NCBI RefSeq assembly: GCF_009695655.1
Contig: NZ_VUNM01000002.1
Coordinates: 62,001 to 126,000, forward strand
Direction of reading: 5' to 3'
Length of the DNA stretch: 64,000 nt
From: Sharpea porci
Lineage (GTDB): Bacteria > Bacillota_I > Bacilli_A > Erysipelotrichales > Coprobacillaceae
The position numbers were made by a program, and so were the translations under genes. This document shows, piece after piece, positions 1 through 64,000 of the stretch; within the stretch, counting starts at the first letter, position 1, and each line of letters begins with the position of its first letter. The notes below the pieces were generated by a model. The model did not search any database. It saw only the letters and a program-made list of their open reading frames with translations, and was not told the DNA's origin.

Positions 1-2
1 TT

Positions 3-473
3 GGCAAGCTTGATTATTATAAGGATGATGAGCTTCAAGAAATCATCAGTCGTACTTCGAAAGTCTATGGTATGGATATTGCTGATGATGCAAGAAGTGA
101 ACTTGCGAAAAGAAGTCGTGGGACACCGCGTATTGCCAATAGGCTTTTTAGACGTGTAAGAGATTTTTCTATGTTTTATGGGGAGAAAGTGATTTCCTTA
201 GAACGTACGAAAGAAGCATTGGATAATTTGAAGGTTGATGATTTGGGTCTGGATCATGTTGACCATAAATACTTGCTTGGCATTATCGAACGCTATCGTG
301 GGGGACCAGTTGGATTGAACGCTTTAGCAGCGAGTATTGGAGAGGAACCTAATACATTAGAAGATGTCTGTGAGCCTTATTTACTACAAAAAGGCTTAAT
401 CAGACGAACAGCGAAAGGACGTGTCGCAACAGATCTTGCTTATCGTCATTTCCATATTGAGAGGGAGTTTTAA
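3..473 (+). CDS. ruvB: Holliday junction branch migration helicase RuvB, C-terminal part (cut by window edge)
   Basis: This is the last 156 codons of RuvB, the hexameric ATPase that drives branch migration with RuvA. The frame is open from base 3, so the 5' part lies outside the window. What is visible is the end of the lid domain (RSRGTPRIANRLFRRVRDF) and the winged-helix DNA-binding domain (GLDHVDHKYL, RYRGGPVGLNALAASIGEE, EPYLLQKGLIRRT, GRVAT). The Walker motifs are not in view. Identification rests on these conserved blocks. The ATG at 72 is internal and not a start. Confidence 0.96.
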   Translation, partial: GKLDYYKDDELQEIISRTSKVYGMDIADDARSELAKRSRGTPRIANRLFRRVRDFSMFYGEKVISLERTKEALDNLKVDDLGLDHVDHKYLLGIIERYRGGPVGLNALAASIGEEPNTLEDVCEPYLLQKGLIRRTAKGRVATDLAYRHFHIEREF

Positions 474-485
474 CTCTCTTTTTTT
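459..485 (+). terminator. possible hairpin at ruvB 3' end
   Basis: The last codons of ruvB and the following bases can fold as gagagggagtt / aactctctttt, with several G-U pairs and a T run up to the comEA start codon. It could be a ruvB terminator or attenuator. The loop is very tight, so the call is weak. Confidence 0.35.
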
Positions 486-956
486 ATGCGTAAATGGAAG
501 ATTTTAGGGTTCCTCCTCCTCGCCATCATGTCAGCTATTTATAGTTTTTCTCAGCCACAAGTCGTCAAACAAAAACAAGAAACAGCCCTCTATGTCACAT
601 TGGAAGGAGCATTTAAGAAGACTGGGGAAGTCAAGATAAAAGAAGGTATGCGGATGAAGGAGCTAGTTGACCAGGTAGGAGTTAAAGAAAATGCCTCGCT
701 GGCAGCTCTTGATCTTGAAAGAGTGCTTAAGGCGGAATCACGTTACTATCTACCTGTTATAAGAAGTGATGCCATCAGTTTAAATAAAGGATCGATTGAA
801 GATTTTATGAAATTAAAGGGTGTTGGCAGAAAAACAGCTGAAAAGATTGTGAATTATCGCAATACACATGTTTATACCTGTCTAGAAGATATTATGAATG
901 TGGAAGGAATAGGCGAAAAGCGTTATCTTGCCTATCGGGATCAATTATGCCTTTAG
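486..956 (+). CDS. comEA: competence protein ComEA (DNA receptor, SLBB plus helix-hairpin-helix)
   Basis: Membrane-anchored double-stranded DNA receptor of the transformation machinery. Residues 5-22 form an N-terminal membrane anchor. Residues 35-95 look like the SLBB beta-grasp domain (LYVTLEGAFKKTGEVKI to YYLPVIRSD). The C-terminal ~60 residues carry two helix-hairpin-helix motifs (MKLKGVGRKTAEKIVNYR and NVEGIGEKRYLAYRDQL). At 156 residues it is a little shorter than Bacillus ComEA (~205) but keeps every domain. It starts 12 bases after ruvB without a clear ribosome-binding site and overlaps comEC by 10 bases, so the two are probably translationally coupled. Confidence 0.9.
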   Translation: MRKWKILGFLLLAIMSAIYSFSQPQVVKQKQETALYVTLEGAFKKTGEVKIKEGMRMKELVDQVGVKENASLAALDLERVLKAESRYYLPVIRSDAISLNKGSIEDFMKLKGVGRKTAEKIVNYRNTHVYTCLEDIMNVEGIGEKRYLAYRDQLCL

Positions 957-2938
957 CTTATCATTGCATTTATTATGCCATTCTTGCCCTCTTGGTTGTA
1001 GCAGTACGTCTTGTCCATGCTGTCTTTATTATTCCCCTTGTCCTTTACTGCTTCTTTCTCTTAAAAAGACAATGCATTCTGGTCATTATTGTGGTGTTGT
1101 CTCTTACCCCGCTATTGATTCGACCCTATAAAGCCTACCAGCCTTCCTCTATTATCCAGGGACGTGTTGTTGATAGGAATGACTCATCTCTTATTCTTAA
1201 GACGAAACAAGGAAAAATAAAGGTTCTGACGCAACAGAACTTTGATTATCAAGATCAGCTTGTTCTTAAAGTCTCGCCTTTAGAAATCAACAGGAAAAAA
1301 GATCCTGGAGATTTTGATGAATCTCTTTATTTAAAGTCACGTCATATTATCGCTAAGGTCAAATTGGTAAAGGTTATTGAATGCCATTCACATTTCTCTT
1401 TAACTCATCTTTTAGTTCAACGCTTTTCACAAAATCAACAGGTACGTTCTTATCAGAATATGTTTTTATTAGGAATGAAGGATGATGAAATAAAGAATGA
1501 TTATAAGGTGATGACATCGCTTTCTATTGTCCATCTATTTGCCTTAAGTGGGATGCATATTACTATCTTGTATCAAATTCTCTTTAAGATATTTTCTCTT
1601 TTCCTAAAAAAACATCATGCTGATATCTTATCGAAAATAGTCATGGGTGTTTATGTTTTTTCCATTCCTTTCAATATCTCTTTACAGCGTGCTTATCTTA
1701 TGCTTATAGGCAAGAGTCTCTTTCATAGGCAACTCAATGAATTAGATCTTCTTGCCTTGCTTGTTTGTGGGCATCTACTTTACAACCCTTATGTTATTTT
1801 TCATATGTCCTTTGTATTTTCCTATTTTATCTATTTCATGGTCATCCTGACCAAACGTCTTAAAGGACGCTCACTGCTTGTTTATTTGTCTTCAATGCCT
1901 CTTGTGTTAAGTATGAATGCTTCACTTAATCTTTTCTCTTTCTTCCTGGGTACAGTTCTTGAGCCATTTATTTCTTTTTTCTATACACTCTTTGTTCTGT
2001 CCCTCTTTTTGCCATTAGAATTGGTTTTGAATATATTCATCAAGTTATTTCAGTCCATTCTTGATTTTACCAACGCTTTATCTGCCTATTTTATTCTCTC
2101 GAAACCTTCATTACTTTTTATCGCTATATTCTACTACTGTATCTTTGCATGCATCATTCAACAAGAGCGACAACTATCGTTTAGAAAGCCGGTGTGCTTG
2201 TTGGTAGCACTGATGCTTTCTTTTAGTGTCTATTCGCGTTATAAGATTTATACAGATGTGACGATGATTGATGTTGGTCAGGGTGATTGTACATTGGTAC
2301 GGTTGCCATTTGATCGTGGGAATTATCTTATTGATACGGGAGGTCAAATGAAATATGATTTAGCTACAAATAAAATTATTCCTTACTTGAAATCGATTGG
2401 AATAAGTAGAATTGATGCAGTATTTATATCGCATTATGATTATGATCATAGTGGTGCACTAGATTCACTGAAAAGCCATTTTGATGTCAGAAATGTCATT
2501 GATAAGCCATTTGATAAGATAAAAAAGGGCAATGTCACTCTTGAAAGTCTTACAACCGATCATGTTTTTCATGATATCAATGATAATTCCAATATTATTT
2601 ATATGACAGTTGATCATATTAAATATCTTTTCACTGGTGATTTAGGTGTTGAAGGTGAAGAAGCGCTTATGAGAAAATATGGAAACCTGGATGTTGATAT
2701 CTTAAAAGTTGGTCATCATGGCTCAAAGACATCTTCAAGCATCGCATTCATTACAATGCTTAAGCCTAAAGTGGCATTGATTGGTGTTGGTGAAAAGAAT
2801 CGTTATGGCCATCCTAGCCCTGTTGTCATAAAGCGCCTGAATAATATGGGGTGCACAATCTTACGTACTGATCAGGATGGTTCTTTTACAATTCGCCATA
2901 TGTTGAAGGAATATTATATTATAAATGAAAAAAGCTAG
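947..2938 (+). CDS. comEC: DNA uptake channel ComEC/Rec2
   Basis: Polytopic membrane protein that forms the channel for single-stranded DNA in competence. The N-terminal ~100 residues hold several membrane spans. A small soluble OB-like region follows (SSIIQGRVVDRND onward), then the Competence-family membrane domain (HLFALSGMHITILY near residue 200, more helices to ~430). From about residue 438 there is a metallo-beta-lactamase-like domain with MIDVGQGDC, FISHYDYDHSGAL (~496), FTGDLG and VGHHGSKTSSS (~588), which is thought to act as the nuclease that degrades one strand. At 663 residues it is slightly short for ComEC but complete. It overlaps comEA. A small palindrome (gctagcagatagctagc) sits at the stop codon. 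Confidence 0.93.
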   Translation: MPLAYHCIYYAILALLVVAVRLVHAVFIIPLVLYCFFLLKRQCILVIIVVLSLTPLLIRPYKAYQPSSIIQGRVVDRNDSSLILKTKQGKIKVLTQQNFDYQDQLVLKVSPLEINRKKDPGDFDESLYLKSRHIIAKVKLVKVIECHSHFSLTHLLVQRFSQNQQVRSYQNMFLLGMKDDEIKNDYKVMTSLSIVHLFALSGMHITILYQILFKIFSLFLKKHHADILSKIVMGVYVFSIPFNISLQRAYLMLIGKSLFHRQLNELDLLALLVCGHLLYNPYVIFHMSFVFSYFIYFMVILTKRLKGRSLLVYLSSMPLVLSMNASLNLFSFFLGTVLEPFISFFYTLFVLSLFLPLELVLNIFIKLFQSILDFTNALSAYFILSKPSLLFIAIFYYCIFACIIQQERQLSFRKPVCLLVALMLSFSVYSRYKIYTDVTMIDVGQGDCTLVRLPFDRGNYLIDTGGQMKYDLATNKIIPYLKSIGISRIDAVFISHYDYDHSGALDSLKSHFDVRNVIDKPFDKIKKGNVTLESLTTDHVFHDINDNSNIIYMTVDHIKYLFTGDLGVEGEEALMRKYGNLDVDILKVGHHGSKTSSSIAFITMLKPKVALIGVGEKNRYGHPSPVVIKRLNNMGCTILRTDQDGSFTIRHMLKEYYIINEKS

Positions 2939-2945
2939 CAGATAG

Positions 2946-3443
2946 CTAGCTAAAGAAGCGCATTTTGAGCACTGTAAAGGTATTGGAAAGAATGGTCATG
3001 ATATCAAAAGCTGAGGCAGTGTAATTATGGAAATGCAGATCATAGATAAACCATAGGGCAACCGTAAAGATAATCACACTCTTCATAACATAGGGATTCT
3101 TAGCATCGACAAAGATAGTAAAGATGACAGTTGCCAGAATAGGAAGCCAGCCAATCATGCCATTCATTCCAGCAAGAAGACTAATAGCAACCTGCAAGAT
3201 AATAAAGCCTATTTTTACAGGTGTTTCCATTGGCTTTTTGAGTGAATAAAGATTTCTTAAGATACCAACAACATTCGAAATCCCGCCTGATGTTGCTTTC
3301 AGCATGAAGTTGGCGATGCCCATTAAGGTGAATTGTAAACATTGTACTTCTAAGACATGCTTATTTTCCTTAATCAAGCCAATTGCTACCATCACAATTG
3401 CCCCTAGCAGGGAAATAATATTGGCAATAAAAGTTAGATTCAT
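2946..3443 (-). CDS. YgjV-family inner membrane protein, copy 2 of a tandem pair
   Basis: Small polytopic membrane protein of the Imp-YgjV family, whose function is not established. About five or six hydrophobic segments span the sequence. Landmarks shared with the upstream paralogue are the N-terminal IANIISLLGAIVMV, the block QCLQFTLMGIANFML, the basic loop NLYSLKKPM, and IGWLPIL. The ATG at 3443 is preferred because GGAGG lies 5 bases upstream; the ATG at 3455 overlaps that site. It follows the paralogue at 3516 by about 70 bases and is probably co-transcribed from the leader at 4067-4195. A transport role is only an inference. Confidence 0.8.
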   Translation of the reverse strand: MNLTFIANIISLLGAIVMVAIGLIKENKHVLEVQCLQFTLMGIANFMLKATSGGISNVVGILRNLYSLKKPMETPVKIGFIILQVAISLLAGMNGMIGWLPILATVIFTIFVDAKNPYVMKSVIIFTVALWFIYDLHFHNYTASAFDIMTILSNTFTVLKMRFFS

Positions 3444-3515
3444 AACATCCTCCACATTGCCACTATTCTAACATAAAGTATTTTTGCATCAAAGAAAAAA
3501 GCGTATAACAACGCT

Positions 3516-4034
3516 TTATGAAAGAGTAGGGGTTGTTTTTCTTGCGCGCTGCATCATTGTTAGGGTAGCAGCGTTGGTGATAACACCGAGTATATCAAAT
3601 GAAGCGCTAGTGAAGTTCATATAATAGAAGTCATAGAAAATCCACATTGCACCTGTAATGATGACTGAAAGCTTAAAGAATGACTGGTCCTTACTGTCAC
3701 ATGTGAAGGTGAAGATGGTATTGGAAATAATTGGCAACCAGCCAATCCATCCATCAATGCCAGCATAGAGAGATAAGCCAACTTGTAAAGTAGAAAGTGC
3801 TATTTTAATAACAATGCTCATTGGTTTGTTGATGGAATAAATATTTCTTATAATGCTTAAGACATTGGAAATAGAACCGGTGATTGCCCCAAGGATCAAG
3901 TTGGCAATTCCCATTAATGTAAACTGTACGCACTGTCCGGCAAGAACTTTTTTGTTGTCCTTGACAAAGCCAATCAGCACCATAATAATGGCTCCGCATA
4001 GTGATATGATATTCGCTAATACAATAATATTCAT
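3516..4034 (-). CDS. YgjV-family inner membrane protein, copy 1 of a tandem pair
   Basis: Paralogue of the protein at 2946-3443, with the same length and segment order: IVLANIISLCGAIIMV at the N-terminus, QCVQFTLMGIANLIL, NIYSINKPMSIVIK, IGWLPII. Sequence similarity between the copies runs along the full length, so the pair arose by tandem duplication and has since diverged. The start is the ATG at 4034 behind AGGAG; a TTG one codon upstream is less likely. The transcript begins with a structured leader ending in a terminator-like hairpin, so expression is probably set by conditional termination. Known members have no firm function. Two copies may form a heterodimer. Confidence 0.8.
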   Translation of the reverse strand: MNIIVLANIISLCGAIIMVLIGFVKDNKKVLAGQCVQFTLMGIANLILGAITGSISNVLSIIRNIYSINKPMSIVIKIALSTLQVGLSLYAGIDGWIGWLPIISNTIFTFTCDSKDQSFFKLSVIITGAMWIFYDFYYMNFTSASFDILGVITNAATLTMMQRARKTTPTLS

Positions 4035-4066
4035 CAATTTCTCCTCTTCTAAAGGAGCGTTGCGGT

Positions 4067-4160
4067 ATGAAAAAAGACCGGAACCTCCTTTTACTGAATG
4101 TCATTGATCGCGATTCCGGTCGCTTGTGGGTCGCCAATCCAATTATTGGCATAAATGACT
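4067..4160 (-). promoter_or_regulatory. candidate riboswitch: three-way-junction leader plus terminator
   Basis: Read on the minus strand, the RNA can form a P1 closing stem GTCATT/AATGAC (4159-4154 with 4105-4100), a P2 hairpin GCCAAT/ATTGGC (4150-4145 with 4138-4133) and a P3 hairpin GCGA/TCGC with loop CCGGAA (4123-4110). The strand joining P2 and P3 is GACCCACAA. A competing stem GACCGGAA/TTCCGGTC (4121-4114 with 4083-4076), followed by six U, has the form of an intrinsic terminator and shares bases with P3. I could not match it to a riboswitch class that I know. Confidence 0.55.
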
Positions 4161-4166
4161 TTTTAT

Positions 4167-4195
4167 AAGCTAGCATAGGCTTTTTTATGTGTCAA
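4167..4195 (-). promoter_or_regulatory. promoter of the YgjV pair
   Basis: On the minus strand, TTGACA (4195-4190), a 17-base spacer and TAGCTT (4172-4167). The expected transcription start near 4160 puts the P1 stem of the leader at the very 5' end of the RNA. Confidence 0.6.
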
Positions 4196-4214
4196 GTATA
4201 TGATGGATTGGTAG

Positions 4215-5786
<1,572 letters not shown>

Positions 5787-6230
5787 GATGACTAAAAACT
5801 CCCATTGAATGTGGTCGTTTTATCAAATGTTTTATTGTTGGTACTAAGATTTGTATCTGAAATATACTGAGGGCAAGATTCTATGAAATCTTACCCTCTC
5901 TTTTTGTACTTTGGAATTTGGAGTGATTTTATTTATGGGTATCTTGAAATCTAAGATATTTTTTTCTAATATAAATACATTGAAATCACCAGGACTTGGT
6001 GTCTCAACAAATAATATATTATTATCTGTAAAAGATTTTAAATATCTAGAAAGGAAAGTGAAATGCGGCAAGATGACAGAATAAAATATTGGGGGTATAT
6101 GAAGATTTCAATGACATAGAAATAATAAAGGCAATGACTTGTGAATGTCGATTGATCAACTATCTCATTGAGGACTTTTTATACTATGATTTATTGATAT
6201 CTTGTCATGGTCATTTCATAATGAAATTAT
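5787..6230. other. 444-base intergenic stretch with terminator and possible decayed coding remnants
   Basis: It starts with the glucosidase terminator. Beyond it, the plus strand has an open frame from ATG 5935 to the stop at 6082 (includes SPGLGVSTNNILLSVKDF). A second open stretch in the next frame runs from about 6077 into the following gene (includes CECRLINYLIEDFLYYD). Both read like protein but neither has a convincing ribosome site and I recognise neither. They may be the remains of one frameshifted gene. The opposite-strand frame at 5844-6071 is equally unsupported. Confidence 0.3.
5869..5906 (+). terminator. terminator of the GH1 gene
   Basis: Twelve-base arms gagggcaagatt / aatcttaccctc with one mismatch and a six-base loop, followed by tcttttt. 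Confidence 0.75.
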
Positions 6231-6818
6231 ATGAAACTCTTATTAATCAGACATGGTAAAACCTATTTTAATGAACTTGATCTTACCCAGGGCTGGTGTG
6301 ATTCACCACTTTCGGATTTGGGAATAACCCAGGCGAAAGATCTGGCTAAAAAAATCAAGGATATTTCTATTGATGAAGCTTATTCATCAACAAGTGAGCG
6401 TGCCTATGATACATTGGAACTTGCTTTGAATAATCCTCATATGATCATCACGAGAGATCGACGTTTAAAAGAATTGAACTTTGGCTATTTTGAAGGACAG
6501 CCCAATGCACTTAAAAGGAAAATGGTCAAGGAAGACTTCCGTGATATTGAAACAAGCTGTGATTTTCGGCCATTTCATGGAGAAAATCTTGCTGATGTAG
6601 TAGGTCGACATCTTGACTTTTTCCAAGAGGTTGTTTCTGATGAAGACAAGACGATTGCGATAGGTGGTCATGGGCTTTCTTTAACGGCTTTCATTCATTA
6701 TTTGTGTGAAGAACAGCTTCAGAAAGAATTTCCTCATTTTCGTTTTTTAGGTAATGCCTGTGCAGTTCTTATGGAATATAAAAATCAACAATATAAAGTC
6801 TTAAAAATCTTTGAATAA
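6231..6818 (+). CDS. histidine phosphatase family protein (phosphoglycerate mutase-like)
   Basis: Branch-1 histidine phosphatase. The catalytic motif LLIRHGKT (residues 4-11) contains the nucleophilic His, and the second His is in GGHGLSLTAF (~145). STSERAYDTLEL and ELNFGYFEGQ are the usual arginine and acid/base blocks. At 195 residues it matches the small cofactor-dependent phosphatases (CobC/PhoE-like) rather than the ~250-residue glycolytic GpmA, so a broad phosphatase role is more likely than glycolysis. The substrate cannot be read from the sequence. No strong ribosome-binding site precedes the ATG at 6231. It is separate from holA by 30 bases. Confidence 0.85.
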   Translation: MKLLLIRHGKTYFNELDLTQGWCDSPLSDLGITQAKDLAKKIKDISIDEAYSSTSERAYDTLELALNNPHMIITRDRRLKELNFGYFEGQPNALKRKMVKEDFRDIETSCDFRPFHGENLADVVGRHLDFFQEVVSDEDKTIAIGGHGLSLTAFIHYLCEEQLQKEFPHFRFLGNACAVLMEYKNQQYKVLKIFE

Positions 6819-6848
6819 GTAAGGAAGATATAATGAAAGGGTGAGTTT

Positions 6849-7802
6849 ATGAATATTGTGCTTTATGGTAATGAGGAACTGCTTTTAAAACAACGACTTG
6901 AGAAATTAAAAAAGCAGTATAAAATCAATGAACAAGATATGAATCTTTCCATCTATTATCTAGATGAAACGCCAATGCATGTCATCATCCAGGATGCGAT
7001 TACACCACCTTTTCTTTCGGAATATAAGATGATTATTGTTAAAAAGCCAACCTTTTTAACAACTGAAAAACAAAAAAATGTCACTGATGAAGACATTGTG
7101 GCATTCAATGATTATATTGCACATGATAATCCAACAACAGTTTTCGTCATTTATCATAATGGTGAGAAGTTTGATGAACGTAAGAAAGTGATGAAGAATT
7201 TGCGTAAGCATGCTAAGTTTATTGAATTGAACCAGGTTGATATGCATACCATTTATAAAACAGTTAGGGAGGCAATTCTTCATCGTGATGCTGTTATTGA
7301 TGATGATGCACTCGATTTGTTGCTTGATCGCACAAAGGGAAGCTTGAATGAAGCAAGCAATCAGGTGGAAAAGCTATGTCTTTATAGTAAACATATAACC
7401 CTTCATGATGTTGAACGTCTCGTAGCACCGCCTTTAGAAGAAAATGTCTTTGCTTTGACTAATGCGATTATGGCTCATGATCTTGAGCGTATTACCTCCA
7501 TTTATCGTGACTTAATGATGACAAATCATGAACCGATTGCTTTGATTGGCCTTATTGCGAACAGTATTCGCCAGCTTTATCAAGTCAAGCTGTTGGATCG
7601 CAAAGGCTATACGGATAAAGAAATTGTGAAGATGATTGGTATCAATCCAAGAGCACTTTTCCCCATTCGTAAGAATGCTCGTAACTTTCAGCTAGATGAG
7701 TTAGAACGCAAGCTTTATGAATTGTCAGAACTTGATGTCAAGATAAAAACGGGTAAGATTGATAAACAAAGAGGATTAGAATTATTCCTCATGCAGATAT
7801 AG
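6849..7802 (+). CDS. holA: DNA polymerase III subunit delta
   Basis: Clamp-loader delta subunit, which opens the beta sliding clamp. The N-terminus MNIVLYGNEELLLKQRLEKL, the block ITPPFLSEYKMIIVKKPTFL, the helical middle (LLDRTKGSLNEASNQVEKLCLY) and the C-terminal collar region (LIGLIANSIRQLYQVKLL, ELDVKIKTGKIDKQRGLELFLMQI) match HolA. The length of 317 is slightly below the common 330-345. It lies downstream of comEC in the order seen in many Firmicutes, but rpsT, which often follows it, is absent. Confidence 0.9.
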   Translation: MNIVLYGNEELLLKQRLEKLKKQYKINEQDMNLSIYYLDETPMHVIIQDAITPPFLSEYKMIIVKKPTFLTTEKQKNVTDEDIVAFNDYIAHDNPTTVFVIYHNGEKFDERKKVMKNLRKHAKFIELNQVDMHTIYKTVREAILHRDAVIDDDALDLLLDRTKGSLNEASNQVEKLCLYSKHITLHDVERLVAPPLEENVFALTNAIMAHDLERITSIYRDLMMTNHEPIALIGLIANSIRQLYQVKLLDRKGYTDKEIVKMIGINPRALFPIRKNARNFQLDELERKLYELSELDVKIKTGKIDKQRGLELFLMQI

Positions 7803-7811
7803 GAGAAATAT

Positions 7812-9020
7812 ATGGAATCGTTAAGAGAATTATATAAAATTGGTGTAGGTCCTTCCTCATCCCATACGATGGGGCCAATGAATATTGCTCAGCGTATCAA
7901 AAATGCCTATCCTGATGCCACAAATTATAAGGTGGATTTATATGGCTCATTGGCTTTAACAGGTAAGGGACATTTGACAGATGCAATTATGGAAAAAACA
8001 TTTGAAAAACCTGTGACATTTGGCTGGCATAGTGAAGCATTGAGTTTTCATCCTAATGGCATGATTGTTCATGTTTATCAAGATAATCAAGAACTCGCTG
8101 ATATTGAGGCTTATTCTATTGGTGGTGGTGAGATTCTTTTCAAGGGTGATTTAGAAGAAGAAAAGAAAGAGATTTATCAAGAAAAGAATATGGAAGAGAT
8201 TCTTCAATTTTGTGATCGAGAAGGCATCTCACTCTATGACTATGTCAAATGTCATGAAGATGAGGATATTGATAATTATCTTTTTGATGTTCTTGATCAT
8301 ATGTTTACATGTGTTGAAAATGGTCTTCATGCGAAAGGTATTATCCAAGGACGTCTTAAGATTAAACGTGTCGCTAATTTAATGTATCAACAGGCTCTTA
8401 ATACGCATCATCAGATGGAAAGAGACCGTTTGTTTTTATCAAGCTATGCCTATGCGGTATCAGAGGAGAATGCGGATGGGCATATGATTGTAACTGCGCC
8501 AACATGTGGGGCAAGTGGAATTGTGCCTGCAGTTCTCTATTTTGCGCATAAGCAATTGGGTATGAAAAAGAGAGATTTGATTAAGGCATTAGCCATTGGT
8601 GGCCTTTTTGGTAATGTTGTGAAGCATAATGCGACAATTTCCGGTGCTGATGGAGGCTGTCAGGCGGAAGTTGGCACAGCATGCGCAATGGGGGCAGCGG
8701 CTATAGCTTGGATTAATGAACTGAATAATGACTTGATTGCCTATGCAGCAGAAATGGGCTTGGAGCATAATCTTGGCTTAACATGTGATCCAATTGGTGG
8801 CTACGTACAGATACCATGTATTGAACGTAATGCCTATGGTGCCCTGCGTGCCCAGGATGCAGCTATGCTGGCGAAAGAATTAGGCTATATGCGTAAGAAT
8901 AAGATTTCCTTCGACACGATTGTTACTGTCATGAAGGAAACGGGCCATGATTTATCATCAGCCTATAAAGAGACTTCCCTTGGAGGGCTTGCAAAGGAGT
9001 ACCGTTTTCATGAAGACTGA
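7812..9020 (+). CDS. L-serine ammonia-lyase, iron-sulfur type, alpha and beta domains in one chain
   Basis: Deaminates L-serine to pyruvate and ammonia with a [4Fe-4S] cluster. The N-terminal beta domain begins with IGVGPSSSHTMGP. The C-terminal alpha domain has TAPTCGASGIVPAVL, the Cys-bearing GADGGCQAEVGTACAMG and LTCDPIGGYVQIPC, which supply cluster ligands. Bacillus and clostridia usually split this enzyme into SdaAB and SdaAA; here a 402-residue single chain carries both, as in Escherichia coli SdaA. It begins 9 bases after holA and runs into hemW, so it appears to be part of that operon. A role in serine fermentation is an inference. Confidence 0.92.
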   Translation: MESLRELYKIGVGPSSSHTMGPMNIAQRIKNAYPDATNYKVDLYGSLALTGKGHLTDAIMEKTFEKPVTFGWHSEALSFHPNGMIVHVYQDNQELADIEAYSIGGGEILFKGDLEEEKKEIYQEKNMEEILQFCDREGISLYDYVKCHEDEDIDNYLFDVLDHMFTCVENGLHAKGIIQGRLKIKRVANLMYQQALNTHHQMERDRLFLSSYAYAVSEENADGHMIVTAPTCGASGIVPAVLYFAHKQLGMKKRDLIKALAIGGLFGNVVKHNATISGADGGCQAEVGTACAMGAAAIAWINELNNDLIAYAAEMGLEHNLGLTCDPIGGYVQIPCIERNAYGALRAQDAAMLAKELGYMRKNKISFDTIVTVMKETGHDLSSAYKETSLGGLAKEYRFHED

Positions 9021-10107
9021 TAGTCTCTATATTCATATTCCTTTTTGTGATCATATCTGTAGCTATTGTGATTTTGCGAAAGTTTTTTATAAAGAAGATT
9101 TGGCTGATCAGTATTTAAGAAGACTACAAAAAGAACTTGCACAGATTCCCCGTCATCCCATGAAAACAATTTATATAGGCGGTGGAACACCAAGTGCTTT
9201 AACATATGAACAGCTAGAATATTTATTGAAAAGGGTTGAGCGTTTTATTGGCAAACAGACAAAGGAGTTCACTGTTGAAGTTAATCCTGAATCAGCAACA
9301 CTTGATAAACTTAAATTGTTGAAGCAATATCATGTTAACCGTCTTTCAATAGGTGTACAAACTTTCCAGGATCATCTCTTGTATTTTATTGGGCGGAAGC
9401 ATTATTCCTATCAGGCAATAGAAGTTATTGAGAATGCTTATAAGTTAGGATTTGAAAATATTTCTATTGATATGATGTATGGATTACCAATGCAGCAAGA
9501 AGAAGATTTAATGCATGACTTGGAGCGTATTCTCGAATCACCAATCAATCATATTTCTTATTATGCCTTAATATTGGAAGAAGGAACAATTCTTCATTAC
9601 AAGCATTATCATCCTCTTGATAATGAAATAGATAAAAGATGGAATGATATCATTGACGATCGTTTAAATAAGATGGGCTTTCATAAGTATGAAGTCTCAA
9701 ATTATGCGAAAGGGACACATGAATCCCTTCATAATAAAGCTTATTGGCATTATGATAACTATATTGGTGTAGGTATTGGGGCAACAAGTAAGATTGATGA
9801 CAAGCTTATCAATCATTCACGTAATATGAAAAAATATTTGAATGGTGAGAATATTGAGGAAAAGGAAATACAAACAAGTGAAGATACAATGTTTAATCAT
9901 TTAATGATGAGTTTAAGGCTTGTTGAAGGGCTGGATTTAGAAGATTTCTATCAGCGTTATCAAAAACATGTAGAAGATGTTTTTGGCTATCCACTTCAGA
10001 AACATTTGAATGAGGGAGATTTGGTGATAGTGGACCATCATCTTAGAACAACACCTGAATCCATGGCTTATTTGAATGATATACTTGTGGATTTCTTGCC
10101 AGAATAG
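9010..10107 (+). CDS. hemW: radical SAM protein HemW (heme chaperone, HemN-like)
   Basis: Radical SAM protein related to coproporphyrinogen dehydrogenase but belonging to the HemW group, which binds heme and not coproporphyrinogen. The [4Fe-4S]/SAM motif is CDHICSYCDF near residue 12, after LYIHIPF. GGGTPSAL, EVNPES and SIGVQTFQDHLLYFIGR follow. The 365-residue length is typical. ATG 9010 is chosen because AAAGGAG lies upstream; a longer frame from 8947 would only overlap the serine dehydratase. The start overlaps the previous gene by 11 bases. Its place just before hrcA is common in Firmicutes. Confidence 0.9.
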   Translation: MKTDSLYIHIPFCDHICSYCDFAKVFYKEDLADQYLRRLQKELAQIPRHPMKTIYIGGGTPSALTYEQLEYLLKRVERFIGKQTKEFTVEVNPESATLDKLKLLKQYHVNRLSIGVQTFQDHLLYFIGRKHYSYQAIEVIENAYKLGFENISIDMMYGLPMQQEEDLMHDLERILESPINHISYYALILEEGTILHYKHYHPLDNEIDKRWNDIIDDRLNKMGFHKYEVSNYAKGTHESLHNKAYWHYDNYIGVGIGATSKIDDKLINHSRNMKKYLNGENIEEKEIQTSEDTMFNHLMMSLRLVEGLDLEDFYQRYQKHVEDVFGYPLQKHLNEGDLVIVDHHLRTTPESMAYLNDILVDFLPE

Positions 10108-10154
10108 GGCGATGTGAAAACATTGCCTTTTTTTATAAAAAATATTGTAAATAT

Positions 10155-10181
10155 TTAGCACTAAAATATTGACAGTGCCAA
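10155..10181 (+). promoter_or_regulatory. CIRCE operator 1 (imperfect), overlapping the -35 box
   Basis: TTAGCACTA, nine bases, CAGTGCCAA. This differs in a few positions from the CIRCE consensus (TTAGCACTC-N9-GAGTGCTAA), but the spacing is exact. It covers the TTGACA box of the hrcA promoter. Confidence 0.8.
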
Positions 10182-10196
10182 ACAATTCAGTATAAT
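10169..10196 (+). promoter_or_regulatory. strong vegetative promoter of the hrcA-grpE-dnaK-dnaJ operon
   Basis: TTGACA (10169-10174), 16-base spacer, TATAAT (10191-10196). Both hexamers are perfect sigma-A matches, as expected for a class I heat-shock promoter controlled by repression. Confidence 0.92.
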
Positions 10197-10200
10197 GGTG

Positions 10201-10227
10201 TTAGCACGAAAGGTAAAGGAGTGCTAA
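10201..10227 (+). promoter_or_regulatory. CIRCE operator 2, at the transcription start
   Basis: TTAGCACGA, nine bases, GAGTGCTAA: one arm is perfect and the other differs in two bases. It covers the expected start site and ends at the hrcA ribosome-binding site, so HrcA could block both initiation and, as RNA, translation. Confidence 0.93.
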
Positions 10228-10243
10228 AGGAGGAGTGAGCAAG

Positions 10244-11284
10244 ATGTTGACAGCAAGACAGCTATTGATATTTAAATACATTGTTGAAGAATACATCGCA
10301 ACTGCAGAACCAGTTGGCAGTAAACTCTTAATGACGAAGTATCATCTTCCTTACTCGAGTGCAACGATTAGAAATGAAATGAGTTTTCTTGAAGAACAGG
10401 GCTATCTTGAAAAGACACATACTTCAAGTGGTCGTATTCCTTCGATGAAAGGCTATCATTTCTATGTTGAAACACTTCTACAGCCTGATGTTGATGACAA
10501 GGTTAAAAACCAGGTCTCAACGCTCTTCAGTAATCGTAATCGTTCGATACAGGAAATTATCGAAGAAAGCTGTCAGATGCTCAGCCAGTTGACGCATTTG
10601 ACGACTGTAGCTTTAGGTGGTAATTCATCTTATGAAAAGTTGCAGAATATTACATTGGTTCCTCTTGGTGCCAATAGCGTAACAGCGATTATTGTAACAG
10701 ATAAAGGACATGTAGAAAATCGTATTTTCCACATCTCTAATGAGATATCTATGGAAGATTTAAGCGCTTGTGTCGATATTATGAATGATACACTTGTTGG
10801 AACACCAATCGATGATGTTGCAAGTAAGCTGGAAAAGGATGTCAAGCCAATCATGAGCGTTCGTGTCAAAGAACATGAAGTGCTCTTCAATGCATTCTTG
10901 CAAGCCTTTATGAAGTTTGCGAAAAGCAATGTCTATTTCTCTGGTAAAGACAATATGTTGTATCAACCAGAATATAATGATGTCAATAAGCTAAGAAAAC
11001 TTGTGAGTGCATTTGAAAATGCCCAACAGTGGAAATCGCTTGAGCCAAGTAAAGATGATGAACGTGGTGTTGTCGTGAGAATTGGTGGTAATGAGTTGCC
11101 ATTTGATGATGGCATCAATGATGTTTCCATTATCTCAACATCATTTGATACGGGTGAGAATTCCCGAGGCTCAATCTCAGTCATAGGGCCAACACGAATG
11201 CCATATGATCAGGTTGTGAGCTTAGTAGAGCTTATTGGTGAGAATATAGAAAAGCTCATTAAAGATGAGAATAATGAAACATAA
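10244..11284 (+). CDS. hrcA: heat-inducible transcription repressor HrcA
   Basis: Repressor that binds CIRCE and needs GroEL to stay active. The winged-helix N-terminus is MLTARQLLIFKYIVEEYIATAEPVGS, followed by YSSATIRNEMSFLEEQGYLEKTHTSSGRIPS and the GAF-like dimer domain. It has 346 residues, usual for the family. The ATG at 10244 has GGAG eight bases upstream, while the GTG at 10235 sits inside the ribosome site. It is the first gene of the four-gene heat-shock operon and is preceded by two CIRCE copies, so it represses itself. Confidence 0.97.
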   Translation: MLTARQLLIFKYIVEEYIATAEPVGSKLLMTKYHLPYSSATIRNEMSFLEEQGYLEKTHTSSGRIPSMKGYHFYVETLLQPDVDDKVKNQVSTLFSNRNRSIQEIIEESCQMLSQLTHLTTVALGGNSSYEKLQNITLVPLGANSVTAIIVTDKGHVENRIFHISNEISMEDLSACVDIMNDTLVGTPIDDVASKLEKDVKPIMSVRVKEHEVLFNAFLQAFMKFAKSNVYFSGKDNMLYQPEYNDVNKLRKLVSAFENAQQWKSLEPSKDDERGVVVRIGGNELPFDDGINDVSIISTSFDTGENSRGSISVIGPTRMPYDQVVSLVELIGENIEKLIKDENNET

Positions 11285-11295
11285 GAGGTGAAAAC

Positions 11296-11868
11296 ATGGC
11301 CGAAGAAAGAAAAGAAGAAACATTATCAGAAGATCAGGCTGAAGAAACAGTAGAAAAGACAGAAGATGTCAAGGAAACTCAGGAAACAGATACTGTTGAA
11401 GAAGCAACTGATCATACAAAAGAACAAATTGCAGCATTAACTGCTGAAGCAGATAAATGGAAGAATGCCTATTACAAGACATTTGCGGATATGGAAAACT
11501 TGAAGAAACGTTTACAAAGAGAACATGAAAATCAAGTGAAATATGCAATGCAGACTTTCATTGAAGAATTATTACCTGTCATTGATAATTTCGAACGTTC
11601 ATTAAATGTCGAAACTGACAGTGATGAAGTGAAGAATTACATGAAGGGCATGGAAATGATTCATAAACAGTTAATGGCTATTTTAGAAAAGAATGGTGTT
11701 GAAGTTATTGAAGCAAAGGGTAAGCCTTTTGATCCAAACTTACATCAGGCTGTCATGACTGAGCATGTTGATGATCAGGAAGACGGTATTGTTTTAGAAG
11801 AATTACAAAAAGGTTATACGCTTAAAGGGCGTGTAATTAGAGCGACATTAGTAAAGGTTAATCAATAG
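11296..11868 (+). CDS. grpE: nucleotide exchange factor GrpE
   Basis: Co-chaperone that releases ADP from DnaK. A very acidic, disordered N-terminus (~50 residues rich in E, D and T) precedes a long coiled-coil (AALTAEADKWKNAYYKTFAD, MENLKKRLQREHENQVKYAM) and the C-terminal beta domain (GVEVIEAKGKPFDPNLHQAV, VLEELQKGYTLKGRVIRATL). It starts 11 bases after hrcA and is 12 bases from dnaK. Confidence 0.97.
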   Translation: MAEERKEETLSEDQAEETVEKTEDVKETQETDTVEEATDHTKEQIAALTAEADKWKNAYYKTFADMENLKKRLQREHENQVKYAMQTFIEELLPVIDNFERSLNVETDSDEVKNYMKGMEMIHKQLMAILEKNGVEVIEAKGKPFDPNLHQAVMTEHVDDQEDGIVLEELQKGYTLKGRVIRATLVKVNQ

Positions 11869-11877
11869 GAGGAATAA

Positions 11878-13704
<1,827 letters not shown>

Positions 13705-13708
13705 TTTA

Positions 13709-13733
13709 AAAGCCAAGGGCAACCTTGGCTTTC
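13709..13733 (+). terminator. dnaK-dnaJ intercistronic hairpin
   Basis: A perfect ten-pair stem aaagccaagg / ccttggcttt with a GCAA tetraloop. The T run is only three bases, so it is more likely a partial terminator or an RNA-stability element that lowers dnaJ relative to dnaK. Confidence 0.6.
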
Positions 13734-13751
13734 AATTGTGAGGTGGGGAAT

Positions 13752-14882
13752 ATGGCAGATAAAAGAGATTATTATGAAGTCTTAGGCATTAATAAAAATG
13801 CTAGTGCCGATGAAATCAAACGTGCCTATCGTAAGATGGCTAAGAAATATCACCCCGATGTCAACAAATCAGCTGATGCTGAAGAGAAATTCAAGGAAGT
13901 TAATGAAGCCTATGAAGTACTTTCTGATCCAGATAAAAAAGCAGCTTATGACCGCTATGGACATGCTGCCTTTGAACAAGGAGCAGGCGGAGCTGGTGGA
14001 TTTGGAGGCTTTAATGCTGGCGGCTTTGAGGATTTTGATTTTGGTGATATCTTTGGTTCCTTCTTCGGTGGTGGAGGAGGAAGAGCTTCTTCACGCCGTA
14101 ACAATGGACCACAACAAGGCGAAGATCGTTTTGTACAGCTAGAAATTGATTTTATGGATGCCATCAAAGGTAAGAAGGCAGAAATTCAAATCAATTATGA
14201 TGAACAATGTACACATTGTATGGGTACTGGTGCAGCTAGCTCAAGTGATATAACAAATTGTAGTCGATGTGGTGGTACAGGTACGATCCGTACGCAACAG
14301 CGTTCACCATTTGGCACATTTGTCAATGAAACAACATGTCCAGATTGTAATGGTACAGGTAAGAAAATTACAAAAGCTTGTCCAAATTGTCATGGTAAAG
14401 GCTATATCAATAAAACGATTACAGTGGAATTGAATATTCCAGCTGGAATTAATACGCATCAGCAATTACGTGTTGCAGGTAAAGGCTATCGTGGTAAGAA
14501 TGGTGGCCCTAATGGTGACTTATATGTAGAAATCTATGTAAGACCACATAAGCATTTTGTTCGTCATAATGATGATATTCAGATTGAAGTGCCTGTTTCT
14601 AGCGTTGATGCAACACTTGGATGTGAAGTTGATGTGCCAACAGTTTATGGTGATGTGACAATGAAGATTCCAGCAGGAACACAATCAGGTGCTGTTATGC
14701 GTCTAAAAGGCAAAGGTGTAAAACATTTACGTGGTGATGGCTATGGTGATCAGTATGTCAAAGTTAATGTACAGATTCCTAAGAAGTTAACACGGAAAGA
14801 AAAAGAACTTTACGAACAATTACGTAAAGTTGGTAAGTCAGGATCTATTTTTGATTCATTCAAGAATGCTTTTAAAAATTAA
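13752..14882 (+). CDS. dnaJ: chaperone DnaJ (Hsp40)
   Basis: Co-chaperone that delivers substrates to DnaK and triggers ATP hydrolysis. The J domain is residues 4-70 with HPD in [12 protein letters not shown] Gly/Phe-rich linker ([20 protein letters not shown]) follows. The zinc domain has four CxxCxGxG-type repeats: [24 protein letters not shown] and CPNCHGKG. The C-terminal substrate domains end at residue 376. ATG 13752 is chosen because GAGGTGGGG is just upstream; the frame is open to 13725 but that part covers the hairpin. A strong terminator follows. Confidence 0.97.
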
Positions 14883-14887
14883 TGAGA

Positions 14888-14924
14888 AGTTCTGTTGCTT
14901 TTAATAGCGACAGAGCTTTTTCTT
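14888..14924 (+). terminator. terminator of the heat-shock operon
   Basis: Eleven-pair stem agttctgttgc / gcgacagagct (G-U pairs allowed) with an eight-base loop and a T-rich tail (tttttcttttt). Confidence 0.85.
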
Positions 14925-14956
14925 TTTGATAGAATGGAAAGCAAGTGAGGTGGACT

Positions 14957-15637
14957 ATGTTTAAAACAGTATTATGGGATATAGATGGAACATTGCTGAA
15001 TTTTGAAAAAGCTGAAGATAAAAGCCTGGAAGAGCTTTTTAGAAAATATGATATTGTTTGTAATGAGGAAATGCTTGATGACTATAAGCAGATCAATAAA
15101 CAATATTGGGCTAAGATTGAACGTCATATGATAGAAAGAGAAATTGCCTTAGTTTCTCGTTTTCAGGAATTCTTCTATTCGAAAGGCATTATGCATATAG
15201 ATTGCAAGAAGTTCAATGATGAATATCAATTAGCATTAGGACGTAATTTTGTTGTTGAAGATGGAGCGTTGGAGATTTGTGAAAAGCTAGCTGAAATGGG
15301 AGTTATCCAGTATGCCATTACGAATGGCTCAAAAGTAGCACAGGCAATTAAGATTCGCAAATCAAATTTGGATCGATATATGCGTGATGAATTCATTAGT
15401 GAGGAATTGGGTTATGAGAAGCCGGATACACGTTTCTTTAATATAGTAAGAGAGACGACACATTATAATCCTGAGACAACGCTAGTTGTGGGGGATGGTC
15501 TAACGAGTGATATTCGTGGGGCGAATTATGCAGGCCTGAAATGTTGCTGGTATAATCCTAGACATATGCATAATATTGAAGGTGTGCATGTAGATTATGA
15601 AATTGATCATTTATTAAAGCTTGTTGAAATTATTTAA
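14957..15637 (+). CDS. HAD hydrolase, YjjG-like (nucleotidase type)
   Basis: Haloacid dehalogenase-superfamily phosphatase. Motif I is LWDIDGTLL with the catalytic Asp pair (D8, D10). Motif II is AITNGS, motif III the Lys in YEKPD, and motif IV VVGDGLTSDIRGA. The helical cap between motifs I and II and the 226-residue size match the YjjG group, whose studied members remove phosphate from pyrimidine nucleotides. The substrate here is an inference. The ATG at 14957 has GAGGTGG upstream. It is flanked by terminators on both sides, so it is a single-gene unit. Confidence 0.85.
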   Translation: MFKTVLWDIDGTLLNFEKAEDKSLEELFRKYDIVCNEEMLDDYKQINKQYWAKIERHMIEREIALVSRFQEFFYSKGIMHIDCKKFNDEYQLALGRNFVVEDGALEICEKLAEMGVIQYAITNGSKVAQAIKIRKSNLDRYMRDEFISEELGYEKPDTRFFNIVRETTHYNPETTLVVGDGLTSDIRGANYAGLKCCWYNPRHMHNIEGVHVDYEIDHLLKLVEII

Positions 15638-15638
15638 G

Positions 15639-15661
15639 AGGGATGGTAAGCATCCCTTTTT
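15639..15661 (+). terminator. terminator of the YjjG-like gene
   Basis: Stem agggatg / catccct with a five-base loop and five T. Confidence 0.75.
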
Positions 15662-15667
15662 AAGCAC

Positions 15668-15692
15668 AAAAAAAACGGTACAGAGTACCGTT
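15668..15692 (-). terminator. terminator of rpmB
   Basis: On the minus strand, aacggtac / gtaccgtt with a three-base loop and a U run. Confidence 0.85.
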
Positions 15693-15703
15693 AGACCTAT
15701 ATA

Positions 15704-15889
15704 TTAAGCACCTTTTCTAAGAGTTCTTAATTCTCTTGCAGTCATCTTTACTTTTGTTGGTTTACCATCAACCATGATAGTAACTTTCTGTAAGTTTAGA
15801 TTCCATTTTCTTCTAGTTGAATTTAATGCATGAGAACGTGTGTTACCTGACATAGGTCCTTTTCCGCTAAGCTGACTTTTTCTTGACAT
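15704..15889 (-). CDS. rpmB: 50S ribosomal protein L28
   Basis: Small basic ribosomal protein of 61 residues. The conserved pattern is [20 protein letters not shown] and the C-terminal block [15 protein letters not shown]. There are no zinc-binding CxxC pairs, so it is the zinc-independent form. As in Bacillus, it lies on the strand opposite to yloU-fakA and just upstream of them. It has its own good promoter and terminator. Confidence 0.96.
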
Positions 15890-15926
15890 AGTATTCTCAC
15901 CCCTTACGCTTATTGCATACTCACGT

Positions 15927-15955
15927 ATAATACCATCTCATTTAAAAAAATGCAA
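15927..15955 (-). promoter_or_regulatory. promoter of rpmB
   Basis: On the minus strand, TTGCAT (15955-15950), a 17-base spacer and TATTAT (15932-15927). Confidence 0.7.
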
Positions 15956-16090
15956 CTATTTAAAGAAAAAAATATCTTTGCGATAAAAGAAAATAGCGTG
16001 TTTCTTTGAAGAAAAAAGCAATCCATATTTACATTTTGAAATGCTTAATTTATAATATTGCTGCATAGTGCTTTTTTATGCATGAATTTA

Positions 16091-16099
16091 TGCTAAAAT
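16091..16099 (+). promoter_or_regulatory. extended -10 promoter of yloU-fakA
   Basis: TGCTAAAAT reads as an extended -10 (TG-N-TAAAAT) about 36 bases before yloU. No good -35 is visible at 17 bases. Confidence 0.5.
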
Positions 16100-16134
16100 A
16101 GAGCAACTAGATGATGAGATAGGAGGATTTAGCA

Positions 16135-16491
16135 ATGATTCAGAAGAAAACTGAACTTGGAAATATTGAATTATCTAATGATGTCATCGCTACTATATGT
16201 GGTGGTGCTGCCACTGAATGCTATGGTGTTGTAGGCATGGCAAGTCAAAAGATGAGTGATGGTTTCTATGATTTATTAGGTAGAGATAATTATTCTAAAG
16301 GAATTGTTGTTGAAGCTGGGGATACAGGAGCAATTATTAATCTTTATATTATCATTGGATATGGTATAAAGATTTCTGAGATTGTCTATGAAGTCCAGAA
16401 AAAAGTGAAATATGTATTGGAAAATACTCTTGATATTGATGTTGAAGAAGTTAATGTCTATGTACAGTCTATCAAGATAATGGATGAATAA
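16135..16491 (+). CDS. yloU: Asp23/Gls24 family protein YloU
   Basis: Small Asp23/Gls24-family protein of 118 residues with no signal or membrane segment. Family members are linked to the envelope stress response, but this short form nearly always precedes the fatty-acid kinase gene. Typical blocks are GNIELSNDVIATICGGAA, CYGVVGMASQ, and the C-terminal IGYGIKISEIVYEVQKKVKY. It starts behind AGGAGG and ends 11 bases before fakA, so the two form an operon. Its precise role is not known. Confidence 0.9.
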   Translation: MIQKKTELGNIELSNDVIATICGGAATECYGVVGMASQKMSDGFYDLLGRDNYSKGIVVEAGDTGAIINLYIIIGYGIKISEIVYEVQKKVKYVLENTLDIDVEEVNVYVQSIKIMDE

Positions 16492-16502
16492 AGGAGAAGG
16501 AA

Positions 16503-18125
16503 ATGAAAACTATTGACGGAAAAATGTTTCGTGCGATGGTTGAAACTGGTGCAAACCTGCTCCATAACAATCATCCGGAAATTGATGCATTAAACGTGTT
16601 CCCTGTACCAGATGGTGATACAGGTACAAATATGTCTTTGACATTCACAAATGGTGCTGCTGAAGTAAAAAAGCTGCAGAGTGATAACTTAGGAGATATC
16701 GCAAAGACTTTATCGAAAGGTTTGTTGATGGGGGCAAGAGGTAACTCCGGTGTTATCCTTTCACAGATCTTTAGAGGTGTTGCTAAGAGCTTAAAAGGCA
16801 AAGAAACAGCGGATTCAGTGGAATTAGCTGAGGCTTTTGCGAATGGTGCTAAAGTTGCTTATAAAGCTGTTATGAGACCTGTTGAAGGAACAATCTTGAC
16901 AGTTATCAGAGAAGCAAGTGAAGCTGGCTCTGCTTATGTCAAAGAAGATATGGAAGTAGAAGATTGGTTCTCTTACTTCGTCAAAGAAGCTAATGATGCA
17001 CTTGACCGAACACCTGAATTGTTACCAGTACTGAAAGAAGTTGGTGTTGTCGATTCTGGTGGAGCAGGCTTAGTTGTTGTTTTAACAGGCTTTATGCTTG
17101 CACTTGCAGGAGAAGAGGTTGTTCGTGTTGATGTGGCTGCTCAACAAGCAGCAATGAAAGAAGCGGAAGAAGAAGCTTCTAAGCAAAAAGGCTATCAGGT
17201 CAAGTATTCTTTCAAGATTGATGAAGGTAAAGCAAAGGCATTTACTATTGATGGCTTTACACATGAATTGGAAAGAACACCTGCAACTGAAGTGAATGTC
17301 ACTGAAAAGGATGATGTTGTTTTTGTCTCACTATCAACAGAAAGACCAGGTCATACATTAAATGTTGGTCAGCGTTTTGGTGAACTTGCCCATATTACAA
17401 TTGTGAACTTCAATGAACCAGATTACAAAGAACCAGAAGCTCAGGAAGAAGCTGCTCCATCAAAAGATACAGCTATTATCTCAGTAGCTGCTGGTGAAGG
17501 CGTGAAGAAGATGTTCTTGGATTTGCGTTGTGACGATGTTGTAAGTGGTGGTCAGACAATGAATCCTGCAACAGAAGACATTGTTAATGCAGTCCGTAAA
17601 GTCAATGCGAAGAATGTCATTATCTTGCCAAATAACTCTAATATTGTGATGACAGCAGAGCAGGCTGCAACAGTTCTCGAAGATGAAATTCATGTCATTG
17701 TCATTCCATCAAAGACTATTCCACAGGGATTAGCTGCATGTATGATGTATAATACTGAAGCATCACTTGATGAAAATGTTAATGAAATGACTTCAGCTCT
17801 TGAAGACGTTCAGACAGGTCAGGTTACTTTTGCAATTAAAGATACAACAATTGATGGCTTAGAAATTAAAGCAAATAATTACATGGCTTTATGCAACAAG
17901 AAGATTGTTGCCTGTGTTCCAGATAAGATTGATGCTTTAAAGAAAGCATTAGAAGGCTTAGTAGATGATGATAGTGAAGTCATAACCATTATTTGTGGTG
18001 AGGATGTCACAGAAGAAGAAAAGGAAGCTGCAAAGTCATATCTCGAAGAAAATTTTGAAGATTGTGAGCTTGAAATGAATGATGGCGGTCAGCCAGTATA
18101 TTCATTCATCATTGGTGTAGAGTAA
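16503..18125 (+). CDS. fakA: fatty acid kinase catalytic subunit FakA (DAK2/YloV)
   Basis: Phosphorylates fatty acids that are bound to FakB, feeding exogenous fatty acids into phospholipid synthesis. The N-terminal DAK2 (DhaL-like) domain has the nucleotide/Mg motif VFPVPDGDTGTNMSLTF and the glycine-rich LMGARGNSGVILSQIFRG. The middle and C-terminal domains (IISVAAGEGVKKMFLDL, TIICGEDVTEEEKEAAKSY) are those of YloV. The 540-residue length is normal. No fakB is seen in the window. PlsX (28049), which makes the acyl-phosphate used in the same route, is encoded 10 kb away. Confidence 0.94.
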   Translation: MKTIDGKMFRAMVETGANLLHNNHPEIDALNVFPVPDGDTGTNMSLTFTNGAAEVKKLQSDNLGDIAKTLSKGLLMGARGNSGVILSQIFRGVAKSLKGKETADSVELAEAFANGAKVAYKAVMRPVEGTILTVIREASEAGSAYVKEDMEVEDWFSYFVKEANDALDRTPELLPVLKEVGVVDSGGAGLVVVLTGFMLALAGEEVVRVDVAAQQAAMKEAEEEASKQKGYQVKYSFKIDEGKAKAFTIDGFTHELERTPATEVNVTEKDDVVFVSLSTERPGHTLNVGQRFGELAHITIVNFNEPDYKEPEAQEEAAPSKDTAIISVAAGEGVKKMFLDLRCDDVVSGGQTMNPATEDIVNAVRKVNAKNVIILPNNSNIVMTAEQAATVLEDEIHVIVIPSKTIPQGLAACMMYNTEASLDENVNEMTSALEDVQTGQVTFAIKDTTIDGLEIKANNYMALCNKKIVACVPDKIDALKKALEGLVDDDSEVITIICGEDVTEEEKEAAKSYLEENFEDCELEMNDGGQPVYSFIIGVE

Positions 18126-18148
18126 AAACAAAAAATATGGAAATAAAG

Positions 18149-18186
18149 AGGACGGAAAGGCTATCTTGGTCATATCCGTCCTTTTT
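18149..18186 (+). terminator. terminator of yloU-fakA
   Basis: Stem aggacgga / tccgtcct with an 18-base loop and five T. Confidence 0.75.
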
Positions 18187-18200
18187 GCATTTTGAAGTTG

Positions 18201-19037
18201 TTATAGGTTTCTTTCGTTCTTTGAGGTATTTTTGGTTTCACGGTAATGCGTTGGGGTTGTTTGATATTTGGCTTTGAATGCTTTTGCATAATAATTGGCA
18301 TCCTGAAAGCCACATGCGAGAGCTATTTCCTGAATGCTTTGTGTGCTATTGGTGAGGAGCTCTAATGATTTTTGGAAACGATAATCAAGTAAGTATTGAT
18401 GGATGGTTATACCATATTCTTCTTTGAATTTGTTGAGAAGAGTGGATTTTGAAACATAGAAATAGTTGCATAGCTGTTGAAGCGTGATTGTATGATTGTA
18501 ATGCGCATTAAGATAGTTTTTGATTTCGATGGCAAGATTTTTATTTTTCGCTTCTAATCTATTTGTGAGAGTGAGATATTTGGCACAAATATCAATAACG
18601 GATGCGAAGGAGAGAATTTGTTCTTTTGTATGAAAGGATATCCTGCTGATGGCTTCATCAAGCTTTTTTTCTGAATCGACAAAGTCTTTTGCCGCATTTT
18701 TGATTGTTTTTTTCTCCACTGCTGAGTCAGTCAGTGTTTGACCCATCATGAGATAACCAGAATGCACACCATAGGTATAGATTGGAACAACAGCTTCATA
18801 AAGATGAAAATCACAATTGTAGATATCAATTTGACCTGATGATTTAACACGCTCAAAGGCCTTGTGATCACATGCAAGACATTGAGCAGCTCCTTCAGGC
18901 GTGCTTTTAATAAGATGGCAGAAAGGGGAGCTGTGTTCAGGATATGACGTTATTAAGTTTTCATGAATATCATAGATTGATAAATTTAATCCTGATATGA
19001 GATAAAGATCTTTAAGCATTGATTGTAAGTTTTCCAT
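18201..19037 (-). CDS. AraC-family regulator with PocR sensory domain
   Basis: Transcription regulator. Residues ~5-160 form a PocR-type ligand domain (DLYLISGLNLSIYDIHENLI, CLACDHKAF, YLMMGQTL), a PAS-like fold found in sensors of small polyols and sugars. Residues ~175-275 are an AraC double helix-turn-helix (LQQLCNYFYVSKSTLLNKFK and IQEIALACGFQDANYYAKAF). ATG 19037 with GGTGGA upstream is preferred over the TTG at 19049. It diverges from the lactose PTS genes and is most likely their activator. A 9-base inverted repeat lies just upstream of its start. Confidence 0.88.
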   Translation of the reverse strand: MENLQSMLKDLYLISGLNLSIYDIHENLITSYPEHSSPFCHLIKSTPEGAAQCLACDHKAFERVKSSGQIDIYNCDFHLYEAVVPIYTYGVHSGYLMMGQTLTDSAVEKKTIKNAAKDFVDSEKKLDEAISRISFHTKEQILSFASVIDICAKYLTLTNRLEAKNKNLAIEIKNYLNAHYNHTITLQQLCNYFYVSKSTLLNKFKEEYGITIHQYLLDYRFQKSLELLTNSTQSIQEIALACGFQDANYYAKAFKAKYQTTPTHYRETKNTSKNERNL

Positions 19038-19047
19038 ATTTTCCACC

Positions 19048-19070
19048 AAAAAGTATAAATAATACTTTTT
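19048..19070. repeat. inverted repeat upstream of the PocR/AraC gene
   Basis: Perfect arms AAAAAGTAT / ATACTTTTT with a five-base gap, lying 10-33 bases before the regulator's start codon. It could be an autoregulatory site or an RNA hairpin. Confidence 0.5.
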
Positions 19071-19142
19071 TACCCTTAGCTTAGACTTTCTTCTATTTTA
19101 TCATAATATTTTCTTCTTTATAATCATAATCGCAGTAAGAAA

Positions 19143-19157
19143 ATGAAAAGGCTTTCT
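19143..19157 (+). promoter_or_regulatory. possible cre site upstream of lacFEG
   Basis: ATGAAAAGGCTTTCT fits the CcpA consensus WTGNAANCGNWNNCW except for one base of the central CG. It lies 113 bases before lacF. Confidence 0.35.
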
Positions 19158-19269
19158 TTAATATGGCGCCAGTTGAGGAAAGCGAGGATTATGAAGAATG
19201 GGTATGAACTGTTTTTCCGTGTTGATTGTTGATCTTACTGTTTAGAAAAGAAGAAAAGAGGAAAAAATA

Positions 19270-19575
19270 ATGACAAAAGAAGAAATTACAATGGTAGGAT
19301 TTGAAATCGTTGCTTATTCAGGAGAGGCAAGAAGTAAATTATTATTGGCGCTTGAAAAAGCTAAACAGCAACATTTTGATGAATGCAAGACTTTAATTGA
19401 ACAAGCTAATGATTGTCTCAATGATGCCCATAAAGCACAGACAGAGCTATTATCACTTGAAGCAAGAGGCGAAGAAATCGAAATTGGATTTATTACTGTA
19501 CATGCGCAAGATCATCTCATGACAACCCTTCTTCTTAAGGATATTGTCTTCCATTTAATCAATATCTACCACTAG
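19270..19575 (+). CDS. lacF: PTS lactose/cellobiose-type IIA component
   Basis: IIA protein of the lactose/chitobiose PTS family, which relays phosphate from HPr to IIB. The helical bundle has FEIVAYSGEARSKLLLALEK, and the phospho-accepting His is at ~78 in ITVHAQDHLMTT. The conserved Asp of the trimer centre is in the same block. The length of 101 is usual. It starts behind AGAGGAAAA and is 9 bases upstream of lacE. Lactose type is favoured over cellobiose because of the IIBC fusion and lacG downstream. Confidence 0.92.
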   Translation: MTKEEITMVGFEIVAYSGEARSKLLLALEKAKQQHFDECKTLIEQANDCLNDAHKAQTELLSLEARGEEIEIGFITVHAQDHLMTTLLLKDIVFHLINIYH

Positions 19576-19584
19576 GAGCATGTT

Positions 19585-21237
19585 ATGGATACTTTGATTA
19601 AAAAGATTGAATCCGCAAAGCCATTCTTTGATCGTGTTTCACGCAATAAATACTTAAAATCTATTCGTGATGGTTTTATGTCAGCCATGCCTGTTATTCT
19701 ATTTTCTAGTATCTTCTTGTTGATTGCTTTTGTTCCTAATATCTTTGGCTTCTATTGGCCAAAGGATGTTGAGAATGCAATTATGAAGCCTTATAACTAC
19801 TCTATGGGCATACTGGCCTTGCTAGTAGCTGGCTCAACCGCAAAGAATCTAGCAGATAATATGAATAGAGAATTACCTGTTAATCTACAGATCAACACTA
19901 TTTCAACCTTTATGGCAGGAATTGTCGGAACACTTGTTATGGCTGTTGATCCTATAAAGAATGGTTTGGCAATAGAATATATGGGTTCAAAAGGCTTGCT
20001 TACAGGCTTCTTGGTAGCCTTTCTTGTTTGTAATATCTATCGCTATTGTATCAAACATAATATTACGATCCATATGCCTCCTGAAGTACCACCTAATATT
20101 TCTCAGACTTTTGCTGATATTATTCCTTTTGCATTCTCTATTCTATTGCTTTCAGGTCTTGATTTGATTTTTAGAAAGGTCGTCGGAATGAGCTTTGCTG
20201 CTGGTGTTATTGCTTTCTTTAAGCCAATCTTCCTTGCTGCTGATGGTTATCTGGGACTTGCTCTTGTTTATGGATCGATTTCCCTTTTCTGGTTTGTTGG
20301 TATTCATGGGCCTTCCATTGTAGAGCCTGCTGTATCAGCTATCTATTATATGAATATTGCTGCTAATCTTGATTTATTTAGAGCGGGAGGGCATGCAACA
20401 AATATTCTCACGCCGGGTGTTCAGCAGTTTGTTTGTACGATGGGTGGAACAGGTGCCACACTAGTTGTTACGCTCATGTTTGCTTTTATGGCTCATTCAA
20501 AGGAATTGAAAGCTGTCGGTAAAGCGAGTGCAATTCCTGTTCTCTTTGGCGTTAATGAACCAATTCTGTTCGGTGCACCACTTATTCTCAATCCTGTTTT
20601 CTTCATTCCTTTTGTCTTAGCACCTATCATGAATGTCTGGTTATTTAAGATATTTGTAGATGTATTAGGCATGAATAGCTTCATGTACATCTTACCATGG
20701 ACAACACCAGCGCCAATAGGTATTGTTCTAGGCTGTGGGTTAGGATTGTTATGTGTGCTCTATGTGCTTTGTGCTTTGCTTATGGATTTTCTCATCTATT
20801 ATCCATTTTTTAGGGTCTATGATGGCTTAAAGGTGCAAGAGGAAGATGAGGCAAGTGATGTGCAAAATGAAGAAGAAGTACTTGAAGTCAATAATGAAGT
20901 TGTTGATCAAAAACGTATTCTGGTGCTTTGCGCAGGGGGAGGAACAAGCGGATTATTAGCACATGCATTAGATGAAGGAGCTAAGGAAAAGGGCATCAAA
21001 TTGACAACTGCTGCTGGTGCTTATGGGGCGCATTATGATATGTTGAAAAACTTTGATCTTGTTATTCTTGCCCCACAGGTTGCTAATAATCTTGAAGATT
21101 TAAAGAAAGATACTGATCGTCTACATATCAAATGCACAGCATGTCAGTCTAAACAGTATATTGGATTGACACGTGATCCACAAAAAGCGTTGGAGTTTGT
21201 CTTTTCGATATTGAATAATGAGGGAGGAAATGCATAA
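19585..21237 (+). CDS. lacE: PTS lactose-type IICB component
   Basis: Membrane transporter that imports and phosphorylates a beta-galactoside. The EIIC domain (residues ~1-410) has about ten spans and the sugar-binding blocks WFVGIHGPSIVEPAVSAIYY and VLFGVNEPILFGAPLILNP. After an acidic linker (~425-440) comes the IIB domain with the phospho-Cys at ~449 in ILVLCAGGGTSGLLA. Lactose PTS proteins have this C-IIB fusion, while cellobiose systems usually keep IIB separate. At 550 residues it is close to the lactococcal LacE. It overlaps lacG by one base. Confidence 0.93.
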   Translation: MDTLIKKIESAKPFFDRVSRNKYLKSIRDGFMSAMPVILFSSIFLLIAFVPNIFGFYWPKDVENAIMKPYNYSMGILALLVAGSTAKNLADNMNRELPVNLQINTISTFMAGIVGTLVMAVDPIKNGLAIEYMGSKGLLTGFLVAFLVCNIYRYCIKHNITIHMPPEVPPNISQTFADIIPFAFSILLLSGLDLIFRKVVGMSFAAGVIAFFKPIFLAADGYLGLALVYGSISLFWFVGIHGPSIVEPAVSAIYYMNIAANLDLFRAGGHATNILTPGVQQFVCTMGGTGATLVVTLMFAFMAHSKELKAVGKASAIPVLFGVNEPILFGAPLILNPVFFIPFVLAPIMNVWLFKIFVDVLGMNSFMYILPWTTPAPIGIVLGCGLGLLCVLYVLCALLMDFLIYYPFFRVYDGLKVQEEDEASDVQNEEEVLEVNNEVVDQKRILVLCAGGGTSGLLAHALDEGAKEKGIKLTTAAGAYGAHYDMLKNFDLVILAPQVANNLEDLKKDTDRLHIKCTACQSKQYIGLTRDPQKALEFVFSILNNEGGNA

Positions 21238-22637
21238 TGAAATTCAGTAAAGATTTTGTTTTTGGCGCAGCTACAGCAGCTTATCAATGTGAAGGTGAAA
21301 CAAGAACACATGGGAAAGGCAAGGTTGCCTGGGATGATTATTTAGAAAAGGGAAATTTTCAAGCTGACAAAGCGAGTGATTTCTATCATCAGTATCCTGT
21401 TGATCTTCATCTCGCTAAACAATTTGGCATTAACGCTTTACGTATATCAATTGCCTGGTCACGTATCTTTCCATATGGTGAAGGTGTGCTGAATCAGGAA
21501 GGTGTCGATTTTTATCATCATGTCTTTCGTCAGTGCCAAAAAGAAGGTATTGAACCCTATGTCACATTGCATCACTTTGATACACCCTTAGCGCTTCATG
21601 AACGTGGTGATTTTCTTAATCGTGAAACAATTGATGCCTTTGTGAAATATGCTGCTTTCTGCTTTAAAGAGTACAAAGATGAAGTAAGTTATTGGTTTAC
21701 TTTTAATGAAGTCTGGCCAATTGCGACAAATCAATATATTGAAGGTGTCTTCCCGCCATGCATCACATATGATATTTCTAAGGCTATTTCAAGTATGCAT
21801 GGTATGATGGTTGCTCATGCAAAAGCAGTTAATATCTTTAAATCATGTGGGTATAAAGGACAGATTGGTATTATTCACTCACTTGAAACAAAATATCCTT
21901 ATGACCCAACAAATACTGATGATATTCGTGCGGCAAAAAAAGATGATATTCTTGCCAATCAGTTTTTACTAGATGCAACATTACTTGGATATTATAGCGA
22001 AGAGACATTACATACAATTAATGAACTGCTTGATTTAAATCATGGCTCATTTCACTATGATAAAAGAGATATCGCTGAGATGAAGGAAGCGGCTAATCAG
22101 ATTGATTATCTTGGCATGAATTATTATCAAAGTAACTTTGTTCGTTATTATGATGGAGAGAATGAAATTGTTCATAATGGCACAGGCGAGAAAGGGACAA
22201 AGAAGTTTAAGCTAAAGGGTGTTGGTGAACGTGTTATCAAAGATGGCATTCCAACGACTGACTGGGATTGGCTGATTTATCCTCAAGGCATGTATGATAT
22301 GCTTATGCGTATTTCAAAGCAATATGCTTTCACTAAAGGAATCTATATTACAGAGAATGGATTAGGTAAGAAAGAAAGTATGAGTGATTATCATATTGTT
22401 GATGATGAATCACGTATCGATTATATTGCCAAGCATCTTACATGGCTCTTAAAGGCTATTAATGAGGGTGTTTGCGTAAAAGGCTATTTTGTTTGGTCAT
22501 TAATGGATGTATTTTCTTGGTCAAATGGTTATAATAAACGATATGGACTCTTCTATACCGATTATCCTACACAAAAGAGATATCCTAAGGCATCAGCCTA
22601 CTGGTATAAGCGGGTCATAAAAAACAGGGAGATATAA
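21237..22637 (+). CDS. lacG: 6-phospho-beta-galactosidase (GH1)
   Basis: Cleaves the phosphorylated disaccharide brought in by LacE. The N-terminal signature is FVFGAATAAYQCEG. The acid/base Glu is in WFTFNEVWPI (~157), the nucleophile in YITENGLG (~372). The block WSLMDVFSWSNGYNKRYG carries the Ser, Lys and Tyr that hold the 6-phosphate in LacG. Agreement with lactococcal LacG, as I recall it, is high across the whole 466 residues. Tagatose-6-phosphate genes (lacABCD) are not in the window, so galactose-6-phosphate must be handled elsewhere. Confidence 0.94.
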   Translation: MKFSKDFVFGAATAAYQCEGETRTHGKGKVAWDDYLEKGNFQADKASDFYHQYPVDLHLAKQFGINALRISIAWSRIFPYGEGVLNQEGVDFYHHVFRQCQKEGIEPYVTLHHFDTPLALHERGDFLNRETIDAFVKYAAFCFKEYKDEVSYWFTFNEVWPIATNQYIEGVFPPCITYDISKAISSMHGMMVAHAKAVNIFKSCGYKGQIGIIHSLETKYPYDPTNTDDIRAAKKDDILANQFLLDATLLGYYSEETLHTINELLDLNHGSFHYDKRDIAEMKEAANQIDYLGMNYYQSNFVRYYDGENEIVHNGTGEKGTKKFKLKGVGERVIKDGIPTTDWDWLIYPQGMYDMLMRISKQYAFTKGIYITENGLGKKESMSDYHIVDDESRIDYIAKHLTWLLKAINEGVCVKGYFVWSLMDVFSWSNGYNKRYGLFYTDYPTQKRYPKASAYWYKRVIKNREI

Positions 22638-22638
22638 A

Positions 22639-23301
22639 ATGAAGATAAAAGGTGTTATTTTTGATTTTAATGGAACATTATTTTTTGATAATGATAAGCA
22701 CATATTGGCTTGGGGTCAAATATCACAGATCATCCGCCATAAAGGTATCACTGAGGAAGAACTGCATGAACACTTCAATGGTGTACCAAACAATAAAATC
22801 ATCGAATACTTATTTCAAAAAGAATGTGATGAAAAAACATTGGCTTATTACTCGGAGTTAAAAGAAAGCTATTATCGTCAATACTGCCAAGAAGATCAGG
22901 CCACATTTCATCTTGTTGCGGGAGCAGAAGCATATTTTGATTGGTTAAAGCATGAAAATATTCCATTTACTATCGCTAGTGCTTCAATCAAAGAAAATAT
23001 TGATTTCTTTGTTTCATCATTTCATCTTGATCATTGGCTTGATCCTGATAAGATTGTCTTTGATGATGGCAGTTATGAAAATAAAGTTGCGATGTTTAAG
23101 AAAGCGGCTCAATTACTGAATATTGATTTACAAGAATGCATGATTTTTGAAGATTCAGTGAGTGGTATTGAAAGTGCATATCAGGCAGGATGTCGCAATA
23201 TTATTGTTGTTAATTCAGCAAATAAGAAAGAAATTTATCAGACATTACCAGGTGTTACAAAAATCATTGATACCTTTGAAGAACTTCTCAATCATCGTTA
23301 A
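22639..23301 (+). CDS. HAD hydrolase, beta-phosphoglucomutase-like
   Basis: HAD-superfamily protein with motif I VIFDFNGTLFFDND, a helical cap with HFNGVPNNKIIEYLF, motif II in IASAS, and motif IV IFEDSVSGIESAYQAG. The layout is that of beta-phosphoglucomutase and related sugar-phosphate phosphatases. Motif I has Asn in place of the middle residue of the common DxDGT but keeps the nucleophile D and general acid position as DFNGT, which means the usual second Asp is replaced; this suggests a phosphatase or an altered enzyme rather than a standard mutase. It begins one base after lacG and ends the lac operon, so a role in the same sugar pathway is likely. Confidence 0.78.
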   Translation: MKIKGVIFDFNGTLFFDNDKHILAWGQISQIIRHKGITEEELHEHFNGVPNNKIIEYLFQKECDEKTLAYYSELKESYYRQYCQEDQATFHLVAGAEAYFDWLKHENIPFTIASASIKENIDFFVSSFHLDHWLDPDKIVFDDGSYENKVAMFKKAAQLLNIDLQECMIFEDSVSGIESAYQAGCRNIIVVNSANKKEIYQTLPGVTKIIDTFEELLNHR

Positions 23302-23333
23302 AACGATGTCATGAATTTTCATGTGAATATGAA

Positions 23334-23372
23334 AGATGGTAGGGTGCGCTTGCATCCTACCATCTTTTTTTT
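23334..23372 (+). terminator. terminator of the lac operon
   Basis: Long stem agatggtaggGtgc / gcaTcctaccatct with a four-base loop and a run of eight or nine T. Confidence 0.92.
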
Positions 23373-23402
23373 AATTCATAATGCTTATTGTTACAGCGGC
23401 TT

Positions 23403-23873
23403 TTAGGCTAGCTTCGTTACATCCACCCAGTCCTGGACATTGCTGGAATATTGTTCGAGTTCATTAATGTTAAGTTCGATTGCACTGTTACGCGAACCAC
23501 ATGCTGGAAAGACTGTTTTAAAGCGTTTAAGTGAACGATCAAGATAGACGCTGACGTTACTTGGTAAAGCGAAGGAACAAACACCACCAGCAGGATGGCT
23601 TGTTAGTTGTTCTACTTCATTGAAAGGCACCATTTTTGCCTTTTTATGAAAGTATTCTTTGTATTTATGATTATCAATCTTAACATCACCAGCCATAACA
23701 ATGATATTCACCTGATCATCAACAAGAAAACTCATTGACTTCGCAATCCGGGCTTCTTCTGTATGCAAAGCTTTGGCTGCATCAGCAACTGTTGCACTTG
23801 ATTCATCTAATTCAATAATACGATTTGCGATACCTTCTTTTTCGAAGGTCTTTCTCACTTCATCCAATGCCAT
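23403..23873 (-). CDS. YbaK/EbsC-type aminoacyl-tRNA deacylase
   Basis: Single-domain editing protein of the YbaK/ProX superfamily, which removes wrongly attached amino acids (for example Cys or Ala from tRNA-Pro). Visible blocks are RIIELDESSATVADAAKALH, SMSFLVDD, the catalytic-type Lys in VKIDNHKYKEYF, and the conserved HPAGGVCSFALP and FPACGSRNSAIEL. The 156-residue length is normal. It is a single gene. Which tRNA it clears cannot be told from the sequence. Confidence 0.87.
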   Translation of the reverse strand: MALDEVRKTFEKEGIANRIIELDESSATVADAAKALHTEEARIAKSMSFLVDDQVNIIVMAGDVKIDNHKYKEYFHKKAKMVPFNEVEQLTSHPAGGVCSFALPSNVSVYLDRSLKRFKTVFPACGSRNSAIELNINELEQYSSNVQDWVDVTKLA

Positions 23874-23968
23874 GTTTCATCACCTCATGCGATTATTATA
23901 GAAAAATAATGAACGAGAGACCAATACATTAAACTTATGTAATGCAATAATAGGAACCTATAGACAAA

Positions 23969-24796
23969 CTATTGATCATATTCATCTAAGAAACTATGTT
24001 CAATACCATCTTTCTTATATCTGATGACACAACCAAGGTTGACATTTTCCATAGCAACAAAGATATTATGTTCAATATTAGGGTTGTCTTTTTTCATTTT
24101 CTTGATGAATTCTTTAACAACCTTGCGTTTACTTGTACCATCATTGATTAAAGAACAGCCTTCCGTAAAGCGGCAAGCGCAGTTGATAAATGTGAGGTCA
24201 TTGCCATCACGCCATCGGATAATGGCTTCTTCTCTTACTTTGAAAAGAGGACGGATTAGTTCTACACCATCCCAGTTTTCTGAATGAAGCTTTGGCATCA
24301 TAGTCTTTACTTCCGCACCATAGAACATGCTAAGAAGGGTTGTTTCAATAACATCATCCATATGATGGCCTAAGGCAATCTTGTTGCAGCCAAGCTGTTT
24401 AGCTTGTTTATAAAGATAGCCACGACGCATTTTAGCACAGAAATAACATGGGTTCTTGAAATCTCCAGAGCTTACGGCATCGAAGATATTTGTTTCAAAG
24501 ATTTCTAAAGGGATTCCAAGAAGCTTGGCATTGTCTTCAATGAATTGTCGATTGAATTCATTATAACCTGGATCCATACATACATAGTGAGCAGTAAAAT
24601 GCACTTTGCCATGGCGTTCTAATTCCTGGATGCATTTCGCAAGCAAGAAGCTGTCCTTCCCGCCACTTATACAGACCATGACTCTGTCACCTTCGTTTAT
24701 CATCTGGTAATCCTGCAAACCCTTAATGAAATTATGCCAGATGTCTTTACGATATGTTTTAATGATACTTCTTTCTATTTCCTGTGTTTTATTCAT
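23969..24796 (-). CDS. TtcA-like tRNA thiolation enzyme (PP-loop ATPase)
   Basis: Adenine-alpha-hydrolase-like protein related to TtcA, which makes 2-thiocytidine at tRNA position 32. The PP-loop is VCISGGKDSFLLAK (residues ~46-59). The CxxC motif NPCYFCAKMRRG and KIALGHHMDDVIETTLLSMF are characteristic. The start is ATG 24796 with AAGGAG upstream, 8 bases inside the end of the cysteine desulfurase, so the two are translationally coupled. The pairing gives a sulfur donor and a sulfur-inserting enzyme in one operon. Another tRNA target is possible. Confidence 0.84.
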   Translation of the reverse strand: MNKTQEIERSIIKTYRKDIWHNFIKGLQDYQMINEGDRVMVCISGGKDSFLLAKCIQELERHGKVHFTAHYVCMDPGYNEFNRQFIEDNAKLLGIPLEIFETNIFDAVSSGDFKNPCYFCAKMRRGYLYKQAKQLGCNKIALGHHMDDVIETTLLSMFYGAEVKTMMPKLHSENWDGVELIRPLFKVREEAIIRWRDGNDLTFINCACRFTEGCSLINDGTSKRKVVKEFIKKMKKDNPNIEHNIFVAMENVNLGCVIRYKKDGIEHSFLDEYDQ

Positions 24797-25913
24797 GAAA
24801 AGTCTCCTTATATGCGAGGTCGAATGCCTGTTTGAATACCGCAATATCATCAGCACTATTGAGATGGGAAATGCTGACACGGACGCTGTTTAAGGCGAGA
24901 GCTTTATTATGTGTTAAGGCGAAGACAAGCTTGCTAGGCATATTTGCGGGACAGCAAGATGTCTTGGCGGAAACATAGACTTGATGTTTTTCAAGGCTGT
25001 CCGCAAAGCGTGCATTTGTGATATCGGTAATGGAAAAATTAATGATATGAGGGAGTGAATACTTGGTTGTATTGATATGGATATGTTTATAGCTCTTAAT
25101 GAAGCTCAATAGGTCATCGTGATATGCGGTGATTTTTTGTGTACGTTCATCTTCTTCATTGAGTGCAAGGGTTAATGCTTTATCAAAGGCGACAACATTA
25201 GCAACAACAGGTGTTCCACTGCGGTAAATTGTTGTTGAACGACCACCATCAATCTGGGCAATCAGACTAACATTGCTTCTCTTAATAAGTGCTCCTGTTC
25301 CGTTGATACCATAGAATTTATGTGGCGTTAAGGTAATCAGATCACATTCAGAAAAGTCGATATGACATTTACCAATAGCTTGTGAAGCATCAACATGCAT
25401 GAAAGCCTGAGAATGTTCTTTAACATAATGAGCCAGTGATTCAATATCCTGTCTAATCGCAAGTTCGCTATCAACAGCAACGATACTGACAAGAATCGTA
25501 TCTTCTCTTAACAAATCTTGTAGTTCATCTATGTCAACACGACCATCACGATCAAGTGGAATCAATTCCACTTCAAAGCCTTGCTTGGTAAGAGCGGTGA
25601 CGGATGCGGTAATAGAATTATGTTCAAGTGAAGAAATAAGAATATGCTTACCTCTATTCCTATAACGCTCACATACACCTTTAATCGCCAGGTTGTTGGC
25701 TTCGGTTGCTCCACTTGTATAAATGATATCATCCTTGTCACATCCCATCAATTTTGCGATATGGGCACTTGCTTCATCAAGCTTATGCTTGGAGGCAAGA
25801 CCTAAGGCATGGAATGAATTAGGATTTGCATAGAATTCTTGTGTTGTTTTATAATATGTATCCAGGACACGTTGGTCAACTGGAGGGTTTGCTGCAAAAT
25901 CAAAATAAGCCAT
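24789..25913 (-). CDS. cysteine desulfurase (NifS/IscS family)
   Basis: PLP enzyme that takes sulfur from cysteine as a persulfide. The N-terminus AYFDFAANPPVDQRVLDTY, FYANPNSFHALGLASKHK and YTSGATEANNLAIKG are typical of the family. The PLP Lys is in LTPHKFYGINGTGAL, and the catalytic Cys in VSAKTSCCPA. The 374-residue size fits group I/II enzymes. ATG 25913 is chosen over 25922 for spacing to AAAGG. Its overlap with the TtcA-like gene suggests it feeds tRNA thiolation. An Fe-S role is not excluded. Confidence 0.88.
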   Translation of the reverse strand: MAYFDFAANPPVDQRVLDTYYKTTQEFYANPNSFHALGLASKHKLDEASAHIAKLMGCDKDDIIYTSGATEANNLAIKGVCERYRNRGKHILISSLEHNSITASVTALTKQGFEVELIPLDRDGRVDIDELQDLLREDTILVSIVAVDSELAIRQDIESLAHYVKEHSQAFMHVDASQAIGKCHIDFSECDLITLTPHKFYGINGTGALIKRSNVSLIAQIDGGRSTTIYRSGTPVVANVVAFDKALTLALNEEDERTQKITAYHDDLLSFIKSYKHIHINTTKYSLPHIINFSITDITNARFADSLEKHQVYVSAKTSCCPANMPSKLVFALTHNKALALNSVRVSISHLNSADDIAVFKQAFDLAYKETFHE

Positions 25914-26008
25914 AATGATCATCCTTTCATTGCTTCATATCTTAACTTGAATGATTTTCATTGTCAATTCAGCAGCTATTTTGTGTTATGATGTTTTTGG
26001 TGATGAAG

Positions 26009-28015
26009 ATGAATGATTTAAGTAAACTAACAACATCTACAAATAGACAGGCTTTATTGGAAAGCATGGGCTTGCATACATTAGAGGATGTTTATATGCA
26101 TTTGCCTTATCGCTATGATGAAATCAAGGAAATATGGCCAGGGGGTAACGATGGTAAAATCTGTGTTGAAGGACATATTATCTCAACGCCCAAGATATTC
26201 TTTAAAGGACGTTTTTCACGTCTTTCTGTAAAGGTGAAAATCAAGGAAGAAGAGTATAATGTTGTTATCTTCAATCGTCATTTCCTAAGACCTCATCTTA
26301 AGATGGGCGTCGTGGTTACGATTATGGGCAAGCTTTCTGATCATGCGATTACAGCAAGTACGATGTTGACAAAGTCGCTAGATGAAATGGGAGGTATTTA
26401 TCCTATTTATTCATTAAAAGAAGGGATTACGGATAAACAGTTTCAAAAGTATGTTAATAAGGCGTTGATGCTTTCAGCCAATCATATTGTGGATTTTACG
26501 CCAAGTGAATTCAAAGAAAAATATCACTATATGAATAAGAAAGATGCTCTTTATGAAGTTCATAATCCAACACAAAAAGAACGTATTGTGGCAAGCCTGA
26601 AGTCTTTAAAGTATGAGGAATTTTTAAAATTCCAGCTGACTATGCAATATATTCGTATTCAAAGAGAAAATGAAGCAGGCGAGGCGAAAGTCTTCAGTCA
26701 TCCAGAAATCAATGCCTTTTTAAAAACCCTTCCTTATCATCTGACAAAGGACCAGCAGGAAGCCACAAAAGCCATTTTAAGAGATCTTGAGAAGCCGACC
26801 ATCATGTATCGCTTCTTGCAGGGGGATGTTGGGAGTGGCAAAACGGTTGTTAGCTCAATAGGGCTTTATGCGAATTATCTTGCTGGCTATCAAGGGGCAC
26901 TTATGGCTCCAACGGAAGTTTTAGCAACTCAACACTATCGAACTTTAACGCAGTTTTTCAAGAATACGGATATCAAAATTGCTTTGCTGGTGGGGGCACT
27001 TACACCTAATAAAAAGGAAGAAATTTATCAGGCACTTGCGCAGGGTGATATTGATATCGTTGTAGGGACGCATGCGCTCTTTCAGGCGAAAGTCCGGTAT
27101 AAGCGTCTAGGTTTGGTCATTACGGACGAACAACATCGTTTTGGTGTCAAACAAAGAAAAGCACTTAAGGATAAAGGGAAGGCTGTTGATTTTCTTGTCA
27201 TGAGTGCAACGCCTATACCAAGAACCTTGGCTTTATCGCTCTATGGGGATATGGATGTTTCAACCATTCATACGATGCCTTCAGGCAGAAAGCCGGTCAT
27301 TACTAAATATTTTCAGTCTGCAAGTATGAAGCCTTTCTTAAAAGAGCTTAAGGATTATCTTAAAGCGGGTGGACAGGTTTATGTGATTTGTCCTGCTATT
27401 GAAGATAATGAGGACTATCCGATGACATCAGCTATTAAGATTGCACAAGGCATGGCAAAGTATTTTGAGCCGCATTATCATGTTGGTTTGTTGCATGGCG
27501 GTCTTAGTGATCAGGATAAGAATAGGGTCATGGATGAGTTTGCGGCAAATAAAATACAAATTCTTGTTTCTACCACTGTTATAGAAGTAGGTATTGATGT
27601 TCATAATGCTAACTTTATGGTAATCTATGATGCTGAACGCTTTGGAATGAGTCAGATTCATCAGTTGCGTGGACGTGTTGGCAGAGGTAGTGAACAGGGG
27701 TATTGTTATTTGTTGTCAAAGGCGACAAATGAGGAAGCAATTGAGCGTTTGCAATTTTTAGAGAGTCATAATGATGGCTTTGAGATTTCACGCTATGACT
27801 TAGAGACGCGTGGCCCAGGGGAGATTTTAGGATCAAGGCAATCGGGTTTAGCAACATTTGTGATAGGTGATGTTTTTAAAGACTTTGATATTCTTGAAAT
27901 GGCTCGTGATGATGCAATTGAAATGATTGAAAGCTACTATAAATATGATGAATATCAATCCTATATACAAACAATCATTGAAAACATAAAAAGCGCTAAT
28001 GATTATATGGATTAG
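26009..28015 (+). CDS. recG: ATP-dependent DNA helicase RecG
   Basis: Remodels stalled forks and branched DNA. The N-terminal wedge/OB domain comes first (LHTLEDVYMHLPYRYDE). The helicase has Walker A GDVGSGKTVV (~272), the DEQH box in ITDEQHRFGVKQR (~372), MSATPIPRTLALSLYGD, and the C-terminal QLRGRVGRGSEQGYCYLL. Its 668 residues match the Bacillus protein. The start is placed at ATG 26009 behind GGTGAT; ATG 26003 is nearly as good. It is followed at 33 bases by plsX. Confidence 0.95.
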   Translation: MNDLSKLTTSTNRQALLESMGLHTLEDVYMHLPYRYDEIKEIWPGGNDGKICVEGHIISTPKIFFKGRFSRLSVKVKIKEEEYNVVIFNRHFLRPHLKMGVVVTIMGKLSDHAITASTMLTKSLDEMGGIYPIYSLKEGITDKQFQKYVNKALMLSANHIVDFTPSEFKEKYHYMNKKDALYEVHNPTQKERIVASLKSLKYEEFLKFQLTMQYIRIQRENEAGEAKVFSHPEINAFLKTLPYHLTKDQQEATKAILRDLEKPTIMYRFLQGDVGSGKTVVSSIGLYANYLAGYQGALMAPTEVLATQHYRTLTQFFKNTDIKIALLVGALTPNKKEEIYQALAQGDIDIVVGTHALFQAKVRYKRLGLVITDEQHRFGVKQRKALKDKGKAVDFLVMSATPIPRTLALSLYGDMDVSTIHTMPSGRKPVITKYFQSASMKPFLKELKDYLKAGGQVYVICPAIEDNEDYPMTSAIKIAQGMAKYFEPHYHVGLLHGGLSDQDKNRVMDEFAANKIQILVSTTVIEVGIDVHNANFMVIYDAERFGMSQIHQLRGRVGRGSEQGYCYLLSKATNEEAIERLQFLESHNDGFEISRYDLETRGPGEILGSRQSGLATFVIGDVFKDFDILEMARDDAIEMIESYYKYDEYQSYIQTIIENIKSANDYMD

Positions 28016-28048
28016 TTATGTTATAATGGGCGCAATTGAGGTGATATT

Positions 28049-29035
28049 ATGAGAATTGCAGTAGATGCAATGTCTGGCGATTTAGGGAGTGCTCCTGTTG
28101 TGGAAGCATGTCGAAATTTCGCAAGTGAACATCGTGACGCAACATTAGTTGTTGTTGGTAAAATGGAAGAATTAGAATCTTTGAAAGATTTGGACAATGT
28201 AGAAATTGTTGATGCCCGTGATGTTGTGAAAATGACAGATAGTGTCATGGGCGTTAGACGTAAGAAGGAGTCTTCGCTTGTTAAGGCGTTGATGATGGCA
28301 AGAAATGACGAGGTTGATGGTGTTGTATCATGTGGTTCAACGGGTGCCTACTATACAGCTGCGATGCTTTTTGTCAAAAGAATTGAAGGCGTTTCAAAGA
28401 GCTGCTTAATGGCTACATTACCTACTTTTAATGGTCATGGGACTTGCTTATTAGACGTTGGCGCCAATGCAGAAAATACTGCAGAGCAGCTTGGTGATTT
28501 TGCTATTATGGGATCACTATATTGCAAGAATGTGCGTGATATTGGAAATCCTAAAGTGGCATTGTTGAATATTGGTGTGGAGCCACATAAAGGTGATGAA
28601 ATGCATCAGAATGCTTATAAGCTTTTGACAGAAATGAAAGACGCTGGAAAAGTGAATTTTGTAGGTAATATTGAAGGAAGAGATATCTTGAAGGGCGATG
28701 CTGATGTTATTGTTACAGATGGCTTTAGTGGCAATATTGCCTTGAAGTCAACTGAAGGTGCAGCGCTCATTGTTATGAAGGCTGTCAAAGAAGGCTTAAT
28801 GAGCTCTACAAGAGGAAAGATTGGTGCCTTGATTGCTAAACCAGCCATTTATTCTGTTAAAGATAAGTTTGATTATAAGACGGTTGGTGGAGCATTGATG
28901 ATGGGCTTTGATCATGCTTTGGTGAAAGCACATGGGGCAAGCGATGCACAAGCTTTTGAAAGTGCAATGTTCTTAACGTATAAAATGATTGAAAATCATG
29001 TTGTTGATCAGCTAAGAGAGGGACTTAAAGCATGA
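28049..29035 (+). CDS. plsX: phosphate acyltransferase PlsX
   Basis: Makes acyl-phosphate from acyl-ACP for the PlsY step of phosphatidic acid synthesis. The N-terminus MRIAVDAMSGDLGSAPVVEA and the blocks GVVSCGSTGAYYTAAM, LLDVGANAENT, VTDGFSGNIALKSTEGA and VGGALMMGFDHALVKAHG are conserved. It has 328 residues. The stop overlaps rnc in ATGA. In Bacillus fapR precedes plsX and fabD-fabG-acpP separate it from rnc; those genes are missing here. Confidence 0.95.
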   Translation: MRIAVDAMSGDLGSAPVVEACRNFASEHRDATLVVVGKMEELESLKDLDNVEIVDARDVVKMTDSVMGVRRKKESSLVKALMMARNDEVDGVVSCGSTGAYYTAAMLFVKRIEGVSKSCLMATLPTFNGHGTCLLDVGANAENTAEQLGDFAIMGSLYCKNVRDIGNPKVALLNIGVEPHKGDEMHQNAYKLLTEMKDAGKVNFVGNIEGRDILKGDADVIVTDGFSGNIALKSTEGAALIVMKAVKEGLMSSTRGKIGALIAKPAIYSVKDKFDYKTVGGALMMGFDHALVKAHGASDAQAFESAMFLTYKMIENHVVDQLREGLKA

Positions 29036-29721
29036 AAATACTAGATTTCCTGATTCAAGAAAATATTCCCTTTACGCATTTAGGTCTTTATAAAGAAGCT
29101 TTTACGCATTCATCCTATGCAAATGAGAAAGGCGGAAAGGACTATGAACGTCTAGAATTCATGGGTGATGCTGTTTTACAGCTTTATGTATCCGAATATA
29201 TCTTCAAGAAGTTTCCTCAGTATCCTGAAGGACAGCTCACAACATTAAGAAGTAAACTTGTTCGTGAAGAGTCACTCGCTCGCTTTGCAAGAGAACTTGG
29301 ACTTGATCAGCTTATTTATTTGGGTGTTGGTGAAGAGAAGAGCGGAGGAAGAAATAGGGATGCCATTCTTTGTGATATTTATGAATCTTTTGTTGGTGCT
29401 ATCTATCTTGATTGTGGTAAGGATGAAGTGCTCAAGATTCTAGAGCGTACAATCTTTATGCATATTGAAGATGTTAAACATAATGAGGATATTACTGACT
29501 ATAAGACAAAACTTCAGGAACTTATACAGGCTGATGATCGTAAGTCTGTGACTTATGTTCTTGTGAATGAAACAGGGCCAGCCAATGCCCCAGAATTTAC
29601 CATGAATGTTGTTTTAGATGACACTGTGCTTGGTACGGGTGTTGGAACAAGTAAAAAACGTGCTGAACAGCATGCTGCTCGTGATGCATTAAAGAAAATG
29701 GCAATGCAGGAAGATCAATAG
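29032..29721 (+). CDS. rnc: ribonuclease III
   Basis: Double-strand-specific endoribonuclease that processes rRNA and other RNAs. The signature ERLEFMGDAVLQLYVSEYIF carries catalytic acidic residues, with a further Asp/Glu pair in LCDIYESFVGAIYLDCG. The C-terminal ~70 residues form the dsRNA-binding domain (DYKTKLQELIQADDRKSVTY to KKRAEQHAARDALKKM). It has 229 residues and overlaps plsX by four bases. A strong terminator follows. Confidence 0.96.
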   Translation: MKILDFLIQENIPFTHLGLYKEAFTHSSYANEKGGKDYERLEFMGDAVLQLYVSEYIFKKFPQYPEGQLTTLRSKLVREESLARFARELGLDQLIYLGVGEEKSGGRNRDAILCDIYESFVGAIYLDCGKDEVLKILERTIFMHIEDVKHNEDITDYKTKLQELIQADDRKSVTYVLVNETGPANAPEFTMNVVLDDTVLGTGVGTSKKRAEQHAARDALKKMAMQEDQ

Positions 29722-29735
29722 ATCTTCCTTTTTTA
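29708..29735 (+). terminator. terminator of recG-plsX-rnc
   Basis: Perfect stem aggaagatc / gatcttcct with an AATA loop, then T6. It overlaps the rnc stop codon. Confidence 0.9.
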
Positions 29736-29738
29736 AAA

Positions 29739-29770
29739 CAAAAATAGCCTAGTGGAAACTAGGCTATTTC
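29739..29770 (-). terminator. terminator of murB
   Basis: On the minus strand, gaaatagcctag / ctaggctatttt with a six-base loop and a short U run. It includes the murB stop. Confidence 0.8.
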
Positions 29771-30781
29771 TAATACTTCTTGTTCAATTGTAATGCCAAA
29801 GCGTTCATAGACTCTTGCTTTGATTATTTCTCTTGCGCTTGCAAGATCATGATAACTTTTTGCATCAAGATTGGTGAGGACAAGTGCATTCTTGTCATGG
29901 ACACGCATATGTCCAATCTTTTGCCCTTTAAGACCGCTCTGGTCAATTAGCCAGCCAGTTGAAATCTTGACATGGTTTTCATCCACAACAAAGCCCTTTA
30001 ATTCCGGATATTCTTTATTGAGTTCGTTAAGTTGCTCGGTGGTGATAACGGAATTCTTGAAGAAAGAGCCTGAATTAGGGATGAGGTGAGGGTCAGGTAG
30101 CTTTTGTGTGCGAATCTTAATAACAGTTTCCCTGATGGTTTGAGGTGTATAGTCGTGGATATCCTGCTCGTCGAGTGTTTTTTGAACCTGTGCATAGAAA
30201 GGAGGCTTTGGTAAGCTCTTGTTCAAGCAAACTGTTACATCACAGATGATATAACGTCCCCAGGCTTCATGCTTTAGAATTGAGTTGCGATAAGAGAAGT
30301 GTAAATCCTTCTTGCTTAATGTTACAAATTCATTTGTTGATGTATCATAGGCAGTGAGTTCGACAAATGTATCTGCAATCTCCTGACCATATGCTCCGAC
30401 ATTCTGGACGGGTGTTGCACCAATCGTACCTGGAATCATGCTCATGGCTTCCATTCCAGAAAGATTATTTTGAACAGTATAATGAATAAAATGATCAAGA
30501 ATTTCACCTGCACCAACACAAAATGTAGCTGAAGTGCTATCTTCATGAATTTTCTTGATTCCTTTAATCATGTTATGAATGATGATACCATCAAAACCTT
30601 CATCCTTTGCTAAAGTATTACTTCCTCCTCCCAAGACAAAGAATTTAATGTGGTGCTCTTTTACCCAGTTCATAACATCAACAACATCATGCTTATTAGT
30701 TATATCGACAAGATAGGCAGCCTTGCCGCCAATTTTCATTGTAAGATAATCTTTTAATTCAATATTTTTCTTAATCTCCAT
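29759..30781 (-). CDS. murB: UDP-N-acetylenolpyruvoylglucosamine reductase MurB
   Basis: FAD enzyme that completes UDP-N-acetylmuramic acid. The FAD-binding block is FFVLGGGSNTLAKDEGF. Further markers are MSMIPGTIGATPVQNVGAYG, FSYRNSILK, the catalytic Ser in NSGSFFKNS and the C-terminal HDKNALVLTN. The 340-residue length and blocks such as GWLIDQSGLKGQKIG fit the E. coli-like type I form better than the ~300-residue Bacillus type II. The ATG at 30781 begins the conserved sequence but has no good ribosome-binding site. The GTG at 30838 lies in the neighbour's terminator and is unlikely. Confidence 0.92.
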   Translation of the reverse strand: MEIKKNIELKDYLTMKIGGKAAYLVDITNKHDVVDVMNWVKEHHIKFFVLGGGSNTLAKDEGFDGIIIHNMIKGIKKIHEDSTSATFCVGAGEILDHFIHYTVQNNLSGMEAMSMIPGTIGATPVQNVGAYGQEIADTFVELTAYDTSTNEFVTLSKKDLHFSYRNSILKHEAWGRYIICDVTVCLNKSLPKPPFYAQVQKTLDEQDIHDYTPQTIRETVIKIRTQKLPDPHLIPNSGSFFKNSVITTEQLNELNKEYPELKGFVVDENHVKISTGWLIDQSGLKGQKIGHMRVHDKNALVLTNLDAKSYHDLASAREIIKARVYERFGITIEQEVLEIA

Positions 30782-30825
30782 GATATTTATAATAGATGTT
30801 TTTTTCTTATTTGCAAGAAAATTGC

Positions 30826-30863
30826 AAGAAAAAAACACCCGGTCTAGTGACCACGAGGTGTTT
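30826..30863 (-). terminator. terminator of the DUF1275 gene
   Basis: On the minus strand, aaacacc / ggtgttt with an inner GGTC/GACC stem, then a run of seven U. Confidence 0.8.
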
Positions 30864-31554
30864 CAAGAATACGGTCTTTTTCAATGAAAAGATCAGCATG
30901 GACAAAGTCAATAAAGATGAGAATTAATAGGCCTGTGGCAATTAATAATGTCTTTGTATGGAGGTATTGTCCAAAATAGGATGAAGTCAATGCTCCCAGG
31001 AAGAAGCAAAGAATCATGCCAAAGTGTCTAGCACTCTTCTTGAGATAAGCTAGTTCATAAGGCTTTCTGATCCATCTTGTTAAATAGCTGCCAGTCTGTC
31101 TTGTATGGTTAGTAATAAAAACGGTTGCCATACCAATTCCTTCGGCTTGGCGGAATGTATTGAATTGCATTGCACATATAAAGTTAATAGAAAGCTGATA
31201 AACAAGATCTGGGACGTTGGCAGGCAGGAAGGCTAAGAGAAGAATCCAAAGAATTTCAATACCAATCATATATGTATCCCATCTTAGCCGGCCAATCTTT
31301 TTCGCTAGCAAACCACAGTGTTCACTTACGATTGTGCCAAGCATATAAGCAATAAAACTCAAAATATAAACATAAATTTTTTCAAATTTGTGCATGCCGA
31401 TAGCAATCGCAAATAGGACCATGTTGGCACTAGCAGCATTGGCGAATAAGCCACCACGGACAGTCATCGTATAACCACCATAAAATCCAGCAATAAAGAT
31501 TAAGGCGGCAAAAATATAATATTTTTCGCACTCTAAATAGTTTTCTTCGTTCAT
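30844..31554 (-). CDS. YoaK/DUF1275 family membrane protein
   Basis: Polytopic membrane protein of the DUF1275 family with six predicted segments over 236 residues. The N-terminal segment FAALIFIAGFYGGYTMTVRG and the segment FANAASANMVLFAIAIGM follow the family pattern, as does the mid-protein CAMQFNTFRQAEGIGMATVF with the TNHTRQTGSYL loop. No biochemical function is established for the family; a transport role is a guess. It has a good AAGGAG ribosome site and its own terminator. Confidence 0.85.
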   Translation of the reverse strand: MNEENYLECEKYYIFAALIFIAGFYGGYTMTVRGGLFANAASANMVLFAIAIGMHKFEKIYVYILSFIAYMLGTIVSEHCGLLAKKIGRLRWDTYMIGIEILWILLLAFLPANVPDLVYQLSINFICAMQFNTFRQAEGIGMATVFITNHTRQTGSYLTRWIRKPYELAYLKKSARHFGMILCFFLGALTSSYFGQYLHTKTLLIATGLLILIFIDFVHADLFIEKDRILETPRGH

Positions 31555-31648
31555 ATGTTCTACTCCTTAAGCCATTTTATACTTTTATTTTTGATTTACA
31601 AGTGGACTTATGAAGATTATAGAACGTAAGAGCTTTCAATTAGAGTTA

Positions 31649-31675
31649 ATGACAGATGTCATGACAATGTAGTCA
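31649..31675. promoter_or_regulatory. cluster of TGACA palindromes upstream of pncB
   Basis: ATGACA-GA-TGTCAT (31649-31662) is a perfect palindrome. It overlaps TGTCATGACA (31657-31666), and ATGAC-aatgta-GTCAT follows. Four half-sites in 27 bases look like an operator for a dimeric repressor, located ~85 bases before the pncB start. The regulator is unknown. Confidence 0.5.
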
Positions 31676-31746
31676 TAATTTTCACATATTGCTTTATTTT
31701 TGAGAAATAAAAGCGTATGATGAACTCATGTTATGAGGTGAAACAA

Positions 31747-33207
31747 ATGAAAACAACGGTTAATAGTGAAAGAAATATAACATTGGTTATGGACTTTTAC
31801 GAACTTACAATGGCTTATAGTTACTATAAGAAAAACAAGCAGAATGAGTATGCATATTTTGATATGTTTTATCGTAATAACCCGGATAAAGGCGGGTTTG
31901 TTGTAGCGGCAGGATTACAACAGCTTATTGAAGCAATCAAGTTTATGCATTTTAGTGAAGGGGATATTGAATACTTACGTTCTTTGAATCACTTTGATGA
32001 AGAATTCCTTGATTATTTACGTCATTTTAAATTTCAAGGTTCAATCTGGGCTATTCCTGAAGGAACACCAGTATTTCCTTATGAACCAATTGTGACAGTG
32101 CGAGCTAAACTTATTGAAGCACAGTTGATTGAGACATTCTTATTGATTACGATGAATCATCAATCCTTAATTGCGACAAAAGCTCATCGTATTGTTCAAG
32201 AAGCCAAAGGCAGACCAGTTATGGAATTTGGCAGTCGTCGTGCTCAGGGGTATGATGGTGCTAACTACGGGGCGAGAGCTGCCTATATTGGTGGTGTATC
32301 AGGAACAGCGGATGTTGCTGCTGGCAAGATGTTTGGCATTCCTGTATTAGGTACTATGGCACATTCTTTTGTCCAGTCATTCGATAGTGAATATGAGGCT
32401 TTCAAGGCTTATGCTGAAGTTTATCCTGATTCTTGTGTTCTTTTGGTTGATACTTATGATGTATTAAAGAGTGGTATTCCCAATGCCATTAATGTTGCTG
32501 AAGAAGTTTTAGCTCCAATGGGAAAACGTCTTTCTGGTATTCGTATTGACTCTGGTGATATTGCCTATCTGACAAAGAAAGCAAGAGCAATGCTTGATGT
32601 TGCTGGTTTAACGGATTGTAAGATATCTATTTCCAATTCGCTTGATGAATATCTTATTCGTTCAGTGCTTGAACAAGGCGCGCGCATTGATAGCTTTGGG
32701 GTAGGGGAAAACATGATTACTTCTAAGAGTGCACCGGTATTTGGTGGTGTTTACAAGATGTGTGCTATGGAAGTTGCTGGTCATATTATTCCAAAGATCA
32801 AGATTTCTGAAAATACGGAAAAGATCACGAACCCAGGCTATAAAAAGGTTTACCGTCTTATTGAAAAAGAAACAAACAAAGCATTTGCAGATATTATTAT
32901 GTTTGCGGATGAAAAAATTGATGTGAATAAAGATCTTACAATCTATTCTTTACTGGACCGTTGGAAGAATAAAACATTAAAGGCTGGCAGCTATGAATAC
33001 TTTGAATTACAGAAACCAGTCTTCCATAATGGGGAAGTTGTTTATCCTGAATATACTTTAGATGAAATCAGAGCCTATCGTAAAGCACAGGAAGATTTAT
33101 TGTGGGATGAAATCTTCCGTTTAGAATATCCTCATCAGTATTATGTCGATTTATCAGAAAAACTTATTAATTTCAAATTGGCAATGTTGGAAGAAAAACG
33201 TCATTAG
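31747..33207 (+). CDS. pncB: nicotinate phosphoribosyltransferase
   Basis: Converts nicotinate and PRPP to NAMN in NAD salvage. N-terminal block LVMDFYELTMAYSYYK, then GGFVVAAGLQQLIEAIKF. The phosphoribosyl region has VMEFGSRRAQGYDGANYGA and GTMAHSFVQSF, with SGIRIDSGDIAYLTKKAR, IDSFGVGENMI and the C-terminal NKTLKAGSYEYF. The start is ATG 31747 behind GAGGTGA. The 486-residue size is that of the Firmicute form. The nicotinamidase at 44505 would supply its substrate. Confidence 0.95.
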   Translation: MKTTVNSERNITLVMDFYELTMAYSYYKKNKQNEYAYFDMFYRNNPDKGGFVVAAGLQQLIEAIKFMHFSEGDIEYLRSLNHFDEEFLDYLRHFKFQGSIWAIPEGTPVFPYEPIVTVRAKLIEAQLIETFLLITMNHQSLIATKAHRIVQEAKGRPVMEFGSRRAQGYDGANYGARAAYIGGVSGTADVAAGKMFGIPVLGTMAHSFVQSFDSEYEAFKAYAEVYPDSCVLLVDTYDVLKSGIPNAINVAEEVLAPMGKRLSGIRIDSGDIAYLTKKARAMLDVAGLTDCKISISNSLDEYLIRSVLEQGARIDSFGVGENMITSKSAPVFGGVYKMCAMEVAGHIIPKIKISENTEKITNPGYKKVYRLIEKETNKAFADIIMFADEKIDVNKDLTIYSLLDRWKNKTLKAGSYEYFELQKPVFHNGEVVYPEYTLDEIRAYRKAQEDLLWDEIFRLEYPHQYYVDLSEKLINFKLAMLEEKRH

Positions 33208-33210
33208 ACG

Positions 33211-33240
33211 AAGGTGCATGAATCATCATGCATCTTTTTT
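33211..33240 (+). terminator. terminator of pncB
   Basis: Perfect stem aggtgcatg / catgcatct with a six-base loop and T6. Confidence 0.85.
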
Positions 33241-33279
33241 GCTTGTATGTTATAATGCCACAAAAAGGGGGGTGCGTTT

Positions 33280-34104
33280 ATGAAAATAACGGTAGTAGGG
33301 TTAGGCGTTATTGGTGGTAGTTTTGTCAAAGCGTTAAAGGGAAAAGGATATGAGGTTTATGGTGTAGATAAAGATGTTGATACACTTAATAGAGCAAAAG
33401 AAGATGGTTGTATTATTGAAGGATTTGTTGATGGTGAGGAGATTATACCTGAGACAGATCTTACGATTATTTGCCTATATCCATCACTTGTCCTAGATTT
33501 TATAAAGAATGCTCATTTTAAATCAGGAAGTGTTGTCAGTGATGCTGTTGGTATTAAGAGCTATTTTATTGAACAGGCGTTAGAGATGATTCCTGATGAT
33601 GTTGAATATATTTCTGTACATCCAATGGCAGGCAGAGAAAAGAAAGGGTATGCTTATGCATCGGCTGATGTATTTAAGAATGCGAATTTTATTATCATTC
33701 AGCATGAAACCAATGATGAACAGAAAATCAAGAAGATGCAGCTGTTAGCAGGAAAACTTGGCTTTAGAAGCGTCAAGATTATGTCGCCTTATGAACATGA
33801 TGAAATTATTTCATATACTTCACAATTGCCCCATGTCATGGCTGTAGCCCTTATGAACAGTGATACACAAAAATATGATACAGGAAAGTATATCGGTGAC
33901 TCTTTTAGAGATTTAACACGTATAGCAAATATTAACGAAGATTTATGGACAGAGCTTTTCCTTAATAATAAGCGTTATCTCTTGTCATCAATTAGACACT
34001 TTGAAAAGCAGCTTGATATTATGAAAAAAGCTATCTATGACGATGATGATGAAACTTTGAAAGAATGCTTTAGAGAATCGACAAGACGTAGAGAACATCT
34101 CTAA
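33280..34104 (+). CDS. tyrA: prephenate dehydrogenase family protein
   Basis: NAD(P)-dependent enzyme of tyrosine synthesis. The Rossmann motif is VVGLGVIGGSF (5-15). SDAVGIKSYF and the catalytic-region block VHPMAGREKKGYAYAS are typical, and the helical dimer domain includes PHVMAVALM and FRDLTRIANINEDLWTELFL. It has 274 residues, without an added ACT or chorismate mutase domain. It is not grouped with other aromatic genes. An arogenate dehydrogenase is also possible, as substrate choice cannot be read here. Confidence 0.9.
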   Translation: MKITVVGLGVIGGSFVKALKGKGYEVYGVDKDVDTLNRAKEDGCIIEGFVDGEEIIPETDLTIICLYPSLVLDFIKNAHFKSGSVVSDAVGIKSYFIEQALEMIPDDVEYISVHPMAGREKKGYAYASADVFKNANFIIIQHETNDEQKIKKMQLLAGKLGFRSVKIMSPYEHDEIISYTSQLPHVMAVALMNSDTQKYDTGKYIGDSFRDLTRIANINEDLWTELFLNNKRYLLSSIRHFEKQLDIMKKAIYDDDDETLKECFRESTRRREHL

Positions 34105-34133
34105 AAAAACTTTAAGTTTTTATAAAATAGCTA

Positions 34134-34162
34134 TTGCATAAATAGAAATAATAGTGTATATT
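34134..34162 (+). promoter_or_regulatory. promoter of the first tRNA array
   Basis: TTGCAT (34134-34139), 17-base spacer, TATATT (34157-34162), 21 bases before the tRNA-Cys gene. Confidence 0.65.
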
Positions 34163-34183
34163 AAGTGAGCACCGCAAAGAGAT

Positions 34184-34258
34184 GGTTCCATAGCCAAGTT
34201 GGTAAGGCAGAAGACTGCAACTCTTCGATCGTCGGTTCAAGTCCGGCTGGAACCTCCA
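34184..34258 (+). tRNA. tRNA-Cys(GCA)
   Basis: Acceptor stem GGTTCCA/TGGAACC, anticodon loop CTGCAAC (GCA), encoded CCA. First gene of array 1 and not repeated in array 2. Confidence 0.95.
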
Positions 34259-34260
34259 TT

Positions 34261-34349
34261 GCCCTGGTGGCGAAATTGGTAGACGCACGGGACTTAAAAT
34301 CCCGCGGACTTCAAACTCCGTGCCGGTTCGACTCCGGCCCAGGGCACCA
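34261..34349 (+). tRNA. tRNA-Leu(TAA)
   Basis: Long-variable-arm tRNA with loop CTTAAAA (TAA), acceptor GCCCTGG/CCAGGGC, encoded CCA. Present only in array 1. Confidence 0.95.
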
Positions 34350-34369
34350 TTCTTACGGTGCTTATTTGT

Positions 34370-34446
34370 CGGGAAGTAGCACAGCTTGGTAGTGCACCTG
34401 GTTTGGGACCAGGGGGTCGCAGGTTCAAATCCTGTCTTCCCGACCA
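34370..34446 (+). tRNA. tRNA-Pro(TGG), copy 1
   Basis: Loop TTTGGGA (TGG), acceptor CGGGAAG/CTTCCCG, encoded CCA. Identical copy at 37892. Confidence 0.95.
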
Positions 34447-34452
34447 TGTGAT

Positions 34453-34528
34453 GGGGCTTTAGCTCAGCTGGGAGAGCGCCTGCTTTGCACGCAGGAGGTC
34501 AGCGGTTCGATCCCGCTAAGCTCCACCA
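34453..34528 (+). tRNA. tRNA-Ala(TGC), copy 1
   Basis: Loop TTTGCAC (TGC), acceptor GGGGCTT/AAGCTCC, encoded CCA. Identical copy at 37975. Confidence 0.95.
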
Positions 34529-34548
34529 TTTCATTTGTCATCGAATAT

Positions 34549-34625
34549 GGCGGGATAGCTCAGTTGGCTAGAGCATTCGGTTCATACCCGGAGTGTCGAG
34601 GGTTCGAATCCCCCTCCCGCTACCA
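34549..34625 (+). tRNA. tRNA-Met(CAT), elongator, copy 1
   Basis: Loop TTCATAC (CAT), acceptor GGCGGGA/TCCCGCT, encoded CCA. The body resembles Bacillus elongator tRNA-Met. Identical copy at 38071. Confidence 0.85.
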
Positions 34626-34637
34626 TTTGATTCCGTA

Positions 34638-34714
34638 GGACCCTTAGCTCAGTTGGTTAGAGTCGGCGGCTCATAACCGCTTGGTCGTAGGTTCGAGTCC
34701 TACAGGGTCCACCA
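34638..34714 (+). tRNA. CAT-anticodon tRNA, probable tRNA-Ile2 (lysidine type)
   Basis: Loop CTCATAA (CAT), acceptor GGACCCT/AGGGTCC, encoded CCA. Its body closely resembles Bacillus tRNA-Ile2, in which TilS converts C34 to lysidine to read AUA. The identity is by resemblance only. Absent from array 2. Confidence 0.75.
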
Positions 34715-34725
34715 TAATTTTATAT

Positions 34726-34802
<77 letters not shown>

Positions 34803-34805
34803 TTT

Positions 34806-34883
34806 GGTCTGGTAGTTCAGCTGGTTTAGAATGCCGCCCTGTCACGGCGGAGGTCGCGGGTTCGAGCCCCGTCCAGACCGCCA
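34806..34883 (+). tRNA. tRNA-Asp(GTC), copy 1
   Basis: Loop CTGTCAC (GTC), acceptor GGTCTGG/CCAGACC, encoded CCA. Identical copy at 38244. Confidence 0.95.
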
Positions 34884-34888
34884 GTTAT

Positions 34889-34964
34889 GGTCTCTTAGCT
34901 CAGTCGGTAGAGCAGGGGATTGAAAATCCCCGTGTCGCTGGTTCGATTCCGGCAGAGACCACCA
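34889..34964 (+). tRNA. tRNA-Phe(GAA), copy 1
   Basis: Loop TTGAAAA (GAA), acceptor GGTCTCT/AGAGACC, encoded CCA. Identical copy at 38327. Confidence 0.95.
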
Positions 34965-34988
34965 TTCAATGAAAGTCAAATAGATCAT

Positions 34989-35081
34989 GCGGCTCTACCC
35001 AAGTCTGGCTGAAGGGACCGGTCTTGAAAACCGGAAGGCATCGCAAGGTGTGCGGGGGTTCGAATCCCTCGAGCCGCGCCA
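34989..35081 (+). tRNA. tRNA-Ser(TGA), copy 1
   Basis: Long-variable-arm tRNA with loop CTTGAAA (TGA), acceptor GCGGCTC/GAGCCGC, encoded CCA. Identical copy at 38427. Confidence 0.95.
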
Positions 35082-35094
35082 TCTAGAAGACAGG

Positions 35095-35123
35095 ACATCA
35101 CTCTTAGGAGTGATGTTTTTTTA
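35095..35123 (+). terminator. terminator of tRNA array 1
   Basis: Perfect stem acatcactc / gagtgatgt, TTAG loop, T7. Repeated exactly after array 2. Confidence 0.92.
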
Positions 35124-35196
35124 TACTTTGATGTATTTGTTGACCACGCTTGCTTACTTGTGTGATAATGATTTATAAGTATAGGAGGAAATGATT

Positions 35197-36822
35197 ATGA
35201 GGAAAATGTTAGCGCTCTTTGTAACAATGGGGCTGCTATTGTCAGGATGTGGCGGTAAGACGGATACGCAGAAAGTCTATAACTTTGGCTTGGAGACCGA
35301 TATTGTCACGATGGATTCGGCTTTTGCGACGGATCCCGCAAGTATGAGTGCGCTCCATGCGACGACAGAAGGGTTAATGGGCGTTGATGCGAAAGGAAAG
35401 ACAGTACCCATGCTTGCAAAGAGCTATAGCTTGAATGATGATCATACGGTTTATACATTCAAGCTTAGAGATAATTTAAAATGGACGGATCTTAATGGTA
35501 AAACGTATCCATTAAAGGCCCAAGATTTTGTTTATTCATGGCAACGTGCTTTAAAGAATGCAAGCGAATATGCTTATATGTTTACAAGTGATGGTGCATC
35601 TATTAAAAATGCAGATGCAATTGCTAAGCTAGGTGTTAATGCTTCTAAGGAGCAGTTAGATACATTAGGTATTAAAGCACCTGATGACAAAACAGTTGTT
35701 GTCACACTTGAAAGACCAATTGCTTACTTCTTGGATATTATGACATTCTCTTGCTTCTATCCACAAAATCAAGAATATGTGGAGAAGATGGGTAAGCAAT
35801 ATGCTACTGATGTTAATCATATGTTGAGCTGTGGTGCTTTTATTGCAACAAAGTGGACAAAGAATAACAAGATGGAATTCAAGAAAAATCCAAATTCTTT
35901 CTTAGCAAAAGAAGTGCAGCTGGATAAATTAAATCTTTTCTTAAAACAAAATCCATCAACGGCAGCACTTAATTTTACAAATGGTACACTCGACTATGCA
36001 GCTATCAATTCATCGTTAGTTGATAAATATAAGAAAGATAAATCCTATAAACAATTCCAAATGGGTTATGTCTTCTATATCAATATCAATCATCGAAGAA
36101 GTACGCTGGCAAACAAGAATGTTCGTGCAGCTATTTCTTATGCAATCAATCGTGATGATTTCACGAAGAATGTTTTAAAAGATGGATCAAGTAAAGTAGG
36201 TGGCATGGTCGGAAAGACGTTAGCTTATAATCCAAAGACAGGTAAGGATTTCCGTGATGATAGTGGTGATTATACACACTATGATCTTGCCAAGGCACAG
36301 CAGTATCTTGATGAGGGACTTAAAGAACTGAATAAGTCTTCGATTGATATAGAAATTCTTTATGGCTCTGATGAATCGCCAGAAGACACAGTAGCAGAAT
36401 ATTTACAAGGCGCTTTAAGTAAGCTTAAAGGACTAAAGGTTACGAATCGTGCAACAACAAGACAGGGGCGTATTGCCGCACAGGATGCTGGTGAATACGA
36501 TATTGCATTGCAGCACTGGGGTCCGGACTATGCTGATCCAACTACGTATCTCAATCTTGGCTTGTCAGACAACTCTAATAACCGTGGTAAATGGAATAAT
36601 GCTGCTTTTGACCAGGTTATGCACCAAGCGCAATTAGAGACGGACGCTAGCAAACGCTGGAATGAGCTCCTAGAAGCGGAAAAGATCATGATGGAAGATT
36701 ATGCATTTATTCCTTTATTCCAACGTGGAGCAGCAACTTTGCAACGTACAAATAAACCTGGAATGATCTATAAGATGGCGGTTGGTTCACCATATACATA
36801 CACATATATTAAAGTTCAATAG
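35197..36822 (+). CDS. peptide ABC transporter substrate-binding lipoprotein (OppA-like)
   Basis: Extracytoplasmic solute-binding protein of family 5. The lipoprotein signal has the lipobox LLLSGC with the lipidated Cys near residue 18. DIVTMDSAFATDPASMSALH, EGLMGVDAKGK and VYTFKLRDNLKWTD are typical of OppA, and the C-terminal lobe includes QHWGPDYADPTTYLNL. It has 541 residues. ATG 35197 gives correct spacing to GGAGG, whereas the in-frame ATG at 35191 is too close. No permease or ATPase genes are adjacent, so it must work with a transporter encoded elsewhere. It lies between the two tRNA arrays with its own terminator. Confidence 0.92.
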   Translation: MRKMLALFVTMGLLLSGCGGKTDTQKVYNFGLETDIVTMDSAFATDPASMSALHATTEGLMGVDAKGKTVPMLAKSYSLNDDHTVYTFKLRDNLKWTDLNGKTYPLKAQDFVYSWQRALKNASEYAYMFTSDGASIKNADAIAKLGVNASKEQLDTLGIKAPDDKTVVVTLERPIAYFLDIMTFSCFYPQNQEYVEKMGKQYATDVNHMLSCGAFIATKWTKNNKMEFKKNPNSFLAKEVQLDKLNLFLKQNPSTAALNFTNGTLDYAAINSSLVDKYKKDKSYKQFQMGYVFYININHRRSTLANKNVRAAISYAINRDDFTKNVLKDGSSKVGGMVGKTLAYNPKTGKDFRDDSGDYTHYDLAKAQQYLDEGLKELNKSSIDIEILYGSDESPEDTVAEYLQGALSKLKGLKVTNRATTRQGRIAAQDAGEYDIALQHWGPDYADPTTYLNLGLSDNSNNRGKWNNAAFDQVMHQAQLETDASKRWNELLEAEKIMMEDYAFIPLFQRGAATLQRTNKPGMIYKMAVGSPYTYTYIKVQ

Positions 36823-36828
36823 ATAAAT

Positions 36829-36861
36829 GAGCTGTAGCTTTTATGCAACAGCTCTTTTTTT
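36829..36861 (+). terminator. terminator of the OppA-like gene
   Basis: Stem gagctgtagc / gcaacagctc with one mismatch, six-base loop, T7. Confidence 0.85.
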
Positions 36862-36940
36862 ATATTTCTTTTAGCATTACATTGATATCTCTTTTCATAT
36901 TATGAAAAATCATGTACAATACTGCGCAGTGAGGGAATTT

Positions 36941-37576
36941 ATGAAAAATATAGATAAAAGAATTGCGGATTTATTGTGTTCCACAATACTAAGCCAGCAT
37001 ACAAAGCATATTGTGCTCGTTTATGGTCCATATGATCATTGTGAAGGCGTTTCTTATTATCAGGCAAGCTTATGGCGCAAGGTTGATGGTGTTTTTAAGA
37101 AGGTGCTTGAAACAATGGATGCACGTTGTGGAGAGAACGGCTTAAGTGATCATAAAATATCAGGAGACAAAACAACACCTATTGGCGCTTACAAATTGAC
37201 GGAAGCTTTTGGATTTGGTGAGAATATTGGTACAAATATGCCTTATCACAAACTCAATGAACATTCTTATTGGGGAGATGATACAGAAGCCTGGGGCAAA
37301 TATGCGAATAGATATTATGAAGGTGATCATCCGGCTGATGATAAGGAACATATGGTAGCACATTTCCAATATGAATTTGGCATGAATATTGGCTATAACT
37401 ATGATCCGGTTGAATATGGCAAAGGCTCAGCCATCTTTCTTCATTGCAATGGCAAGGGGAATACTGCAGGATGTGTAAGTGTTCCAAGTGTAATCATGCA
37501 GGAGCTGATGCTGGAAATAAAAGAACCGGCTTATATTCTGATTGTGCCAAGAATAGAAGACATAGCTAATTATTAA
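36941..37576 (+). CDS. L,D-transpeptidase (YkuD) family protein, apparently cytoplasmic or leaderless
   Basis: YkuD-fold protein with the catalytic signature FLHCNGKGNTAGCVSVP, giving His near 168 and Cys near 178. The N-terminal half has DHKISGDKTTPIGAYKLTEA, which is also usual for this family and matches the fold start. These enzymes form 3-3 peptidoglycan links or attach proteins. No signal peptide or membrane anchor is evident, which is odd for a cell-wall enzyme; the longer frame from 36902 does not add one. ATG 36941 has GTGAGGG upstream. It has 211 residues and lies alone between the tRNA arrays. A close call is murein peptide amidase-like YkuD variants. Confidence 0.82.
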   Translation: MKNIDKRIADLLCSTILSQHTKHIVLVYGPYDHCEGVSYYQASLWRKVDGVFKKVLETMDARCGENGLSDHKISGDKTTPIGAYKLTEAFGFGENIGTNMPYHKLNEHSYWGDDTEAWGKYANRYYEGDHPADDKEHMVAHFQYEFGMNIGYNYDPVEYGKGSAIFLHCNGKGNTAGCVSVPSVIMQELMLEIKEPAYILIVPRIEDIANY

Positions 37577-37598
37577 GAGCGTAAGTGCTCTTTTTTTC
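37575..37598 (+). terminator. terminator of the L,D-transpeptidase gene
   Basis: Stem aagagc / gctctt with six-base loop, T7. Confidence 0.75.
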
Positions 37599-37736
37599 TT
37601 TTTGATAAAAAAACATGGAAAAAACTCAAAATAACTCTTTTCAAACATTAATGCATATGTTAATATAGACAAGCAATAACTCCAACGGATTAAGTGGATG
37701 TCAAAAAAACAAATCAAAAAGAATTTAAAAAAGTTA

Positions 37737-37765
37737 TTGACAATCGATTCAATAGTTGGTATTAT
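37737..37765 (+). promoter_or_regulatory. promoter of the second tRNA array
   Basis: TTGACA (37737-37742), 17-base spacer, TATTAT (37760-37765), 22 bases before tRNA-Arg. It is not related in sequence to the array 1 promoter. Confidence 0.85.
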
Positions 37766-37787
37766 AAGCGAGGCTTTCAAAAGAGAT

Positions 37788-37864
37788 GCGCCAGTAGCTC
37801 AACTGGATAGAGTGCTTGTCTACGGAACAAGAGGTTACGGGTTCGATTCCTGTCTGGCGCGCCA
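37788..37864 (+). tRNA. tRNA-Arg(ACG)
   Basis: Loop CTACGGA (ACG, A34 expected to become inosine), acceptor GCGCCAG/CTGGCGC, encoded CCA. Heads array 2; absent from array 1. Confidence 0.95.
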
Positions 37865-37891
37865 TTTCTTAAAAGATTATTCGATACAAAT

Positions 37892-37968
37892 CGGGAAGTA
37901 GCACAGCTTGGTAGTGCACCTGGTTTGGGACCAGGGGGTCGCAGGTTCAAATCCTGTCTTCCCGACCA
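37892..37968 (+). tRNA. tRNA-Pro(TGG), copy 2
   Basis: Identical to 34370-34446. Confidence 0.95.
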
Positions 37969-37974
37969 TGTGAT

Positions 37975-38050
37975 GGGGCTTTAGCTCAGCTGGGAGAGCG
38001 CCTGCTTTGCACGCAGGAGGTCAGCGGTTCGATCCCGCTAAGCTCCACCA
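37975..38050 (+). tRNA. tRNA-Ala(TGC), copy 2
   Basis: Identical to 34453-34528, including the flanking spacers. Confidence 0.95.
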
Positions 38051-38070
38051 TTTCATTTGTCATCGAATAT

Positions 38071-38147
38071 GGCGGGATAGCTCAGTTGGCTAGAGCATTC
38101 GGTTCATACCCGGAGTGTCGAGGGTTCGAATCCCCCTCCCGCTACCA
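38071..38147 (+). tRNA. tRNA-Met(CAT), elongator, copy 2
   Basis: Identical to 34549-34625. After it the Ile2-type gene of array 1 is missing. Confidence 0.85.
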
Positions 38148-38163
38148 TTTAAGAATTTCATAT

Positions 38164-38240
<77 letters not shown>

Positions 38241-38243
38241 TTT

Positions 38244-38321
38244 GGTCTGGTAGTTCAGCTGGTTTAGAATGCCGCCCTGTCACGGCGGAGGTCGCGGGTT
38301 CGAGCCCCGTCCAGACCGCCA
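38244..38321 (+). tRNA. tRNA-Asp(GTC), copy 2
   Basis: Identical to 34806-34883. Confidence 0.95.
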
Positions 38322-38326
38322 GTTAT

Positions 38327-38402
38327 GGTCTCTTAGCTCAGTCGGTAGAGCAGGGGATTGAAAATCCCCGTGTCGCTGGTTCGATTCCGGCAGAGACCAC
38401 CA
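38327..38402 (+). tRNA. tRNA-Phe(GAA), copy 2
   Basis: Identical to 34889-34964. Confidence 0.95.
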
Positions 38403-38426
38403 TTCAATGAAAGTCAAATAGATCAT

Positions 38427-38519
38427 GCGGCTCTACCCAAGTCTGGCTGAAGGGACCGGTCTTGAAAACCGGAAGGCATCGCAAGGTGTGCGGGGGTTCG
38501 AATCCCTCGAGCCGCGCCA
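38427..38519 (+). tRNA. tRNA-Ser(TGA), copy 2
   Basis: Identical to 34989-35081, as is the terminator after it. Confidence 0.95.
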
Positions 38520-38532
38520 TCTAGAAGACAGG

Positions 38533-38561
38533 ACATCACTCTTAGGAGTGATGTTTTTTTT
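38533..38561 (+). terminator. terminator of tRNA array 2
   Basis: Same stem acatcactc / gagtgatgt as after array 1, with a T8 tail. Confidence 0.92.
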
Positions 38562-38637
38562 GTGCATTCACAGTTTTTTGTTCATAATGTGTTCGCAATG
38601 CTATAATAATATTAGTAGATGCTAAGGGGGAAGGCAA

Positions 38638-40989
38638 ATGCGATATGATGGGTTGACAAAGGAACAGGTTGATGAACGTGTGAGAAAGCATCAGGTTAAT
38701 AGGACTTCTGATGATATTTCGAAAACCAAGAAAGAAATTATTCGGGAACATACACTCACATATTTTAACTTCGTCAATGTTGTTTTAGGGTTATTTGTGC
38801 TTTCAACTGGACAAATCAAGAATATGACATTCTTGATGGTTGTTATTGTTAATACGGTTATTGGTATTGTCCAGGAATTAAAAGTTAAGGAAACAATCGA
38901 CAAGCTTTCTATCGTGACTGCGAAACATGCGGTAGCTTTTAGGGATGGTCAGAAGCAAACTATTCCTACTAATGAGATTGTTATGGATGATGTGCTTTAT
39001 GTAGCAGTAGGAGACCAGATTTCGACTGACTGCAAAGTTATTGAAAGCCATGGCTTAGAACTCAATGAGGCATTGCTGACGGGGGAAACGAAGCCTGTAA
39101 GAAAGGATGAGGGAGATGAGCTTTTAGCTGGTACATTTGTATCTGCGGGTACGGGTGTCGCCAAAGTTATTCGCGTTGGTAATGATAATTATTCTTCGAC
39201 AATTGTTACTCAGGCAAAGGATAAGAATCTTGCTTCGAGTATTATGCGTGATACGATTGAACGCATTATTTTTATATTATCCATTATCATTATTCCGGTA
39301 GGCTTTTTGCTATTTAAGGCACAGTATGCCGCAAATCCGACATGGTCAGCAGCTATTGTTAAAACGGTTGGCGGTGTTGTCGGGATGATTCCTGAGGGGC
39401 TTGTATTATTGACATCTTTGTCATTTGTCATTGGGGTAGGACGGCTTGCTCGTAAGAAAGCTCTTGTTCAGCAGATGGAAGCAATTGAAGCGTTAGCACG
39501 TGTAGATGAGCTTTGTCTCGATAAGACTGGGACAATTACGACTGGGCAGCTAGAAGTGAAATATCTTATCCCTTTAGGCTCATATACTCCTGATATGCTT
39601 AAGAAACTGATGGGCACATATGTTTATGCCTCTGATGATGAAAACGCCACTCAGAAGGCGTTAAAAGCCTATTTTACGCAAAATGATGAGTATCAAAAGA
39701 TTGATGAAATTCCATTTTCAAGTGATCGTAAATATCGTGTTATCACTTTTAAGGAACTTGGATCATTTGCTTTGGGCGCACCGGATTATCTTGCGAGAGA
39801 TGATCAAGAATTGATGAGTCATGTGGAAGAATATGCCCAGGAAGGAATGCGTGTCTTGCTTTTGGCAAAATGTGATATTAATGCTGATCACGAAACCATC
39901 AGCAATATACAAAAAGCGGCAATGATTGTCATATCGGATATTATCAAAGAAGACGCAATGGAGACCTTCAAATTCTTTGAAGATGCCAAAGTCTCTATTC
40001 GTGTATTGTCAGGAGATAATCCAGTAACGGTAGCGCGTGTTTGTACGCTAGCTGGCGTGCAAGATGCTGACCATTATATCGATGCCTCAACTTTGCCTCA
40101 AGATATTGATGAAATGGCTAAGGTGATTGGTGATTGTCATGTCTTTGGTCGTGTTAAACCTGAACAAAAGCAGCTTATTGTCAAAGCTTTACAGAAACAA
40201 AAACATATCGTTGGGATGGTTGGTGATGGCGTTAATGATGTCCTGGCAATCAAGGATGCAGATTGTGGTATTGCTATGGCAAATGGTGCGGATGCGGCAA
40301 AACAAGCAGCACATATTGTTTTGATTGATTCGAATTTCTCAAGTATGAAAGAGATTGTTGAAGAAGGGCGTACGATTATTGCTAATATTGAAAAAGTGAG
40401 CTCGCTCTATCTCACAAAAACCATCTACTCTACTTTGCTTTCATTGATATTTGGAGCAATCGGGCTTGTTTATCCATTTACGCCTTTCCAGCTTTCCCTC
40501 ATTTCAGCCTTTGCGATTGGCATTCCTTCGTTCTTTATTACTTTACAGAAGAATCCAAATGTTGTAAGTGAAGGATTCTTAAAACATGTTATGCATATTG
40601 CCTTTCCTTGTGCGCTAGCGGTTGTGACCCATGTCATGTTTATGCTCCTGCTTAAATCTTTCTTTAAGCTTGATAATATTGACTATGTGACCTACTGCTT
40701 CTTAGTCACGAACTTTATAGCTTATATAGTGGTATATAAAGTCTCAAAGCCATTTACAATTATTAATGTCATTGTATTGATTTGTACATTTACATTATCA
40801 AATACAATCATCTATAAATTCCCAAATCTTGTTGATATTCTTCCCTATGCAAAGATTCATCTCTTCTGGTTTGTATGCATGATTATATTAAGTATTCTTT
40901 ATGTTCATGTCTATACAACGGTGGTTGATAATTGGCCATTCAAGATGCATAATATACGCATGAAAATAAGGGGAGTATTGAAAAGATGA
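38638..40989 (+). CDS. cation-transporting P-type ATPase
   Basis: E1-E2 ATPase that moves a cation across the membrane. Visible features are two N-terminal spans (YFNFVNVVLGLFVLS and MTFLMVVIVNTVIGIVQE), the actuator-domain LLTGETKPV (~145), the TM4 motif GMIPEGLVLL, the phosphorylated Asp ~294 in LDKTGTITTG, and VGDGVNDVLAIKDAD (~528), then six C-terminal spans. At 783 residues it is compact for a P2-type enzyme and has no metal-binding CxxC, which excludes the heavy-metal class. TM4 PEGL resembles Ca/Mg-type pumps; the ion cannot be fixed. It overlaps the next gene by four bases. Confidence 0.9.
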   Translation: MRYDGLTKEQVDERVRKHQVNRTSDDISKTKKEIIREHTLTYFNFVNVVLGLFVLSTGQIKNMTFLMVVIVNTVIGIVQELKVKETIDKLSIVTAKHAVAFRDGQKQTIPTNEIVMDDVLYVAVGDQISTDCKVIESHGLELNEALLTGETKPVRKDEGDELLAGTFVSAGTGVAKVIRVGNDNYSSTIVTQAKDKNLASSIMRDTIERIIFILSIIIIPVGFLLFKAQYAANPTWSAAIVKTVGGVVGMIPEGLVLLTSLSFVIGVGRLARKKALVQQMEAIEALARVDELCLDKTGTITTGQLEVKYLIPLGSYTPDMLKKLMGTYVYASDDENATQKALKAYFTQNDEYQKIDEIPFSSDRKYRVITFKELGSFALGAPDYLARDDQELMSHVEEYAQEGMRVLLLAKCDINADHETISNIQKAAMIVISDIIKEDAMETFKFFEDAKVSIRVLSGDNPVTVARVCTLAGVQDADHYIDASTLPQDIDEMAKVIGDCHVFGRVKPEQKQLIVKALQKQKHIVGMVGDGVNDVLAIKDADCGIAMANGADAAKQAAHIVLIDSNFSSMKEIVEEGRTIIANIEKVSSLYLTKTIYSTLLSLIFGAIGLVYPFTPFQLSLISAFAIGIPSFFITLQKNPNVVSEGFLKHVMHIAFPCALAVVTHVMFMLLLKSFFKLDNIDYVTYCFLVTNFIAYIVVYKVSKPFTIINVIVLICTFTLSNTIIYKFPNLVDILPYAKIHLFWFVCMIILSILYVHVYTTVVDNWPFKMHNIRMKIRGVLKR

Positions 40990-41771
40990 GTAGAAAATAT
41001 TTTTTCTTTGATATCGATGGGACTTTGACAAATCTTGAAACAAGACAGCTTATTCCAAGTGCCCTCAAAACTATTGAGTGCTTACAAAAGGCAGGACATT
41101 TTGTCGCTATTGCCTCAGGAAGAGCTTACTATAAGACGAAGGATGTTGCTCGTCAGGCTCATATTCACAATGTTGTCTGCAATGGTGGAGCGGGTATTGT
41201 CTTGGATGATAAAATGGTAAAAAATGAGCCGTTAGATAAAGAGAAGGCACTGGCTTTATTGAACGAAGCAAATCAGCTTGATTTAGGAACGTTGGTGGCC
41301 TTTGATGACTCTATTGATGTCTTTATGAATGACGAACGCTTTATCAAGCAAGTGGGCTTAAGACAGGAACCAACACGCTATTACTTTGATCCCAATAAGT
41401 CTTATGCAGAGGTTAAAGATATTTATAAAATCTATCTTGCCATCAATCAAGAAGATGAAGACAAACTAACGCTAAAAGATAGTCTTGGACATGTACGCTT
41501 TGGTGACGGTTATCTCACTTATCAACATGACAAGAAAGATCAAGGTATTAAAGATATGCTGAAAATTGTCGGTGGCAAAGATGAGGATGTGTTTGTCTTT
41601 GGTGATGCAGAAAACGACATGGTGATGTTTCGTGATGAATGGTATAAGGTTGCTTTGAAAAGCCATGCAACAGGTAATGAGCTATTGAGAAGCAAAGCAG
41701 ACTATGTATCGGATTATGCAGAAAATGATGGCATTTATAAAGCATGTAAGAAATTAGGATTTATTGATTAA
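40986..41771 (+). CDS. Cof-type HAD phosphatase
   Basis: HAD class IIB hydrolase. Motif I is FFFDIDGTLTNLE (D9, D11), motif II IASGRAYYKT, and the C-terminal KDQGIKDMLKIVGG and VFVFGDAENDMVMFRD supply motifs III and IV. The 261 residues include the usual C2 cap. Members dephosphorylate sugar phosphates, pyridoxal phosphate or similar compounds. The ATGA-type overlap with the P-type ATPase shows co-expression, but no common task is obvious. Confidence 0.88.
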   Translation: MSRKYFFFDIDGTLTNLETRQLIPSALKTIECLQKAGHFVAIASGRAYYKTKDVARQAHIHNVVCNGGAGIVLDDKMVKNEPLDKEKALALLNEANQLDLGTLVAFDDSIDVFMNDERFIKQVGLRQEPTRYYFDPNKSYAEVKDIYKIYLAINQEDEDKLTLKDSLGHVRFGDGYLTYQHDKKDQGIKDMLKIVGGKDEDVFVFGDAENDMVMFRDEWYKVALKSHATGNELLRSKADYVSDYAENDGIYKACKKLGFID

Positions 41772-41795
41772 AAGGAGCATATGCTCCTTTTAATT
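41770..41795 (+). terminator. terminator of the ATPase-Cof operon
   Basis: Perfect 22-base palindrome made of aaaaggagcat and atgctcctttt, overlapping the stop codon. Confidence 0.75.
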
Positions 41796-41862
41796 TGTGT
41801 ATAAAACAAAAGAATGTGGTATAACTTTGTGAAAGTATAAAAATCGGAAAAAGAATAGAATA

Positions 41863-41876
41863 AATTGTATACAATT
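41863..41876. promoter_or_regulatory. palindromic operator candidate upstream of citrate synthase
   Basis: AATTGTATACAATT is a perfect 14-base palindrome of the kind used by GntR-type repressors. It lies 50 bases before the citrate synthase start. Confidence 0.45.
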
Positions 41877-41925
41877 ATGTAATGGTATGGTAAGATAAAA
41901 ACAATACATGAGAGGGGTGCTATTA

Positions 41926-43263
41926 ATGAGTGAGTTTGTCAAGAAAAGTCTGAAAAAGTCTTTAGAAGACGAATCCATTAAAAATGAGCTTTATAAAGAG
42001 TATTCAGTAAAAAAAGGCTTACGTAATGAAGATGGTACGGGTGTTCTTGTGGGATTGACAAGAATATCGGATGTTGTAGGATATCGTAAGGTAGATGGAA
42101 AGAAAATAGATGATTATGGCAAGCTATATTATCGCGGTATATTAGTGTCAGATATTGTCTCTAAGTCCGAAGGCAGACGTTATATGTTTGAAGAAGTATG
42201 TTTCTTGATTCTTTTTGGGCATTTGCCTAACCGTCAGGAATTAGAAATATTTAAAAATATTATTGCCCATCGTTATGAATTACCAGATCGCTATCTAGAA
42301 CATTCTATTCTGAATTTCCCATCAAAGAACTTGATGAATAAACTCCAGCAGGAAGTTTTAATGATGTATCGTTATGACAAATATGATCCTGATAGCAGGG
42401 ATACTTGGGATTTAATTGAAAAGGGTATTAATTTAATCGCAAAGATTCCTGTTATTGTTTGCTATACATATGCAACAAAAATTCATAACTTTGATAATGC
42501 ATCATTAGTTATTCATCACATTGATCCAAATCTGAGTATTGCAGAACAGATTCTTTATTTGTTGAGACCGGATGGAAAGTATACAAAGCAGGAAGCAGAA
42601 GTGCTTGATCGATGCTTATTGCTGCATGCGGATCATGGTGGAGGTAATAACTCAACATTTACATCGGTTGTTATTTCATCAACGGGTACAGACCTCTATT
42701 CAGCTATTTCAGGATCAATTGGCTCACTAAAGGGTCCACGCCATGGTGGAGCTAATTTAGCGGTGAGAAAGCAAATGCTTGCGGCTATTGATGAGATAGG
42801 TATTGATGCAGATGATCGAACAATCAGAAAACTCATTAAGCGTATCATGGATAAAGATTTTAATGATAACAGTGGGCTTGTTTATGGTATTGGTCATGCT
42901 GTTTATACATTAAGTGATCCACGTGCTGAAATATTAGAGAAGAAGTGTGGCGAGCTAGCAATCGAGAAGGGACGTCATGATGAATTCCTCTTCTACAAAC
43001 GTTTCGCGAAGGAAGCGATTGCCGAAATTCATGAACGCAAAGGGATAAATGTCTGCGCGAATGTTGACTTCTATACTGGTCTTATTTATGACATGCTTGG
43101 CATACCGGAAGACCTTTATACATTGTTATTTGTTATTGGAAGAACTGTTGGCTGGGTAGCACATATTATTGAAGATCAGCTTTATAGTAACCGTATTGTT
43201 CGTCCAGCAACTAAATATGTGGGTTCAATTCGTCCTTATATTCTATTAGATGACCGTGAATAA
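41926..43263 (+). CDS. citrate synthase
   Basis: Condenses acetyl-CoA and oxaloacetate. The catalytic His is in LLHADHGGGNNSTF (~235), the second His in KGPRHGGANLAV (~270) and the Asp in NVDFYTGLIYDMLG (~380). YGIGHAVYTLSDPRAEIL and GRTVGWVAHIIEDQL are conserved. The length of 445 is longer than the ~370-residue Bacillus enzymes and fits the larger class seen in anaerobic Firmicutes. ATG 41926 follows GAGAGGGG. No aconitase or isocitrate dehydrogenase is adjacent. A 2-methylcitrate synthase activity cannot be excluded. Confidence 0.92.
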   Translation: MSEFVKKSLKKSLEDESIKNELYKEYSVKKGLRNEDGTGVLVGLTRISDVVGYRKVDGKKIDDYGKLYYRGILVSDIVSKSEGRRYMFEEVCFLILFGHLPNRQELEIFKNIIAHRYELPDRYLEHSILNFPSKNLMNKLQQEVLMMYRYDKYDPDSRDTWDLIEKGINLIAKIPVIVCYTYATKIHNFDNASLVIHHIDPNLSIAEQILYLLRPDGKYTKQEAEVLDRCLLLHADHGGGNNSTFTSVVISSTGTDLYSAISGSIGSLKGPRHGGANLAVRKQMLAAIDEIGIDADDRTIRKLIKRIMDKDFNDNSGLVYGIGHAVYTLSDPRAEILEKKCGELAIEKGRHDEFLFYKRFAKEAIAEIHERKGINVCANVDFYTGLIYDMLGIPEDLYTLLFVIGRTVGWVAHIIEDQLYSNRIVRPATKYVGSIRPYILLDDRE

Positions 43264-43279
43264 TGGTCATCTTTTTTTA
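43248..43279 (+). terminator. terminator of citrate synthase
   Basis: Stem agatgacc / ggtcatct with a nine-base loop and T8. It overlaps the end of the coding region. Confidence 0.82.
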
Positions 43280-43287
43280 TTTTCTGA

Positions 43288-43316
43288 CAAAAAGAAAAGA
43301 GGTGCCAAGCACCTCT
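43288..43316 (-). terminator. terminator of ilvE
   Basis: On the minus strand, agaggtgc / gcacctct with a three-base loop and a U-rich tail. Confidence 0.78.
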
Positions 43317-43322
43317 CATGAA

Positions 43323-44393
43323 TTAATCAATAACTTTAACCCAGTTGTGTGGATCAGGTAATTTACCCCACTGGATACCAGTTAATGTATCATATAATTT
43401 CTGTGTTAATGGACCAGTTTTGAAGTCATTAAGAACAACTTCTTCACCTTTGAAGTAAAGTTCACCAACAGGGGAGATAACAGCTGCTGTACCAGTGCCC
43501 CATGCTTCCTTAAGACGACCTTCACGACCTGCAGCCATAAGTTCCTCAACAGGAAGTTTTCTTTCCTCAACCTTGTAGCCCCAGTCACGTAGAATTGTCA
43601 ACATTGAATCTCTTGTAACACCTGGAAGAACAGTTCCTTCAGTTGGTGCAGTGACAACAGTATCATCAATCAAGAACATAATGTTCATTGAGCCAACTTC
43701 TTCAACATATTTCTTTTCATTACCATCAAGCCATAATACCTGTGTATAGCCATGAGCTTCTGCCTTTTCCTGGGCTTTTAAGCTTCCAGCATAGTTACCG
43801 CCACATTTTGTAAAGCCTGTACCACCTTTAACAGCACGTACATATTCATCTTCAATCCAAATCTTAACAGGTGCAACACCTTCAGGATAATAGTTTCCTA
43901 CTGGTGTTAAGATAATTAAGAATTTATAGCTGACAGCTGGATGAACGCCAACACCTGGTTCGGAAGCAAACATGAATGGTCGAATATATAATGATGTTTC
44001 TGGAGCTGTTGGAATCCAGTCTTTTTCATGTTCAACAAGAGCACTAACAGCCTGTACGAAATCTTCGACTTCAAGATAAGGCATGCATAGACGCTTATTG
44101 GAATTCTGCATACGTTTTGCATTCATTTCTGGTCTAAAGAGCTGTACTTTGCCTTCTGGATTACGATAGGCTTTTAAGCCTTCGAATGTTTCCTGTGCAT
44201 AGTGCAATACCATTGTTGCTGGATCAATCTGTAATGGAGCATAAGGAATGATTCTTGCGTCATGCCATCCTCCTTGATCCTTGTCCCAATCAATTTCAAA
44301 CATATAATCGGTATAATATTTACCAAAACCTAATGCGCTTTGATCAGGCTTTTCTTTTAATTTTGCGGTTTCTTCAACTCTGATATCTAACAT
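43323..44393 (-). CDS. ilvE: branched-chain amino acid aminotransferase
   Basis: Class IV PLP aminotransferase for Leu, Ile and Val. The PLP Lys is K196 in GTGFTKCGGNYAGSL. Other markers are LHYAQETFEGLKAYR, LYIRPFMFASEPGVGV, VEEVGSMNIMF and the C-terminal WGTGTAAVISPVG. It has 356 residues, the group found in most Firmicutes and mitochondria rather than the ~305-residue E. coli IlvE group. It stands alone, without ilvBCD. A T-box leader was looked for upstream and not seen. Confidence 0.95.
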   Translation of the reverse strand: MLDIRVEETAKLKEKPDQSALGFGKYYTDYMFEIDWDKDQGGWHDARIIPYAPLQIDPATMVLHYAQETFEGLKAYRNPEGKVQLFRPEMNAKRMQNSNKRLCMPYLEVEDFVQAVSALVEHEKDWIPTAPETSLYIRPFMFASEPGVGVHPAVSYKFLIILTPVGNYYPEGVAPVKIWIEDEYVRAVKGGTGFTKCGGNYAGSLKAQEKAEAHGYTQVLWLDGNEKKYVEEVGSMNIMFLIDDTVVTAPTEGTVLPGVTRDSMLTILRDWGYKVEERKLPVEELMAAGREGRLKEAWGTGTAAVISPVGELYFKGEEVVLNDFKTGPLTQKLYDTLTGIQWGKLPDPHNWVKVID

Positions 44394-44504
44394 ATCTTTA
44401 TCCCCCTTTAAGTGGTTTTAATTGTAACGCTATAAAGCTTTATAATCAATATGAAATTGTCAAAAAGATAAATAAAATATTAATTGTTAGGAAATAAACA
44501 AAAA

Positions 44505-45026
44505 TTATAGGATGTGGATCTGTAAACCGTTTTCACAAACCTGAAAACTAGCTTCTTGTGTATCTAAGTCCTCACTGGCTACAGCATTTTTTATAATATT
44601 AATTGTTGCTTCTGGCAGAGCCGCTTTGGCAATGATGGCATTCGATATTACACATATGTGACTTACAACACCAACAAAGTTGATTTCATCATAATCTTGA
44701 TCTTTTAAATAATTCCCCAGTTCAAGAGAAGGGAAAGCTGGCTTTTCAATCTTCTTGTAACCAGTGCTTAATGACTGAACCTGCCCATAAAGCTCATGAC
44801 CGAATGTCCCTTTTATACAATGTGCAACAGGTAATTGATGTCCTTCCTGTGTATTCAAATAATTCTGATCATGCGTATCTAAGGTAAAGATAATATCATC
44901 ACCATTACTTCTATATGCTTTGATCAGATCAACAATATTCCCTTCAATAGCTTGAGCATTCTTACTTGCCAGTGTACCTATGACAAAGTCGTTTTGATAA
45001 TCAACAACGATTAAACATTTCTTCAT
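44505..45026 (-). CDS. pncA: isochorismatase-family hydrolase, probable nicotinamidase
   Basis: Hydrolyses nicotinamide to nicotinate. Motif Asp is in CLIVVDYQNDFVIGTL (D9). FTLDTHDQNYLNTQEGHQLP includes the metal-binding Asp/His set, and the catalytic Cys is in GVVSHICVISNA. The 173-residue chain is a little short of typical PncA (~180-210), but all three functional sites are there. ATG 45026 behind GGTGAGG is preferred to the GTG at 45035. pncB at 31747 completes the route to NAMN. Confidence 0.85.
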   Translation of the reverse strand: MKKCLIVVDYQNDFVIGTLASKNAQAIEGNIVDLIKAYRSNGDDIIFTLDTHDQNYLNTQEGHQLPVAHCIKGTFGHELYGQVQSLSTGYKKIEKPAFPSLELGNYLKDQDYDEINFVGVVSHICVISNAIIAKAALPEATINIIKNAVASEDLDTQEASFQVCENGLQIHIL

Positions 45027-45153
45027 TTTCCTCACCCCTGTATATTTTCTATTCTTTCAACACATGTGTCAAGACACTAAAAACAATTCTTTTTCTTTGA
45101 CGTCTTTTTGAAAGAAGATCATCTATGATAAAATAAGGGCAGAGGTGAGAGAG

Positions 45154-46431
45154 ATGAAACGTGCACTTGTATTAGCCGGCGGCGGCTCCAAAGGTTCTTA
45201 TGAATTTGGCTTTGTTAAAGCGCTTTATGAACATGGATATCATTTTGATATTGTGACAGGAACATCCATAGGTGCTCTTAATGCCTGTATGATTGCTCAA
45301 AAAAATACGATTGAAGAAATGGAAAAACTATGGGATCATTTGGATTTTGATCATGTCTTTGCGAGCATGCCTGATATAAAGGGAATGAGCGAAGATTATA
45401 TGACCCAAAAAGCGATAGCTGTTAATTTCTTTAAGGGTTATCTTGAAAATAGAGGTGCTGATGTACGTCCTTTTTATGAGATTGTAAGAGGATTACTTGA
45501 TGAAAAGGCACTTCTCGACTCGAATATCGATTTTGGCTTATGCACAGTTAAGTATCCTAGCTTAAAGCCTGTTTATATCACTAAAAATGAAATGCCATAT
45601 ATTCACATTTACGACTATCTTCTTGCATCAGCCGCATGCTTTCCAGCTTTTCCAATGATTGAAATAGATGGAGAAAAATATCTTGATGGTGGCTATTATG
45701 ATAATTTACCTATTGATTTAGCAATTAGAATGGGTGCTGATGAAATCATTGCTGTTGACTTACATGGACCTGACAAAGATATTATTCATGCATGCTATCT
45801 TAATCGTCCACATATTATCTATTCCCGTCCTTATTCAGACTTAGGTACATTTATGAACTTTGACCCTGAAGTGATTGCCAGAAACAAACGCTTAGGCTAT
45901 TTGACTGGACTTAAGACAATAGGAATATTGGAAGGGAAGAAGTACAGCTTTCATACCTACAATGGTAAGCTCTTTGATGCTTTTTATCGTCATATTCTTC
46001 TTGTTGAAAGTTCAAAAAGAACACTCTTTAACAATGATGATGCACCATTAACTGAAGTCCTCCAAATAAGAAATAATCATAGTCCTCTCGCGTTAAAGGA
46101 TTATACATATCTGACTATAGATGACTTAGGTGATCTTATACAAGCAGATGAACTAGTAATCTATGACTTTGAGACTTTCTTACAAGAAGCACTTGATCGT
46201 TTCGCAATCTATCGTAACCAGGATTACATGAGTGGTACATTGAAGGAAGATGTGAAAACATTTATCAAAGATATGAATAAAGAAAGACTTGTTGGAAGTA
46301 TGTATCATATGTTTCTTTATCCACAAAATGAAAGTATTGATATGTTGAACTTTGTGAATGTCTTTCCTAAAGAATTACTTATTGCAATGCTTCTCTATGA
46401 CTATAGTCGAATGATAAGTGAAGAAAGATAA
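45154..46431 (+). CDS. patatin-like phospholipase family protein
   Basis: Ser/Asp lipid acyl hydrolase. The oxyanion loop is LAGGGSKGSYEFG (7-19), the nucleophile S38 in TGTSIGALNAC, and the Asp in YLDGGYYDNLP (~176). The first ~290 residues are the patatin domain. The remaining ~135 are mostly helical and unfamiliar. There is no signal peptide, so it acts in the cytoplasm or on the inner membrane face. ATG 45154 follows AGAGGTGAG. It is a single gene. Substrate and role are unknown. Confidence 0.87.
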   Translation: MKRALVLAGGGSKGSYEFGFVKALYEHGYHFDIVTGTSIGALNACMIAQKNTIEEMEKLWDHLDFDHVFASMPDIKGMSEDYMTQKAIAVNFFKGYLENRGADVRPFYEIVRGLLDEKALLDSNIDFGLCTVKYPSLKPVYITKNEMPYIHIYDYLLASAACFPAFPMIEIDGEKYLDGGYYDNLPIDLAIRMGADEIIAVDLHGPDKDIIHACYLNRPHIIYSRPYSDLGTFMNFDPEVIARNKRLGYLTGLKTIGILEGKKYSFHTYNGKLFDAFYRHILLVESSKRTLFNNDDAPLTEVLQIRNNHSPLALKDYTYLTIDDLGDLIQADELVIYDFETFLQEALDRFAIYRNQDYMSGTLKEDVKTFIKDMNKERLVGSMYHMFLYPQNESIDMLNFVNVFPKELLIAMLLYDYSRMISEER

Positions 46432-46504
46432 TATTTTGATCCATCTTGATAGAAAGATGGATCAAATTCTTTTACAAAAAGTTAACCTTTTTTCTATATT
46501 CTTG

Positions 46505-46532
46505 TTGACATATTTTTTGTGTATGTTATTAT
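46505..46532 (+). promoter_or_regulatory. promoter of the tRNA-Gly genes
   Basis: TTGACA (46505-46510), 16-base spacer, TATTAT (46527-46532), 20 bases before the first tRNA-Gly. Confidence 0.75.
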
Positions 46533-46551
46533 ATGGAGGCACTAAGGAAAC

Positions 46552-46626
46552 GCCGCATTCGTATAACGGCTATTACATCTGCTTGCCATGCAGAAGATGC
46601 CGGTTCGATTCCGGCATGTGGCTCCA
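46552..46626 (+). tRNA. tRNA-Gly(GCC), copy 1
   Basis: Loop TTGCCAT (GCC), acceptor GCCGCAT/ATGTGGC, encoded CCA. Confidence 0.94.
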
Positions 46627-46653
46627 TTAGTTATTACAATACAAGCAATAAAT

Positions 46654-46728
46654 GCCGCATTCGTATAACGGCTATTACATCTGCTTGCCATGCAGAAGAT
46701 GCCGGTTCGATTCCGGCATGTGGCTCCA
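46654..46728 (+). tRNA. tRNA-Gly(GCC), copy 2
   Basis: Identical to copy 1, with an unrelated spacer. Confidence 0.94.
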
Positions 46729-46771
46729 TTTATTATGCTTGTACTTTGTAAGTTTGCATCTTAAATATAGC

Positions 46772-46846
46772 GCCGCATTCGTATAACGGCTATTACATCT
46801 GCTTGCCATGCAGAAGATGCCGGTTCGATTCCGGCATGTGGCTCCA
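46772..46846 (+). tRNA. tRNA-Gly(GCC), copy 3
   Basis: Identical to copies 1 and 2. Confidence 0.94.
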
Positions 46847-46856
46847 TTTGAGATTG

Positions 46857-46880
46857 ACCTGGGATAACCCAGGTTTTTTT
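46857..46880 (+). terminator. terminator of the tRNA-Gly genes
   Basis: Stem acctggg / cccaggt, ATAA loop, T7. Confidence 0.9.
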
Positions 46881-46886
46881 GTTGTT

Positions 46887-46914
46887 AAAAACAACTCTTA
46901 AAGGAGTTGTTTTT
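46887..46914 (-). terminator. terminator of the AraC-type gene (symmetrical)
   Basis: Arms aaaacaactc / gagttgtttt with a six-base loop. On the minus strand it ends in a U run and overlaps the stop codon; it could also act on the plus strand. Confidence 0.8.
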
Positions 46915-47776
46915 CTTTACGGTAAGTAAGAGGGGTACAGCCATATTCTTTTGTAAAGAGTCGGCTGAAATAACTTTGTTCGCCAAAGCCGCAAATAACA
47001 GCAATATCAGCTAGACTTTCTTCACCTCGAGCGAGCATACGGCTAGCCATTTCAAGACGATAGCTATTGAGAAAGGCAATGGGTGTAGATTGCGTATATT
47101 TTTTGAATAATGAAGCACATTTAGAACGACTCACATTGGCAGCACTGGCAATATCATCCAACGTAATCTTCTCTCCATAATGTTCATAGATATAGGTAGA
47201 CATGCGGCGCTGTAGAGATGTATCGGTACTATAGGGTGCTTCTTCTTTCTTAGTAATATAGACAAGATAAAGCCTTCTAAAAATCATATAGACATAGCCT
47301 ATGATATCCAATTCATAGGCATAGGGCTTTTCTTCAATCATTACATAGATATCATTGATCATACTTGAAATTAATAATGCATAGGAATTCTTGCCGGCCA
47401 TCTCAACATGGGAAAACTCCTTGTTGTGGATGATCGGCTTTATAAATTTTTCATAGACTTCTTCATTTTTCGCTAACATTTCAGCTTTAATAGAAATGAC
47501 GTCAATATCACAATCCTCACTGCTCGAATTATAGATTTTATGCATTTGATCGACATTGATAAAACAAAGCTCACCAGGCGAAAGAAGAAAATCTGATTCA
47601 TTGACATGACAATGAATATGACCTTTATTAACACGAATAATTTCAACTTCATCATGCCAGTGTAATAGCTGTTCATGATGGCTTTTTGCATAGACAATAT
47701 CATGTTCTAAAGCGATGGGTAAATGATGGAAATCATTAATATGTGGATTTGCGTCTTTAATATATTGTGTTTGCAT
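46898..47776 (-). CDS. AraC-family transcriptional regulator with cupin domain
   Basis: N-terminal cupin-type sensor (residues ~20-110: LLHWHDEVEIIRVNKGHIHC and SPGELCFINVDQMHKIYN) and C-terminal AraC helix-turn-helix pair (ITLDDIASAANVSRSKCASL and LADIAVICGFGEQSYFSRLF). It has 292 residues. Such regulators usually sense sugars or other carbon sources. It has GAGGAG upstream and its own terminator. No sugar gene is adjacent, so its target is unclear; the divergent gene is ahpC. Confidence 0.9.
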   Translation of the reverse strand: MQTQYIKDANPHINDFHHLPIALEHDIVYAKSHHEQLLHWHDEVEIIRVNKGHIHCHVNESDFLLSPGELCFINVDQMHKIYNSSSEDCDIDVISIKAEMLAKNEEVYEKFIKPIIHNKEFSHVEMAGKNSYALLISSMINDIYVMIEEKPYAYELDIIGYVYMIFRRLYLVYITKKEEAPYSTDTSLQRRMSTYIYEHYGEKITLDDIASAANVSRSKCASLFKKYTQSTPIAFLNSYRLEMASRMLARGEESLADIAVICGFGEQSYFSRLFTKEYGCTPLTYRKEKQLL

Positions 47777-47860
47777 ATCGAACTCCTCCTAGATATCTTC
47801 ATTATATAGCATATATATTTAAGAATAAAGAAATAATACAAAAATAATAAGATATTATCC

Positions 47861-47875
47861 AATAAATAATTATAA
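47861..47875. promoter_or_regulatory. possible PerR-type site upstream of ahpC
   Basis: One half (ATTATAA) is perfect against the PerR box TTATAATNATTATAA; the other is degenerate. It is upstream of a possible TATACT -10 box (47884-47889). AT-rich sequence makes chance matches likely. Confidence 0.25.
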
Positions 47876-47897
47876 AATAACGATATACTACAAATAC

Positions 47898-47981
47898 AGT
47901 AAACGACAAAACAAGTTTACTTAGCACGTATTGAATAGAAACTGCACTTTACCTTTTCAATCACTTATCAGTTTCTATTCA
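47898..47981 (+). repeat. two inverted repeats in the ahpC leader
   Basis: AGTAAAC/GTTTACT (47898-47904 with 47915-47921) and a perfect 13-base pair TGAATAGAAACTG/CAGTTTCTATTCA (47932-47944 with 47969-47981, 24-base gap). Both lie upstream of the ahpC ribosome site, and could be RNA hairpins or protein sites. Confidence 0.6.
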
Positions 47982-48014
47982 TATGAATGATTTAATTATA
48001 GGAGGAATATTTAT

Positions 48015-48578
48015 ATGTCATTAATCAACAAAGAAGTAAGCGCATTTAGCGTACAGGCGTTCCAGGATAACGCATTTCACACAGTTAATAAGGAAGATTT
48101 ATTAGGAAAATGGAGTGTTTTCTTCTTCTATCCAGCTGACTTTACATTTGTATGTCCAACAGAATTAGAAGATTTACAGAATAACTATGAAAAATTCAAA
48201 GCCATTAATTGTGAAATCTATTCAGTGTCTTGTGATACACATTTCGTGCATAAGGCATGGCATGATCATTCTGAGAGAATCTCAAAATTAGAATATCCAA
48301 TGCTTGCAGATCCAACACATACATTAGCACGTGACTTTGAAGTCTTGATCGAAGATGCAGGGCAGGCTGAACGTGGAACGTTCATTATTAATCCTGAAGG
48401 AAAGATTGTGGCTTATGAAGTGAATAGCGGAAATGTCGGAAGAAATGCAGACGAATTATTGAGAAAAGTTGAGGCTTGTCAGTTCGTTCATGAACATGGT
48501 GATGAGGTATGTCCAGCTAAATGGAAACCAGGTGAAAAGACATTGAAGCCTACTCTTGATTTAGTTGGTGCACTTTAA
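48015..48578 (+). CDS. ahpC: alkyl hydroperoxide reductase / peroxiredoxin AhpC
   Basis: Two-Cys peroxiredoxin that reduces hydrogen peroxide and organic peroxides. The peroxidatic Cys (~46) is in FTFVCPTELEDL and the resolving Cys (~166) in EVCPAKWKPGEKTLKP. The 187-residue length is typical. It has a strong AGGAGG site and is followed at 11 bases by its reductase gene, so they form an operon. Confidence 0.96.
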   Translation: MSLINKEVSAFSVQAFQDNAFHTVNKEDLLGKWSVFFFYPADFTFVCPTELEDLQNNYEKFKAINCEIYSVSCDTHFVHKAWHDHSERISKLEYPMLADPTHTLARDFEVLIEDAGQAERGTFIINPEGKIVAYEVNSGNVGRNADELLRKVEACQFVHEHGDEVCPAKWKPGEKTLKPTLDLVGAL

Positions 48579-48589
48579 TAGGTGAGATT

Positions 48590-50212
48590 ATGATTGATAA
48601 AGATTTATATGACGCTATTGTCATAGGTGGTGGTCCAGCAGGCTTAACGGCTGCAATGTATCTTGCAAGAGCTTGTTATCGTGTGCTTGTCGTTGAAAAG
48701 GAAAAGTTTGGCGGACAGATTACCATTACTGCTGAAGTTGTCAACTATCCAGGTGCTACGCCACAAAGTGGTGAGGAGCTAACGGAGAAGATGCGCAAAC
48801 AGGCTGAAAGCTTTGGCGCTGAATTCATGTTAGCTGATGTGACAGAGCTTGACTTCTCAGATGAAGTAAAGATTGTAAAAACATCACGTGGTGATTTGCG
48901 CACACTTGGTGTTCTTCTTGCGACAGGAGCGCACCCTCGTCAGCTTGGTTTTGATGGTGAAGCAGAGTTTAAAGGTCATGGTGTTGCTTATTGTGCAACA
49001 TGTGATGGCGAATTCTATACCGGTAAAGAGGTCTTTGTCATAGGTGGAGGATTTGCGGCAGCTGAAGAGGCTGTCTTCCTCACACGCTATGCAAGCCATG
49101 TTACAATGCTTGTGCGTGAAGATGATTTTACTTGCGCTAAAGAAGTAGCTGACAAAGCAAGAGAGAATAAGCATATTACTATTCTTACAAATACGGAAGT
49201 CGTATCTGCTAAGGGTGATTCTGTATTACGTACACTTACATATAAAAACAATCAAACAGGAGAAATCTTTACTTATAATGCTCAAGACAATGACACTTTT
49301 GGCATCTTTGTATTTGCCGGATATGTCCCATCGACCAATCTTGTGCAGGGAATAGCAAAGCTTAATCCTCAAGGCTATGTCATTACCGATGAAAGCAAAC
49401 AAACAACAATGCCTGGACTCTATGCAGCAGGGGATGTTTGTATTAAACCCCTTAGACAAGTCGTTACAGCGACTGGTGATGGAGCAATAGCTGCCACAGA
49501 AATGGAAAAATATCTTTCCAAGCAACGTGCATTAACAGGCCTTTCTACTTCCATGCCTGTTAAACGTGCAAGTGTTCATCAAGCTGAATCTCAACCAAAG
49601 ACTTCAAATAATGAACTCTTAGATGATGCCATGAAACAACAACTTAATGCCGTCTTTGATAAAATGACAGAAACACTTACTCTTGAAATATATTTGGATG
49701 ATAGAGAAGTTTCACAAGAACTCAAAGCGTATATGAGGGCATTATCTTCTTTAACAGATAAACTCATCATCAAAGAAGGCGATGAACAAGTCAAAGAGAC
49801 ACCTTATGTACAAATACGAAAGGCCAATGGCGAAAAAGCGGGCTTTAGTTTTCATGGTGCACCTGGTGGACATGAGTTTACATCCTTTGTCTTAACCCTT
49901 TATAACATGGCTTCAAGTGGACAGCCCATTGATCCATCCTTAAAATCCACAATTGAATCCATCAACAAAGATGTCCATATGACCATCATGGTATCTTTAA
50001 GCTGTACTATGTGTCCTGATCTCGTTGTTGCAGCAGGTCGACTAGCATCTCTTAATCCTCATATTCATGTTGATGTCTATGACCTCAACCATTTTACTGA
50101 ACTCAAAGACAAATATCATGTGATGAGTGTTCCATGCTTTGTCATTGATGACAAGCAACCAGAATTTGGTAAAAAGAATGTAGAACAACTCACATCTCTC
50201 ATTATGAATTAA
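48590..50212 (+). CDS. AhpF-like peroxiredoxin reductase: TrxR module with C-terminal AhpF-N-type disulfide domain
   Basis: Flavin enzyme expected to pass electrons from NAD(P)H to AhpC. Residues 1-310 are a thioredoxin-reductase module: FAD motif DAIVIGGGPAGLTAAMYLA, redox CATCDGEF (Cys ~134/137), NAD(P)-binding VIGGGFAAAEEAVFL and the C-terminal FAD block GLYAAGDV. Residues ~345-540 resemble the tandem thioredoxin-fold domain that is N-terminal in true AhpF, with CTMCPD at ~471. The domain order is therefore the reverse of AhpF, as in the AhpF homologue family found next to ahpC in anaerobes. Confidence 0.9.
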   Translation: MIDKDLYDAIVIGGGPAGLTAAMYLARACYRVLVVEKEKFGGQITITAEVVNYPGATPQSGEELTEKMRKQAESFGAEFMLADVTELDFSDEVKIVKTSRGDLRTLGVLLATGAHPRQLGFDGEAEFKGHGVAYCATCDGEFYTGKEVFVIGGGFAAAEEAVFLTRYASHVTMLVREDDFTCAKEVADKARENKHITILTNTEVVSAKGDSVLRTLTYKNNQTGEIFTYNAQDNDTFGIFVFAGYVPSTNLVQGIAKLNPQGYVITDESKQTTMPGLYAAGDVCIKPLRQVVTATGDGAIAATEMEKYLSKQRALTGLSTSMPVKRASVHQAESQPKTSNNELLDDAMKQQLNAVFDKMTETLTLEIYLDDREVSQELKAYMRALSSLTDKLIIKEGDEQVKETPYVQIRKANGEKAGFSFHGAPGGHEFTSFVLTLYNMASSGQPIDPSLKSTIESINKDVHMTIMVSLSCTMCPDLVVAAGRLASLNPHIHVDVYDLNHFTELKDKYHVMSVPCFVIDDKQPEFGKKNVEQLTSLIMN

Positions 50213-50231
50213 ATAATCTTTTTCCATTAAT

Positions 50232-50257
50232 AAAAGGGCCACATAGGTGGTCCTTTT
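50232..50257 (+). terminator. terminator of ahpC operon
   Basis: Arms aaaagggccac / gtggtcctttt with one G-U pair and a four-base loop; the tail has four T. Confidence 0.75.
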
Positions 50258-50263
50258 GCATAT

Positions 50264-50293
50264 AAAAAAGGATTTAGCTGTGAGCTAAATCCT
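50264..50293 (-). terminator. terminator of the DUF1002 gene
   Basis: On the minus strand, aggatttagct / agctaaatcct with a three-base loop and U6. Confidence 0.88.
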
Positions 50294-51173
50294 ATTTGCC
50301 AGTAAAGAAGTTGATAATGGATGAAAGGAAATCTTTGACTTTTGATGCTAAGGAAGAAAGAAAGCCTTTGTTTTTGTTAAGGATATCAGCATAACCTTTA
50401 ATGCTTTCATAAATATTCTTAGCTTGTGTTTTTAAAGCATCTTCATCAAGATTAATGTTTTTGATTTTATCCATTAAATCAAGAATTTTGTTTTCTGTAT
50501 CTTCGTTTAATTGAATATTTTGTTTATTCTCTAGCTCTTTGAGTGCTTCTTTACCTTTCTCGCGTGTATAGTCATCACCCATGGATGCAACATTCTGTTT
50601 TAAGGCTGCAACTAAATCAGCAGCATCGTCCTTTGATCCAGTTTCCTTAGCAACATCAGAAGTGACACTTAGTTCATTATTAGCTGTATCAACAGCGTTA
50701 TTGTTTAATGATTTACCTGTCATGATTTCATATGATTTTGTGGCTGCTACAAGGGCTGCAGTACCGGAAATTTTGAAAGGACCAGCAACTGTCAGCTTGA
50801 CATCCTTCACACCAGCAGTGATTAATGCATTTTGATACATTTTCTCAGTGACATAAGTAATATTTTTTGTATTCACAGTAATACCGGAATTTGTATCCAT
50901 TTGTTCAAGAAGAACGCTTGAAAGAGCACGGGAACCAATCTGTGAAGCAGAGATATAGCTACTTAAATATTTCTTTTCTTCTTCATGGGTCACATAGGAT
51001 ACGTTATAGTCATTTTCGTTATCAACACCAAGTAGCTTGAGAACTGTTGCTTTTTCATTTGCATTCAAATCTTTGCCTAATACAAGATAAGCTTCGCTAT
51101 CAGCTTTAACTTGGCTTACTGGAATAACCATTGCCATTGTCAACAAAGCAAAAAGCATTTTCTTTATTTTCAT
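50292..51173 (-). CDS. secreted DUF1002 (YpuA-like) protein
   Basis: Exported protein of unknown function. The signal peptide is MKIKKMLFALLTMAMVIPVS with a likely cleavage at VKADS (~25). The next ~190 residues match the DUF1002 pattern: LVLGKDLNANEKATVLKLLG, VSYVTHEEEKKYL, GSRALSSVLLE, KVTVAGPF-like KLTVAGPFKISGTAALV. A helical C-terminal part with LLSSIINFFTGK-like amphipathic end follows. ATG 51173 is chosen because it has AAGGAGG at good spacing and begins the signal peptide. It has 293 residues. Confidence 0.85.
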   Translation of the reverse strand: MKIKKMLFALLTMAMVIPVSQVKADSEAYLVLGKDLNANEKATVLKLLGVDNENDYNVSYVTHEEEKKYLSSYISASQIGSRALSSVLLEQMDTNSGITVNTKNITYVTEKMYQNALITAGVKDVKLTVAGPFKISGTAALVAATKSYEIMTGKSLNNNAVDTANNELSVTSDVAKETGSKDDAADLVAALKQNVASMGDDYTREKGKEALKELENKQNIQLNEDTENKILDLMDKIKNINLDEDALKTQAKNIYESIKGYADILNKNKGFLSSLASKVKDFLSSIINFFTGK

Positions 51174-51260
51174 GAAATATACCTCCTTCATGACATCCAT
51201 AGTATACCACATCTTCCTTTGATTTGAACATTCCATGCATAATAAGGAGTTTTCAACATT

Positions 51261-51289
51261 AAAAAGAGCTCTCTTGAAAGAGAACTCTT
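51261..51289 (-). terminator. terminator of the panT-coaBC-coaX operon
   Basis: On the minus strand, aagagttctctt / aagagagctctt with one mismatch, ending in U5. Confidence 0.8.
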
Positions 51290-51299
51290 ATAAGAAAGA

Positions 51300-52073
51300 T
51301 TATTTGTTTTTGTTTTTGTCAAAAATAATCTTTAAGCCTTTAAATGTAAGATCTGGATCATAAATATCGATAAGATCAGTCTGGTTGGCAATAATTCGAC
51401 CAAGACCACCGGTAGAAACAACACGCATTTCTTGGTTGCCATATTCTTCCTTGATTTTTTTGATAATGTATTCTGTCTGTCCAATGTAACCAAAGACCAC
51501 CCCTGACTGCATTGATGTTACTGTGTTTTTGCCAATGACAACATCTGGTTTTGTGATTTCAATTTCTGGTAGCTGAGCAGCCATGGAACTTAAGGCATTT
51601 GCGGTAATACCGATACCTGGTGAAGTTACTCCACCAATAAATTCTCCTTTGCCTGTCACAACGTCGAAGGTTGTAGCGGTACCAAAGTCGATGACAATAC
51701 AAGGTCCCCCATATGTATAGTAGGCACCTGCCGCATCAACGAGACGATCAGCACCTAGTGATGAAGGGTGATCAATATGAATGGATATGCCTGTTTTAAC
51801 GCCTGGACCAATAAAGAGTGGCTTGACATCAAGGTATTTGATGATAGAGCTTGCAAAAGAATAGTTAATTTTTGGAACGACGGATGAAATGATAGCAGCA
51901 TGAATATCGCTAGCTTCATAACCAGAAGCATTGATAAAGGACACCAGGAATGTCCCATATTCATCACTTGTACGCTGGAATCTTGTTGTTAAACGGAAGT
52001 TGTTGATGAGGTTGTTGTCATCATAGAGTCCCATTGTAATATTTGTGTTTCCAATATCTATAACTAATAACAT
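51300..52073 (-). CDS. coaX: type III pantothenate kinase
   Basis: First step of CoA synthesis: pantothenate to 4'-phosphopantothenate. The acetate-kinase-fold motifs are LLVIDIGNTNITMGLYD, the substrate loop HPSSLGADRLVDAAGAYY and IVIDFGTATTFDVV; GGVTSPGIGI and VSTGGLG follow. It has 257 residues. Its ATG abuts the coaBC stop codon directly, so it is the last gene of the operon. Confidence 0.96.
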   Translation of the reverse strand: MLLVIDIGNTNITMGLYDDNNLINNFRLTTRFQRTSDEYGTFLVSFINASGYEASDIHAAIISSVVPKINYSFASSIIKYLDVKPLFIGPGVKTGISIHIDHPSSLGADRLVDAAGAYYTYGGPCIVIDFGTATTFDVVTGKGEFIGGVTSPGIGITANALSSMAAQLPEIEITKPDVVIGKNTVTSMQSGVVFGYIGQTEYIIKKIKEEYGNQEMRVVSTGGLGRIIANQTDLIDIYDPDLTFKGLKIIFDKNKNK

Positions 52074-53255
52074 TTATTTTTCCTCTATTTCTTTTAATTT
52101 CATCAAGATTTTAAAACCTAACTCTTCTTTGCTGGATTTCTTTAAAGATTCATTACCCTCTCTTGTAATGAATGTCACAATATTTGTATCAGTTCCAAAT
52201 CCTGCTCCTTGTTCAGTTAAGCTATTAGCAACAATCATATCAGCATTTTTATTGATGAGCTTTTTCTGTGCATTTTCCAATAGATTCTCGGTTTCCATCG
52301 CAAAGCCACAAATAACCTGATGATCCTTTTTGTTTTCACCCAAAGCTTGAAGGATATCACGATTCTTTTTGAAAGTCACTGAAAGTGTGTCTGAATGTTT
52401 CTTAATTTTATTTTCAGCAATATGTTCTGCACGATAATCACCAACAGCAGCTGACATAATAATATAGTCATAGAAAGGAGCAAGAGTGACAAGAGCATCA
52501 TACATTTCATGAGCTGTTGTAACATGTTCAACCTCTATTAAGGGAAGGTTGATATTGACTGGACCACTCACAATCTTGACCTGGGCACCAAGCAAAAATG
52601 CAGCTCTAGCAATGGCATAACCCATTTTGCCTGTCGAATGATTGGAAATAAAGCGAACAGGGTCGAGTGACTCCTGAGTTGGACCAGCCGAAACAAGAAC
52701 TTTCTTGCCTGACAAAGGATGATTACTTAAGGCATAATCCATCATTAATCTTATTGTTGTAAAATCAGCAAGCTTGCCTTTTCCTACAATACCGCAAGCC
52801 AAGAGTCCTGTATCTGGTTCAACAAAGAGTATACCATCTTTTTTAAGCTGATTGATATTGCGCTGGGTTGCCTTGTTTTGATACATATTCACATTCATGG
52901 CAGGAGCGATAAGCTTTGGACATGTTGCGGCTAAAAAGCTAGCCGTCAGCATGTTATCAGCAATACCATTAGCTAGTTTTGCAATAGTATTTGCACTTGC
53001 AGGTACAACCATAAAGAGATCGGCATCTTTGACGAGATCGATATGGGTAATATGACCAATGTCATCATCAAAGACATCAACATAGACTTTCTTTTTTATC
53101 AGAGATTGAATAGAGAGAGGAGTGACAAACTGACAGGCAGATTTTGTCATAATGACTTCGAGTTCATAATCGGTTTTTGTTAAATCGGAAATGAGCTGAA
53201 TTGCTTTAAAAGCTGCAATACTGCCAGTTATGCCAATAACGATTTTTTTAGGCAT
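52074..53255 (-). CDS. coaBC: bifunctional phosphopantothenoylcysteine synthetase/decarboxylase
   Basis: Steps two and three of CoA synthesis. The N-terminal CoaC flavoprotein has IVIGITGSIAAFKAI, the active His in GHITHIDL, APAMNVNMYQN and the Cys of LLACGIVGKGKLAD. From ~190 the CoaB domain begins with KKVLVSAGPTQESLDPVRFI and has SAAVGDYRAE and NKIKKHSD. ATG 53255 follows AAAGGA; the longer frame to 53279 is inside the upstream gene. It has 393 residues and overlaps the S-component gene by 8 bases. Confidence 0.95.
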   Translation of the reverse strand: MPKKIVIGITGSIAAFKAIQLISDLTKTDYELEVIMTKSACQFVTPLSIQSLIKKKVYVDVFDDDIGHITHIDLVKDADLFMVVPASANTIAKLANGIADNMLTASFLAATCPKLIAPAMNVNMYQNKATQRNINQLKKDGILFVEPDTGLLACGIVGKGKLADFTTIRLMMDYALSNHPLSGKKVLVSAGPTQESLDPVRFISNHSTGKMGYAIARAAFLLGAQVKIVSGPVNINLPLIEVEHVTTAHEMYDALVTLAPFYDYIIMSAAVGDYRAEHIAENKIKKHSDTLSVTFKKNRDILQALGENKKDHQVICGFAMETENLLENAQKKLINKNADMIVANSLTEQGAGFGTDTNIVTFITREGNESLKKSSKEELGFKILMKLKEIEEK

Positions 53256-53859
53256 ACTTCTTTTCCTTTCGATATACATTAATAAGGACCTTAGAGAGTG
53301 CTAAGGCAATGATTGTCCCAACAACTGCTTCTAGCATGCCATTTGTTGCAATAATGCCAAGTAAATAAGGCAATAATTCGCTAAAACTCTTACCTAAAGC
53401 TTTTGCATAGCTGGCGCCAAAAAGGACATAGATGCCTCCTAATACAAGGACGGTATTGGTTAAGGCACCAAGAAATGCACTTACAATCATGGCAATAAAC
53501 TGATTCTTGTTTTTTAATGCCTGATAAATTGTACCAGCAACATAGCCAATAGCCATTCTTGGAAGAATAGCTTCAAAGAGTGATAGGATATTACCTGAGA
53601 TAAATGGTGAGAAAATAAAAGATGTTGCTGTAGGCTGGATGGTATTAATGACTAACGAAAGTAAGCCAAAGACAAATCCAACAATAACACCTTGTTTTCT
53701 ACCAAGAACAATGGCTGCAACGATAACTGGAATATGCATTGTTGTAGCACGTAATGGCCCGATGGGAATAAATCCTAAAAATGGCACAATAAAGAGCATG
53801 ATTTCAATTGCAATAAACATTGCAAGCAGGACAAGATCCTTAGTTTTTGATTGATTCAA
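53248..53859 (-). CDS. ECF transporter S-component, probably for pantothenate
   Basis: Small membrane protein that binds a vitamin and docks to the shared ECF energy module. Six hydrophobic segments are seen, with the N-terminal LVLLAMFIAIEIMLFIVPF, the LGFIPIGPLRATTMHIPVIV loop and RKQGVIVGFVFGLLSLVIN typical of the family. Its place in an operon with coaBC and coaX points to pantothenate (PanT). The start is read as TTG 53859 because GGAGG lies 8 bases before it; GTG 53874 overlaps that site. A structured leader precedes it. The A and T components are not in the window. Confidence 0.83.
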   Translation of the reverse strand: MNQSKTKDLVLLAMFIAIEIMLFIVPFLGFIPIGPLRATTMHIPVIVAAIVLGRKQGVIVGFVFGLLSLVINTIQPTATSFIFSPFISGNILSLFEAILPRMAIGYVAGTIYQALKNKNQFIAMIVSAFLGALTNTVLVLGGIYVLFGASYAKALGKSFSELLPYLLGIIATNGMLEAVVGTIIALALSKVLINVYRKEKKYA

Positions 53860-53867
53860 TTGTAGTT

Positions 53868-53970
53868 CCTCCACTGTCGCTCATCAGATGCGACGCTTTC
53901 TTATAATTTATCGGCTAGAGAAGCTGTAGGTGCCATAGGGGTCACCACAAAAATGTTCTTTTACCGACAG
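53868..53970 (-). promoter_or_regulatory. candidate riboswitch leader of the pantothenate/CoA operon
   Basis: On the minus strand a ~100-base leader can fold with P1 TGTCGG/CCGATA (53969-53964 with 53914-53909), an internal stem around GTGGTG/CACC-T-AC, and a hairpin GTCGC/GCGAC (53894-53890 with 53880-53876) just before GGAGG (53872-53868). The 5' bases CTGTCG (53970-53965) can instead pair with CGACAG (53879-53874). Formation of P1 and this alternative pairing are exclusive, as expected for a switch acting on ribosome access. I did not match it to a known class. Confidence 0.5.
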
Positions 53971-53974
53971 AACT

Positions 53975-54003
53975 ATTATATCAAACACAAGAGAAGATGT
54001 TAA
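53975..54003 (-). promoter_or_regulatory. promoter of the panT-coaBC-coaX operon
   Basis: On the minus strand, TTAACA (54003-53998), a 17-base spacer and perfect TATAAT (53980-53975). The start site would fall at the first stem of the leader. Confidence 0.82.
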
Positions 54004-54250
54004 GAATTGTGTTTTTTAGAAAATAGTGACCTGAATTGGAAAATTACATGCCAGTTTTGGATGGGGTGTTAGAAATTGAGTCTTACACTAAAAGTATGAT
54101 AACGACTGGTAATTGAATGATAATCACTAAACAATAAAGCGTGATTATTTGAAAGAGCTTTCGTATAATGAAATTATGAATATATGAGCTTTGTTAGGGA
54201 AATTAAACATTACATATATATAATTCCTAACAGGTAGAAATGAGGAAATC

Positions 54251-54829
54251 ATGGCTTTAAGTGAAAAGAAAAAGAAAATATGTACGTATCTATTTGTTGT
54301 TGTTCTATGGCAGTTTATAGCGCCAGTCTTCTTGTATTTGCTTTTTAGGGATATCCATATATCTGTTTTTGGTGATATTATTGTTGCACCTATTATTCTT
54401 TATATCTTTAGAAAGAATTACCAGAAGCTCTCATTAAAAGAAATATTAGAAGCTATTGTTATGGCGATAGGAGGATTTGTCATTGTTGCTGTCATTCTTT
54501 ACTTCTTTCCGATGAAATCATTGAATCAACAAATGATTGAAGAAATCTTACAGACTTATCCTATTTTATCCTGTCTTTCAGCAATTCTATTTGCACCCAT
54601 TGTGGAAGAGGCTATCTTTCGTATGATGATATTCACACTGATTAAGAATAGATGGGTTGCTTTAGCTACATCAACAATCTTATTTGCCTTTGCACATACA
54701 ATTAATCTTGTGACAATCATTCCTTATCTTGTTGTAGGTTTCATCATGGGTATTGCATATATGCGCCATGGCCTAACAAGTGCGACACTTACTCATATGA
54801 TCTATAATGCTTTAGGCATCTTTATTTAG
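54251..54829 (+). CDS. CPBP family intramembrane metalloprotease
   Basis: Abi/CAAX-type intramembrane protease (glutamate protease family) with about five or six membrane segments in 192 residues. The three family motifs are present: PIVEEAIFRMMIF (EExxxR, ~118), LFAFAHTIN (FxxxH) and THMIYNALG (HxxxN). It is a single gene behind ATGAGGAAA. In Gram-positives these proteins are tied to self-immunity to bacteriocins, pheromone maturation or membrane protein processing; the substrate is unknown, and no bacteriocin gene is seen nearby. Confidence 0.9.
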   Translation: MALSEKKKKICTYLFVVVLWQFIAPVFLYLLFRDIHISVFGDIIVAPIILYIFRKNYQKLSLKEILEAIVMAIGGFVIVAVILYFFPMKSLNQQMIEEILQTYPILSCLSAILFAPIVEEAIFRMMIFTLIKNRWVALATSTILFAFAHTINLVTIIPYLVVGFIMGIAYMRHGLTSATLTHMIYNALGIFI

Positions 54830-54862
54830 CTTTTTTTCAAATCATGTAAACATCAGAAAAAG

Positions 54863-54892
54863 TTGGTATTCCTTTTGTCTTTTCGCTATACT
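54863..54892 (+). promoter_or_regulatory. promoter of the AGCS symporter gene
   Basis: TTGGTA (54863-54868), 18-base spacer, TATACT (54887-54892), ~28 bases before the start codon. Confidence 0.6.
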
Positions 54893-54919
54893 GTTGAAAT
54901 AGATGAAAGGAAGTGTTTT

Positions 54920-56326
54920 ATGTTAGGAATACTTAAAGATATTGATAGTATTATGTATTATCCCATATTATTGGTGATATTAGGCTTTGCCGCATTATAT
55001 TTTACAATGCGTACACGTTTTGTGCAGGTTCGACATTTCAAAGAATCATTACGTATTATTTTTGAAAAGCCAAGTGATGATCGTGCTGTTTCTTCATTCC
55101 AGGCTTTGATGGTTTCTACAGCATCACGAGTTGGAACAGGAAATATTGTCGGGGTGTCAACAGCCATCTGTTTAGGGGGACCTGGGGCAGTATTTTGGAT
55201 GTGGCTTTTAGCTTTCTTTGGTGCTTCTTCTGCCTTTATGGAAAGTACGTTAGCTCAGATATATAAAAAGAAAAACAAAGAAACAGGGGAATACTTTGGT
55301 GGCCCTGCTTATTATATTGAACAAGCTCTTCATTCAAAGTTCTTCGCGGGAGCTTTTGTTGTCTTTTTGATATTAACTTATGGTGTTGGTTTCAATATGC
55401 TTTGTAGCTATAACTTGCAATCAACCTTTATCGAATATTCTTTTTACAATGTTAAAACAACACCTTATATTATTGGTGCTATTTTAGCACTTCTTGTAGC
55501 CGTTGTTCTATTTGGCGGTGGTAAACGTATTGTTCATATTACGGAAATTGTTGTTCCGGTGATGGGGATACTCTATGTGCTTGCTTCACTTATTGTTTTA
55601 ATAGCCCATGCCTCAATTATTCCAGCAGTTGTTAAAATGGTCATTCATGATGCCTTTAATTTCAAGGCGATTTTTTCAGGGATGGCAGGCAGCTGTATGA
55701 TCTATGGTATTAAACGCGGCCTTTATTCCAATGAAGCAGGTGTCGGATCTGCGCCAAATGCGAGTGCTTCAGCCGATGTTACACATCCTGTTAAGCAGGG
55801 TTTAGTACAGATGCTTTCTGTCTATATCGATACACTTTTACTTTGTTCAGCAACAGCTATCATGTGCTTATCATCAGGTATATTACCTTCAGTAAAGCTT
55901 TCTGGAGCACCTTATGTCCAAAATGCATTGGCAACAGTTTTTGGTGAATTTGGACCTATCTTTATTACGGTTGCCATGATTCTCTTTGCCTTTACAACAT
56001 TAATTGGTAATCTTTATTATGTTGATAATGCTGTTGCTTACTTGAATAAGAAAAAAGTCCCAGGTAAAAGAACGATGAAGTTCATTCATGTCATTTGTGT
56101 ATTTGTGATTTTTGCCGGTGCTATTATACCAATGGATGCAGCATGGGCCTTAGCTGACATTTCTATGGGGCTTATGACGCTCATTAATTTACCAGCATGT
56201 TTCTTATTAAGTTCAACAGTTATTAATGCACTTAAAGACTATGAAGAACAACGACAATATAGAGAACATCCGATCTTTAAAGCACAGGATATGGGCTTAG
56301 AAGGACTGGATTGTTGGAATGAATAA
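54920..56326 (+). CDS. sodium:alanine/glycine symporter (AGCS family)
   Basis: Secondary amino acid carrier with about eleven membrane segments. Family blocks are FQALMVSTASRVGTGNIVGV, GGPGAVFWMWLLAFFGASSA, FGGPAYYIEQ, GGGKRIVHITEIVVPVMG and RGLYSNEAGVGSAPNASASA. Its 468 residues are complete. The start is ATG 54920 behind AAAGGAAG; the frame to 54863 covers the promoter. It is a single gene ending in a bidirectional terminator shared with the RpiR gene. Alanine or glycine uptake is inferred from family. Confidence 0.93.
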   Translation: MLGILKDIDSIMYYPILLVILGFAALYFTMRTRFVQVRHFKESLRIIFEKPSDDRAVSSFQALMVSTASRVGTGNIVGVSTAICLGGPGAVFWMWLLAFFGASSAFMESTLAQIYKKKNKETGEYFGGPAYYIEQALHSKFFAGAFVVFLILTYGVGFNMLCSYNLQSTFIEYSFYNVKTTPYIIGAILALLVAVVLFGGGKRIVHITEIVVPVMGILYVLASLIVLIAHASIIPAVVKMVIHDAFNFKAIFSGMAGSCMIYGIKRGLYSNEAGVGSAPNASASADVTHPVKQGLVQMLSVYIDTLLLCSATAIMCLSSGILPSVKLSGAPYVQNALATVFGEFGPIFITVAMILFAFTTLIGNLYYVDNAVAYLNKKKVPGKRTMKFIHVICVFVIFAGAIIPMDAAWALADISMGLMTLINLPACFLLSSTVINALKDYEEQRQYREHPIFKAQDMGLEGLDCWNE

Positions 56327-56353
56327 AACGAGGCATAAAGCCTCGTTTTATTC
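56321..56353. terminator. bidirectional terminator between the AGCS and RpiR genes
   Basis: Perfect 14-pair stem gaataaaacgaggc / gcctcgttttattc with a five-base loop. Its T/A-rich flanks serve both strands, and it includes or touches both stop codons. Confidence 0.85.
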
Positions 56354-57226
56354 ATTGTCATCTTTTAATAAATGGGCTGGACGCTTATCACTCATTTGGT
56401 CAAAACTAATCTTGCGTTCTAAATGCCCTTCATAGTCTTCCTGGAAATAACAGCTATAGATAACCGAAAGAATATATTCAAAAGAGAGAATACTTGAGAA
56501 AGGAGCAATTTTATTGAAAAGTTTTTCTCTTGTATCAATACGAATGATAATATCAGCATAACGAGAGAGATGGTTATCGCCTAAGCTTGTGATAGCTACT
56601 ACAGGTGTATGTTTGCTTTTGAGAATTTGCACCCAACGAATCACTGTTTCTGTTTCCCCGCTATATGAAATAACAATAGCCAGATGATCAGGCGCGGATG
56701 CTGAAGCAAGAAAGGTCTGTGAGCCATCAAGTGAACGCATATCTACATTTTTGCCAATTCTTGTCATTTTGTTTTGAAAAAGTCCTGCCGCAAGCAAAGA
56801 ATTCTCCGTTCCATATAAATCAATAGCTCTCGCTTTTTTCATGAGGGCGACTACTTTTCTTAAATCCTTTTCATCAAGAAGGGCCTGCGTATGTTCAATC
56901 GTCTGATTTGCAAGGACGGCGAGATTGTTCATGATATTCTCATAGCTATCTTCCTTTGTGAAGGGAAAATTGACATCAATCTCATTCTCTTGAACAGCTA
57001 ATTTTTCAAGCTCTGCTGAATAACGGATACGGAAGTCATTATAGCCTTCTAAACCTATTTTCTTAGTCAGGCGGACAATGGTAGCAGGAGACGTATAAGT
57101 TTTTTCTGCTAGTATGGATATGGAGTCTTTGACTACTTCCTTACCATGAGCAAGAATGTAGCGTGCAATGCCTTTTTCGCTGTCAGTAAAATGTTCTTCT
57201 AATTCTAACTTTGTTCGTATGTTCAT
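56348..57226 (-). CDS. MurR/RpiR-family transcriptional regulator
   Basis: Sugar-phosphate-responsive regulator. Residues 1-77 are the RpiR helix-turn-helix (GIARYILAHGKEVVKDSISI, TYTSPATIVRLTKKIGLEGY). Residues ~115-250 are a SIS domain, which binds sugar phosphates (AIDLYGTENSLLAAGLFQNK, AIVISYSGETETVIRWVQIL, VAITSLGDNHLSRYADIIIR). It has 292 residues. It diverges from the GH1 gene at 57381, and a TGAAAA palindrome lies between them, so it very likely controls that enzyme in response to its phospho-sugar. Confidence 0.9.
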   Translation of the reverse strand: MNIRTKLELEEHFTDSEKGIARYILAHGKEVVKDSISILAEKTYTSPATIVRLTKKIGLEGYNDFRIRYSAELEKLAVQENEIDVNFPFTKEDSYENIMNNLAVLANQTIEHTQALLDEKDLRKVVALMKKARAIDLYGTENSLLAAGLFQNKMTRIGKNVDMRSLDGSQTFLASASAPDHLAIVISYSGETETVIRWVQILKSKHTPVVAITSLGDNHLSRYADIIIRIDTREKLFNKIAPFSSILSFEYILSVIYSCYFQEDYEGHLERKISFDQMSDKRPAHLLKDDNE

Positions 57227-57252
57227 ATTAAATCACCGTTCTTATTATAACA

Positions 57253-57267
57253 TGAAAATCTTTTTCA
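57253..57267. promoter_or_regulatory. probable RpiR-type operator
   Basis: TGAAAA-TCT-TTTTCA, a perfect palindrome with a three-base centre, next to a minus-strand TATAAT (57249-57244) and between the divergent RpiR and GH1 genes. Confidence 0.55.
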
Positions 57268-57380
57268 AAAAATAGGATATGTATTGAAAAAGACTGAAAC
57301 AAAATTGAAAGCCCTTTGTGTTATCTTTACTTCTTCTTTTAGATAAGCGTAAAATAGATTTATCTAAGGAGGATTTTAAA

Positions 57381-58763
57381 ATGTCACAATTACCAAAACA
57401 ATTTTATTGGGGAGGATCGGTCTCTTCATTTCAGACGGAAGGAGCTTGGAATGAAGGTGGAAAGGGGTTATCCATCTATGATGTTCGACCTACTCCTGAA
57501 GGTCATGCTGATTGGAAAGTAGCCATTGATGAATACCACCGTTATAAAGAAGATATTGCTTTAATGAAGCAAATGCATTTTAACTTTTATCGCTTTTCCA
57601 TTGCCTGGAGTCGTATTATTCCTAATGGTGATGATGAAATTAATGAAGAAGGTGTTGATTTTTATAATCGGCTGATTGATGAACTTATTGCCAATGGCAT
57701 TACACCTATGATTACACTTGTTCATTTTGATATGCCTTATAAGCTTGTCAAAGAATATAATGGCTTTGCTTCACGTCATGTTGTGGATTTATTTGAACGT
57801 TATGCAAGAGTATGCATGGAGCGATTTGGTGATCGTGTTAAGCATTGGATGAGTTTTAATGAACAGAATTTACATTCTATACGTCTTATTTATTCTAATG
57901 CAGAAGTTGTGCCTGAAGGAGTGAGTGAGCCAGCATTTCTCTATCAGGTTGCGCATAATGTCATGATTGCTCATTGTAAAGCTGTCAAGGCCTTAAGAGA
58001 ACTTGTGCCAGATGCTAAATTTGGTGGCATGACAACAATTACAAGTTATTATCCTGCAACAACAACACCACAAAACAATCTCTTTGTCCAAAAAGCAAAT
58101 AATCTTATGAATATGTGGGTAACACATGTGCATGCGAAAGGGAGCTATCCAAGTTACTATATGCAATATCTTAAAGAACGTGGATGGTTTCCACACTTTG
58201 AAGAAGGCGATGAAGAGCTTCTGAAGAATACATGTGATTATTTATGTTTCTCTTATTATCGCAGTAATACACTTACTGAAGGTGAGTTTGACATGACAAC
58301 ACCATTTGCTGAGATTGTAGAAAAGCATGTTGTGAAAAATCCTCATCTTGAAGCCACAGAATGGGGTTGGGAGAAAGATGCCAAAGGATTGCGTTATGTC
58401 ATGAATGATCTCTATGAACGCTATGATATACCAATCTTCATTCTTGAAAATGGTATGGGTGCAAGAGAATCACTTGATAAAAATGGTGAAATAAATGATG
58501 ATTATCGCATCAAGTATCATCGTGAACATATTGAAGAAATGAAAAAGGCCATCCTGGAAGATGGTGTGGAATGTCTTGGCTATATTACCTGGGGACCTAT
58601 TGATATTCCATCAAGTAGCTGTGAGGTGGCTAAAAGATATGGCTTTGTCTATGTCAATCGTACGGATAGTGAACTGTTAGATTTAAGAAGAATTCCTAAG
58701 AAATCCTTCTACTGGATTGCTCAGGTATTTGGCAGTAATGGAGAAAATCTTAATAATAATTAA
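57381..58763 (+). CDS. family 1 glycoside hydrolase, probable 6-phospho-beta-glucosidase
   Basis: Third GH1 enzyme in the window. N-terminal FYWGGSVSSFQTEGAWNEGG, acid/base Glu in MSFNEQNLH (~160), nucleophile in FILENGMGA (~356), and the phosphate-binding Ser/Lys/Tyr around SSSCEVAKRYGF. It has 460 residues. ATG 57381 follows AAGGAGG. It is closer to the enzyme at 4335 than to LacG by its motif wording (GDDEINEEG, GAWNEGGKG). The divergent RpiR regulator suggests induction by its own phospho-sugar. A PTS partner is not adjacent. Confidence 0.88.
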   Translation: MSQLPKQFYWGGSVSSFQTEGAWNEGGKGLSIYDVRPTPEGHADWKVAIDEYHRYKEDIALMKQMHFNFYRFSIAWSRIIPNGDDEINEEGVDFYNRLIDELIANGITPMITLVHFDMPYKLVKEYNGFASRHVVDLFERYARVCMERFGDRVKHWMSFNEQNLHSIRLIYSNAEVVPEGVSEPAFLYQVAHNVMIAHCKAVKALRELVPDAKFGGMTTITSYYPATTTPQNNLFVQKANNLMNMWVTHVHAKGSYPSYYMQYLKERGWFPHFEEGDEELLKNTCDYLCFSYYRSNTLTEGEFDMTTPFAEIVEKHVVKNPHLEATEWGWEKDAKGLRYVMNDLYERYDIPIFILENGMGARESLDKNGEINDDYRIKYHREHIEEMKKAILEDGVECLGYITWGPIDIPSSSCEVAKRYGFVYVNRTDSELLDLRRIPKKSFYWIAQVFGSNGENLNNN

Positions 58764-58787
58764 AAAGGTACCGGAATTCCGGTACCT
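58761..58787 (-). terminator. terminator of the rubrerythrin gene
   Basis: Perfect 22-base palindrome (aggtaccggaa / ttccggtacct, no unpaired loop written) with U5 on the minus strand. It may also stop the GH1 transcript on the plus strand. Confidence 0.75.
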
Positions 58788-58792
58788 GTCTT

Positions 58793-59365
58793 TTACTTAC
58801 CAAAGTATCTCTTTAATAAACCTTCGAATGCTTTACCATGACGAGCTTCATCACGACCGATTTCATGAACAGTATCATGAATAGCATCTAAGTTTAATTG
58901 TTTAGCTTTGCTTGCTATATCCTGTCTTGCCTGAGTAGCACCATATTCAGCTTCAGCACGCATCTTTAAGTTTTCTTCAGTAGAATTAGTTAAAACTTCA
59001 CCTAATAATTCTGCAAACTTAGCAGCATGTTCAGCTTCTTCCCAAGCAGCTTTTTCATAGAAAGCACCAATTTCAGGATAGCCTTCACGAATAGCTACAC
59101 GGCTCATAGCTAAATACATACCAACTTCTGAGCATTCACCTTCGAAGCAAGCTCTTAAGTCATTTTTTAATTCTTCAGGAGCATCTTTTGCAACACCTAA
59201 TACATGTTCACAAGCCCAAGTCTTATTTTCTTCATCTAGAGGAACAAATTTTGATTTTGGCTGATGACATGTTGGACAAGTCCAAGTATCAGGTAAATCA
59301 GCAAACTTTACGCCTTCTTTTTCTTCGTCATAGATATGACCGCAAACTGTACATCTGTATTTCAT
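58793..59365 (-). CDS. reverse rubrerythrin (rubredoxin domain first)
   Basis: Non-heme iron peroxidase that protects anaerobes from hydrogen peroxide and oxygen. The N-terminal rubredoxin domain has CTVCGHIYDEE and WTCPTCHQPKSKF, giving the four Fe ligands. A ferritin-like four-helix domain follows with ECSEVGMYL, AAWEEAEHAAKF and EIGRDEARHGKAFEGLL, which provide the di-iron ExxH ligands. In ordinary rubrerythrin the order is the opposite. It has 190 residues. It is a single gene with a GGATG-type ribosome site. Confidence 0.94.
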   Translation of the reverse strand: MKYRCTVCGHIYDEEKEGVKFADLPDTWTCPTCHQPKSKFVPLDEENKTWACEHVLGVAKDAPEELKNDLRACFEGECSEVGMYLAMSRVAIREGYPEIGAFYEKAAWEEAEHAAKFAELLGEVLTNSTEENLKMRAEAEYGATQARQDIASKAKQLNLDAIHDTVHEIGRDEARHGKAFEGLLKRYFGK

Positions 59366-59486
59366 TTTTCTTCATCCTTTCTTAGAGGGGTTACCTCTCA
59401 CACACTACCCACATTATTAACTAAATCATTTTTAATTGCAATTAATTTGCTTAAAAATAAATTTTTGATATTTTTAGAATATATTT

Positions 59487-59515
59487 CTCAAGCGTTTTTG
59501 AACAGTGTATAATAG
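59487..59515 (+). promoter_or_regulatory. promoter of the GH13 gene
   Basis: TATAAT (59510-59515) is perfect; TTCTCA 17 bases upstream is a partial -35. The ribosome site AAAGGAGG follows at 59527-59534. Confidence 0.6.
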
Positions 59516-59542
59516 TACACAAGATTAAAGGAGGAATGTGAG

Positions 59543-60847
59543 ATGTGGTTCAATAAGAGTGTTTTCTATCAGATCTATACATTAAACTTTTGTGATGCAC
59601 CTAGCTTCAATGATGGTGTAGTTGAAGAACATCGTATCTTGAGAGTGTTATCATTTAGTGATTATTTAAAAGAATTAGGAATTAAGGCTGTCTATTTCAA
59701 TCCGATCTTTTCGAGTGATCACCATGGCTATGATACTCGTGATTATCGTCGCTTAGATGAACGCTTAGGCCATAATGAGGATTTTAAGAAGGTTGTGGAT
59801 GATCTTCATAAGAAAGGTATGAAGGTTGTTCTTGATGGTGTTTTCAACCATGTGGGAAGAGGCTTCTTTGCTTTTGAAGATGTCAAAAGTCATCGTGAAA
59901 ATAGTCGCTATAAAGACTGGTTCCATATAGATTTTCATGGTAATTCTGATTATGATGATGGCTTCTGGTATGAAGGATGGGAAGGACATTATGAATTAGT
60001 CAAACTTAATCTAGATAATCCGGAAGTTCAGAATTATCTTAAGGATTCAGTAAAATTCTGGATTGAATATTTCGATATTGATGGTATTCGTCTTGATGTT
60101 GCCTATTCATTACCACGTTGGTTCATGGCTATGCTTTCTGACTTTGGGCGTAGCTTCAAGCCTGATTTCTTCATGCTTGGAGAAGTACTTGGTGATAATG
60201 CGGGTTATATGTTTGATGAAGGACACCTGGATGCCATCACAGATTATCCTGGTTACAAAGGTATGTGGAGTAGTTTTAATTCATTAAATATGTTTGAAAT
60301 TGCCCATACGTTAAAACGTAATATGTTTGATATGTATCGTGGTAAAAGCTTACTCACTTTCTTGGATAACCATGATGTTGATCGTATTGCAAGCAAGCTA
60401 ACAGATAAAAAGAAATTGCCATTACTCTTTGCCTTGCAGCTGACATTGCCAGGTATTCCATGTATTTATTATGGATCAGAATGGGGAACTGAAGGCAAAA
60501 AAATTCCTGGGCAGAGCGATGATAGCTTGCGTCCAGCCTTCGAGAAACCAGAGCCAAATGAATTAACAGAATATATTGCCAAGCTGATTCATTTAAGAAA
60601 TGAGCATCAAGCCCTTAATAGTGGACAGTTTAAAGAACTTCTTTTGACAAATAAACAATATGTGTTTGAAAGAGAAGCGGAAGGAGAAAGAATTATCGTT
60701 GCTTTAAATATTGATGATGCGCCATTTGTTGCACATTTCAATGCCAATAGTGGGACAGGTGAAGACTTACTGACACATGAAATGCATGACTTTGGAGCTG
60801 GCAGTACTTTAGCACCACTTTCTATTTCTATTTGGAAAACAGAATAA
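59543..60847 (+). CDS. alpha-amylase family (GH13) glycosidase, maltodextrin-type
   Basis: Cytoplasmic GH13 enzyme acting on alpha-glucans. The TIM barrel starts directly (SVFYQIYTLNFCDAP). Region I is VVLDGVFNHVG, the nucleophile D~185 is in GIRLDVAYSLP, the acid/base E~214 in FMLGEVLGD, and the transition-state D~278 in FLDNHDVDRIA. IYYGSEWGTEG follows. There is no signal peptide and no N-terminal dimer domain. At 434 residues it is short for neopullulanases. Likely products are glucose and maltose from maltodextrin. It stands alone. Confidence 0.9.
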   Translation: MWFNKSVFYQIYTLNFCDAPSFNDGVVEEHRILRVLSFSDYLKELGIKAVYFNPIFSSDHHGYDTRDYRRLDERLGHNEDFKKVVDDLHKKGMKVVLDGVFNHVGRGFFAFEDVKSHRENSRYKDWFHIDFHGNSDYDDGFWYEGWEGHYELVKLNLDNPEVQNYLKDSVKFWIEYFDIDGIRLDVAYSLPRWFMAMLSDFGRSFKPDFFMLGEVLGDNAGYMFDEGHLDAITDYPGYKGMWSSFNSLNMFEIAHTLKRNMFDMYRGKSLLTFLDNHDVDRIASKLTDKKKLPLLFALQLTLPGIPCIYYGSEWGTEGKKIPGQSDDSLRPAFEKPEPNELTEYIAKLIHLRNEHQALNSGQFKELLLTNKQYVFEREAEGERIIVALNIDDAPFVAHFNANSGTGEDLLTHEMHDFGAGSTLAPLSISIWKTE

Positions 60848-60850
60848 ATG

Positions 60851-60873
60851 AAAAAGGCCCTTAGGGGCCTTTT
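60851..60873. terminator. bidirectional terminator between GH13 and UbiB-like genes
   Basis: Perfect stem aaaaggccc / gggcctttt, TTAG loop. Confidence 0.82.
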
Positions 60874-62455
60874 AATCTTGATCATGTTCTAATCGCCAAA
60901 GCAGCATGACAACGAGAATTGTTCCTACAACATAACCAATAAAAGAAAGTAGGGGCATGCCAAAGACATTATGCTCTAATGGTGATAAAGTCAGTATACT
61001 TGCTGAAAGATAGAAAAAACCAGAAACAATAGCAATGACAATATGATTCCAGTTATGCTTTTCTAAACGCAAATCACGATCACTTTTATTTTCTTTAATA
61101 TTCAATGTGATATGTCCATTCTTCGCAAGCTTAAGAAGATCATAAACGATTGATGGTGTGGCTATGCCTTTTTTGCTTGATGTATAGAGAGATTGGATAA
61201 TATGCATTATCTGGGTTTTTAAATCAAGCTCTTTCTGCCATTTGATACGCATATGATTAGCGAGAATTTCAATGAGATTGCATGTCGGTGAGATTTCTCC
61301 CAAAGTCCCGTTAATAGTCAGCATTGCTCTTAAAAGCAATGTCAGATCAGCTGGTACAGCTATCTTGTTTGTTTTAACGATTTCAATACATCCTTCAATA
61401 AGTGGACCAAAGTCAAAATCCCCAAAATTACGTTGCTTATATTTCTCAACAATCATATTCAGCTGATAAATCAGTTGACCTTCATTTATTTTCTGTTCTG
61501 GCTTTGTCAGCATTAAGAAAGCTTCTTCTAAATCATAAATATCATCATCTAAAACGGCTTTGATACCTTTTGTGAGAATCTGTTGAGTTGATGGTGTTAC
61601 AGTACCCATCATGCCAAAATCAATCCAGGCAATCTTGCTATCAGTAACATGAATGTTACCAGGGTGTGGATCTGCATGAAAAAAGCCATCATCAAGAATT
61701 TGTTTGACAAAGTTCTCGGCTGTCTTTTTCGCAATATCATCAATATCATAACCTAAATTCTTTAATTCATTAACATGGTCGATTTGTAGATTACCAACAT
61801 CATTCATGACAATAAGGTGTCTTGTTGTATACTCATGATAGACATGAGGAACAAGAATGTAGTTGATATCCTGATTACATAGGGCAAAATGATCAATATT
61901 ATCTGCTTCCTTGAAGAAGTCCATTTCTATCTGACTTGTTCGCCATAATTCCTCAATAACAGCTCGAAAATCAAGTAAATCACCTGTTCCTGTCGCTAAT
62001 TTCAAAATCTTGCAGGCTTGTCTTAACAACTTTATATCTGCTTCCATTGTCTCATAGATATAAGGCCGTTGTACTTTGACAACGACCTTTTCACCACTTA
62101 GTAGAAAGGCTTCATGTACTTGAGCAATGGAGGCGGATCCTAAGGGTTCTTTATTAATTGAGGAAAAGACTTCTTGAATGGGCTGCTTTAACTCCTCTTC
62201 AATAATATGTTTGACTTCATCATAGGCCAAAGGAGTGACGTCTGTCCTCAGCTTTTCGAGTTCTTTACAGTATTCATGGGGAATCATATCGGAACGCATA
62301 CTCATGATTTGCCCGAATTTGACATATGTTGGCCCAAGATCTTCAAGAATCTCTCTTAGCTTGACGGGTGTCAGACCAGTCAGAATATGATGTTTATTTA
62401 AGACAGAAATGATTTCACTTAATCTTCGAGAAGCATGTTTGTCTTCTCTTACCAT
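60872..62455 (-). CDS. UbiB/ABC1/AarF family atypical kinase
   Basis: Protein-kinase-like ATPase of the UbiB family. The Ala-rich nucleotide loop is LGSASIAQVHEAFL, preceded by the KxGQ motif in YVKFGQIMSMRSDMIP; the catalytic block is GFFHADPHPGNIHV and the metal Asp lies in AWIDFGMMG. The C-terminal ~60 residues hold two membrane segments, as in UbiB. It has 527 residues. It is 3 bases downstream of a phasin-like gene. Ubiquinone is not expected in such an organism, so a role in other isoprenoid lipids or membrane homeostasis is more likely. Confidence 0.88.
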   Translation of the reverse strand: MVREDKHASRRLSEIISVLNKHHILTGLTPVKLREILEDLGPTYVKFGQIMSMRSDMIPHEYCKELEKLRTDVTPLAYDEVKHIIEEELKQPIQEVFSSINKEPLGSASIAQVHEAFLLSGEKVVVKVQRPYIYETMEADIKLLRQACKILKLATGTGDLLDFRAVIEELWRTSQIEMDFFKEADNIDHFALCNQDINYILVPHVYHEYTTRHLIVMNDVGNLQIDHVNELKNLGYDIDDIAKKTAENFVKQILDDGFFHADPHPGNIHVTDSKIAWIDFGMMGTVTPSTQQILTKGIKAVLDDDIYDLEEAFLMLTKPEQKINEGQLIYQLNMIVEKYKQRNFGDFDFGPLIEGCIEIVKTNKIAVPADLTLLLRAMLTINGTLGEISPTCNLIEILANHMRIKWQKELDLKTQIMHIIQSLYTSSKKGIATPSIVYDLLKLAKNGHITLNIKENKSDRDLRLEKHNWNHIVIAIVSGFFYLSASILTLSPLEHNVFGMPLLSFIGYVVGTILVVMLLWRLEHDQD

Positions 62456-62458
62456 AAA

Positions 62459-62755
62459 CTAGTCTTCCTGTTTTTTTTCTTCTTCTTCTTCTTCGCTGTC
62501 CATTTCAGCAAGCTTTGCCTTTAAAGCTTCTCTTTCTTCTTTAGAAAGTTTTTCAACACGATTCAACATCGCATCACTTACCTTATTGCTTGCTTTGCGC
62601 TTAAGCTCTTCATTGAGGACTTTTCCCTGATCAACAGTGATTTCACCTTTCTTAACAAGATCATCAATAATATCTTTTGATTTTTCTGCAGTTGTAGCAG
62701 CTGCACCAATACCCAATAATAACAACTTCTTTACATTTTCAGTTAAATGATCCAT
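62459..62755 (-). CDS. phasin-like small helical protein
   Basis: A 98-residue, mostly helical protein. An N-terminal amphipathic or membrane-seeking stretch (VKKLLLLGIGAAATTAEKSK) is followed by DIIDDLVKKGEITVDQGKVL, a lysine- and glutamate-rich coil, and a very acidic tail of consecutive Glu residues. The pattern resembles the polyhydroxyalkanoate-synthesis regulator (PhaF/phasin-like) family often placed before UbiB-like genes in Firmicutes. ATG 62755 is preferred since AAGGAG lies 10 bases away; the GTG at 62764 touches it. It forms an operon with the kinase. Function unknown. Confidence 0.75.
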   Translation of the reverse strand: MDHLTENVKKLLLLGIGAAATTAEKSKDIIDDLVKKGEITVDQGKVLNEELKRKASNKVSDAMLNRVEKLSKEEREALKAKLAEMDSEEEEEEKKQED

Positions 62756-62956
62756 AAAATTCACGCTCCTTTTAATATCTATATTGTATCACACAACAAC
62801 ACTTATCAAAAGGATTCTGATTTGTTTAGTATAAGAAAAAGTTTTTAACTAGCCAAAGCAATGTGATGAGGTTAGCTTTAATGAATCATAGACTTTATAT
62901 AATCAATCAAATCAATCCTATTCTATCAATTGAAAAATACTCATAAAGGATATGAT

Positions 62957-62985
62957 TTGAAATAGAAATGAAACTCATATAAAAT
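62957..62985 (+). promoter_or_regulatory. promoter of the Crp/Fnr gene
   Basis: TTGAAA (62957-62962), 17-base spacer, TAAAAT (62980-62985), 18 bases before the start codon. Confidence 0.72.
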
Positions 62986-63003
62986 AAGGCTAAGGAGAGT
63001 TGT

Positions 63004-63645
63004 ATGAATATTGAATTACTTACAAAATTGCCTGTTTTTAAGGATATAGAAGCAAGAGAATTAGAAGACTTGCTAAAAAAAATAAGAAGTCGTGAAGCTT
63101 TCTTTGAAAGAGGGGAGCAGGTCTTTTCCCAAGGAGATATCATTCATGAGATTGGTGTTGTTTTAGCAGGGGAATTGAATGGAATTGGCGTAGATTTAGT
63201 TGGCCATGCGAATATTGTTGCTCATTTGAGTGCTCCGGATATTTTTGGTGAGGCTTATGCCAATATGCGTGAACCAATGCTTATTAGTATCGTAGCACAG
63301 ACACCGGCTCATATTCTTTTTATCGATGTTGATGCGATGCGTAAAGTTAATCATGCTAAGCTAAATGAGAATATATTGATGCTTATTGCAATGAAAAACT
63401 TACAACTTTCACGTAAGATTTTAATGATAACTCCCAAAAGCATTAGCGAACGTATTCTTTCCTATCTCTCAACACAAGCGGCTTTGTGGCACAGTGATGA
63501 ATTTGATATCCCTTTTGACAGACAACAGCTTGCTGATTATCTATTAGTTGATCGCTCGGCTTTATCTCACAGCTTATCCGTATTAAAAAGGGATGGTATT
63601 ATTGATTATCACAAGAATCACTTTAAGGTGTTTGTGAGAGATTGA
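63004..63645 (+). CDS. Crp/Fnr-family transcriptional regulator
   Basis: Cyclic-nucleotide-binding-type fold (residues ~10-120: FFERGEQVFSQGDIIHEIGV, HLSAPDIFGEAY) and C-terminal winged helix (~150-213: FDRQQLADYLLVDRSALSHS). There are no Cys clusters for an Fe-S centre, so it is not an oxygen-sensing FNR; the PRTS-like cAMP contact is also absent. The effector is therefore unknown. It has 213 residues and a good AAGGAG site. The nearest gene downstream is murI, 46 bases away. Confidence 0.9.
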   Translation: MNIELLTKLPVFKDIEARELEDLLKKIRSREAFFERGEQVFSQGDIIHEIGVVLAGELNGIGVDLVGHANIVAHLSAPDIFGEAYANMREPMLISIVAQTPAHILFIDVDAMRKVNHAKLNENILMLIAMKNLQLSRKILMITPKSISERILSYLSTQAALWHSDEFDIPFDRQQLADYLLVDRSALSHSLSVLKRDGIIDYHKNHFKVFVRD

Positions 63646-63691
63646 TTTTATTGTTTAGTAAGACTAAGATGTGTTTGGAGGATTTGAAAAG

Positions 63692-64000
63692 ATGAAAAAA
63701 GATTTAAAAGGATATATAGGTGTATTTGATTCAGGACTTGGAGGTATTTCTGTTTTAAAGGAAATGGTTAAGCTCCTGCCTCATGAAAAGTTCTATTTCT
63801 ATGGTGATAGCGCCCGTGCTCCTTATGGTGAAAGAACACTTAAGGAAGTTCAGGATTATACTATGGAAACAATGAATAATATGGTTAATCATGGTGTCAA
63901 GGCTGTTGTTGTAGCTTGTAATACAGCAACAAGTGCAGCTATTGAAATGGTCAGAGATGTTTTTACTGATATTATCGTAATTGGGGTGGAACCAGCATTG
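63692..64000 (+). CDS. murI: glutamate racemase, N-terminal part (cut by window edge)
   Basis: Makes D-glutamate for peptidoglycan. The first 103 codons are present, starting at ATG 63692 with GGAGG ten bases upstream. The N-terminal motif is IGVFDSGLGGISVLKEMVK, with the catalytic first Cys in VVVACNTATSAAIE; FYFYGDSARAPYGER is also conserved. The C-terminal half with the second catalytic Cys is outside the window. Confidence 0.96.
   Translation, partial: MKKDLKGYIGVFDSGLGGISVLKEMVKLLPHEKFYFYGDSARAPYGERTLKEVQDYTMETMNNMVNHGVKAVVVACNTATSAAIEMVRDVFTDIIVIGVEPAL

Follow-up and report, generated by a model that had tools for sequence, protein, structure and literature searches.

A putative ON riboswitch on the purine scaffold, with a 2'-deoxyguanosine-type pocket, upstream of a ygjV gene in Sharpea porci

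The window analysed here, a stretch of 64,000 nucleotides from Sharpea porci (contig NZ_VUNM01000002.1), carries on its minus strand two genes for Imp-YgjV membrane proteins: ygjVa (3516-4034, 172 amino acids, Pfam PF10688 at E 5e-20, Shine-Dalgarno sequence at 4046-4041) and ygjVb (2946-3443, 165 amino acids, PF10688 at E 4e-25). The leader studied here lies between ygjVa and a divergent glycoside hydrolase family 1 (GH1) gene, and is transcribed toward ygjVa. Its promoter can be read directly at 4167-4195 of the minus strand, with TTGACA at 4195-4190, a 17-nucleotide spacer and an extended -10 element TGcTAGCTT (TG at 4175-4174, TAGCTT at 4172-4167). Apart from changes in the spacer, S. azabuensis has the same promoter. 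Its position leads us to expect a transcript start at about 4160, within a base or two of the first stem of the leader (P1). On the other side of the intergenic region, just upstream of the GH1 gene, the cre-like palindrome TGAAAGCGTTTCA (4268-4280) suggests catabolite control of that divergent gene.

Between ygjVa and ygjVb we found a terminator-like hairpin (3517-3498) and, by promoter scan, a promoter-like site with the elements TG-TAGAAT; S. azabuensis shares its sequence TATGTTAGAATA. The second gene therefore probably has its own promoter, at about 3492-3465, and the leader would mainly control ygjVa. The AlphaFold2 model of YgjVa has seven helices and a pLDDT of 92. Compared with the PDB it gave no match at E 0.001, SWEET and SemiSWEET proteins appearing only at E 2-4, and a PnuC/SWEET-type fold for YgjV was dropped despite the high pLDDT.

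The leader contains a purine-riboswitch-type aptamer (4100-4159, minus strand), recognised by RNAfold, by a covariance model without Sharpea rows and by compensatory changes in its three stems. These are P1 (GTCATT/AATGAC, 4159-4154/4105-4100), P2 (GCCAAT/ATTGGC, 4150-4145/4138-4133) and P3 (GCGA/TCGC, 4123-4120/4113-4110), all on the minus strand. Loop L2 (AAUUGG, 4139-4144) and loop L3 (CCGGAA, 4114-4119) are predicted to kiss through GG:CC, by analogy with known purine riboswitches; L2 GG and L3 CC are conserved in nearly all rows of our alignments A5 and A8, and are too invariant for covariation. Downstream lies an intrinsic terminator (4070-4121, minus strand) with arms GACCGGAA (4121-4114) and TTCCGGTC (4083-4076) followed by six T (4075-4070). 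Its 5' arm consists of the 5' strand of P3 together with L3, so terminator and aptamer are mutually exclusive. The first 85 nucleotides fold into exactly the three-stem structure (-15.4 kcal/mol), and the fold of the complete leader is the terminator (-25 to -27 kcal/mol). When prefixes of increasing length are folded, the aptamer is the optimum at 76-84 nucleotides and the terminator takes over from 92 nucleotides, once its 3' arm has been made. The first-pass annotation had already described the TTGACA promoter on this strand, the compact three-stem fold and the six-U terminator sharing bases with P3, and all three are borne out here. It had also placed both ygjV genes under the leader, which holds for the first gene and is doubtful for the second, given the hairpin and promoter-like site between them.

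Folding energies are not unusual (z = -0.34 for the 85-nucleotide aptamer and -1.82 for the full leader), and we therefore relied on conservation to show that the leader is functional. A core of 68 nucleotides (4162-4095) is identical at all 68 positions in S. azabuensis. Between the same two species, third codon positions of ygjVa are 62% identical and the upstream intergenic DNA 73%. Taking the third-position rate as a rough neutral yardstick, the chance of 68 identities is about 6e-15. Among 15 distinct sequences, 95.8% of the pair cells are standard, versus 70.6% in shuffles and 26-50% when the alignment is slid; the sliding controls of the test thus fail. Compensatory changes occur in all three stems, and 14 of the 16 pairs changed on both sides. 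The four distinct ygjV-linked sequences alone have such changes at half of the pairs (8/16). While the stems of the relatives vary in this compensatory manner, L2 (AAU.GG) and L3 (CC..AA) are kept, as are the bases of the junction.

The Sharpea core was turned into a covariance model (R1), with which we searched 316 genomes of the order. Two convincing relatives were found, L029 (E 3e-9) and L030 (E 2e-6), and a third, L053, came from scanning the loci around ygjV genes. L030 and L053 each immediately precede a ygjV gene. L029 comes right after a different ygjV, in the same orientation, with no ygjV 3' of it. L053, also registered as L118, passes the Rfam Purine family RF00167 with 44.5 bits (cut-off 37), L030 is just under that cut-off with 31.3 bits, and L029 (also L117) is almost the same as L118 outside the pocket. 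The weaker R1 matches (L031-L038, E 0.001-0.1) were set aside as chance: the four alignments that were read all lack the pocket or the greater part of a helix, and none of these matches recurs with a second model. That model, R2, built from five rows including Sharpea, reaches ordinary purine riboswitches in the order and across the class. A pattern search of the viral_contigs set gave no match, and no ygjV was found on plasmids.

A third model, R3, was built from 21 relatives, 18 of which are aptamers of the U51 type of purine riboswitch located away from ygjV, with two ygjV-linked variants included. It has no Sharpea rows and matches the leader in the window with 58.2 bits (E 4e-13), its alignment A8 having been made via R2, which contained Sharpea. 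No other element of this kind occurs in the genome, in which the leader has E 1.6e-11. The next match in the window (60280-60336, plus strand, 17.6 bits, E 0.13) is probably due to chance. Since the relatives beside ygjV form bridges to RF00167, a model without Sharpea finds the leader and the stems covary, we conclude that the leader is a member of the purine-riboswitch superfamily (Rfam clan CL00123, comprising RF00167 and RF01510).

Rfam itself does not reach this leader. At the gathering cut-off it gave nothing meaningful in the window, RF00167 and RF01510 had no match at E <= 10 in positions 4000-4300, and RF00167 had none in the genome at E <= 0.01. Purine-scaffold variants do exist below the detection limit of Rfam. 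The first-pass annotation had called for an Rfam search and for a covariation test of P1-P3 that might have refuted its aptamer; the former yields no direct match of the leader to a known class, and the outcome of the latter favours the structure. Its reading of the leader ahead of YgjV as a riboswitch-type three-way junction that competes with a terminator stands, and its view of the class as unassigned does not: the exclusion of the purine class is overturned by the intermediates beside ygjV (L053/L118, L030 and L029/L117). Elsewhere in the window, two tRNA arrays at 34184-35078 and 37788-38516 look like a duplication, with the same order and mostly identical Rfam scores, and three tRNAs at 46552-46843 share a single score.

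In the YgjV tree, the riboswitch-linked proteins form one subclade (support 87/91) together with YgjVb, with members from genomes G205 and G208, and with aptamer-less members from Oscillospiraceae. In most of the Oscillospiraceae genes of this subclade (L013-L023), a strong promoter precedes a conserved GCTGTTTACAGA and a terminator right before ygjV (e.g., CTGTCCGGC..GCCGGACAG-T6), at about 70 to 20 bases from the gene. These leaders gave no usable Rfam match and no R1 match, nor did the four tried with R3 match; they are very short, attenuator-like and unrelated to the Sharpea leader. Genome G249 has the order leader, ygjV, epimerase-like gene at a place syntenic with the leader of its sister genome G250. 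The latter genome carries the C51-type riboswitch with its terminator (L029, at L085 3638-3698, minus strand) and no ygjV 3' of it, and the gene behind the leader seems to have been lost or replaced. In the literature that was searched, no purine-type riboswitch is described together with YgjV; as far as checked, ygjV is a new associated gene for the superfamily.

Pocket positions are numbered after the Bacillus subtilis xpt aptamer. The Sharpea pocket has J1/2 UAU (U22, A23, U24) and J3/1 GAU-C74, and its J2/3 strand GACCCAC (4126-4132, minus strand) reads G46, A47, C48, C50, C51, A52, C53, one base short of the usual eight. C51, in place of U51, is at 4128, A52 at 4127 and C53 at 4126. The base beside A52 is a C whether the missing base is put at 48/49 or at 51. 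According to alignment A5, the equivalent of C74 is at 4106, and it is predicted to form Watson-Crick pairing with the ligand's guanine face. The corresponding strand is GUUCCAC in L030, GAUCCAC in L029 and GACCCAC in both Sharpea species. The ordinary purine riboswitches of the order (30/30) have an eight-nucleotide J2/3 of the form GU[UCA]UCUAC, with U51, and none of the 30 has the combination of C51 and a seven-base J2/3, which occurs in three variant lineages (Sharpea, G099 and G250). This type was found only beside ygjV genes, in a small sample of independent sequences where G099 and G250 are fragmented assemblies. The sister leader L118 has an intact guanine pocket with U51 (GUUUCUAC) upstream of its ygjV, so control of ygjV need not mean 2'-deoxyguanosine. 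Sharpea has further departures: J3/1 is GAUC (U, not A, before C74), P1 has U-A in place of A-U as its junction pair, and a short P3 leaves A54 and A55 unpaired. The pocket is therefore no copy of a proven class.

We propose that the leader is a transcription-attenuating ON riboswitch on the purine scaffold, with a 2'-deoxyguanosine-type pocket, that controls ygjVa, and give this reading a probability of about 0.6. The ligand would be 2'-deoxyguanosine or a similar guanine nucleoside, because GACCCAC is close to the GACCCGC of a 2'-dG-I match (L135) and because of published work on position 51. L135 scores 86.5 bits with RF01510, has J1/2 CAU and a C22-G52 pair, and the family match suggests a Mesoplasma-type genome. 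The base C58/C51 is critical for the selectivity of nucleoside over nucleobase, the change U51C alone turns the preference of a guanine riboswitch to deoxyguanosine, and U22, C51 and C74 form the first-shell triad of 2'-dG-II (PMC8872408).

In the proposed mechanism, RNA polymerase would make the aptamer first. With the ligand bound (most likely 2'-deoxyguanosine, possibly guanosine), P1, P3 and the L2-L3 kiss would stay formed and hold the 5' arm of the terminator (P3/L3), and transcription would continue into ygjVa. Without it, TTCCGGTC would invade P3/L3, the terminator would form and transcription would stop. An excess of the nucleoside would then lead to synthesis of YgjV, which might plausibly export, import or otherwise handle it. 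This role of the protein is inferred from its control, and the switching direction in the cell from the folding models. In L030 the 5' arm of the terminator is the 3' strand of P1 and in Sharpea it is P3/L3; in both, a ligand-stabilised aptamer would block the terminator, which predicts two ON switches that are differently built. In L053, the predicted fold keeps the terminator clear of the aptamer. For YgjV (PF10688), an uncharacterised family of membrane proteins, a guanine-nucleoside pocket would provide a concrete and testable substrate hypothesis.

Some alternatives keep the purine scaffold and change the ligand. The leader might still sense free guanine, the changes in the pocket being tolerated drift: C74 and U22-A52 are kept, and the sister leader with the intact GUUUCUAC pocket also precedes ygjV. 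However, the three diverged lineages all share the paired change of a J2/3 shorter by one base and C51, the Sharpea core is frozen at 68/68 positions instead of drifting, and U51C is reported to switch the preference to deoxyguanosine (PMC8872408), which makes this rather unlikely. A distinct ligand class for some other guanine-faced compound, such as a pterin or a guanine nucleoside that is oxidised or otherwise modified, would fit J3/1, the P1 junction pair and the base of P3, which differ from those of 2'-dG-I and 2'-dG-II, the association with ygjV, so far as checked a novelty in the superfamily, and the repeated diversification of the scaffold (PMC9295807). Yet nothing positive points to any such ligand, and J2/3 is so near to that of 2'-dG-I that 2'-deoxyguanosine is the simpler guess; we regard this alternative as unlikely too. 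A terminator that happens to fold into three stems, or a protein binding site, would agree with the ordinary folding energies (z of -1.82 and -0.34) and is nearly refuted by the perfect conservation, the covariation in all stems and the homology to purine riboswitches. Finally, we rejected a leader-peptide attenuator, which would read the core as VIYANNWIGDPQATGIAINDIQ in a frame open through it in both species, since there is no ATG, GTG or TTG start with a Shine-Dalgarno sequence, the window has a TAA two codons before GTC ATT, and third positions are frozen like the rest, the relatives showing stem compensation instead.

Beyond the 2'-deoxyguanosine-type switch that we favour, one may tentatively imagine a further ligand class of the purine scaffold dedicated to YgjV, sensing whichever guanine nucleoside or modified guanine is carried across the membrane by YgjV; we regard this as a possibility of low probability. 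If true, the recent change between a guanine-type (G249) and a C51-type (G250) pocket inside a single genus would provide a natural minimal pair for studying how ligand specificity evolves. The aptamers of G249 and G250 nearly match except in L2 and J2/3, and the pair is a natural experiment on how the pocket changes its ligand.

Among the known classes, 2'-dG-I (RF01510, Mesoplasma florum) shares with the leader the three-way junction, L2 GG and L3 CC, C74, and the seven-base J2/3 GACCC-x-C with C51. It differs by its C22-G52 pair, which is U22-A52 in Sharpea, and the leader stands apart from it by J3/1 GAUC, the U-A junction pair of P1, the short P3, the ygjV gene and the lack of a direct Rfam match. 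The genome of L135 (G661) encodes two more purine-scaffold variants, L138 (GACUCCAC) and L142 (GAUUCCAC), both with C51 and an eight-base J2/3. The triad U22, C51 and C74 is common to the leader and 2'-dG-II, whereas in the latter the junction pair of P1 is G-C and J3/1 contains UC as a two-base insertion (PMC8872408), where the leader has U-A and GAUC. Guanine-I riboswitches (RF00167), to which the leader is linked via L118 and L030, have the same architecture with U22, A52, C53 and C74. They differ by U51 and a J2/3 one base longer, the GU[UCA]UCUAC form being absent from the leader, and their logic is usually OFF whereas that of the leader is predicted to be ON. Xanthine-II, guanine-II and 2'-dG-III are rare variants of the same scaffold in Firmicutes, predicted to be ON switches with terminators. 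They differ from the leader in that xanthine-II carries U51G together with insertions in J2-3 and J3-1, guanine-II retains U51 and has an insertion in J2-3, and 2'-dG-III precedes nucleoside hydrolase genes; the purine scaffold has diversified repeatedly (PMC9295807).
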